In this document: piece by piece, positions 1-35,321 of the stretch
Numbering within the stretch: position 1 is the stretch's first letter
Layout of the letters: the number at the start of each line of letters is the position of its first letter
From: Komagataeibacter melomenusus
GTDB taxonomy: Bacteria; Pseudomonadota; Alphaproteobacteria; Acetobacterales; Acetobacteraceae
Direction of reading: 5' to 3'
NCBI RefSeq assembly: GCF_013155395.1
Contig: NZ_JABJWC010000039.1
Span: forward strand, 1-35,321
DNA length: 35,321 nucleotides
Made by a program: the position numbers and the translations under genes
The notes under the pieces: generated by a model
Database searches by the model: none
What the model was told of the DNA's origin: nothing
What the model saw: the letters and a program-made list of their open reading frames with translations, nothing else

Positions 1-221
1 GGAGCAGGGGCTTCAGCAGCCGGGGCGTCGGCGCCCGGGGCCGGGGTTGCAGGTGCGCCAGCGCCATCGGTGGGCGGAGCGGAAACCGCCGGAGCCGTGG
101 CCGCATCGTTCGCGGCCGGGGCGGCATCCTGCGCCAGCGCCGCAAGCGGCGAGGCAGCACACAGCATGGCAGCGAACGCGGCCGAGGCAACAAGAGTGTG
201 TTTACGATGCAGTCTGATCAT
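1..221 (-). CDS. exbB: ExbB-type proton channel subunit, N-terminal part (cut by window edge)
   Basis: Only the first 73 codons are inside the window. They encode a clear signal peptide (start MIRLHRKHTLV, an Ala-rich hydrophobic stretch, then ALAQ) followed by a low-complexity Ala/Pro-rich linker. The channel domain itself lies outside. The call as ExbB rests on position, directly downstream of tonB on the same strand, and on knowledge that many alphaproteobacterial ExbB proteins carry a cleaved signal and a Pro/Ala-rich N-terminal extension. ExbB with ExbD uses proton motive force to energise TonB. The start at 221 has an AGAGGA Shine-Dalgarno about 10 bases upstream. Another secreted Pro/Ala-rich protein is possible, because no diagnostic channel residue is visible. 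Confidence 0.6.
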   Translation of the reverse strand, partial: MIRLHRKHTLVASAAFAAMLCAASPLAALAQDAAPAANDAATAPAVSAPPTDGAGAPATPAPGADAPAAEAPA

Positions 222-261
222 TTAACCAAAATCCTCTGGAGCAGGATGTTTTTTTCGCGAT

Positions 262-289
262 GCGGCGGGGTGCTGCCGGCCCCCGCCGC
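262..289 (-). other. GC-rich hairpin between tonB and exbB
   Basis: A perfect 9-bp inverted repeat (GCGGCGGGG at 262-270, CCCCGCCGC at 281-289) with a 10-base loop lies in the 88-base gap between tonB and exbB. On the transcribed minus strand it is followed by GCATCGCG and a run of A, not T. It is therefore not a standard intrinsic terminator, and an mRNA-stabilising or processing hairpin is more likely. Confidence 0.5.
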
Positions 290-309
290 GCCTGACCTAA
301 CACTCAGGC

Positions 310-879
310 TCAGTCGTTCAGACTGAACGTGATCGTATAGAGATGGTGGAACTCCTTGACGGGCACACCATTTTTGACTGCCGGCGCATAACGCGAACGG
401 CGAACCGCCTTCAGGGCTGCGTCGGCAAATGCCTGGCCACCTTTAACGCTGACCACCTGGCAGTTGCTGGTCACGCCGGTCGGCTCCACGTCACAGGCCA
501 CGGACACGACGCCCTCACGGCCTTCTTCCGACATGTCCTCCGGATATTCCGGCACGACATGGTTCAGCGGCGACGTGCCTGCCGAGTGATCGGGCACGGG
601 CGGCGCGTTGGAGACGGGCGCATCAGCCGGTGGCGTCGCCCTTGCGGGCGGCATGGCCTTGGGCGGCTTCTCGTGGGTTACCTTCATCGGCGGCGGCGGC
701 GGCGGTGGCTCCTTGATCATATGCACCTCGACCGGGGGCTTGGGCGGCTCCTGGGGCGCATCTGGCGGCGAGCTGAGCCCGAACAGAAGCGCGAGCACCA
801 GCAGCCCCTCGAATGCCAGGACGAGGGCAAAAACGATTACCTTTTGTAGTGTGTTATCACTCTGTTCCGCATACGTCAT
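310..879 (-). CDS. tonB: TonB family energy transducer
   Basis: The 189-residue protein has the TonB layout: a short cytoplasmic N-terminus, one membrane segment (about residues 14-36), a Pro-rich periplasmic spacer with a run of prolines and Lys/Glu-Pro repeats (about 40-100), and a C-terminal TonB domain (about 108-189) with YPEDMSEEGREG and a terminal YTITFSLND. It carries energy from ExbBD to TonB-dependent outer-membrane receptors for iron chelates, cobalamin and similar substrates. I chose the ATG at 879 because GAGG lies 7 bases upstream. The ATG at 885 is only one base from that GAGG. exbB follows on the same strand after a hairpin, so the two are probably cotranscribed. No convincing Fur box was found upstream. 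Confidence 0.9.
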   Translation of the reverse strand: MTYAEQSDNTLQKVIVFALVLAFEGLLVLALLFGLSSPPDAPQEPPKPPVEVHMIKEPPPPPPPMKVTHEKPPKAMPPARATPPADAPVSNAPPVPDHSAGTSPLNHVVPEYPEDMSEEGREGVVSVACDVEPTGVTSNCQVVSVKGGQAFADAALKAVRRSRYAPAVKNGVPVKEFHHLYTITFSLND

Positions 880-1505
880 ACCCATACCTCACTCAGAACG
901 GCATAGTTTTTAGGAAGGATTATTACAGAATTTGTTCTGGATGTTCTGATTTCACCAATTTGACTACGGGAGTATGACCAGATTTCTACGAAACGACTGA
1001 TGCGATCCGCCTTGTTCTCCCCGGCTTGACCCTGAAGCACGATAATCCTCTTTCCCGGCGGAACGGAAAAGCATGACAGTCGTAGCCTCCGGCAGTCCAT
1101 ACGCCAATGCACGGACACTGGATGCATCCTGCCCTGACAAGCCAAGCCATTCATTCATCACGTTTTATCCATAAACATTATTAACATCTCGAAATCAACC
1201 CTGATCTTATATGAAATATCTTTATGTGAACCTGCCGCCGGTCAGGCCACCTCTCCATGGCAGAAGACCTTTCATGAAGCTGTGTGCCAGCCACATGGCA
1301 GCCAAACAAAAAACCGTTCCTTCCAGCTTGATCAAAAAAAAAATCCAGTCAAGCAAAGTGTTAAAAAAATGAGAGAAAAATCCATTCACACTCATGCGGG
1401 CCTACCACATCACAGCATATTACATATTCGATATGAATGGGCCGTATCCGCAGTACAGCGCGCAACAGTCTGCCTTCACCACCTTGGTTTCTTTCCAAAA
1501 ACGGT
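880..1505. other. AT-richer non-coding gap between tonB and the scpA-like gene
   Basis: This 626-base stretch has lower GC than its surroundings and no convincing gene. Two short overlapping minus-strand frames (964-1161 and 876-1154) are open, but they have no recognisable domain or good codon pattern. A weak inverted repeat (CAGAA-TTTG-TTCTG at 926-939), followed by another GTTCTG, lies about 50 bases upstream of tonB and could be an operator. The part around 1290-1400 contains A-rich runs. The promoter of tonB must lie here, but I cannot place it with confidence. Confidence 0.4.
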
Positions 1506-2324
1506 TCAGGCCGGGCCATCATGCGCCACGTTGCCAAAACGGGGCAGCGCATCGGGACCGGGCTGGTAGGCCAGCGCCTCGCCCTGCTTGACCATTTCGA
1601 GGCAGGCGGTGAACGTGCTGCTCCACGCTGAACGCCGCAGCCCCGTGCGCCGCGCGCCCTCTGCCCCATGCCGGACGGAATCGGGCAGCATGCGGTCCAG
1701 CGGCACGGGCCTGCGCGCGCGGGCCAGGCAGGCGCGCACCCGTACCCGCGCCTCCTCGACTGAAAACAGGTCAAGCTGCACCGGGGCATAAAAGGGTGTT
1801 TGCTCGGGCATGGCGCCCCAGTTGCCATCAAATACCGCAAGGCAACCCCACAGGAATTCGATCCGGTCTACTTCCCATGCAGCCGATTCGTCCTGCAGGG
1901 CGGCAGGCTGTGCGCCGCCAAAGGCATGGACATCGCGCCCGAGTTGCGCACGCGCCGCCAGCCACCCCGCCAGGTGCCCCGCCTGCTCGGCCGCGATCAG
2001 GCGCGCGCGCAGGTCCTGCGCCTCCTGCGCCGCCTGCTGCTGGCGCGGATCATCAGCGGGCAGCAGAAGCCGCGAGCGCAGCAGCAGCAGGCCCGACGCC
2101 ATGACCACCCACTGCGCCTTCATGCCCAGCGGCAGGGCGGCATGCGCCCGCGCGGCCTCGGCCAGCTGGTCGATCAAGCCCACGATATCAAGCCGGGTCA
2201 GATCGATTTCACGCGCATGGACCAGTTGCACCAGATGCGTCAGGTCACCCTGATACGCCTCCAGCATGATGACCGGCTCAGCGCCGGGCCGGGCGGGGTC
2301 GAACAGGTCGGTCTGGCCGGTCAT
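1506..2324 (-). CDS. ScpA-like segregation and condensation protein
   Basis: The 272-residue product matches the ScpA kleisin N-terminal pattern: YQGDLTHLVQLVHAREIDLTRLDI (about residues 24-47) corresponds to the ScpA 'F.GPLDLLL.LI....IDI.DI' signature. MASGLLLLRSRLLLP (75-89) corresponds to the conserved helix before the linker. ScpA bridges SMC heads with ScpB in chromosome condensation. The remaining protein is Ala/Arg-rich and less diagnostic. It is the last gene of a three-gene minus-strand unit and overlaps the upstream gene by four bases (ATGA), implying translational coupling. No scpB is adjacent. Coupling to a tyrosine recombinase is unlike the usual chromosomal scpAB setting, so this may be a paralogue for an accessory element. 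Confidence 0.72.
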   Translation of the reverse strand: MTGQTDLFDPARPGAEPVIMLEAYQGDLTHLVQLVHAREIDLTRLDIVGLIDQLAEAARAHAALPLGMKAQWVVMASGLLLLRSRLLLPADDPRQQQAAQEAQDLRARLIAAEQAGHLAGWLAARAQLGRDVHAFGGAQPAALQDESAAWEVDRIEFLWGCLAVFDGNWGAMPEQTPFYAPVQLDLFSVEEARVRVRACLARARRPVPLDRMLPDSVRHGAEGARRTGLRRSAWSSTFTACLEMVKQGEALAYQPGPDALPRFGNVAHDGPA

Positions 2325-3025
2325 GTCAGGGGCCGCGCGGTCAGGCGGAAGGTCAGCGCGGGGTAATGCTCCTCCATCCGGCGCACCACGGGCGCAGGCA
2401 TGCCGCCACGGGTAAAGAAGCCATACACCACGGCCCGATGCCCGCGCGGCAGCCGCCTGCCCGCCTTGCGCCCCGGCACCAGTGCCACCTGGGCTGGCGC
2501 TTCCACCACGCCCCAGTTGGCCAGAAGCCAGGCGCGGGCATCGGGGTGGGTCGCGCCAAGGTGCACGATGCGATCGGGCACGGGCACCAGGCGGTTGAAA
2601 TCCAGCGGGCAGGCGCCGTCAGGCCGCAGGGCGAGGCGGGCATGGCGCGCCTCCGCCGCCGCGCGGAACTGGCGGGCCAGGATGCGGCACCCTTCCACCG
2701 ACAGCCCCCCCCGGCCCGATCCGGGCGTATTGGCCCCGATGGCCAACGCGAACATGTCTTCTTCCACCCGCTCCGCATCGAACGGCCACGGAATCAGTCC
2801 CGGCCCGGCGGCTTCGGTGGCAAAGGCCGCCATGCCCGCGTCAGGCCCATGCACCAAAAGGTGCCATGCCTGCCATGGCAGCGGACCTGCGGGCGCGGGC
2901 CAGGCGGATAGTGGCCGCCGCCCCCGGCGCGCGGGCGGGCGACGGGCGGGAGCGGCGGGGCCTTCCTCCTCACGCGATGTCGCGGGCGGCAGGTCGGCCC
3001 AGGGCAGGCGCAGGGTTTCAGTCAT
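2321..3025 (-). CDS. Hypothetical protein with YubB/Api92-like C-terminal domain
   Basis: The 234-residue protein has an Arg/Pro/Ala-rich N-terminal 50 residues, a middle region with NTPGSGRGG, and a C-terminal part with PLDFNRLVPVPDRI, then ANWGV, then VVYGFFTRGGMPAPVVRRM and YPALTFRL. That order (DFN-x-LVP-x-P, NWG, F-x-T, P-P-V, FP-x-L-x-F) resembles the ferredoxin-like C-terminal domain of phage and plasmid proteins of the YubB/Api92 type. I infer this from memory of the motif order, so it is tentative. The start at 3025 lies inside the end of the recombinase gene (8-base overlap) and the stop overlaps the scpA-like start, so all three genes are translationally linked. Longer upstream starts would run through the recombinase and are unlikely. 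Function unknown. Confidence 0.65.
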   Translation of the reverse strand: MTETLRLPWADLPPATSREEEGPAAPARRPPARRGRRPLSAWPAPAGPLPWQAWHLLVHGPDAGMAAFATEAAGPGLIPWPFDAERVEEDMFALAIGANTPGSGRGGLSVEGCRILARQFRAAAEARHARLALRPDGACPLDFNRLVPVPDRIVHLGATHPDARAWLLANWGVVEAPAQVALVPGRKAGRRLPRGHRAVVYGFFTRGGMPAPVVRRMEEHYPALTFRLTARPLT

Positions 3026-3884
3026 GGGCAAGCAGGTCCGCATAGGGGCGCAGGGCGCGCGGATCACGGTAGCGGGTGCGCTGGCCCAAGGCCGTGGCGT
3101 CCATGCCATGGCGCAGGGCCTCGACAATGAAGCCCGCCCGCAGCGCATGGGCGCTGAGCCGGGCCACGGTGGCGGGCGGCACCTCGGCCATTAGCGCCCG
3201 GCGTTGCAGGATGCGGGTCACGGCATAAGGGGTCAGTGCCCGCCCGCCCACGCGCTCGCCCTTGGAGATGGCGCGGAACAGCGGGCCGGTCTGCCGGTGC
3301 GCCACCTGCTGCCAGGCGGTAAAGGCCAGTGCCGGGCACAACATGCGCTCCTGCGCCACAGGCAGCGCGATGGTGGGGGCCTCGTGGCTATCGCGCACCG
3401 TCAGCATCACGGCCTGCGGGGTAAGGCGCACGTCTTCCACCTGCAGCCCCACCAGTTCCGAACGGCGCAGCGCCCCTGCGAAGCCAAACAGCAGCAGGCA
3501 GCGGTCCCGCAGGCCGCGCACGCCATCGGTGCAGCGTTCGGACATGGCGCGCAGCATGGCGGGCGTGACCACGGCGGGGGGCGGTGCGGGGCGGCGGGCC
3601 TGCTCCAGCATCTCGGCCAGTGCCGCGCGGATGAGCGGATGCGCGACATCCCATGCCAGGCCGTTGAAACGATGCATCTTGCCAATGGCGGCAAGGCGGC
3701 GGCGAATGGTGGCGGGGGCAAACGTGCCAAGGCTGCGCAGGTAAGCCGCCACCCCCTCAGGCGCTGCGGGAATGGGGGCAATGGCGTGTTCGGCACACCA
3801 CTGCGTAAAATGCACCCAGTCCGCCCGATAGGCGCGCAGGGTGGCCGTGGCCTCGCGCGTGGGGGTATCCTGTGGCGTGGTCAT
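3018..3884 (-). CDS. Tyrosine-type recombinase/integrase, atypical
   Basis: The 288-residue protein has an N-terminal SAM-like core-binding domain (about 8-95; YRADWVHFTQWC, ATIRRRLAAIGKMHR) and a C-terminal catalytic domain. Visible catalytic residues are R140 in GALRRSEL, H246 and R249 in SAHALRAGF, and Y281 in ALRPYADLL. The His/Trp that normally lies nine residues before the nucleophile is Y272, and no clear beta-hairpin lysine is seen. It may therefore be a slow or specialised enzyme. I chose the ATG at 3884, which has a GGCGGGA sequence just upstream and leaves a 22-base gap after the adenine deaminase stop. A start at 3932 would overlap that gene. It heads the recombinase/YubB-like/scpA-like unit. 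No att site or phage structural gene is nearby. Confidence 0.82.
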   Translation of the reverse strand: MTTPQDTPTREATATLRAYRADWVHFTQWCAEHAIAPIPAAPEGVAAYLRSLGTFAPATIRRRLAAIGKMHRFNGLAWDVAHPLIRAALAEMLEQARRPAPPPAVVTPAMLRAMSERCTDGVRGLRDRCLLLFGFAGALRRSELVGLQVEDVRLTPQAVMLTVRDSHEAPTIALPVAQERMLCPALAFTAWQQVAHRQTGPLFRAISKGERVGGRALTPYAVTRILQRRALMAEVPPATVARLSAHALRAGFIVEALRHGMDATALGQRTRYRDPRALRPYADLLAHD

Positions 3885-3906
3885 GGGCAATTCCCGCCTG
3901 GCCGGA

Positions 3907-5607
3907 TCAGACCAGTTCCATCCGGTTGACATCCACCATGCCGAAATCCGTGATCTTGAGGTGCGGGATCACCGGCAGCGGCAGGAAGGCAAGCTGGAGG
4001 AACGGCTCATCAAGCTGGCAGCCCAGCGCACGGGCGGCGGCGCGCAGCACTTCAAGCTGGTCGCGCACGGTCTCGAACGGCGCATCGCTCATCAGCCCCG
4101 CCACCGGCAGCGGCATGTCGGCCACCACCTTGCCATCGCGCACGACCACAAAGCCGCCGCCGGTCTTTTCCAGATGGTTGACCGCCAGCGCCATGTCGGC
4201 ATCGTTCATGCCGACCACACAGATATTGTGACTGTCATGCCCCACCGACGAGGCCAGCGCCCCGCCAGACAGCCCGAAGCCCTTAACAAAACCCCGGCCG
4301 ATATTGTCATTATGCCCATGCCGCGCCACCACGCAGATGCGCGCGATATCCTGCGCCGGGTCTGGCTGCACGATGCCATCCACGACCGGCAGGTCGGCAT
4401 GCAGGAAGGGGGTGATGATCTGGCCGGGCAGCAGGCCGATGACGGGGCGCTGCGTGCCGCTGCCCTTTATTTCCATGTCTGTAGCACTGACCGGGGCGGG
4501 CAGGCTGATGCTCTCCAGCCCCACGGGGGCAATGACCTCACGGGCGGCGAACAGGGCATCATCCACCAGGCGGCCCGCGCTGATCACATCCGACACGCGG
4601 CATTCGCGCAAATCATCCAGCAGCACGATATCGGCACGCCGACCCGGCGCGATCATGCCGCGATCGCGCAGGCCAAAGGCGTTGGCCGCACTGAGCGAGG
4701 CGCTGCGATAGGCGGCCAGCGGCTCGACGCCCAGCGAGATGGCCAGGCGGATCAGGTAATCCAGATGGCCTTCATGCGCGATTTCAAGCGGATTGCGGTC
4801 GTCGGTGCAGAAGGCGAAGAAGGGGGATGTGACCGGGTTGAGCAGCGGCACCAGTGCACGCAGGTCCTTGCACACCGAACCTTCGCGGATCAGCACCATC
4901 ATGCCCTTGCGCACTTTCTCCAGCGCTTCCTCCGCCGTGGTGGCCTCATGGTCGGTGGTGATGCCGGCACTCAGGTAGCCATTGAGCCTGCGCCCGCGCA
5001 GCAGCGGGGCGTGGCCATCGATATGGCCACCGGCAAAGGCTTCCAGCTTTTCCATGCAGACCGGGTCGCCATTCAGCACGCCGGGGATGTTCATGAACTC
5101 GGCCAGGCCGATCACCTTGGGGTGGTCGCGATAGGCCAGCAGGTCGGCGGCACCCAGCGTGGCGCCCGAGGTTTCAAGGTGGGTGGAGGGCACGCAGCTT
5201 GAAAGGTTGACCCGCAGGTCCATGACCGTGCGCAGGGCAGCTTCGGTAAAGTAGTCCAGCGCCGGGCGGCCGAGCACGTTGGCCATCTCGTGCGGGTCGC
5301 ATATGGCGGTGGTCACGCCATGGGGCAGCACGCAGCGATCGAACTCGAAGGGCGTGATGAGCGAGGATTCGACATGCAGGTGCGTATCGATGAAACCGGG
5401 CACGGCAATGCGGCCATGGCCCTCGATCACGTTCGTGCCCTCGTAGTGGTCGAGCGTGCCGACAATGGTGTCGCCACAGATGGCGATATCGGTTGGCAGC
5501 AGTTCCCCCGTGACCAGATCGAACAGGCGCACATTCCGGATGACGGTATCAGCCACCACGCGCCCGCTACCCTGTGCAATCCGGCTGGAAATCGTGCTTG
5601 CTGCCAT
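3907..5607 (-). CDS. ade: Adenine deaminase
   Basis: The 566-residue protein belongs to the Ade/AdeC amidohydrolase family, which converts adenine to hypoxanthine and ammonia in purine salvage. Visible features are the N-terminal metal-binding HxH (H76, H78 in [12 protein letters not shown]), the GLAEFMN segment, [12 protein letters not shown], and FCTDDRNP with the catalytic Asp region. The C-terminal family domain contains SVGHDSHN and GGGFVV. Length fits the family (about 570-600). The ATG at 5607 is preferred because AGGA lies a few bases upstream. The ATG at 5625 gives a six-residue extension but lacks a ribosome binding site. The gene is transcribed away from thiC, and the recombinase unit follows it closely on the same strand. 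Confidence 0.93.
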
Positions 5608-5724
5608 TCTGTCCTGCTTCCCCATAAAAATGATGTCTGCCCGCACTCTATCACAACGGCGCGGCTGGCAAATCGGCACACGAATTCTTTTTCAGGCCCG
5701 GCGCGCCCGGCCCTGCCTGCATGA

Positions 5725-5753
5725 TTGACAAGGAGGACGGGATTGATGATCCT
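5725..5753 (+). promoter_or_regulatory. Putative promoter for thiC leader
   Basis: A perfect TTGACA (5725-5730) is followed after 17 bases by GATCCT (5748-5753), a weak match to a -10 box. It lies about 10 bases before the TPP riboswitch aptamer, the expected place for the thiC promoter. The -10 match is poor, so confidence is limited. Confidence 0.35.
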
Positions 5754-5759
5754 GACCGG

Positions 5760-7844
<2,085 letters not shown>

Positions 7845-7904
7845 GATAAAAGCTTCATCAGGAACGCCGCCTTTTTGAAAAAAAGGCGGCACCCAGAAAC
7901 TTCT
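7845..7904. repeat. Repeat element copy A (single-hairpin form) after thiC
   Basis: Directly after the thiC stop is AGATAAAAGCTTCATCAGG, then a hairpin GCCGCC-T-run/A-run-GGCGGC (7866-7890), then ACCCAGAAACTTCTG. The hairpin and the AAACTT end match the other copies in this window (8457, 21587, 24866, 25264), but the second AAGCTT hairpin is reduced to a short remnant. It can serve as a bidirectional terminator between thiC and the convergent gene at 7942-8340. Confidence 0.8.
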
Positions 7905-7941
7905 GTCAGGATTTTATGGAGCGGATGTTTGCAGACAGGGC

Positions 7942-8340
7942 TTAAAGGGAGGCCACTGCCTCCCGCTGCACGGCCACCGCCGCGCCGCCATCCTTGCGGA
8001 TCATGAGGAAACGCCCGGACCAGGACCCTTCAATCCGCCATGTCCCCTCGATTTCGGTACCATCGGCACTCAGCCTGCCTGCGTACAGCACGACATGCCG
8101 CCGGGGGCCACCCTCATAGGTTTTGGTAAAACGCACCTCGCCTGCATGGCGCACGCCGCGCACGGTCGAGACGAAACATTCCGCTCCCGCCTTGCCTGAG
8201 GCGGCACGCTCCGTCACCGTGCCGCCAATGGCGCCAGCAGTTTCAAACAGGGAGGCGGAGAAAAACTCCGGCGGCAACATGCGCGGGTAGCTGAACTGGC
8301 CATCCCACTGCCCTGTCACATTCATCTCGCCTGCATTCAT
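7942..8340 (-). CDS. Hypothetical small beta-rich protein
   Basis: The 132-residue product is not recognised. It has no signal peptide or membrane segment. Alternating short hydrophobic stretches with many Gly and Thr (GQWDGQFSY, GEVRFTKTYEGG, GTEIEGTWRIEGSWSGRFLMIR) suggest a beta-barrel or lipocalin-like fold. The W-x-G repeats resemble small bacterial proteins whose strands read 'G-x-W', but I cannot name a family. GGAGG lies 10 bases before the ATG at 8340. An in-frame ATG at 8325 is the alternative. It is downstream of ilvE on the same strand, separated by repeat copy B, and converges with thiC. Confidence 0.65.
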   Translation of the reverse strand: MNAGEMNVTGQWDGQFSYPRMLPPEFFSASLFETAGAIGGTVTERAASGKAGAECFVSTVRGVRHAGEVRFTKTYEGGPRRHVVLYAGRLSADGTEIEGTWRIEGSWSGRFLMIRKDGGAAVAVQREAVASL

Positions 8341-8456
8341 CGTGCCGTAGCCTCCAGCCCCTTTGCCGCCCGTGGGTCATCTTCAATCAAAAACGGGCCA
8401 CGCCTTATGGCATGACCCGTCCATTCAATGCCAATGCCCGGACCCGGACACCGAAG

Positions 8457-8547
8457 AAAGATAAAAGTTTCCGGGTGCCGCCTTTTTTCAAAAAGGCGGC
8501 GTGTTTCGAAGCTTTTTGAAAAAAGCTTCACCAAAAACTTCTTCTGG
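8457..8547. repeat. Repeat element copy B (full double-hairpin form) after ilvE
   Basis: This is a full copy. It has a left end GATAAAAGTTTCCGGGTG, hairpin 1 GCCGCC-T6-C-A5-GGCGGC (8477-8500), a short spacer, hairpin 2 GAAGCTTTTTGAAAAAAGCTTC (8508-8529), and a right end ACCAAAAACTTCTT. The two ends are imperfect inverted repeats of each other. It starts 3 bases after the ilvE stop on the minus strand and can fold on either strand, with U-runs inside the stems. Confidence 0.9.
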
Positions 8548-8549
8548 TT

Positions 8550-9641
8550 TCAGATCACCTTTTCCACCCAGCCATGGGTGTCGGGCGCCGTGCCGCGCTG
8601 GATGCCGATCAGGGCATTGCGCAGCTTCTCGGTCACCGGGCCGATGCCCGTGCCATCGCCAATCACCGCCTCGCCCTTGTGGCTGCGGAAACGCCCGATG
8701 GGCGAGACCACGGCCGCCGTGCCGCAGGCAAACACTTCCTTCAGGCGGCCCGATGCGGCATCGGCATAAAGCTGGTCGATGGCATAGGGCGCCTCGCGCA
8801 CACTCAGGCCCATCTCACGCGCCAGGGTGAGCAGCGAATCGCGGGTGATGCCGCGCAGGATGGTGCCGGTCAGCGGCGGGGTGGCAACCGAGCCGTCATC
8901 GAATACGAAGAACACGTTCATGCCGCCCATTTCCTCGATCCAGCGGCGCTCGACCGCATCGAGGAACAGCACCTGCGCGCAGCCATGGCCCTTGGCTTCC
9001 TGCTGGGCCAGCAGGCTTGCGGCGTAGTTGCCGCCGCACTTGGCCTCACCCGTGCCGCCGGGGGCGGCGCGACAGAAATCGGACACCCACACGCTCACCG
9101 CTTCCGCCCCGAAATATGCCCCCACGGGCGAGGCAATGACCATGAACAGGTATTCCGACGCGGGCTTGACGCCAAGGAAGGTCTCGCTCGCAATCATGTA
9201 GGGGCGGATATACAGGCTCTCATCAGGCTTGCCCGGCACCCAGGCATGGTCCACGCGCACGAGCTGGCGCACGGCCTCGACAAACACGTCCTCGGGCAGT
9301 TCGGCCATGGCCAGGCGCTCGGCCGATTTGCGAAAGCGCGCGGCATTGGCCTGCGGGCGGAACAGGGTAATGCCCCCTTCCGCCGTGCGGTAGGCTTTCA
9401 TGCCCTCGAAGATTTCCTGCGCGTAGTGCAGCACGGCGGCAGCGGGGTCGAGGGTGAACGGCGCATAAGGCTGCACGCGGGCATCGTGCCACCCCCTGCC
9501 TTCCTGGTAGCGGATCACGACCATGTTGTCCGTAAAGACACGCCCGAAACCGGGATTGGCCAGAATTTCCGCCCGTCGCTCGGGTGAGACCGGCGTTGCG
9601 GTTGGTGAAAGCGTGAAGGGAAGGGAAGTGGCGCTGTCCAT
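8550..9641 (-). CDS. ilvE: Branched-chain amino acid aminotransferase
   Basis: The 363-residue protein is a class II branched-chain aminotransferase (fold type IV PLP enzyme). It interconverts Leu, Ile and Val with their 2-oxo acids, the last step of their synthesis. Family segments are clear: YAQEIFEGMKAYR (73-85), LYIRPYMIASE (143-153), and the PLP-binding lysine K201 in GGTGEAKCGGNYA. MNVFFVF and GTILRGITRDS follow. The start at 9641 (MDSATSLPF) is preferred over the one at 9680 because the protein then has normal length. The ribosome site is weak (AAGAGAAA) in either case. Standalone gene, ending next to repeat copy B. Confidence 0.95.
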   Translation of the reverse strand: MDSATSLPFTLSPTATPVSPERRAEILANPGFGRVFTDNMVVIRYQEGRGWHDARVQPYAPFTLDPAAAVLHYAQEIFEGMKAYRTAEGGITLFRPQANAARFRKSAERLAMAELPEDVFVEAVRQLVRVDHAWVPGKPDESLYIRPYMIASETFLGVKPASEYLFMVIASPVGAYFGAEAVSVWVSDFCRAAPGGTGEAKCGGNYAASLLAQQEAKGHGCAQVLFLDAVERRWIEEMGGMNVFFVFDDGSVATPPLTGTILRGITRDSLLTLAREMGLSVREAPYAIDQLYADAASGRLKEVFACGTAAVVSPIGRFRSHKGEAVIGDGTGIGPVTEKLRNALIGIQRGTAPDTHGWVEKVI

Positions 9642-9782
9642 AGCCGTTATTTCTCTTTCATCATGGCGCTGGCGCGCCATACGGAGCGCGCCCCTGCCCG
9701 CCTCAAGCCGCGGGCAACCACATCAGAAGTTCACCAGAACATTGCCCCGGTCAACCCCGCCCCATGCGCATGACCCCTGCTT

Positions 9783-10634
9783 TTACGCCTTGCCCAGCAC
9801 AAAACCCAGGGCATGCAGGGCAGCGGGCAACTGCTCGCGGCCATGGAGTGCGCTCACATCACCCAGCCGCGCCACCACGCTTGCGCTCCAGGCCTTGCCC
9901 CCCGCGCGGCTGGCCGCAAGCAAGGCGTCATAGGCGTTGATGCTGGCTTCATCGGTGGCCGTGGCGGGGTTGTAGCGTTCCTCATGCAGCACCATGGCCT
10001 GCGGCAGGCGGGGCTTGATGGGGGTGGGCCTTGCGCGGTCGGGGTAGCCCACGCTCATGCCAAACAGCGCGACCGTGCGGGGTGGCAGGCCAAGCGCGGC
10101 GGCAATGGCCTCGGGCTGGTTGCGCACGGCGCCCACGTACACGAGTCCCAACCCGTAGGATTCAAACGTCGCTGCTGCATTCTGCCCGGCCAGCGCCGTA
10201 TCCACCACGCCGCCCAGAAATGTGTCGAGGCAGTCCAGCCCCGGCAATGCGTGGCCCTGCGCATGGCCCACATGCTCAAGCCGCGACAGGTCAACCACCC
10301 ACACCAGGAACAGCGGCGCCTGCGCAATGAAAGCCTGATCACCTGCAATTCTGGCCAGCCGGGCGCGCCGCGCGGGGTCGCGCACGGCAATGACGCTCCA
10401 CGCCTGCAGGTTGCATGAACTCGAGGCCGACTGGGCTGCGGCAATCGCCGCCTCCACCACGCCCTCGGGCAGGGGGGCGGGGCTGAAATGCCGCACGGAG
10501 CGATGCGCCATGAGGCTGCGCGCCACCGGGCTTTCGGGCAGCGGCTGCGCGGGCGGCTTCGTGCCGTAACGGGCCTGCCACAGCGCGTTCATGGAGGACT
10601 GGGCGGAAAAGGAAGAAACGGTACTGTCGGACAT
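9783..10634 (-). CDS. NfsA-like NADPH-dependent nitro/flavin reductase
   Basis: The 283-residue protein is an FMN-dependent nitroreductase-fold enzyme. It shows the FMN-binding HRSVRHF (44-50), SASSSCNLQAWSV (68-80), a central AAATFESYGLGLVYVG segment with VRNQPEAIAAALGLPP, and the NfsA-type C-terminal KPRLPQAMVLHEERYN. NfsA-group enzymes reduce nitroaromatics, quinones or flavins with NADPH. The native substrate here cannot be read. The ATG at 10634 is chosen because AGGAGG lies 7 bases upstream; the ATG at 10640 is too close to it. It is divergent from the acuI-like gene. BluB belongs to the same superfamily and would suit a cobalamin region, but the KPRLP...HEERY end points to the NfsA group. 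Confidence 0.85.
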   Translation of the reverse strand: MSDSTVSSFSAQSSMNALWQARYGTKPPAQPLPESPVARSLMAHRSVRHFSPAPLPEGVVEAAIAAAQSASSSCNLQAWSVIAVRDPARRARLARIAGDQAFIAQAPLFLVWVVDLSRLEHVGHAQGHALPGLDCLDTFLGGVVDTALAGQNAAATFESYGLGLVYVGAVRNQPEAIAAALGLPPRTVALFGMSVGYPDRARPTPIKPRLPQAMVLHEERYNPATATDEASINAYDALLAASRAGGKAWSASVVARLGDVSALHGREQLPAALHALGFVLGKA

Positions 10635-10939
10635 AGGCATGCCTCCTGCCTGTGCAATGCTGGCTGAAAAAGCAGCACACCACAGCGCAACCGCCACAGG
10701 TAGCGCGGCGATCTCACACCTGCCCTGCGCATTTTCAATCTACGGTCTGCTCATGACACAACGCCTTTTGCGCATGGCCCGATTTTTTGAAAACTTGTTT
10801 ACAGATCAGCCATTTACGACAGAACACCCATCACGTTCATGCGAAATCACACGGCTGTAAATAGGAAGAAACACCTAAAAGAGGGCATGAAGGCCCCCAC
10901 ACGCCCCCTGTTTTCACCCCTGCAAGGAAACCCGTTCGC
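10635..10939. other. Divergent promoter region, nfsA-like / acuI-like
   Basis: This 305-base gap separates two divergent genes, so it must hold both promoters. The middle (about 10780-10870) is AT-richer than the flanks. I see no gene, riboswitch or strong hairpin. Open frames crossing it have no coding features. Confidence 0.5.
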
Positions 10940-11929
10940 ATGTTCGAGGCCCTCATGATCCGCCAGACCGATGGCGCGACCACCACCCGGCTGGAGCAGG
11001 TCGACCCCGCAAGCCTGCCGCAGGGCGATGTAACGGTCGAGATCGCGCAGTCGAGCCTGAACTACAAGGATGCGCTGGCGATCATGCACGGCGCGCCGGT
11101 GGTGCGGCATTTTCCCATGATTCCGGGCATCGACCTCGCAGGCCGCGTGCTCCACTCCGATGACCCGGTCTTCCGCCCCGGCGATCAGGTCCTGGCCACC
11201 GGCTGGGGCCTGGGGGAAAAGCACTGGGGCGGCCTTGCCCGCATGGCCCGCCTGCCGGGGCGGTGGCTGCTGCCGCACCCGGCGGGCCTGTCGGGGCGGC
11301 AGGTAATGGGAATCGGCACCGCGGGCTTTACGGCCATGCTGTGCGTCATGGCGCTGGAAGAGGGCGGGCTGACGCCTGCCTCCGGCCCCATCATCGTCAG
11401 CGGCGCGGGCGGCGGCGTGGGCGGCATGGCCGTGATGCTGCTGGCGCAACTGGGCTATCAGGTGGCGGCGGTCACCGGGCGGCCGCAGCTTCAGGCCTAT
11501 CTGACCAGCCTGGGTGCTGCCGAAGTGCTGCCGCGCGAGGCGCTGGCCCCGACCGGCAGGCCGCTGGAAAAAGCGCGCTGGGCTGGCGGGATCGACGTGG
11601 CGGGCGGCGCGGTTCTGGCCACGATGTGCGCCTCGATTACGCTGGGCGGCACGGTGGCGGCCTGCGGGCTGGCCGGGGGCATGGCGCTGCCGCTGACGGT
11701 GGCGCCCTTCATACTGCGCAATGTACGCCTGCAGGGAATCGACAGCGTGATGTGCCCCCGCCCGCGCCGCATGACGGCCTGGGCGCGGCTGGCGCGTGAC
11801 ATAGACCCCACGCGGCTGGACAGCATGCTGCATGATGCCACCCTGGCCGAGGTGCCCGCCCTCGCGCCGCGCCTGCTGGCGGGGCATATCAGGGGGCGGA
11901 CGGTCATCCACCTCACCGATCCAAAATGA
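10940..11929 (+). CDS. acuI: AcuI/YhdH-type medium-chain reductase (acrylyl-CoA reductase family)
   Basis: The 329-residue protein is a zinc-free medium-chain dehydrogenase/reductase. It has the AcuI/YhdH pattern: SSLNYKDALAI (38-48), PMIPGIDLAGRV (59-70), VLATGWGLGEKHWGGLA (84-100), GTAGFTAMLCV and the NADP-binding Rossmann loop SGAGGGVGGMAV (154-165). The C-terminal part has GTVAACGLAGG and LRNVRLQGIDSV. AcuI reduces acryloyl-CoA to propionyl-CoA with NADPH, and YhdH-type proteins may act on related enoyl substrates. The ribosome site AAGGAAA lies 9 bases before the ATG. No other acu or dmd gene is nearby, so this is probably general detoxification of acrylyl-CoA. Confidence 0.9.
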   Translation: MFEALMIRQTDGATTTRLEQVDPASLPQGDVTVEIAQSSLNYKDALAIMHGAPVVRHFPMIPGIDLAGRVLHSDDPVFRPGDQVLATGWGLGEKHWGGLARMARLPGRWLLPHPAGLSGRQVMGIGTAGFTAMLCVMALEEGGLTPASGPIIVSGAGGGVGGMAVMLLAQLGYQVAAVTGRPQLQAYLTSLGAAEVLPREALAPTGRPLEKARWAGGIDVAGGAVLATMCASITLGGTVAACGLAGGMALPLTVAPFILRNVRLQGIDSVMCPRPRRMTAWARLARDIDPTRLDSMLHDATLAEVPALAPRLLAGHIRGRTVIHLTDPK

Positions 11930-11962
11930 TAGACGTTTTTGGGCGCCGCTTTTTTTCAAAAG
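11930..11962. repeat. Repeat element copy C (degenerate half) after acuI-like gene
   Basis: Immediately after the stop at 11929 the sequence AGACGTTTTTGGGCGCCGC, then a T-run, CAAAAG, resembles the left end and the opening half of hairpin 1 of the repeat family. The closing half is lost, so no full stem forms. This looks like a decayed copy. Confidence 0.5.
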
Positions 11963-11972
11963 TCCTTCAGGC

Positions 11973-12012
11973 AATAAAAAACGGCAGGCACACGGGGCGC
12001 CTGCCGTTCTTC
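11973..12012 (-). terminator. Intrinsic terminator for cbtB (possibly bidirectional)
   Basis: A perfect 9-bp stem (ACGGCAGGC 11981-11989, GCCTGCCGT 11999-12007) with a 9-base loop is followed on the minus strand by TTTTTTATT (complement of 11973-11981). This is a standard Rho-independent terminator 35 bases after the cbtB stop. On the plus strand it may also stop transcripts from the acuI-like gene, though the following T-tract is weak there. Confidence 0.85.
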
Positions 12013-12047
12013 ACATCTGGCCATGCGGGGCAGGGGCCCCGCGCCCC

Positions 12048-12269
12048 TTAGTGGCAGGGGAAGCCGAGCAGATGGCGGCCGTCATGCACGAATTCATGCA
12101 CGTAATGACCGGAGATGAGCGAAGTCGCCCCCTGCTCCGCGCCGACGAAGTAGATCAGCAGCGAGGCCAGAACCAGCCCGAACACACCCCACGGCAGCAG
12201 GTCGCGCACCGGGATGGCAACCGGCGGGGCGGCAATATTGGCGGACAGGACGGATGTGTCTTGGCTCAT
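12048..12269 (-). CDS. cbtB: CbtB-type cobalt transporter small subunit
   Basis: The 73-residue protein has one membrane segment (about 23-42, LLPWGVFGLVLASLLIYFVG) and the CbtB His-rich C-terminus HYVHEFVHDGRHLLGFPCH with several possible metal ligands. CbtB is the small partner of the CbtA membrane protein in a predicted cobalt uptake system, usually controlled by B12 riboswitches. The start at 12269 has GGAG about 11 bases upstream. No cbtA follows: a terminator comes 35 bases after the stop. No B12 box is seen in the 167-base leader. Placement next to the cobalamin genes supports a role in supplying cobalt to CobN. Confidence 0.85.
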   Translation of the reverse strand: MSQDTSVLSANIAAPPVAIPVRDLLPWGVFGLVLASLLIYFVGAEQGATSLISGHYVHEFVHDGRHLLGFPCH

Positions 12270-12436
12270 GCTGAAAAAAACTCCATGGATCATGCTCGAC
12301 CCGGAGCAGTATGGCATGACAGGGCGGCATGCAATGCCCTTGCCGCGTTACCGGATCAGCGTCCATGGTTTCAAAATCGACCGGCAAGGTCAATCATCCA
12401 TTGCTCGCCCCACCCTTTCGGGTCACGCAGGGCGGC

Positions 12437-12970
12437 ATGAACCAGACGCTGACCTGCATCGCCCTGCCCGCGCCCGATGACCTGCGCCGGGGCATCATAC
12501 CCGTGCGTGACGCGGCTCCCACCCTGCCCGCGCGCTTCATGGACACCCTGCCGCCAGCCGACTGCCTCTTTGCGCCACCGGCCCTGGGCAAAATCATCGG
12601 GGCCGCTGCCTACGAAGCCGCACCCGCCCTGAATGCTGCTGATATGGGATCATGGCACGGGCTGTCGCTCAAGGTCCTGCCCCCTGCCGATCTGGCCCGC
12701 TGGGTGGGAGATGCCAGCTTTGCCCCGCCCGGGGGGGAAAGCCGCGACTCGCTGCTGCGCCGCGCGGGCGCCTGGCTGGCCGCCCTCCCCGCAACGCCCG
12801 CGCGCATGCTGGTGCTGGCCGAAGCCACGACCATCCGCGCCCTGGCCATCGCGGCGCTGGGCGGTGATGGCGCCATGATGGCGCGGCTGGATATCGCCCC
12901 CCTGACGCGCACGGTGCTCACCCGCCACGCCACATGGCGGCTGGCCACGAGCGGCGCGCCCTGGCCCTGA
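12437..12970 (+). CDS. Degenerate histidine phosphatase (CobC-like), probably catalytically dead
   Basis: The 177-residue protein aligns in outline with CobC-like histidine phosphatases, which remove phosphate from alpha-ribazole phosphate. The middle block LNAADMGSWHGLSL, then PGGESRDSLLRRAGAWLAAL, matches the family's 'L.E..FG.WEG' and 'PgGES...l..R...wl'. The catalytic residues are missing. The N-terminal RHG motif is absent (the protein starts MNQTLTCIALPAPDD), the Glu of the LxE block is Ala, and the second histidine motif reads LAEATTIRALA instead of 'aHGGvIRal'. It sits just upstream of the B12 riboswitch, so a regulatory or structural role in cobalamin metabolism is possible. Start 12437 has AGGGCGG upstream. 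It may also be an inactive remnant. Confidence 0.7.
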   Translation: MNQTLTCIALPAPDDLRRGIIPVRDAAPTLPARFMDTLPPADCLFAPPALGKIIGAAAYEAAPALNAADMGSWHGLSLKVLPPADLARWVGDASFAPPGGESRDSLLRRAGAWLAALPATPARMLVLAEATTIRALAIAALGGDGAMMARLDIAPLTRTVLTRHATWRLATSGAPWP

Positions 12971-12987
12971 AACCGGCCGTGCTTTTT

Positions 12988-13017
12988 TTGACAGCGCGCC
13001 CCGCAATCGGCTAGATC
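12988..13017 (+). promoter_or_regulatory. Putative promoter of the riboswitch-controlled cob operon
   Basis: A perfect TTGACA (12988-12993) is followed after about 17 bases by CTAGAT (13011-13016) or the overlapping TAGATC. This is immediately upstream of the cobalamin riboswitch and just after the stop of the phosphatase-like gene. Position and the perfect -35 box support it, but the -10 is weak. Confidence 0.5.
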
Positions 13018-13020
13018 GGC

Positions 13021-13225
13021 CGCTGATGGTTCCCCCGACAGGGAGAATAGGGAAGACGGTGCGCCCAAGGGCAATTCCGTCGCTGCCCCCGCAACTGTAG
13101 GTGGTCGACTCCGGCCCGGTGCCCGCACCGGCCCCGCCACTGGCCCCATGAGGGCCGGGAAGGCTGCCGGATATTGAGGGTGTGGCCCGCCGCGCCCTTC
13201 GCCACAAGCCAGGAGACCTGCCATC
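13021..13225 (+). promoter_or_regulatory. Cobalamin riboswitch upstream of the cob operon
   Basis: Conserved cobalamin-riboswitch elements appear in order: GGGAA and GGTGC (about 13050-13062), ATTCCGTCGCTGCCCCCGC and AACTGTAG (13074-13100), CCACTGG (13137-13143), GGGAAGGC (13157-13164), and the B12 box AAGCCAGGAGACCTGCC (13206-13222). This is a complete class-I type aptamer reading in the direction of the DUF1636-cobW-cobN operon. It should repress the operon when adenosylcobalamin is plentiful. The next 160 bases up to the first gene are the probable expression platform. A GC-rich inverted repeat (CCCGCCCGTGCGGG, 13226-13239) follows the aptamer immediately. Confidence 0.96.
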
Positions 13226-13388
13226 CCCGCCCGTGCGGGACATGAAACCGTATTCGATCGCATGGCCGGCGGGGTGCCCGGCACGCGAGTGGCCACCACC
13301 GGGCAACGTAGCTGCCGGGCGGGGCATGACCGCGCACCCCGCTTTTCCTGCCGCCCGCGCGGCAGCGCCGCGAAAGGGCACGGACCAG

Positions 13389-13778
13389 ATGACCACTTCC
13401 CCCCCGCCACAGACACCTGCCGTGCACCTGCATGTGTGCGTGACCTGCCGCCGGGGCCTGCCCGCATCGGACAACCCGCAGGGCAGGCAACTGCACGATG
13501 CCATGCACGCACTGGCCGAAGGCAATGCCAACATCGTGGTGCATGAGGTCGCCTGCCTTGCCGCGTGCAACGATGGCTGCACCGCCGTCATCGCCACGCC
13601 GGGCAAATGGGGCTGGCTGCTGGCCAACCTTGGCCCCGAAAAGGCAGATGACCTGCTGGCCTATATCGACGCCTATGCCGCATCCGCCAAGGGCACCGTC
13701 ATGCCCTCGCGCAGGCCCGCAAGCCTGGGCGACATGGTGCGCGGCCGCTTTCCCGCATCCCTCTTTTCCGGAGTCTGA
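13389..13778 (+). CDS. DUF1636 family metal-binding protein of cob operons
   Basis: The 129-residue protein starts with the DUF1636 pattern LHVCVTCRRG and has a second Cys cluster ACLAACNDGC. The cysteines C17, C20, C56, C60 and C64 could bind an iron-sulfur cluster or cobalt in a thioredoxin-like ferredoxin fold. DUF1636 genes are known to sit with cobW and cobN in alphaproteobacteria, but the function is unproven. A supporting role in cobalt insertion or electron transfer to CobG is an inference. The start at 13389 gives the normal N-terminus for the family. Longer in-frame starts (for example 13326) have no better ribosome site. cobW starts 5 bases after the stop. Confidence 0.85.
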   Translation: MTTSPPPQTPAVHLHVCVTCRRGLPASDNPQGRQLHDAMHALAEGNANIVVHEVACLAACNDGCTAVIATPGKWGWLLANLGPEKADDLLAYIDAYAASAKGTVMPSRRPASLGDMVRGRFPASLFSGV

Positions 13779-13783
13779 CCGCC

Positions 13784-14836
13784 ATGAACACCGCCGCCAC
13801 GGCCCGCGCCAAGGTGCCCGTTACCGTCATCACCGGCTTTCTGGGCGCGGGCAAGACCACGCTGTTGCGCCACGTGCTGGCCAATGCAAAAGGCAGGCGC
13901 ATTGCCATCGTGGTCAATGAATTCGGCACGCTGGGCATTGATGGCGACACGCTGCGCGCCTGCGGCGTGGAAGGCTGCACGGACGAGGATATTGTCGAAC
14001 TGACCAATGGCTGCCTGTGCTGCACCGTGGCGGACGACTTCCTGCCCACCATGGAGGCCCTGCTCGACCGCGCGACCCCGCCCGACCATATCGTGATCGA
14101 GACCTCCGGCCTGGCCCTGCCCAAGCCGCTGCTCAAGGCGTTCGGCTGGCCCAGCATCCGCACGCGCATGACCGTTGATGGCGTGGTGACCGTGGTTGAC
14201 GGCCCCGCCGTGGCAGCGGGCCGCTTTGCCGATGACCCCGCCGAAGTCGCCCGCCAGCAGGCCGCCGACCCCTCGCTCGACCACGACAACCCGCTGGCGG
14301 AGGTGTACGAGGACCAGCTCCTGTGCGCCGACCTGGTCGTGCTCAACAAGACCGACCTCATGACGCCCGCGCAGGCCGACGGGGTCGAGGCCGCGATCCG
14401 CGCCGAGATCCCGCGCGCGGTCAAGGTGGTGCGTGCAACCGAAGGCAAGGTGGACCCCGCCGTGCTGCTCGGCCTCGATGCGGCGGCGGAAGACGACCTG
14501 GCCGCCCGCCCCTCGCACCACGATGCCGAGGGCGGCGAGCACGAGCATGATGACTTCGAGAGCTTCGTGCTGCCCATCCCCGAGCAGGACAGCGTGGAAG
14601 ACTTCATCGCGCGGCTGAAAACACTGGCGGCACAGCACGACATCCTGCGCATGAAGGGCTACGCCACCGTGCGCGGCAAGGCCATGCGGCTGGCGGTGCA
14701 GGGGGTGGGCAGCCGCTTCCGCCACCAGTTCGACCAGCCCGTGCCCAAGGATGGCCCACGCACCGGCAACCTTGTGGTGATCGGCCAGAAGGGGCTGGAT
14801 CAGATCGCCATTGCAGCAGCACTGGCACAGGGCTAG
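13784..14836 (+). CDS. cobW: CobW, zinc/cobalt-linked G3E family GTPase
   Basis: The 350-residue protein is a G3E GTPase. It has a Walker A GFLGAGKTT (18-26), the NEFG switch segment (45-48), the metal-binding CxCC motif as GCLCC (76-80), NKTD guanine specificity residues (188-191), and a His/Glu-rich stretch SHHDAEGGEHEHDD (244-257) that can hold metal. CobW in aerobic B12 clusters is thought to deliver cobalt to the CobNST chelatase. Its position between the DUF1636 gene and cobN fits this. The ATG at 13784 lies 5 bases after the previous stop. The C-terminal CobW_C domain runs to about residue 345. Confidence 0.95.
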   Translation: MNTAATARAKVPVTVITGFLGAGKTTLLRHVLANAKGRRIAIVVNEFGTLGIDGDTLRACGVEGCTDEDIVELTNGCLCCTVADDFLPTMEALLDRATPPDHIVIETSGLALPKPLLKAFGWPSIRTRMTVDGVVTVVDGPAVAAGRFADDPAEVARQQAADPSLDHDNPLAEVYEDQLLCADLVVLNKTDLMTPAQADGVEAAIRAEIPRAVKVVRATEGKVDPAVLLGLDAAAEDDLAARPSHHDAEGGEHEHDDFESFVLPIPEQDSVEDFIARLKTLAAQHDILRMKGYATVRGKAMRLAVQGVGSRFRHQFDQPVPKDGPRTGNLVVIGQKGLDQIAIAAALAQG

Positions 14837-14862
14837 ACACCGGGCACACGGGGAGCCGCATC

Positions 14863-17800
14863 ATGCACCTGCTGGCACGCGAGGTCCGCACGCTCGATGA
14901 AGCCGATCAGGCCGAGGATCTCGGCCACGCCCCGGCTGATATCGTGTTCCTGTCCTTTTCGGACAGCGACCTGCTGTGCCTCAACGCCGCCCATGCGGCG
15001 GGTGCCGCCCCCGATGCCAGCCTGCGTACCGCAACGCTGTCCCGCCTGCGCCACCCCATGTCGATCGACCTGTACGTGGCCGATACCATCATGGAATCGC
15101 GCTGCGTGGTGGTGCGGCTGCTTGGCGGGCTGGAGTACTGGCGCTACGGGGTGGAGGAACTCAGCCGTGCCTGCCAGCAGGCAGGCATTCCGCTGGTACT
15201 GCTGGCAGGCGACGGGCGCGACGACCCCCGCCTTGCCGAACGCTCCACCGTGCCCGATGCCCTTCGCACCCGGCTCGACAGCCTGCTGCGCACGGGGGGG
15301 GCCACCAACACCGCTACCGCCCTGCGGCTCATGGCCCATATGGCCGGGCGCGGGCCGGATGATGGCGCAGGTCCCGAACCCCTGCCACCTGCAGGCGTGC
15401 TGCATGCCGCCAACCCGGCCCTGAAATTCCGCGCCATGGTGGTCTTCTACCGCGCCCACCTGCTGGCCGCCGATATCGCGCCCATCACGGCACTGGCTGC
15501 TGAACTGGAGCAGCACGGCATGGGGGCGGACCTTGTTTATGTCACCTCGCTGAAGAACCCGGACTCGGCGGCTCTTGTCGCGGCCCGGCTGGTGGAGACG
15601 CCGCCGGATGTCATCATCAACGCCACCTTCTTTTCGGCACGCGCGGGGGCAGAGAACCAGTCCCCGCTGGATGTGGCGGGCGTGCCGGTGCTGCAGGTGC
15701 AGCAGCCCGGCATTCCCCACGACCTGTGGCGCGACAGCCTGCGCGGCCTGTCGCAGGCGGACCTGGCCATGCAGGTGGTGTTGCCCGAACTTGATGGCCG
15801 CATCCCCGCCTTCCCCATCTCCTTCAAGGAAGACACCACCCCCGGCCTGCCCGCCCGCCACGAACCCTGCGCGCAGGGCATTGCGCTCACCGCCGCCCGC
15901 GCGCTGGGCTGGGCGCGGCTGGGGCATGAACTGCCCGGCCAGCGGCGCATCGGCATCATCCTCTCCGATTATCCCGGCGCGCAGGGCGCCCCCACCGGGC
16001 AGGCGGCGCATGCGGTGGGGCTGGACAGTTTTGCAAGCCTTGAACACATCCTGAGCCTGCTGCACGCGGCAGGTTATGACACGGGTGACAGACCCACGGC
16101 GGACCAACTGGCGCACGCGCTGGCCCGCGCGCAAGCCACGCCCTTTGTGTCGGTTGCGACCTATCGCCAGTGGCTCGAGGGCCTGCCGCAGGCCCTGCGC
16201 GACCAGCTTGCCGCCTGCTGGGGTGCGCCAGAGGATGATCCCGCCGTGCGCAACGGCCAGTTCACCCTGCGCCACCTGCACGCGGGCCATATCCTGATGG
16301 CGCTGCAACCCGACCGGGGCACGACAACCGACCGCCATGGCGGCTATCACGACCCCGACACCCCGCCGCGCCATGCCTATGTGGCCTTCTACCTGTGGTT
16401 GCGCCACGGCTGCGGGCTGGACGCCATGGTGCATCTGGGCACGCATGGCACGCTGGAATGGCTGCCGGGCAAGGCGGCTGCCCCTTCGGCTGCGTGCTGG
16501 CCCTCGGTGCTGGTCGGTGGCCTGCCAGTGATCTATCCCTTCATCGTCAACAACCCCGGCGAGGCGGCGGCAGCACGGCGCAGGCTGGGCGCCATGACCA
16601 TCGGCCACATGACACCCCCCATCGCGGCCATGGGCAGCGCAGGCGCCGATACGGGCGAACTCGAACGCCTGATTGATGAATATGCCGCAGCCGACGGGCT
16701 GGACCGCAGGCGCGGCGCCATCCTGCGCGGCGAGATCCTGCAACGCGCCGACGACCTTGGCCTGCTGGATGAAGGCGGCATCGCCCGCGCCGATAACGAG
16801 GATGAAGCCCTCGCCCGGCTCGATGCCTATCTGTGCGATGTGAAAGACCTCCAGATCCGCGACGGGCTGCATGTCTTTGGCCGCCCCCCCACCCGGACAG
16901 CGGAACTGGCCCATACCATCGCCCGCGCCTGTGGCGAAAGCGCGCCCGCCGACCTGCCCGCCCGCCTGCACGCCTGCGGCGCGGCGGAGGCGGCGGCCCT
17001 GCTCTCGGCCCTTGACGGGCGGTTCGTGCCCGCAGGCCCCGCGGGCGCCCCCACCCGGGGCCGGGCCGACGTGCTGCCCACGGGGCGCAACCTGTATGCC
17101 ATGGACCCGCGCGCCATTCCCACACGTTCGGCCCTGGTGCTGGCCGAGCGCACGGCAGCATTGCTGCTGGAGGAACACCTGCAGGACCAGGGCGAGCCGC
17201 TGCGCGCGCTGGTCATCGACCTGTGGGGCTCGGCCAGCCTGCGCACCGGCGGCGAGGACCTGGCGCTGGCCCTGCTGCTGATGGGCGTAAGGCCGGTATG
17301 GGATGGCGCATCGGGGCGGGTGAGCGGCATCGAGGTCATTCCCATGGCAGCACTCGACCGCCCGCGCGTGGATGTGACGCTGCGCCTGTCGGGGCTGTTC
17401 CGCGATGCATTCCCCGGCCAGATCGCGCTGTTTGAACAGGCGGTGCAGGCCATTGCCACCCGCACGTTCGAGGCCCCCGACCTCAACCCGCTGGCCGCCA
17501 GCACCAACGGGCTTGAAGGCGCAGCGCTGCATGCCGCCACCGCCCGCATGTTTGGCGCAGCGCCGGGCAATTATGGTACGGGGGTGGAAGATGTGCTGGC
17601 CAGTGGCCAGTGGCGCGAACGCGGCACGCTGGGGCAGGCGTGGCTTGATGGCTCGGCGTGGACCTATGGCGGCGGGCGCGAGGGCCAGCAGGCCCCTGAT
17701 ATCCTCGCCGGGCGCATGGCGCAGGCAGGCGTGCTGCTGCATGTGCACGACCATGCCGAGACCGACATCCTTGAAAGCGTGGACATGGCAACCCACGAGG

Positions 17801-18234
17801 GCGGCATGGCGGCGGCGGCCCACCTGCTGGGCAACGCGGCGCCCCGCCTCGTGCATGGCGATACATCCCGCCCCGACGCCCCCCGCCTGCGCGGCACGGT
17901 GCAGGAGGTGGCGCGCGTAGTGCGCGGGCGGCTGGCCAACCCGGCCTGGCTTGCGGGCATGCGCCGCCACGGCTACCGGGGAGCGGGCGAGATCGCGCGC
18001 GGCGTGGAGGCGCTGCACGGCTTTGCCGCCACCGTGCCCGCGCGCTTCGACCGGCAGTTCGACCTCGCCTTCACCCACCTGCTCGATGACCCGGAGATGA
18101 ATGCCTTCCTGCTTGAGGCCAATCCTGATGCCCATGCCGCGATCCGCCGCCTGATGGCCGATGCCCTGCGCCGCGACCTGTGGCGGCCGCGCAGCAACAG
18201 CGCGGGCATGCTGCTCGACACCTCCACGCCATGA
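14863..18234 (+). CDS. cobN: CobN, large subunit of aerobic cobaltochelatase
   Basis: The 1123-residue protein is the CobN/magnesium-chelatase-H family subunit. With CobS and CobT it inserts cobalt into hydrogenobyrinic acid a,c-diamide using ATP. Recognisable segments are LRHGCGLDAMVHLGTHGTLEWLPGK, VGGLPVIYPFIVNNPGEA, the central DVLPTGRNLYAMDPR motif, and the C-terminal VDMATHEGGM and DTSRPDAPRLRGT stretches. It is slightly shorter than the better-known CobN (about 1275). A GGGGAG ribosome site lies 8 bases before the ATG. The stop overlaps the cobG start by four bases. cobS and cobT are not in the window and must lie elsewhere. Confidence 0.96.
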   Translation: MHLLAREVRTLDEADQAEDLGHAPADIVFLSFSDSDLLCLNAAHAAGAAPDASLRTATLSRLRHPMSIDLYVADTIMESRCVVVRLLGGLEYWRYGVEELSRACQQAGIPLVLLAGDGRDDPRLAERSTVPDALRTRLDSLLRTGGATNTATALRLMAHMAGRGPDDGAGPEPLPPAGVLHAANPALKFRAMVVFYRAHLLAADIAPITALAAELEQHGMGADLVYVTSLKNPDSAALVAARLVETPPDVIINATFFSARAGAENQSPLDVAGVPVLQVQQPGIPHDLWRDSLRGLSQADLAMQVVLPELDGRIPAFPISFKEDTTPGLPARHEPCAQGIALTAARALGWARLGHELPGQRRIGIILSDYPGAQGAPTGQAAHAVGLDSFASLEHILSLLHAAGYDTGDRPTADQLAHALARAQATPFVSVATYRQWLEGLPQALRDQLAACWGAPEDDPAVRNGQFTLRHLHAGHILMALQPDRGTTTDRHGGYHDPDTPPRHAYVAFYLWLRHGCGLDAMVHLGTHGTLEWLPGKAAAPSAACWPSVLVGGLPVIYPFIVNNPGEAAAARRRLGAMTIGHMTPPIAAMGSAGADTGELERLIDEYAAADGLDRRRGAILRGEILQRADDLGLLDEGGIARADNEDEALARLDAYLCDVKDLQIRDGLHVFGRPPTRTAELAHTIARACGESAPADLPARLHACGAAEAAALLSALDGRFVPAGPAGAPTRGRADVLPTGRNLYAMDPRAIPTRSALVLAERTAALLLEEHLQDQGEPLRALVIDLWGSASLRTGGEDLALALLLMGVRPVWDGASGRVSGIEVIPMAALDRPRVDVTLRLSGLFRDAFPGQIALFEQAVQAIATRTFEAPDLNPLAASTNGLEGAALHAATARMFGAAPGNYGTGVEDVLASGQWRERGTLGQAWLDGSAWTYGGGREGQQAPDILAGRMAQAGVLLHVHDHAETDILESVDMATHEGGMAAAAHLLGNAAPRLVHGDTSRPDAPRLRGTVQEVARVVRGRLANPAWLAGMRRHGYRGAGEIARGVEALHGFAATVPARFDRQFDLAFTHLLDDPEMNAFLLEANPDAHAAIRRLMADALRRDLWRPRSNSAGMLLDTSTP

Positions 18235-19472
18235 CCACCGCGCCCACCGTGCGCGGCTGGTGCCCCGGCCTGCACACCCCCATGCAGGCCGCCGATGGCT
18301 GGCTGGTGCGCGTGCGCCCGCCGCTTGGCCGCCTGTCCGCCCCGCAGGCCCACACCATCGCGCGCGCCGCCCGCACGCATGGCAACGGGCTGATTGAACT
18401 GACCAGCCGGGGCAACCTGCAACTGCGCGGCCTGACACCGGACAGCGCCCGCGCCTTCGCCCGCGACATGGCGGATGCGGGCCTGGCCAGCACGGACGCC
18501 GCAACCGAGGCAAGGCGCGGCCTGCTGCTTTCCCCCCTTGCCGGTATCGACCCCGGTGCCGCCCCCGATGCCCCCGCCATCATCAAAGCGCTCGATGCCA
18601 CGCTGGCCGGGGCCGAAACCCTGCGCGGCCTGCCCGCCAAGTTCGTGATTGCGGTGGAATGCGGGGGGTACGTGCCCGCGGGCACGCTGCGGGCGGATAT
18701 CGTGGTGCGCGCGCAAGGGGCAGGCTGGCTGGTGGTGTGCGGCGCGCGCGCCCTGCCCTGCCCGGCTGCCGCCATTGCCCCCACGGTGCTGGCCCTGGCC
18801 CATGCGCTGGCAGGCCTCGGTGGCCGCCCCCTGCGCGACCCGGCCCTTGGCATGCGGGCCTTCGCCAGCCTGGGCCAATGCGCGGCAACGCAGGCAGCCC
18901 CCGCCACCACGGCACATGCGCCCTGCCTTGCCGGCCCCCTGCCCGGCCACGCCACGGGCGCCGTGCTGCCGCCCGGCCCGATGGCGGCTGGCCTGCTCGA
19001 CGCCGTGGCACAATGGAGCGTGCAGGCAGGCAACGGCCACATGCGCATCGCCCCCCTGCGCGCGATCATATTTGAAGACTGCGCTACGTTTGAAGACTGC
19101 ACCACGGCCCCGCCCCTGCCCGGCCTGATCACGCAGCCCGATGACCCGCGCCTGCGCATCAGCGCATGCATCGGCACGCGCGGCTGTGGCTGCGCCGCGC
19201 GTGACGTGATTGCCGATGCTGATCTGCTGGCCCCTGACCTGCCACCTGAAACCACGCTGCACGTATCGGGCTGCCCCAAGGGCTGCGCCCATCCGGCCCC
19301 TGCCGACATCACGCTGGTGGCACAGGTGGATGGCTATGGCCTGTGCCCGCATGGCCGGGCGGCTGATACGCCTGTAGACAACGGGCTTTCGCTGGCACAG
19401 ATACAGCACATCATGCGGGACTGGCCCCGCAACCTGACCACGCCACGGAACGGGAGAACCCAACCGGCATGA
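18231..19472 (+). CDS. cobG: CobG, precorrin-3B synthase (oxygen-dependent)
   Basis: The 413-residue protein belongs to the nitrite/sulfite reductase ferredoxin-like family and matches CobG. CobG uses O2 and an iron-sulfur centre to turn precorrin-3A into precorrin-3B, the step that marks the aerobic pathway. Two half-repeat motifs are visible: LTSRGNLQLRG (58-68), then the cluster cysteines C313 and C319 in ACIGTRGC and C348 and C352 in SGCPKGC. The start at 18231 is set by the ATGA overlap with cobN; earlier in-frame starts run inside cobN. An 18-bp in-frame tandem duplication gives FEDCAT-FEDCTT at about residues 281-292, between the core motifs. Most similar enzymes should lack it. Confidence 0.93.
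   Translation: MTTAPTVRGWCPGLHTPMQAADGWLVRVRPPLGRLSAPQAHTIARAARTHGNGLIELTSRGNLQLRGLTPDSARAFARDMADAGLASTDAATEARRGLLLSPLAGIDPGAAPDAPAIIKALDATLAGAETLRGLPAKFVIAVECGGYVPAGTLRADIVVRAQGAGWLVVCGARALPCPAAAIAPTVLALAHALAGLGGRPLRDPALGMRAFASLGQCAATQAAPATTAHAPCLAGPLPGHATGAVLPPGPMAAGLLDAVAQWSVQAGNGHMRIAPLRAIIFEDCATFEDCTTAPPLPGLITQPDDPRLRISACIGTRGCGCAARDVIADADLLAPDLPPETTLHVSGCPKGCAHPAPADITLVAQVDGYGLCPHGRAADTPVDNGLSLAQIQHIMRDWPRNLTTPRNGRTQPA
19071..19106. repeat. 18-bp tandem duplication inside cobG
   Basis: Two adjacent copies, TTTGAAGACTGCGCTACG (19071-19088) and TTTGAAGACTGCACCACG (19089-19106), match at 16 of 18 positions. The unit is a multiple of three and in frame with cobG, so it adds six residues (FEDCAT/FEDCTT) with an extra cysteine. 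Confidence 0.85.
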
Positions 19473-20110
19473 CCGCGCAAACGGAACCGTACGACTACAT
19501 TCACGACGGGGCGGCGATCTATGCCCGGTCCTTTGCCATCATCCGTGAAGAAGCCGACCTTGCCGGCCTGAGTGAGGCCGAAGCCCGCGTGGTGGTGCGC
19601 ATCATCCATGCCTGCGGCATGGTGGATGTGGCGAAGGCGGTGCGCATGTCGCCCGATTTCGTGGCCAGCGCGCAGGCGGCGCTGAAGGCAGGCAGGCCCA
19701 TCCTGTGCGATGCCAACATGGTGGCCCATGGCGTGACCCGCGCGCGCCTGCCCGCCGACAACCCGGTCATCTGCACCCTGCGCGACCCGCGCACGCCCGG
19801 GATTGCAAAGCAGATCGGCAATACCCGCTCGGCCGCCGCGATGGACCTGTGGGGGGATGACCTAGCCGGGGCCGTGGTGGCCATCGGCAATGCGCCCACC
19901 GCCCTGTTCCACCTGCTGGAGATGATCCGCGCGGGCGCGCCGCGCCCGGCGGCCGTAATCGGCATGCCGGTAGGCTTTGTGGGGGCCGCCGAATCGAAGG
20001 AGGCGCTGGCCGAATTCGGCGACCTGCCCTTCATCATCGTGCGTGGCAGGCTGGGTGGCAGCGCCATGGCGGCGGCCACCGTCAACGCGCTGGCGAGTGA
20101 CACGGAATGA
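19469..20110 (+). CDS. cobH: CobH, precorrin-8X methylmutase
   Basis: The 213-residue protein moves the C11 methyl group to C12, turning precorrin-8X into hydrogenobyrinic acid. The catalytic histidine lies in VVRIIHACGMVD (H47). Other family segments are DANMVAHGVTRARLP, TRSAAAMDLW, VAIGNAPTALFHLLEM and GMPVGFVGAAESKEAL. Length is normal. The start overlaps the cobG stop and the stop overlaps the cobI start, each by four bases, so the genes are translated as a coupled set. Confidence 0.97.
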   Translation: MTAQTEPYDYIHDGAAIYARSFAIIREEADLAGLSEAEARVVVRIIHACGMVDVAKAVRMSPDFVASAQAALKAGRPILCDANMVAHGVTRARLPADNPVICTLRDPRTPGIAKQIGNTRSAAAMDLWGDDLAGAVVAIGNAPTALFHLLEMIRAGAPRPAAVIGMPVGFVGAAESKEALAEFGDLPFIIVRGRLGGSAMAAATVNALASDTE

Positions 20111-20832
20111 GCACGGGCCGCCTGTCCATACTCGGCATGGGGCCGGGTGACCCCGAACTCATGACCATCAAGGCAGTACGCCTGCTGCGTGAAAGCCCGG
20201 TGGTGGGCTGGTTCTGCCGCCACGACCGCCCCGGCCATGCCCGCCAGATTGCAGGCGACATGATTGGCCCCGACGCCACCACGCTGCGCTTCGCCTACCC
20301 GTTCACTACCGAGATTGCGGTCAGCGACCCCGCGTACCTCATGCGCATGGGCCAGTTCTATGATGACTGCGCGGCACGGGTCGCGACCCACCTTGAGGCA
20401 GGCCACGACGTGGCGCTGCTGTGCGAGGGCGATCCGTTCCTGTTCGGCTCGGCGATGTATGTGTTCGACCGGCTGCATGAGCGATTCGAGTGCACCATCG
20501 TGCCCGGCATCACCGCCATGAGCGGCTGCTGGTCGGCAGCACAGCGCCCCATGGTGCATGGTGATGACGTGCTGTGCGTCATTCCCGGCACGCTGGATGA
20601 GGAGGCTCTGGTGGCATGGCTGGAAAAGGCCGATGCCGCAGTGATCATGAAACTGGGCCGCAACCTTGAAAAAGTGCGCACCGCCCTGCGCCGCACCGGG
20701 CGCGAGGCGCGCGCGATCTATGTGGAACGCGCCAGCCAGCCCGCCCAGCGCTGCCTGAAACTGACCGAGATGACCGGCCCTGCCCCCTATTTCTCCATCA
20801 TTCTCGTGCCGGGGCGGGAGGGCGCGCGATGA
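20107..20832 (+). CDS. cobI: CobI, precorrin-2 C20-methyltransferase
   Basis: The 241-residue protein is a SAM-dependent tetrapyrrole methyltransferase. It shows the N-terminal GMGPGDPELMTIKAVRLL loop, the LCEGDPFLFGSAMY motif and VPGITAMSGCWSAA, all typical of C20-methyltransferase. It methylates precorrin-2 to give precorrin-3A. The four-base overlaps with cobH and cobJ place it in the same operon under the B12 riboswitch. Confidence 0.95.
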   Translation: MSTGRLSILGMGPGDPELMTIKAVRLLRESPVVGWFCRHDRPGHARQIAGDMIGPDATTLRFAYPFTTEIAVSDPAYLMRMGQFYDDCAARVATHLEAGHDVALLCEGDPFLFGSAMYVFDRLHERFECTIVPGITAMSGCWSAAQRPMVHGDDVLCVIPGTLDEEALVAWLEKADAAVIMKLGRNLEKVRTALRRTGREARAIYVERASQPAQRCLKLTEMTGPAPYFSIILVPGREGAR

Positions 20833-21590
20833 GTGGCCGCATCTTTGTCGTGGGTCTTGGCCCGGGGGCCCCGGAACAGCGCACGCCCCAGGCCGATGCC
20901 GCCCTTGCACAGGCTACCGACCTGATCGGCTACACGCCCTACGTGGCCCGCGTGCAGGCAGGCCCCGACGTGGTGCGCCATGGCAGTGACAACCGCGTGG
21001 AGCTTGAACGCGCGCAGCACGCCATTGAACTGGCGCTGGCAGGACGCACGGTTGCGGTCGTGTCCGGCGGCGATGCGGGCGTGTTCGGCATGGCCAGTGC
21101 AGTGTTCGAGGCGATTGACCACGGCCCCGCTGCGTGGCGCGGGGTGGATGTCGTGGTCATTCCCGGTGTCTCCGCCGTGCTGGCCGCAGCCGCCCGGCTG
21201 GGTGCGCCATTGGGGGGGGATTTCTGCGTTATTTCGCTGTCTGACAACCTCAAGCCGCAGGCGGTGGTGCATAAAAGGCTGGCAGCGGCGGCACAGGCCG
21301 GGCTGGTGATGGCGCTGTACAATCCGCGCTCGAAGGCCCGCCCGCACCAGTTGGGCGAGGCATTCGACCTGCTGCGCACCATCCTGCCCGGTTCCGTGCC
21401 GGTTGCCTTTGCCCGTGCCATTGGCCGCCCCGATGAGCGCGTGATCCTGACCGACATCGCCCATGCCGACCCCGAGCAGGTGGATATGAGCACGCTGGTG
21501 CTGATCGGCTGCCCGCTCACCCACACCATTGAGCGGGCAAACGGGGAAAAATGGCTCTACACCGCGCGGCGGGTAGAAAAAACGGAATAA
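20829..21590 (+). CDS. cobJ: CobJ, precorrin-3B C17-methyltransferase
   Basis: The 253-residue SAM-dependent methyltransferase drives ring contraction and C17 methylation, giving precorrin-4. Motifs visible are VGLGPGAPEQRTPQA, DLIGYTPYV, VSGGDAGVFGMA, IPGVSAVLAAAARLGAPLGGDFC and ALYNPRSKARPHQL. It is the last gene of the riboswitch operon. Repeat copy D begins at the stop and probably ends transcription between it and the convergent cobK. Confidence 0.96.
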   Translation: MSGRIFVVGLGPGAPEQRTPQADAALAQATDLIGYTPYVARVQAGPDVVRHGSDNRVELERAQHAIELALAGRTVAVVSGGDAGVFGMASAVFEAIDHGPAAWRGVDVVVIPGVSAVLAAAARLGAPLGGDFCVISLSDNLKPQAVVHKRLAAAAQAGLVMALYNPRSKARPHQLGEAFDLLRTILPGSVPVAFARAIGRPDERVILTDIAHADPEQVDMSTLVLIGCPLTHTIERANGEKWLYTARRVEKTE

Positions 21591-21670
21591 AAGTTTTCGG
21601 GTGCCGCCTTTTTTCAAAAAGGCGGTGTCTTTTCGAAGCTTTTTGAAAAAAGCTTCACCAAAAACTTCTT
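21587..21670. repeat. Repeat element copy D (full double-hairpin form) between cobJ and cobK
   Basis: This full copy matches copy B closely. It has a left end ATAAAAGTTTTCGGGTG, hairpin 1 GCCGCC-T6-C-A5-GGCGG (about 21603-21625), hairpin 2 GAAGCTTTTTGAAAAAAGCTTC (about 21635-21656), and a right end ACCAAAAACTTCTT. Its first bases are the cobJ stop itself. cobJ and cobK converge here, so the element is placed as a two-way terminator. Confidence 0.9.
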
Positions 21671-21706
21671 ATGATCCCAGGGTTTTTCGTGAGCAGGTTT
21701 TCCACA

Positions 21707-22450
21707 TCATTCCGACAGGCTTTCCAGCCACATCATGGCAGCAGTGGCATCCGTCACCGTCCCGGCCGGGGCCACGGGCGGGCGATCCACCATGATCACG
21801 CCAAGGCCCAGCCTGCGGGCTGCCGCAAGCTTGGCCTGTGTTGCCGTACCGCCGGAATTCTTGGTCACGATCACATCAATCCGTTCCCGGCGCAAAAGCG
21901 CCTCCTCGCCTGCTTCATCAAACGGGCCACGGGCCAGCAGCAACCGCGTGCCCGCGGGCAGCAGGGCCGGGTCAGGTGCATCCACGCAGCGCAGCAGCCA
22001 GTCATGCGGGCCTGCATGGTGGAAGGGCAGCAGGTCCTTGCGCCCCACGGTCAGCAGCACGCGGCGCGGTATCGTGCCCAGCGCGCCCGCTGCGGCCTGC
22101 ATGTCGGACACGCGGGTCCAGCGATCACCCGCAACAGGCGTCCAGCCAGGGCGCTCCACGCGCAGCAGGGGCACATGGGCCTGCGCGCAGGCGGCAACGG
22201 CATGATTGCTCATCTGCACGGCAAAGGGATGGGTGGCGTCGAGCACGGCATCGATCTGGTGGACCAGCAGCCACTTGCGCAGGCCATCCACACCACCAAA
22301 GCCGCCAATGCGCACCTCAAGCGCGGGCAGGACCGGCGCGCGGGTGGCCCCTGCCAGCGAGACGGTGACCTTAAAACGGTCCATACGCTGCTCCAGCGCC
22401 GCATAAAGCTGGCGGGCCTCCGTCGTGCCGCCCAGAACCAGAACCCGCAT
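21707..22450 (-). CDS. cobK: CobK, precorrin-6A reductase
   Basis: The 247-residue protein is the NADPH-dependent precorrin-6A reductase that forms precorrin-6B. It begins with the nucleotide loop MRVLVLGGTTEARQLYAAL. Family stretches include GGFGGVDGLRKWL, VLDATHPFAVQMSNHAVAAC, LLTVGRKDL and the late VTKNSGGTATQAKLAAAR. It faces cobJ and is divergent from cobL, with only 32 bases between the two start codons. Its promoter must therefore overlap coding sequence of cobL or be squeezed into that gap. Confidence 0.95.
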   Translation of the reverse strand: MRVLVLGGTTEARQLYAALEQRMDRFKVTVSLAGATRAPVLPALEVRIGGFGGVDGLRKWLLVHQIDAVLDATHPFAVQMSNHAVAACAQAHVPLLRVERPGWTPVAGDRWTRVSDMQAAAGALGTIPRRVLLTVGRKDLLPFHHAGPHDWLLRCVDAPDPALLPAGTRLLLARGPFDEAGEEALLRRERIDVIVTKNSGGTATQAKLAAARRLGLGVIMVDRPPVAPAGTVTDATAAMMWLESLSE

Positions 22451-22482
22451 CTTTTCCTTCCCGCCTGTTGCGAGGCCACGCC

Positions 22483-23721
22483 ATGACCACGCCGTGGCTG
22501 CATGTTATCGGCATTGGGGAGGATGGTGTCGAGGGCCTGCCCCATGCCACCCGTGCCCTGATCGCAGGCGCGGAACTGGTGGCAGGCGGCACGCGCCACC
22601 TTGCCCTGGCACGCCCCCTGATCGCAGGCGAGACGCTGGCCTGGCCGCACCCACTGGCCGATGGCATTGCCGACATGCTGCGCTGGCGCGGCAGGCGCGT
22701 ATGCGTGCTGGCCTCGGGCGATCCGTTCCTGTTCGGCATAGGCACCACATTGCGCCGCCATGTGCCCCTGCCCGAGATGATGAGCCTGCCCGCGCCATCA
22801 TGCGTGGTGCTGGCGTGCAACCTGCTGGGCTGGGCGGAGCAGGATGTGAACGTGCTCTCGCTATGTGGCCGCCCGATGGAGGCCGTGGCCCCCGCCCTTC
22901 AGCCCGGTGGCAGGCTTGTGGTGCTCTCGGCGGATGAACACACGCCCCATGCCTTTGCCCGCTGGCTGGACGGGCGCGGTTTCGGGGCCTCCGCGCTGCA
23001 TGTGCTGGGCGCGCTGGGCGGACCAAGGCAGAGCCACCACACCGCCACCGTGGCCGAGACCGCGCGGGGTGAAGGGCCGCAGCCGCCCCGGCTGAACCTG
23101 ATGGCGCTGGAAGTGGTGGCCGACCGGAATGCACAAATCATTCCGCTGGCCTGCGGGCTGCCAGATGACCTGTTCGACCATGACGGGCAGATCACCAAGC
23201 GCGAGATCCGGGCGGTCACGCTCTCGGCCCTTGCGCCACGGCGGGGCGAGATGCTGTGGGATATTGGCGGCGGCTCAGGCTCGATCAGCATTGAATGGAT
23301 GCTGCGCCACCCCGCCAACCGCGCCATCGCCATTGAAAAATCACCCGCACGTGGCGCGCGGATTGCCCACAATGCGCTCGCCCTTGGCGTGCCGGGCCTG
23401 CGCGTGATGGCGGGCGAGGCCCCCGCCATCCTGCCACGCATGCGGGCCGAGGGACTGGATGCGCCTGATGCCATCTTCATCGGCGGCGGCATCAGCAACC
23501 CCGGCATGCTCGAGGCGGCATGGGAAGCCCTGCGCCCGGGCGGCCGGCTGGTGGCCAATGCCGTAACGCTGGAAAGCGAGGCCGCGGTCATTGCCGCCCA
23601 TGCCCGCCGGGGCGGCACGCTGACCCGGCTGCATGTGGAGCGGCTGGAGCCGATCGGGCGCTTTCACGGCTTTCGCCCCGGCATGACCGTAACCTGCTAC
23701 GCCGTGGGCAAACCGGCATGA
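22483..23721 (+). CDS. cobL: CobL, precorrin-6Y C5,15-methyltransferase (CbiE-CbiT fusion)
   Basis: The 412-residue protein has two domains: an N-terminal CbiE-type methyltransferase (about 1-205; HVIGIGEDGVEGLP, LASGDPFLFGIG) and a C-terminal CbiT-type methyltransferase/decarboxylase (about 225-412; SAM loop D260 in WDIGGGSGSISIEW, then IFIGGGISNPGMLEAAW). It methylates C5 and C15 of precorrin-6B and removes the C12 acetate carboxylate, giving precorrin-8X. The start at 22483 has GAGG 8 bases upstream. It heads a second cob block and overlaps cobE by four bases. Confidence 0.96.
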   Translation: MTTPWLHVIGIGEDGVEGLPHATRALIAGAELVAGGTRHLALARPLIAGETLAWPHPLADGIADMLRWRGRRVCVLASGDPFLFGIGTTLRRHVPLPEMMSLPAPSCVVLACNLLGWAEQDVNVLSLCGRPMEAVAPALQPGGRLVVLSADEHTPHAFARWLDGRGFGASALHVLGALGGPRQSHHTATVAETARGEGPQPPRLNLMALEVVADRNAQIIPLACGLPDDLFDHDGQITKREIRAVTLSALAPRRGEMLWDIGGGSGSISIEWMLRHPANRAIAIEKSPARGARIAHNALALGVPGLRVMAGEAPAILPRMRAEGLDAPDAIFIGGGISNPGMLEAAWEALRPGGRLVANAVTLESEAAVIAAHARRGGTLTRLHVERLEPIGRFHGFRPGMTVTCYAVGKPA

Positions 23722-24092
23722 TCGTGGCCGGGCTGGGCCTGCGTAGCGGGTGTGATGCGCAGGCCATCATTGCCCTCGTGCTGGCGGCACAGGCACGCTG
23801 CGACAGGCAGGCGGACCTTGTGGCCGTGCCCGCCTTCCGCTACCGCGAGGCGGGCGTGCAGGCGGCAGCCGCCCATCTGGGACTGCGCTTGCTGGCCATC
23901 ACGCCCAATGAACTGCTGGCCGCCCAGCCGCGCTGCGTCACCCGGTCCGCCCGTGCGCAGGCAGCCCTTGGCGTGGCCTCGGTGGCGGAAGGCTGCGCGC
24001 TGGCGGCGGCAGGACCGCACGCAAGGCTGATCGTGCCGCGCCTGACGGGCGGCAAGGCAACATGTGCCATGGCACAGGGAGAGGATGCATGA
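23718..24092 (+). CDS. cobE: CobE/CbiG C-terminal domain protein
   Basis: The 124-residue protein starts with [16 protein letters not shown] and continues with [28 protein letters not shown] and a C-terminal [13 protein letters not shown]. This matches the CobE family, related to the C-terminal domain of CbiG. In the aerobic pathway CobE is required for normal flux, but its exact catalytic role is not settled. It is located between cobL and cobM with ATGA overlaps on both sides. Confidence 0.9.
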
Positions 24093-24841
24093 CCGTACAC
24101 TTCATTGGCGCAGGCCCCGGTGCCGCCGACCTGCTGACCCTGCGCGGGCGCGACCTGCTGGCAAAATGCCCGGTATGCCTGTACGCAGGCTCCATCGTGC
24201 CGACCGAGATGCTCGAACACTGCCCGCCCGATGCGCGGCTGGTTGATACCGCACCGCTTACGCTCGACCTGATCGAGCAGGAATATATCCGCGCCCATGC
24301 AGCGGGGCAGGATGTGGCGCGCCTGCATTCGGGCGATCTTTCGGTGTACAGCGCCGTGGCCGAGCAGGTCCGCAGGCTCGACCGCAACAGCATTCCATGG
24401 ACCATGACCCCCGGCGTGCCCGCCTTTGCCGCCGCCGCCTCGGTGCTGGGGCGTGAACTGACCGTGCCGGAAGTGGCCCAGAGCGTGGTGCTGACGCGCG
24501 TGAGCGGCCGGGCCTCGGCCATGCCGGAGCGTGAGAAGCTGGCCGCCTTTGGGGCTACGGGCGCAACACTGGCCATCCATCTGGCCATTCATGTGCTGGA
24601 CCAGATCGTGGCTGATCTCACCCCGTTTTATGGCGCGGACTGCCCCGTGGCCATCGTGGCCCGCGCGACATGGCCCGACCAGCTCGTACTGCGCGGCACG
24701 CTGGGCGATATTGGTGCAAAACTGGCGGAAAACCCGATCGAGCGCACGGCGCTGGTGCTGGTAGGCCGGGCGCTGGGCACGCATGACTTCCGTGAAAGTG
24801 CGCTTTACAACGCCGATTACCACCGCCGCTTCCGCTCCTGA
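24089..24841 (+). CDS. cobM: CobM, precorrin-4 C11-methyltransferase
   Basis: The 250-residue SAM-dependent methyltransferase converts precorrin-4 to precorrin-5. Signature segments are [65 protein letters not shown] and the C-terminal [21 protein letters not shown]. The start at 24089 is set by the ATGA overlap with cobE. It is the last gene of the cobL-cobE-cobM block, followed by repeat copy E. Confidence 0.97.
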
Positions 24842-24865
24842 GCCGTGCGGGGCATGTTTGAGAAA

Positions 24866-24946
24866 GAATAAAATTCCGTGGGCCGCTTTTAGATAAAGCG
24901 GTCTTTCTCAAAGCTTTTTGAAAAAAGCTTTACCAAAAACTTTTAT
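24866..24946. repeat. Repeat element copy E (divergent double-hairpin form) after cobM
   Basis: The layout is the same as copies B and D but more diverged. It has a left end AATAAAATTCCGTGGGCCGC, hairpin 1 weakened to CCGCTTTTAGATAAAGCGG (about 24883-24901), hairpin 2 AAAGCTTTTTGAAAAAAGCTTT (about 24910-24931), and a right end ACCAAAAACTTTTATT. It faces copy F across the small AT-rich gene, with its ACCAAAAACTT end pointing inward. Confidence 0.85.
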
Positions 24947-24949
24947 TAA

Positions 24950-24969
24950 TATAATGTTTTAAACATTAT
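24950..24969 (+). promoter_or_regulatory. Palindromic operator-like site overlapping a TATAAT box
   Basis: ATAATGTTT-T-AAACATTAT (24951-24969) is a perfect 9-bp inverted repeat around one central base. It overlaps a perfect TATAAT (24950-24955) and ends 22 bases before the ATG of the small gene at 24992. This is the shape of a repressor operator over a promoter, but no regulator can be named. Confidence 0.5.
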
Positions 24970-24991
24970 CTATTATTAAATAAAGAATTTT

Positions 24992-25231
24992 ATGATGCAG
25001 CGTGATATGTCAAATGAAGAAGTTAAAAAACTACTCATTTACATGATTGAAAAATATATTTCAGACCCCGAGCGCCGCACTCGGCTGATTGATCTTACCC
25101 TGCATCGCAAGGATCCAGTTGGTCGCCCGCCAGTAAAAGGAATCATGTATGACGTCCTTTCGCATGTTAATCAGGACATAAGCCGGGACGATGATGAAAT
25201 AGTCTCTAAAATGGCTTATTTTTTTGGATAA
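24992..25231 (+). CDS. Small AT-rich orphan gene, unknown function
   Basis: The 79-residue protein is charged and predicted mostly helical (SNEEVKKLLIYMIEKYISDPERRTRLIDL). It has a middle GRPPVKG turn and no signal peptide, membrane segment or Cys motif. I do not recognise the family. Base composition is clearly lower in GC than all neighbouring cob genes, and it is bracketed by inverted copies E and F of the repeat element, so horizontal origin is likely. The ribosome site is poor (AAAGAA about 5 bases before the ATG). An in-frame ATG at 25007 is the alternative. A phage- or plasmid-derived regulator or toxin-system fragment is possible, but I have no evidence for either. Confidence 0.55.
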   Translation: MMQRDMSNEEVKKLLIYMIEKYISDPERRTRLIDLTLHRKDPVGRPPVKGIMYDVLSHVNQDISRDDDEIVSKMAYFFG

Positions 25232-25263
25232 AAACCCTCCCCCAAACAACAGTATTTAAAAAA

Positions 25264-25322
25264 ATAAGAGTTTTTGGTGAAGCTTTTTTCAAAAAGCTTT
25301 AAAAAACGGCACCCAGAAACTT
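25264..25322. repeat. Repeat element copy F (inverted, one hairpin lost) after cbiD
   Basis: This copy is in the opposite orientation to copy E. It reads AGAGTTTTTGGTGAAGC, then hairpin 2 (AAGCTTTTTTCAAAAAGCTT, 25280-25299), then AAAAAACGGCACCCAGAAACTTCC. The GC-rich hairpin 1 has collapsed to a remnant, ACGGCACCC. It lies 9 bases after the cbiD stop on the minus strand and can act as its terminator. Confidence 0.85.
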
Positions 25323-25331
25323 CCATACTCT

Positions 25332-26423
25332 TCAACCCGCAACTGGATACGGGCCATGCCCGGCCACCAGCGTGCCCGCGCGGTCGAACAGCAGCACATC
25401 CAGAACACACGGCGCACCCGCCAGCACATCACACGCCACCTGCCACGCGCCGCGTGCCACTACCGGACCAAGGGGGTAGCCCGCTTCGGCAGCCAGCGCG
25501 AAGGCGGCTGCCACGGAATGGGCCTGCGCAATGGCGTCCACCAAGGCATCCGGTGCCCCGATGCCCCGCGCAAGGGCGGCCAACCGGCCCATATCCGCCT
25601 GCCCCCGGCGCGAATGCAGGTCCAAGAACCCCTGCGCCAGCTTGGTCATCTTGGCCACGCCGCCGCCAATCGTCACGCGCGGCACCGGGTGGCGGCGCAG
25701 GTATTTGAGCAGGCCACCGGCAAAATCGCCCATTTCCAGCATGGCTTCCTCCGGCAGGGCGTACAGTGCGCGGGTGGCGCGTTCGGACACATCGCCGGTG
25801 CAGCCCGCCACATGCGGCAGGCCCAGCGCACGGGCCACGTCCACGCCCCGGTGGATGCTGTCGATCCATGCCGCACAGGAAAACGGCACCACGATGCCCG
25901 TCGTGCCAAGGACGGACAGGCCGCCCACAATGCCCAGCCGGCCATTGAGCGTGTGCCGCGCCATGTCCGCCCCGCCTGCAATCGAGATGGTCACTTCCAC
26001 ATCGGGTTCATGCCCGTCAGCGCCGGTCAGGGCCTTGCGGATCATGCGCCGGGGCACGGGGTTTATGGCAGGCTCGCCGGGCGGTATGGGCAGGCCAGGC
26101 AGGGTCACGGTGCCCACGCCGGGCCCCGCACGAAACACCACGCCGCTCCCCGCAGGCGCGCGGCGCACCTCCACGCGCACATGCGCGCCGTGGGTCACGT
26201 CCGGGTCATCGCCCGCATCCTTCACCACCTCCGCCCACGCGCCATCCGGCCCATGGCCATGGGCAGCCAGCGCAAAGGCGACATCCTGGCCGCCGGGCAG
26301 CGTGATGGTGACCGGATCGGGAAAGCCCTGCCCGCACAAGGCTTGCCACGCGGCCTTTGCGGCAGCGGTGGCGCAACTGCCGGTCGTCCACCCCCGGCGC
26401 AGGGGGGTATGGGGGTGCTCCAT
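25332..26423 (-). CDS. cbiD: CbiD, (cobalt-)precorrin-5B C1-methyltransferase
   Basis: The 363-residue protein has the CbiD N-terminal signature LRRGWTTGSCATAAAKAAW (9-27), the central GPGVGTVTLPGLPIPPGEPAINPVPRRMI stretch (reported here as the order GPGVGTVT, then GEPAINPVPR), and GGLSVLGTTGIV. CbiD methylates C1 in the anaerobic pathway and is thought to replace CobF in organisms lacking it. No cobF is seen in this window, so CbiD may supply that methylation beside the oxygen-dependent CobG. The ATG at 26423 has AAGG 9 bases upstream. The longer frame start at 26606 would overlap cobB. It is divergent from cobB with a 67-base gap. Confidence 0.95.
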   Translation of the reverse strand: MEHPHTPLRRGWTTGSCATAAAKAAWQALCGQGFPDPVTITLPGGQDVAFALAAHGHGPDGAWAEVVKDAGDDPDVTHGAHVRVEVRRAPAGSGVVFRAGPGVGTVTLPGLPIPPGEPAINPVPRRMIRKALTGADGHEPDVEVTISIAGGADMARHTLNGRLGIVGGLSVLGTTGIVVPFSCAAWIDSIHRGVDVARALGLPHVAGCTGDVSERATRALYALPEEAMLEMGDFAGGLLKYLRRHPVPRVTIGGGVAKMTKLAQGFLDLHSRRGQADMGRLAALARGIGAPDALVDAIAQAHSVAAAFALAAEAGYPLGPVVARGAWQVACDVLAGAPCVLDVLLFDRAGTLVAGHGPYPVAG

Positions 26424-26490
26424 CGGGATGACCTTCTCGTCCAACAGGGGTAAGGGTGGCATCGCTCGCCACGCTTTAGCAGGAACCCAC

Positions 26491-27819
26491 ATGATGACAC
26501 GAGGGCTGATGATCGCCGCCCCCCGCTCGGGCGGGGGCAAGACCACGCTCACACTCGCCCTGCTGGCCGCCCTGCGCCGCAGGGGCGTGGCCGTGCGCGG
26601 GGCCAAGACCGGGCCGGATTATATCGACCCCGCCTTCCATGAGGCCCTGACCGGCCGCACCAGCCTCAACCTTGATAGCTGGGCCATGCCCGCTGGCCTG
26701 CTTGATGGCGTAATGGCGCAGGCACTGGCAGGCTGCGAGGTGCTTGTGACCGAGGCCTCGATGGGCCTGTTTGACGGGTTGATGAAGCCCGCGGGCGCAC
26801 GCGGCGCCCCGGCGGATATTGCGGCCCGCTACGCCCTGCCGGTGCTGCTGGTGCTTGACATTTCAGGCCAGGGCCAGTCCGCCGCCGCCACAGCGCTGGG
26901 CTTTGCCACGCTGGACCCGGCGGTGAACATCGCGGGCGTGATCCTCAACCGCGTCGGCTCCCCCCGCCATGCCGCCATGGCCACGCAGGCCATGCAAGCC
27001 ATTGGCCTGCCGGTGCTCGGTGCGTTCGGGCGCGATACGCAGCTTGAACTGCCCGAGCGCCATCTGGGGCTGGTGCAGGCTCGCGAGCATGGCGGGCTTG
27101 ACGCACTGGCCGAACGGCTGGCCACGCAGGCCGAACGTGACCTTGACCTTGACGCCATACTGGCCTGCGCCGCGCCGCCACGCCTGCCCGCACCTGCGGG
27201 TGGCAACCATGCCCTGCCACCGCCGGGGCAGCGCATTGCGGTGGCGGATGATGCGGCGTTCTCGTTCCTGTATGCCCATGTCATCGCGGGCTGGCGGCAG
27301 GCCGGGGCGGAGTTGCATCCGTTCTCACCCCTTGCCGATGAAGGACCGGGCAAAGACTGCGATGCCTGCTGGCTGCCCGGCGGCTACCCCGAACTGCATG
27401 CGGGCCGCCTTGCCGCGTGCGGGAATTTTCGCACCACGCTGGCCCGTTTCGCCCGCACCCGGCCCGTGCATGGGGAATGCGGGGGCTTCATGGTGCTGGG
27501 CGAGAGCCTGACCGACAAGGCGGGCGAGACCCACCGCATGACCGGCCTGCTTGGCCATGCCACCTCCTTTGCCAGACGCCGCATGAACCTCGGCTACCGC
27601 AGCGCCACCTTGCGCGAGGGCTGTGCCATAGGCCCTGCGGGCACCGTGCTGCGCGGGCATGAATTCCACTATGCCACCGTCACCGATCCCGGGCCGGACG
27701 CGCCGCTGGCTGACATGACCGATGGCTACGGCGTGGACCGGGGCACCGGCGGGGCACGGCGGGGGCATGTTTCGGGCACGTTCTTCCACGTGCTGTCCAC
27801 GCTTGGAAAGGCAGCCTGA
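26491..27819 (+). CDS. cobB: CobB, hydrogenobyrinic/cobyrinic acid a,c-diamide synthase
   Basis: The 442-residue ATP- and glutamine-dependent enzyme amidates the a and c side chains, making the substrate for the CobNST chelatase. The N-terminal nucleotide-binding domain has the P-loop APRSGGGKTT (10-19) and GPDYIDPAFH. The C-terminal class I glutamine amidotransferase-like domain has WLPGGYPELHAG and the nucleophile C330 in HGECGGFMVLGE. A conserved HEFHY segment follows. The start at 26491 has AGGA 7 bases upstream; an ATG at 26494 is equivalent. It is divergent from cbiD. Confidence 0.96.
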   Translation: MMTRGLMIAAPRSGGGKTTLTLALLAALRRRGVAVRGAKTGPDYIDPAFHEALTGRTSLNLDSWAMPAGLLDGVMAQALAGCEVLVTEASMGLFDGLMKPAGARGAPADIAARYALPVLLVLDISGQGQSAAATALGFATLDPAVNIAGVILNRVGSPRHAAMATQAMQAIGLPVLGAFGRDTQLELPERHLGLVQAREHGGLDALAERLATQAERDLDLDAILACAAPPRLPAPAGGNHALPPPGQRIAVADDAAFSFLYAHVIAGWRQAGAELHPFSPLADEGPGKDCDACWLPGGYPELHAGRLAACGNFRTTLARFARTRPVHGECGGFMVLGESLTDKAGETHRMTGLLGHATSFARRRMNLGYRSATLREGCAIGPAGTVLRGHEFHYATVTDPGPDAPLADMTDGYGVDRGTGGARRGHVSGTFFHVLSTLGKAA

Positions 27820-27832
27820 ACGCGGGACGGTG

Positions 27833-27853
27833 TGTGGTGAAGCTTTTATCACG
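27833..27853. repeat. Repeat element copy G (short remnant) after cobB
   Basis: TGTGGTGAAGCTTTTATCACG, 14 bases after the cobB stop, resembles the TTTGGTGAAGCTTTTTTCA arm of the repeat family. The rest is missing. A weak local stem (GTGA/TCAC) remains. This is probably a decayed copy. Confidence 0.4.
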
Positions 27854-27868
27854 CCTGGAGAATTTAAA

Positions 27869-28147
27869 TTGTTTTATCTCAAGTGTTTATGGAAACACGA
27901 TTTTGGCTCCGAGCAACCAAACGTCATCTATTGCGAGTTTGATGGCGAGAGAACCGAACTGAGAAAAATCGAACTCTATGCAAATGGCCGGTGCGGCGTG
28001 GCGACAGGGACAGTCTCGACCGGTGATACCCACCTTGCCGATATCGCCATTCCCCCGCTTGAAGCAATCAATAAAGACCCCCAGTTCGAAGCCCGCGAAA
28101 TAACCGCGGCGGAATTCGAGGCGGTATGGCAGGCGTGTCGGCCCTGA
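27869..28147 (+). CDS. DUF6881-like small protein (probable TTG start)
   Basis: The 92-residue product FYLKCLWKHDF, CEFDGERTELRKIELYANGRCG, DIAIPPLEAIN and DPQFEAREITAAEFEAVW matches the layout of DUF6881 proteins, small single-domain proteins seen in many bacteria and sometimes near polymorphic toxin loci. I give this from memory of the motif order. No ATG fits. The TTG at 27869 has a GGAG exactly 8 bases upstream, which makes it the best start. An upstream ATG in the same frame (27722) lies inside cobB and is not credible. Codon use and composition are less GC-rich than the neighbours. No toxin partner is adjacent. Its role is unknown. Confidence 0.7.
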   Translation: MFYLKCLWKHDFGSEQPNVIYCEFDGERTELRKIELYANGRCGVATGTVSTGDTHLADIAIPPLEAINKDPQFEAREITAAEFEAVWQACRP

Positions 28148-28250
28148 CGCAGGCCGGACAGAGGCGCCAACCCCTGCACTGCGAACATATCGGCACCGGC
28201 GATAACGCAGGCATCGGGGCAAACATGATGGACAATATTCCCCGCAGTAT

Positions 28251-28269
28251 TTAATAATAATTATTACTT
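28251..28269. promoter_or_regulatory. Putative Fur-type operator upstream of feoA
   Basis: A palindrome TAATAATTATTA (28255-28266) lies within TTAATAATAATTATTACTT, about 30-45 bases before the feoA start. It resembles the AT-rich Fur box half-sites (GATAAT-like) and sits where iron repression of feoAB is expected. Confidence 0.6.
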
Positions 28270-28298
28270 ACTTTTACCGTCCGGATTGTCTTTACCTC

Positions 28299-28547
28299 AT
28301 GCGACTGAATGACCTGCCACGCGGAACCGATGCCGTGATCGACAGCGTTGACGATAACGGCAGCCCCGACCCCGTGGCCGCGCGCCTGCGTGAACTCGGC
28401 TTCGTGCCGGGCGAGGCCGTGCGCATCGTGGCGACCGCGCCGCTGGGCGGCGACCCGCTGGCCGTGCGCATTGGCTTCACCCGCTTTGCCCTGCGCCGCA
28501 CCGAGGCGCAGCGCGTGCGCGTGCATGTGGCGAAAGCGGCCGCATGA
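28299..28547 (+). CDS. feoA: FeoA, ferrous iron transport accessory protein
   Basis: The 82-residue protein has the small SH3-like FeoA fold: MRLNDLPRGTDAVI, VAARLRELGFVPGEAVRIVATAPLGGDPLAVRIG and a terminal LRRTEAQRVRV. FeoA helps FeoB in Fe(II) uptake at the inner membrane. Its stop overlaps the feoB start by four bases. A Fur-like palindrome lies upstream, so iron repression is likely. Confidence 0.96.
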   Translation: MRLNDLPRGTDAVIDSVDDNGSPDPVAARLRELGFVPGEAVRIVATAPLGGDPLAVRIGFTRFALRRTEAQRVRVHVAKAAA

Positions 28548-30379
28548 CCCCGCTCAACATCGCCCTGGTCGGCAACCCGAACTGCGGCAAGACCGCCCTG
28601 TTCAACCTGCTGACCGGCAGCCGGCAGAAAGTGGCCAATTACGCCGGCGCTACCGTGGAACGCAAGGAAGGCTGGTTCACGACACCCGCGGGCCGCAGCG
28701 TGCGGCTGCTCGACCTGCCCGGCGCCTACAGCCTCAACGCCACCAGCCCCGATGAGGCGGTGACGCGCGATGTCTGCGCGGGCACCTATCGTGGCGAGAC
28801 GGCGCCTGACCTGCTGGTCTGCGTGGCCGATGCCACCAACCTGCGCCTGCACTTGCGCTTCGTGCTGGAAATGCGCAGCCTTGGCCGCCCCGTGGTGCTG
28901 GCGCTGAACATGATCGACGCAGCCCAGCGCAACGGCATGGAGATCGACCTGCCGCGCCTGCAGGCGGAACTGGGCATGCCCGTCGTGCCCACGGTGGGCA
29001 TAAGGCGCAATGGCGCGCGCGACCTGCTGGCCCGGCTCGATGGCGTGCCGCCGCCCGTGCCCCTGCCCGTGCCGCCGGGCACCGACCTGCATGCCATGGT
29101 GCGCCAGATCCTGGCGGATTGCGTGACCCACGCCACCCCGCTGTCGGACCGGATGGAGGAGCGGCTCGACCGCTGGGTGCTGCACCCGGTCTGGGGGCCG
29201 GTGATCCTGCTCGTGCTGCTGTTTCTCATGTTTCAGGCGGTGTTTGCCTGGGCGCAGCCGCTCATGGATGGCATCGACGCGGGCATGGGGCTGCTGGGCG
29301 AGCAGGTGGGCCGCCTGATGCCCGATGGCGTGCTGCGCAGCCTGATCGTGGATGGCGTGATTGCGGGTGCTGGCAGCGTGGTCACCTTCCTGCCGCAGAT
29401 CCTGATCCTGTTCGCGTGGATCCTGGCCCTTGAGGAATCGGGCTACCTGCCGCGCGCGGCCTTCCTGCTTGACCGGCTCATGTCCATCGCGGGGCTGAGC
29501 GGGCGCTCGTTCATTCCGCTGCTGTCCAGCTTTGCCTGCGCGGTGCCGGGCATCATGGCCACCCGCACCATCCAGAACCCGCGCGACCGGCTGGTGACCA
29601 TCCTCGTCGCCCCGCTCATGACCTGCTCGGCGCGGCTGCCGATCTATACGCTGCTGATCGGGGCGTTCATTCCGCACCGCAACGTGGCGGGCTTCATGAA
29701 CCTGCAGGGGCTGGTGCTGTTCGGGCTTTACGCGCTGGGCATCGTGTCAGCACTGGTGGTGGCGCGCATCATGCGCTGGCGCAACCCCGATCGGCGCGAA
29801 GCCACCCTGCTGATGGAACTGCCCGCCTACCGCCTGCCCAACCCGCGCGACCTGGCGCTGGGGCTGTGGGAGCGCGCGCGCATCTTCCTCATGCGCGTGG
29901 GCACCACCATCGTCTCGCTGACGGTGCTGCTGTGGGGGCTGTCCAGCTTTCCCAAGCCGCCTGCGGGCGCCGTGGGGCCTGCCATCGACTGGAGCCTGGC
30001 CGGGCGCATCGGGCACCTCATGCTGCCCGTCTTCGCACCGCTTGGCTTCAACTGGCAGATCTGTGTCGCCCTCATTCCCGGCCTCGCCGCGCGTGAGGTG
30101 GCGGTGGGCGCGCTGGCCACGGTCTATTCGCTCGGCTCGGGGGCCGATACCGACCAGGCAGCGCTCCAGCTTGGCGGCATGCTGCCCACGCACTGGAGCC
30201 TGGCCACCGCGCTGTCGCTGCTGGCATGGTACGTCTATGCCCCGCAATGCGTGGCAACGCTTGCTGTCATCCGGCGCGAGACCGGCTCATGGCGCGTGGT
30301 GGCGCTGACGGCGGCCTACCTGTTCGCGCTGGCCTATGCGGCGGCCTTCCTCACCTATCACATCGCGCGGATGTTCTGA
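28544..30379 (+). CDS. feoB: FeoB, ferrous iron transporter with GTPase domain
   Basis: The 611-residue protein has an N-terminal G domain: G1 GNPNCGKT (10-17), G3 DLPG (57-60) and G4 NMID (122-125). A membrane part from about residue 215 carries two Gate segments (ESGYLPRAAFLLDRLM with SFIPLLSSFACAVPGIMATR, and the later ARVGTT region). It drives Fe(II) import across the inner membrane. Length is shorter than the E. coli protein (773) but normal for compact alphaproteobacterial FeoB. feoA precedes it, and a small Cys-rich gene follows with a one-base overlap. Confidence 0.97.
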   Translation: MTPLNIALVGNPNCGKTALFNLLTGSRQKVANYAGATVERKEGWFTTPAGRSVRLLDLPGAYSLNATSPDEAVTRDVCAGTYRGETAPDLLVCVADATNLRLHLRFVLEMRSLGRPVVLALNMIDAAQRNGMEIDLPRLQAELGMPVVPTVGIRRNGARDLLARLDGVPPPVPLPVPPGTDLHAMVRQILADCVTHATPLSDRMEERLDRWVLHPVWGPVILLVLLFLMFQAVFAWAQPLMDGIDAGMGLLGEQVGRLMPDGVLRSLIVDGVIAGAGSVVTFLPQILILFAWILALEESGYLPRAAFLLDRLMSIAGLSGRSFIPLLSSFACAVPGIMATRTIQNPRDRLVTILVAPLMTCSARLPIYTLLIGAFIPHRNVAGFMNLQGLVLFGLYALGIVSALVVARIMRWRNPDRREATLLMELPAYRLPNPRDLALGLWERARIFLMRVGTTIVSLTVLLWGLSSFPKPPAGAVGPAIDWSLAGRIGHLMLPVFAPLGFNWQICVALIPGLAAREVAVGALATVYSLGSGADTDQAALQLGGMLPTHWSLATALSLLAWYVYAPQCVATLAVIRRETGSWRVVALTAAYLFALAYAAAFLTYHIARMF

Positions 30380-30630
30380 TGCACGCTGCGGGCTGGCTAC
30401 AGGCGCTGGTGGCGGCAACGCTGGTCACGGCATGCGCCGCCTACTGGCTGGGGCGGCTGTTCCCGCCGCTGGGGCTGAAAGGCTGGCGGGCCACGGCGGC
30501 CCTGCTGCGCAGCCTGCACGCGCCCCAGGCCCTGATCCGCCGCGCCGAAACAAAAGCCCGCCCGCGCGCCAGCGGTGGATGTGGCGGGTGTTCGGGCTGC
30601 GCGGGCGGGGATTGCGGCCCAAAAACCTGA
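30379..30630 (+). CDS. Small FeoB-associated Cys-rich membrane protein
   Basis: The 83-residue protein has one membrane segment (about 5-29), a basic middle region, and a Cys/Gly-rich tail GGCGGCSGCAGGDCG with four closely spaced cysteines that could hold iron. Such short one-span Cys-rich proteins are known at the end of feo operons as FeoB-associated or DUF6587-like proteins, taking the place of FeoC. The start overlaps the feoB stop (TGATG), so translation is coupled. An iron-binding or chaperone role is inferred from context. Confidence 0.8.
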   Translation: MHAAGWLQALVAATLVTACAAYWLGRLFPPLGLKGWRATAALLRSLHAPQALIRRAETKARPRASGGCGGCSGCAGGDCGPKT

Positions 30631-30933
30631 CACGCGTGAAATATGGCAATTTTGCGTGCGGGATGTGATGGATCAACCGCGCCGTGAATGCTATATGGAC
30701 CCGTCCGTTACGGAAAATATTAATAGCCGGTCTTAATTCATATCAATGTGGTATAATGATTATCTTGAATAATATGTAATATGCTTATCATCATCCTATG
30801 ATATTCCTGTGGTCGCCACGCGCTGCCCCCTCCGGGCCGTGGTGCGCCCCACCCTGCATTTCAGGCCGCCTTATACCCCTGCCGCAGTTGCCCCGGCGGC
30901 AACTGCCCCTTGTCCCTTTTGCGAGGTAACTCA
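30631..30933. other. Intergenic leader region between feo and c-di-GMP genes
   Basis: This gap holds an AT-rich stretch (about 30700-30810) with a probable promoter and a GC-rich 5' leader. A 7-bp hairpin AGTTGCC-CCGGC-GGCAACT (30886-30904) ends 29 bases before the pdeA start. No terminator with a U-run was found for the feo operon, and no gene is apparent. Confidence 0.5.
30749..30757 (+). promoter_or_regulatory. Extended -10 promoter candidate for the c-di-GMP operon
   Basis: TGG-TATAAT (30749-30757) is a perfect extended -10 (TGn before TATAAT) in the AT-rich gap upstream of pdeA. A good -35 is not visible, which is acceptable for extended -10 promoters. It would give a leader of about 170 bases. 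Confidence 0.4.
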
Positions 30934-33156
30934 ATGTCAAAGCCCAACCTGAGCGCTGAAGTCCTGATTTCGGCACTGGAACAGGCCATAGACGCAACCG
31001 TGATTATTGATGACAAAAATGAAGTCATCTTCTTCAATCAGGCGGCATCGAACCTGTGGGGCCTCGACAAGAAAGACGTGCTGGGCAGGAACGTGAACGT
31101 GCTGGTGCCCACGCTGCACCGCGGCGGGCATGACGCCTTTGTCGAGCGCAGCCGGGGCAGCGAGCACAACCGCATCGTCGGCACCTCGCGCGAGGTGGAG
31201 TTCACCCGCTCGGATGGGGAATATATCTGCGGCGAGCTTTCGCTCTCCAAGGTGGTGACCGCTGACGGGCGCATTTTCTTCATGGGCGTGATGAAGAATG
31301 TCACCAACGAAAGCCAGCAGCGCAAGATCCTGATCCTGCAAAATGACGTGCTGCAGGCACTCGCCAGCGACATGATGATCCAGGACGTGGCCGACCTTCT
31401 GTGCCGCCGGGTGGAAAGCTTCGTGCCCGGCACGGTGGCCGTGCTCATGCTCATTACGCCCGACGGGCAGTTGCGCGTGCTGTCCAGCCCCACCCTGCCC
31501 AAGCGCTACCGTGCCTCGCTCGAGAGCCTGTATGTCTCGTCATCCGAACTCGAGAAACTGCGCGTCGACCCCAAGCACGCCACCCGCATGGTGTGGGACA
31601 GCTACCGCTCGCTCGGCATCTCGCTGGGGCTGCAGCAGTGCTTCTGCACGCCCGTCAGCACGCGCTCGGGGCAGGTCAAGGGCATTTTCGCCCTCTATGC
31701 GCGTGAGGACCAGGGCCGCAACACCTGGCCGCAGCGTATTGTCGATTCGTGCATTCCCTTCTGCGCGCTGGCCTTCGAGCAGAACGCGACGCAGGAGCAT
31801 ATCTCCCACCTTGCCAATTTTGACAGCCTGACCGGACTGCTCAACCGTTCCTCGGTGCACAAGGTGATCGAGAGCATGATCAGCAAGCAGGATGGCAACA
31901 GGCAGTTCGCCATCTTCATGCTCGATATCGACCGCTTCCGCGATATCAACGATGCGCTCGGCCATGTCTATGCCGACCAGTTCCTTGTCGAGATCGCAGG
32001 CCGCATCCGCTCCATCGCCAAGGAGGATTACGTGCTCAGCCGCTCGGGCGGGGACGAGTTCGTGGTAGTGGTGCCCAACTGCCCGCACAAGGATGCAACG
32101 GCCTTTGCCGAGCACCTGCTCGCCACCATGACCATGCCCATGCAGATTGGCCAGAACACGCTGACCATCTCGTGCTCGATCGGCATCAGCACCTACCCCG
32201 ATAACGGGCCGGACAGCGAATCCCTGCTCAGCACCGCCGATGTGGCGCTGCGCCAGGCGAAGGAAGACGGGCGCGGCGTCTTCCGCTTCGCCAACCTTGA
32301 AAAGAACCAGGTGGCACAGGACCGGCTGGTGCTTGGCTCGGCCCTGCGGGATTCGCTGGCCAAGGGCATGCTCAACCTGCACTACCAGCCGCAGGTGCGC
32401 ACCCACACGCTCGAACTCAGCGGGGTCGAGGCCCTGTCGCGCTGGCATCATCCGCATCTGGGCAACATCTTCCCCTCACGCTTCATTGCCGTGGCGGAAG
32501 AGACCGGACAGATCGAGGCCATCGGCCGCTGGTCGCTGCTCGAGGCGTGCCGCCAGATCGTGAAATGGGACCGCGACGGCATTCATGTGCCCACCGTGGC
32601 CGTGAACCTGTCTGCCGTGCATTTCCGCAACCGCGCGCTGCCCGAGCATATCGCGGCCCTGCTCAAGGACCATAACCTCAAGCCTGCGCGCCTGACGGTG
32701 GAAATTACCGAGAGCGTGATGATGGATAACAGCCGCGACACCGAGGAAGTGCTCCAGTCGATCCGCAATATCGGCTGTGGCCTGTCGATGGATGATTTCG
32801 GCACCGGCTACTCCTCGCTCTCGCGGCTCACACGCCTGCCGCTGACCGAGATCAAGATCGACCGCAGCTTCATCAACGATTTCGAGCACGACACCAATGC
32901 CCAGGCCGTGACCATGGCGGTGATCGGCATCGGCTCGCGGCTGGGCATGACGGTGGTGACCGAGGGCGTGGAAACCGAGCAGCAGCGCGACCTGCTCGAA
33001 AAGCTCAACTGCGACGTGATGCAGGGCTACCTGTTCGCCAAGCCGCTGGCCCCTGATGACTTCGAGAAGTGGATGCGCCACCACAAGACGATCCGCCAGA
33101 TGATGCCCGCCGCGCAGGCTGCTAAAAATGTTTCGCCCAAGAAGAAATCGTCCTAA
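30934..33156 (+). CDS. pdeA: Heme-PAS/GAF/GGDEF/EAL cyclic-di-GMP phosphodiesterase (PdeA/DosP type)
   Basis: The 740-residue protein has a PAS domain (about 10-128), a GAF-like domain (about 140-285), a GGDEF domain (GGDEF at 372-376, no RxxD inhibitory site) and an EAL domain (EAL at 499-501). The PAS resembles the E. coli DosP heme domain. H66 (RGGHDAFV) matches its proximal heme ligand and R86 its distal Arg, while the DosP Met ligand position is T84. EAL catalytic residues look complete: E499, NLSAVHF, EITES, D620-D621 in MDDFGTGYSS, IKIDRS, TEGVE. It is therefore probably an oxygen-sensing phosphodiesterase like PDEA1 of cellulose-producing Komagataeibacter. Start 30934 has GAGG 8 bases upstream. 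The dgc gene follows 50 bases later. Confidence 0.9.
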   Translation: MSKPNLSAEVLISALEQAIDATVIIDDKNEVIFFNQAASNLWGLDKKDVLGRNVNVLVPTLHRGGHDAFVERSRGSEHNRIVGTSREVEFTRSDGEYICGELSLSKVVTADGRIFFMGVMKNVTNESQQRKILILQNDVLQALASDMMIQDVADLLCRRVESFVPGTVAVLMLITPDGQLRVLSSPTLPKRYRASLESLYVSSSELEKLRVDPKHATRMVWDSYRSLGISLGLQQCFCTPVSTRSGQVKGIFALYAREDQGRNTWPQRIVDSCIPFCALAFEQNATQEHISHLANFDSLTGLLNRSSVHKVIESMISKQDGNRQFAIFMLDIDRFRDINDALGHVYADQFLVEIAGRIRSIAKEDYVLSRSGGDEFVVVVPNCPHKDATAFAEHLLATMTMPMQIGQNTLTISCSIGISTYPDNGPDSESLLSTADVALRQAKEDGRGVFRFANLEKNQVAQDRLVLGSALRDSLAKGMLNLHYQPQVRTHTLELSGVEALSRWHHPHLGNIFPSRFIAVAEETGQIEAIGRWSLLEACRQIVKWDRDGIHVPTVAVNLSAVHFRNRALPEHIAALLKDHNLKPARLTVEITESVMMDNSRDTEEVLQSIRNIGCGLSMDDFGTGYSSLSRLTRLPLTEIKIDRSFINDFEHDTNAQAVTMAVIGIGSRLGMTVVTEGVETEQQRDLLEKLNCDVMQGYLFAKPLAPDDFEKWMRHHKTIRQMMPAAQAAKNVSPKKKSS

Positions 33157-33206
33157 ATTACCGATAGGTCAATTCAGGTTTTCCGATCCGTATCCGAGGT
33201 AACAGA

Positions 33207-34943
33207 ATGTCCGCACCGCATGATAACAGGCTCCGCGCCCTTACACATGAAGATGCTGACTTCTGGGCGGATGTGGTGGATAATGTCCTTATTGTCGCGG
33301 TAACCGACCGCAGGGGCATCATTACATACGTCAATGACAAATTCTGCGAGATCAGCCAGTATTCCCGCGAGGAACTGCTGGGCCATACCCATCGCATCCT
33401 GAACTCGGGCGAGCATGGCAAGGCGTTCTTCCGCGAGATGTACCAGACCCTGTTCGCAGGCCGCACCTGGTATGGCAACCTGTGCAACCGCGCCAAGGAT
33501 GGCAGCCATTACTGGGTGGCCACCACCATCATGCCGCACCGCAACGCGCAGGGCGAGATTACCGGTTTCGTGGCCAGCCGGTTCGAGATTACCGAACTGA
33601 TGAACACCAAGGTCCGGCTCAAGAAACAGGCCGCGACCGATGTGCTGACCGGGCTGCTCAACCGCGGCGGCTTCAATGCCAGCCTGGTCACGGCACTCGA
33701 GAACGCCAAGCGCCCGCACCCCGAGCCGCAGGCGCTGGTCATGTTCGACCTTGACGGGTTCAAGCCTGTCAATGACATCCATGGCCACCATGCGGGTGAT
33801 GAGGTGCTCAAGGTAATCGCGCAGCGCCTGATCGAGTTGATCGGCCCCGATGATGCGATCAGCCGGCTGGGCGGCGATGAGTTTGCCATCATCCTATGCC
33901 GCAGCCTCAAGCTCATGCCGCTCGAGACCATCCTGACCAAGGTGCAGAACCTGCTGGAAGAGCCGATCATGCTGGAAAGTGCCACGGTGCGCATATCCGG
34001 CAGCATCGGCGCCACGCCGATCACGGCGGCGGACACGCTTGAGGGCCTGCAGAAAAACGCCGACGTGGCGGTCTATGCCGCCAAGCAGTCGGGCGGCAAG
34101 CAGGCGCGCATGTTCACGCCCAGCCTGCACAAGACCACGATGGAGCGGGCCAAGATCCTGACCGAGGCCCGCAAGGGCGTGGAACTCAGGCAGTTCGAGG
34201 TGTACTACCAGCCCATCCTCAACGCGCGCACGGGCCGCATCGAGCAGGCGGAAGCGCTGATGCGCTGGCATCACCCCGACCGGGGCCTGCTCTCCGCGGG
34301 CGCCTTTACCGATGTCTTTGCCGACTCGGCTCTGGCCCAGATCATGGAGACGCACCTCGTGCAGTCCTTCCATGACGATATCCAGAAATGGAAGGAAGCG
34401 GGCCTGCCAAGCCTGCGGCTGGCGGTCAACCTGTCGCATCTGGACCTGCTCAACCTCGAGCAGCAGATCGACCTGTTCAGCGAGATCCGTGAACTCAACC
34501 TCGAGCCGTCCACCTTCATGCTGGAAGTGACCGAGCAGATGCTGCAGGGTCGGCGGGCGGAGAAAAGCCGCCTGCGCCTGCGTGCGCTTGCGGAGGACGG
34601 GTTTGGCCTGGCCATGGACAATTTCGGCTACGGCACGGTGCGCCTGTCCACCCTGCGCGAACTGCCGCTCCAGTCGCTCAAGCTTGACCGCTGCCTCGTG
34701 CGTGACATCGCCACCGACGCGGAAGCCCGCAGCCTGCTTGCCGCCCTCATCAAGCTCGGCCATGGCTATAACCTGGCCGTAACGGTGGAGGGCGTGGAAA
34801 CGCAGGAAGAATTCGACACCGTGCGCGCACTGGGCGTGGATTACGTGCAGGGCTTCTTTATCTCACGCGCGGTTTCCGCCACGGAACTGATCCGCATCAC
34901 CCAGCGCGATGCCTGGAATCCGGTGAAGACGACGACGGCCTGA
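33207..34943 (+). CDS. dgc: Flavin-type PAS/GGDEF/EAL diguanylate cyclase (AxDGC2 type)
   Basis: The 578-residue protein has a PAS domain (about 16-132) with the flavin-type pattern HRILNSGEH (62-70) and W-x-G-N-x-x-N-R-x-K-x-G-x-x-Y-W (88-103), as in NifL and the FAD-binding AxDGC2. The GGDEF domain is intact (GGDEF at 222-226, FDLDGFKPVND) and lacks the RxxD product-inhibition site. The EAL domain keeps EAL (349-351) but has MDNFGYGTVRLS (D471, N472) where active enzymes have DDFGTGYSS, so phosphodiesterase activity is probably lost. It should make c-di-GMP, the activator of cellulose synthase, opposing the upstream phosphodiesterase. Length is close to the known AxDGC2. A GAGG lies before the ATG. 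Confidence 0.9.
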   Translation: MSAPHDNRLRALTHEDADFWADVVDNVLIVAVTDRRGIITYVNDKFCEISQYSREELLGHTHRILNSGEHGKAFFREMYQTLFAGRTWYGNLCNRAKDGSHYWVATTIMPHRNAQGEITGFVASRFEITELMNTKVRLKKQAATDVLTGLLNRGGFNASLVTALENAKRPHPEPQALVMFDLDGFKPVNDIHGHHAGDEVLKVIAQRLIELIGPDDAISRLGGDEFAIILCRSLKLMPLETILTKVQNLLEEPIMLESATVRISGSIGATPITAADTLEGLQKNADVAVYAAKQSGGKQARMFTPSLHKTTMERAKILTEARKGVELRQFEVYYQPILNARTGRIEQAEALMRWHHPDRGLLSAGAFTDVFADSALAQIMETHLVQSFHDDIQKWKEAGLPSLRLAVNLSHLDLLNLEQQIDLFSEIRELNLEPSTFMLEVTEQMLQGRRAEKSRLRLRALAEDGFGLAMDNFGYGTVRLSTLRELPLQSLKLDRCLVRDIATDAEARSLLAALIKLGHGYNLAVTVEGVETQEEFDTVRALGVDYVQGFFISRAVSATELIRITQRDAWNPVKTTTA

Positions 34944-34989
34944 GCCCTATAAGGGCACAGATCCCGTCCCGGTTATGATATAAAAAATG

Positions 34990-35036
34990 AAAAAGAGGGG
35001 CGACTACCTATTAATAATAGGCCATACCCTCTTTTA
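34990..35036 (+). terminator. Probable terminator after dgc (nested hairpin)
   Basis: AAAAGAGGG (34991-34999) pairs with CCCTCTTTT (35027-35035). Inside it CCTATTA/TAATAGG (about 35007-35021) forms a second stem. It lies about 50 bases after the dgc stop and ends in a T-run, as expected for an intrinsic terminator. Confidence 0.7.
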
Positions 35037-35040
35037 AGAA

Positions 35041-35071
35041 GATAAAAATCGTTAATAACCCGATTTTTATC
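35041..35071. terminator. Second AT-rich hairpin, possible bidirectional terminator
   Basis: GATAAAAATCG (35041-35051) pairs perfectly with CGATTTTTATC (35061-35071), loop TTAATAACC. It follows directly on the first terminator. The stem holds the A/T runs itself, so it could stop transcription from either side. Confidence 0.5.
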
Positions 35072-35196
35072 CTACATTCAAATTTTTACACTTATAATAA
35101 ATCCTTAATTTATAAAAACATGTATGAATTTGGATAAAATTAACATATTTTTATATTTGTTATGCAAATTTATTATGATGTATCAGGACCATATTA
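35072..35196. other. Very AT-rich spacer before the insertion sequence
   Basis: About 125 bases of strongly AT-rich sequence, unlike the GC-rich rest of the window. There is no reading frame of note. An IS end begins at its right side. Nothing else recognised. Confidence 0.5.
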
Positions 35197-35321
35197 GGGC
35201 CTGTTAGATCTTGAATTTCTTCCCATATTGTAGGGATGGAAGAAGGAGACAGAACAGGCACCTTTACGGACGAGACATGGGCGATCTGGGAACCTCTGAT
35301 TGAGGAGGTTCGCCCGAGGGG
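35197..35321 (+). mobile_element. Left end of an IS5-family insertion sequence (cut by window edge)
   Basis: The sequence GGGCCTGTTAGATCTTGAAT starting at about 35197, preceded by TTA (compatible with a TNA target duplication), looks like the terminal inverted repeat of an IS5-family element. The transposase start follows 39 bases later. The exact IS group (IS1031- or IS427-like) cannot be set because the rest is outside the window. Confidence 0.7.
35236..35321 (+). CDS. IS5-family transposase, N-terminal fragment (cut by window edge)
   Basis: The visible 28 codons read MEEGDRTGTFTDETWAIWEP and then LIEEVRPRG. This matches the usual N-terminus of IS5-type transposases in acetic acid bacteria ('.. 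FTDE.W..l.pLI...rPRG'), part of the DUF4096-like helix. AGGG lies just before the ATG. The DDE catalytic domain is outside the window. Confidence 0.8.
   Translation, partial: MEEGDRTGTFTDETWAIWEPLIEEVRPR

Follow-up and report, generated by a model that had tools for sequence, protein, structure and literature searches.

The window analysed here, a stretch of 35,321 nucleotides from Komagataeibacter melomenusus, carries on its minus strand (3884-1506) genes for an Xer-like tyrosine recombinase, a protein with a predicted YubB/Api92 fold, and an ScpA-type kleisin. Across the sequences that we compared, these genes form a three-gene unit that usually has a palindrome upstream, frequently resides on plasmids, and diverges in step. 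We propose that the trio is a replicon-maintenance module of the Acetobacteraceae, in which the recombinase would mark a site, the dedicated kleisin would bring the host SMC, and dimers would be resolved where catalysis survives; we regard the chances of this reading as evenly balanced. The trio and its neighbours are as follows:

3907..5679, minus strand: adenine deaminase, upstream neighbour (PF13382, PF01979)
3018..3884, minus strand: recombinase gene (ATG 3884, TGA 3018; 288 aa; further in-frame ATG 3932)
3018..3025, minus strand: overlap of recombinase stop and middle-gene start (8 bases)
2321..3025, minus strand: middle gene, YubB/Api92-fold protein (ATG 3025, TGA 2321; 234 aa)
2321..2324, minus strand: overlap of middle-gene stop and kleisin start (4 bases, ATGA)
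1506..2324, minus strand: kleisin gene, ScpA-type paralogue (ATG 2324, TGA 1506; 272 aa)
310..885, minus strand: TonB C-terminal-domain protein, downstream neighbour (PF03544)

The open reading frames, their strand, and both overlaps agreed with the preliminary description of this DNA, as did the absence of scpB from the trio. A canonical scpA-scpB pair is located on another contig (PF02616, E 5.5e-15; PF04079, E 2.2e-48), which rules out that the trio kleisin is the only ScpA of the genome. This genome (3.64 Mb, 146 contigs) contains one long SMC frame of 1517 aa, the 24 further PF02463 matches being in shorter frames, and two strong Xer genes, one of 323 bits that exceeds the model cut-off and one of 219 bits that does not, well ahead of a next score of 69. 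ParA and ParB domains were absent from all three trio proteins (Pfam, NCBIfam).

That the first gene encodes a site-specific tyrosine recombinase was borne out by a match to PF00589 (Phage_integrase; E 6e-8) in Pfam and by NCBIfam, in which the top models were Xer, with scores far under their cut-offs. The top PHROG match was an integrase family. Its six catalytic positions were assigned from the family set of tyrosine recombinases (R-K-H-R-H/W-Y for Xer). Most trio recombinases have the set R-K-H-R-H/Q-Y (RKHRHY or RKHRQY). The window recombinase fails to show the complete Xer set and reads R-H-H-R-Y-Y, the Lys being lost and the segment around it shortened, and because of this departure from the common set the protein is probably inactive or weakened. 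With the Lys lost and no dif-like site found beside the gene, it is probably no longer a resolvase. In the recombinases of seven Komagataeibacter relatives the Lys is likewise missing and the fifth catalytic residue is Tyr; those of two Novacetimonas loci lack the catalytic Lys only. At eight other loci (L040, L080, L091, L105, L108, L112, L114 and L120), most or all six catalytic residues are gone. The truncated recombinase types require 4 changes on the kleisin tree, and in six truncated loci (L040, L074, L080, L085, L091 and L114) a divergent, C-terminally complete recombinase lies just upstream.

Among the places with downstream room, the kleisin was full, partial and absent at 39, 3 and 9 places, respectively, in the class with an intact active site, and at 12, 3 and 2 places in the altered class, which takes in the split or broken frames L065, L067, L100 and L116, so that not every row is a clean loss. 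All 9 places of the chromosomal Komagataeibacter/Novacetimonas class had a full kleisin. The class scored as having no recombinase (7 full, 2 absent) includes L064, L068, L095 and L101, which do have one that was missed by the scripted gene choice, and three contig-end loci (L050, L083 and L087). Based on the counts for the intact and altered classes, kleisin absence is tied to neither. Judged from these loci, the kleisin and the middle gene, often with the palindrome, persist in several lineages where the recombinase active site is gone.

The middle protein had no match in Pfam, NCBIfam, or PHROG. Its predicted fold, which has an alpha/beta ferredoxin-like core starting at ~residue 47 after an N-terminus of low confidence, matched YubB ferredoxin-like proteins, and api92/DUF1281 (2ijr) was the first row of the PDB comparison, so the name YubB/Api92 holds at the level of the predicted fold. 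The family assignment did not extend to the Pfam model for DUF1281, which was matched by 0/63 family members at E 1. A phage origin of the middle gene was rejected: the window protein gave 0 matches in 50,697 phage records, and among viral contigs the single protein gave 0 matches and the alignment query one distant locus (L238), with a recombinase, a middle gene, and no kleisin match.

The third gene product had been described as an ScpA-like kleisin, in agreement with its match to PF02616 (SMC_ScpA; E 8.7e-6, 26.3 bits versus a curated cut-off of 24.6). Top NCBIfam models were ScpA, with equivalog cut-offs not reached. A profile of the kleisin family matched the ScpA structures 4i98, 3w6j and 3zgx over the N-terminal helical domain (E 3.4e-22 to 3.5e-17) and, weakly, also at the C-terminal end, where it has a winged helix of the kind that is bound to the SMC head. 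In a midpoint-drawn tree, in which trio row L118 adjoins the canonical group and L040 was entered under two labels, 30 alphaproteobacterial rows make up the canonical ScpA group (support 100/97), and the trio kleisins lie outside it. The separate scpA-scpB pair, the tree, and the NCBIfam cut-offs thus indicate that the trio kleisin is not the ScpA orthologue next to ScpB. The window kleisin clusters in this tree (100/97) with trios from Asaia, a metagenome bin, and an Acetobacter plasmid.

To describe the distribution of the unit, we used the best 80 of 111 relatives, with script-chosen start codons, giving 81 middle-gene places, 72 of them with enough flank. At 62/72 flanked places the recombinase is upstream and the kleisin downstream on the same strand, which argues that the arrangement is not due to chance; 8/72 have the recombinase only and 2/72 neither partner. 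The middle gene was detected in 24/120 sampled genomes of Acetobacteraceae, and in 2/385 genomes of the class, own genome included, in a search that scored few candidates per genome and had only four other same-family genomes among the listed rows. The other genome of this class-wide search has a middle gene with one internal TAG, an adjoining recombinase, and no kleisin match. The labels Rhodocyclaceae, Nevskia and Caulobacteraceae belong to metagenome bins that may be misbinned. All 31 plasmid records with the middle gene are from Acetobacteraceae (25 Roseomonas, 2 Acetobacter, 2 Acidisoma, 1 Rhodovastum and 1 Lichenicola); in tblastn searches of plasmid records, the window kleisin found only 4 versus 31 for the middle protein. 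On this sampling, the trio is nearly confined to, and widespread in, the Acetobacteraceae, and some genomes contain two to five copies of the middle gene. A trio peculiar to one strain is ruled out by its presence in 19/19 Komagataeibacter genomes and in other genomes and plasmids of the family.

Plasmid annotations name the first trio gene integrase or recombinase/integrase. Of 16 annotated plasmid regions (15 records), 13 have the kleisin next to the middle gene, 6 include rep or ParA genes, and 10 include toxin-antitoxin genes. In 2 of the 16, the trio is followed by H-NS-type and HU genes. Pairwise distances of the three proteins correlate (r 0.82-0.94, p=0.001 each) over the 55 trios that passed length filters, a correlation that is raised because close relatives are included, and co-divergence is tightest for the middle gene and the kleisin.

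The window-type chromosomal copy is present in 19/19 Komagataeibacter genomes, the 18 others at 73-93% identity; the window middle gene is 93% identical to that of K. nataicola and 90-92% to those of K. xylinus. Both overlaps are kept in seven Komagataeibacter relatives. The dN/dS values of the three genes were 0.09-0.18 versus four close relatives (K. nataicola, K. xylinus) and 0.15-0.37 versus five more distant loci, indicating purifying selection on all three genes, the recombinase included. Upstream DNA can be aligned among Komagataeibacter and Novacetimonas loci, which therefore have a chromosomal context in common, and the start of the TonB-protein gene is kept 3' of the kleisin in 9 relatives from these genera. 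In the 5 contiguous assemblies searched, the chromosomal trio is located 133-155 kb from the parS pair, and by GC skew, determined for one assembly, it is on the origin side. Since the kleisin tree joins the window copy to trios of which the Acetobacter one is plasmid-borne, the chromosomal copy was likely captured from a plasmid. Its recombinase is probably a DNA-binding or structural subunit and not a cutter.

Aligning the upstream DNA of related loci revealed a palindrome of the form ~TTACACGCGATAA-N6/7-TTATCGCGTGTAA, with conserved arms and a variable spacer, the core being GATAA-N6/7-TTATC with extended arms. In being of the ATAA-N6-TTAT type, this palindrome is dif-like. The score combined the GATAA/TTATC core and arm symmetry, with a threshold of 11.5, and was applied to the 2.1 kb 5' of the recombinase, or to less where the available upstream DNA was shorter. 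Near-identical places counted as one, 5 places were excluded for lack of upstream DNA, and L040 was assigned manually to the truncated class. The palindrome was found at 42/57 loci with a C-terminally complete recombinase, at 8/14 with a truncated or fused one, at 1/3 places without recombinase, and in 2/207 control windows from the same loci. Since the motif was derived from these same loci, it is the control windows and not the counts alone that carry the argument. At this threshold and distance, the Komagataeibacter/Novacetimonas chromosomal type loci gave 0/9. With 0.8-kb windows, the numbers were 29/53 (complete), 4/12 (truncated or fused), 0/9 (chromosomal type) and 0/713 (controls), and places without recombinase gave 0/2 with a 2-kb window. 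The palindrome is also kept at kleisin-less loci with a recombinase (L060, L075, L090, L106, L109 and L111). For the window trio, the best scores were 9.0 upstream and 8.5 in the kleisin-tonB gap, below threshold and at background level. A scan of the whole window gave one remote place, at 24892, with a score of 11.0.

In plasmid records, the exact core occurs once in 5/7, twice in 1, and not at all in 1, and the reversed pattern is absent from 6/7. The exact core lies at most 2 kb from the trio in four plasmid records and 11-17 kb away in two. This short core is unspecific in whole genomes: the own genome has 2 exact matches versus 1 for the reversed control, and two Acetobacter genomes have 6-7 versus 3-5. 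An exact GATAA-N6-TTATC common to three Komagataeibacter genomes, located in the own genome on the scpAB contig, was rejected as a site, since the surrounding stretch is conserved well past the core and there is no extended palindrome. A dif consensus of the gamma-proteobacterial type, allowing up to 3 mismatches, gave 0 matches in 8 genomes, which left canonical dif unplaced.

A second type of copy is found on contig 61 of the same genome, where a kleisin comes after a 445-aa frame in which a recombinase remnant and the YubB-like protein are fused. Neither the fusion nor its kleisin had a Pfam match at E 0.01; both were recognised by purpose-built family profiles. Upstream of the fusion is the palindrome CTACTTCCGACAA-gataac-TTATCGGAAGTAG, with arms that are perfect save one core base, and contig 61 also encodes, divergently, a 482-aa recombinase that matches PF00589 in full. 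Second-type copies occur in 17/19 Komagataeibacter genomes, as one frame of at least 469 aa at 19/22 places; the fusion was read in the sequence for the own genome and L119, and is deduced elsewhere from frame length. The 28-bp arm pattern had 15 matches in 14/16 genomes searched, always on contigs that carry a second-type copy (15 matches versus 17 copies), and no match in the two genomes without such a copy. Conservation of the palindrome at the second-type copy, next to a recombinase part that lacks the catalytic domain, fits a role in binding rather than cutting, but the site may also serve the divergent recombinase.

The trio can be compared with several known systems. Like Xer/dif dimer resolution, it combines a recombinase that scores best with Xer models (NCBIfam) and a palindrome (ATAA-N6-TTAT type) in which the arms are conserved and the spacer varies. 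Unlike Xer, this recombinase is encoded in one operon together with a kleisin and a YubB-like protein and has lost catalytic residues in several lineages, and the genome has two strong Xer genes elsewhere. The trio kleisin resembles that of the SMC-ScpAB condensin in having ScpA-like N- and C-terminal domains, but it falls outside the canonical ScpA group, and the unit lacks SMC and ScpB. In streptococci, an xerD-like gene is clustered with scpA and scpB, an arrangement that was not confirmed by our literature search. The middle protein shares its predicted fold with YubB/Api92 (DUF1281, PF18406) of phages and plasmids, but not the Pfam DUF1281 match. As in ParABS, where SMC is loaded at parS, a site-binding protein would bring SMC to one locus; however, the trio lacks ParA and ParB, its site-binder is the recombinase, and in 5 chromosomes it is 133-155 kb from parS. 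SMC-type defence (Wadjet) differs in that the three trio proteins match no PADLOC family (0 families), which also rules out a known defence system. According to papers that cite the work, XerD of Bacillus subtilis unloads SMC at its site in the terminus (Karaboja et al. 2021, via PMC12322038, PMC8357415), and Hi-C data of large extrachromosomal replicons have been interpreted as SMC release at dif (PMC13342612). As far as these sources go, the B. subtilis case is similar in that an Xer recombinase acts on SMC at its own site, but that XerD is the housekeeping recombinase, whereas the trio recombinase has a dedicated kleisin in its operon. No description of a YubB/Api92 operon with a recombinase and a kleisin, or of such a trio, was found in the literature searched, which covered few subscription papers; to that extent, the statement that this composition had not been described still stands. 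The novelty lies at the level of the system, whose components were already known.

The preliminary description had suggested a DNA-maintenance module, for example one in which a resolvase is paired with a dedicated SMC-loading subunit. The idea of a maintenance module withstands both of the objections foreseen there, as the trio is widespread and its kleisin is not the sole ScpA, and it is strengthened by plasmid residence, the nearby dif-like site, and partition or toxin-antitoxin neighbours on part of the plasmids. It is thus supported in part: the resolvase role does not carry over to the window copy, whose recombinase is probably no resolvase. In the mechanism that we propose, the recombinase would bind the palindrome and, if its active site is intact, also resolve plasmid dimers. 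The YubB-like protein may be an adaptor that links the kleisin to the site-bound recombinase, because it shows the tightest co-divergence with the kleisin and is fused to a recombinase remnant in the second-type copy. The kleisin would replace ScpA in the host SMC complex and load the host SMC, which would be recruited to the plasmid's own site or released there, aiding separation of sister copies. Recombination and kleisin function look separable, since some loci keep the recombinase and YubB-like protein without the kleisin, and others the kleisin and YubB-like protein with a catalytically stripped recombinase. A more tentative proposal, which we hold at somewhat below even chances, is that the trio represents an undescribed system class, in which a tyrosine recombinase would serve as centromere-like DNA-binding subunit at a dif-like palindrome and a YubB-fold adaptor would hand the kleisin to the host SMC; the Komagataeibacter chromosome would have captured this module, leaving one SMC with two alternative kleisins.

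Several other explanations need to be weighed. The trio might be an ordinary Xer-type cassette for plasmid dimer resolution, with the YubB-like protein and kleisin imposing only directionality or topology and recruiting no SMC. The intact R-K-H-R-H/Q-Y set in most loci, the variable spacers of 6-7 bp between conserved arms, the single exact core in 5/7 plasmid records, and the several kleisin-less recombinase places that keep the site (L060, L075, L090, L106, L109 and L111) would all fit this, but the active site is lost in several lineages that keep the middle gene and the kleisin, and the chromosomal form without catalytic Lys is under purifying selection, so we consider this explanation rather unlikely. 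An integrating selfish element, with an integrase and passenger genes, is highly improbable: the annotators' integrase or recombinase/integrase label and the PHROG integrase family point that way, but the top NCBIfam models are Xer, the palindrome is upstream of the operon and not flanking, chromosomal copies are 133-155 kb from parS in 5 contiguous assemblies, and catalytic residues are lost in several lineages.

It is quite unlikely that the kleisin is a decoy that poisons the host SMC or an SMC-like anti-plasmid defence, making the trio a counter-defence plus resolvase. Anti-plasmid SMC systems have been published, and plasmid residence with several diverged copies per genome is compatible with such a role; however, a chromosomal copy in 19/19 Komagataeibacter genomes is odd for a decoy, the kleisin is of the ScpA type with both end domains, and PADLOC gave no match for the trio proteins. 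For the window copy alone, the missing catalytic Lys, the palindrome not found in the chromosomal clade, and its place in the kleisin tree with the Acetobacter (plasmid-borne), Asaia, and metagenome-bin trios could indicate that a module captured from a plasmid is decaying here and no longer has a function. This is very unlikely in view of the dN/dS values (0.09-0.18 for four close relatives, 0.15-0.37 for five more distant ones), the presence in 19/19 genomes with 73-93% identity in the 18 others, and the two overlaps kept in seven Komagataeibacter relatives.

If the trio is indeed a replicon-maintenance module, plasmids would bear their own SMC-targeting kleisin, a new kind of maintenance in addition to partition, dimer resolution, and addiction, and one bacterial SMC would be able to pair with more than one kleisin. 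The link between Xer and SMC would then be directly testable in a cellulose producer that is non-pathogenic and genetically workable. The window copy hints at plasmids borrowing the chromosome-organising machine of their host.

The gap between the kleisin gene of the trio and its downstream neighbour, a TonB-domain gene, contains two non-coding blocks that stood out in the alignment of relatives:

Window 1321-1358: conserved non-coding block
Window 1162-1200: conserved non-coding block

Both are strongly conserved in nine Komagataeibacter/Novacetimonas relatives. One has a T-run flanked by inverted GCTTGA/TCAAGC arms, and the other can be read as CATAA-N6-TTAAC, which loosely recalls the dif geometry and has a palindrome score of 8.5, the background level. 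The blocks might be involved in tonB regulation or represent a drifted recombinase site.

The genome's own second copy of the trio genes, located on contig 61 (L127), is accompanied by another recombinase gene:

L127 1465-2913: divergent, C-terminally complete tyrosine recombinase

At L127 and at six other loci (L040, L074, L080, L085, L091 and L114), the recombinase of the truncated or fused type has such a second recombinase directly upstream. At several of these loci a palindrome with slight asymmetry lies close to the two recombinases or between them. A XerC/XerD-like division of labour within these pairs is possible.

Several Roseomonas plasmids with the trio carry additional genes:

L147 8587-9744 and L150 8500-9659: H-NS-type and HU genes directly after the trio (two plasmids)
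L034 8066-10229: second YubB-like and ScpA pair, without recombinase (Roseomonas mucosa, NZ_CP025059.1)
L148 12742-13608: additional ScpA-family gene (Roseomonas gilardii, NZ_CP015585.1)

At L147 and L150, this nucleoid protein cluster adjoins the kleisin. The recombinase-less pair of L034 is adjoined by VapC, and the first trio on the same plasmid has a short kleisin followed by an IS6 transposase gene. The additional gene of L148 lies behind TniB/TniQ/Mu-type transposition genes, near a complete trio.

Finally, recombinase and YubB-like pairs with no kleisin match were found at L059, L060, L075, L090, L106, L109, L111 and L238; several of these loci belong to metagenome bins, and one lies on a viral contig. 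These pairs possibly represent an older two-gene form.
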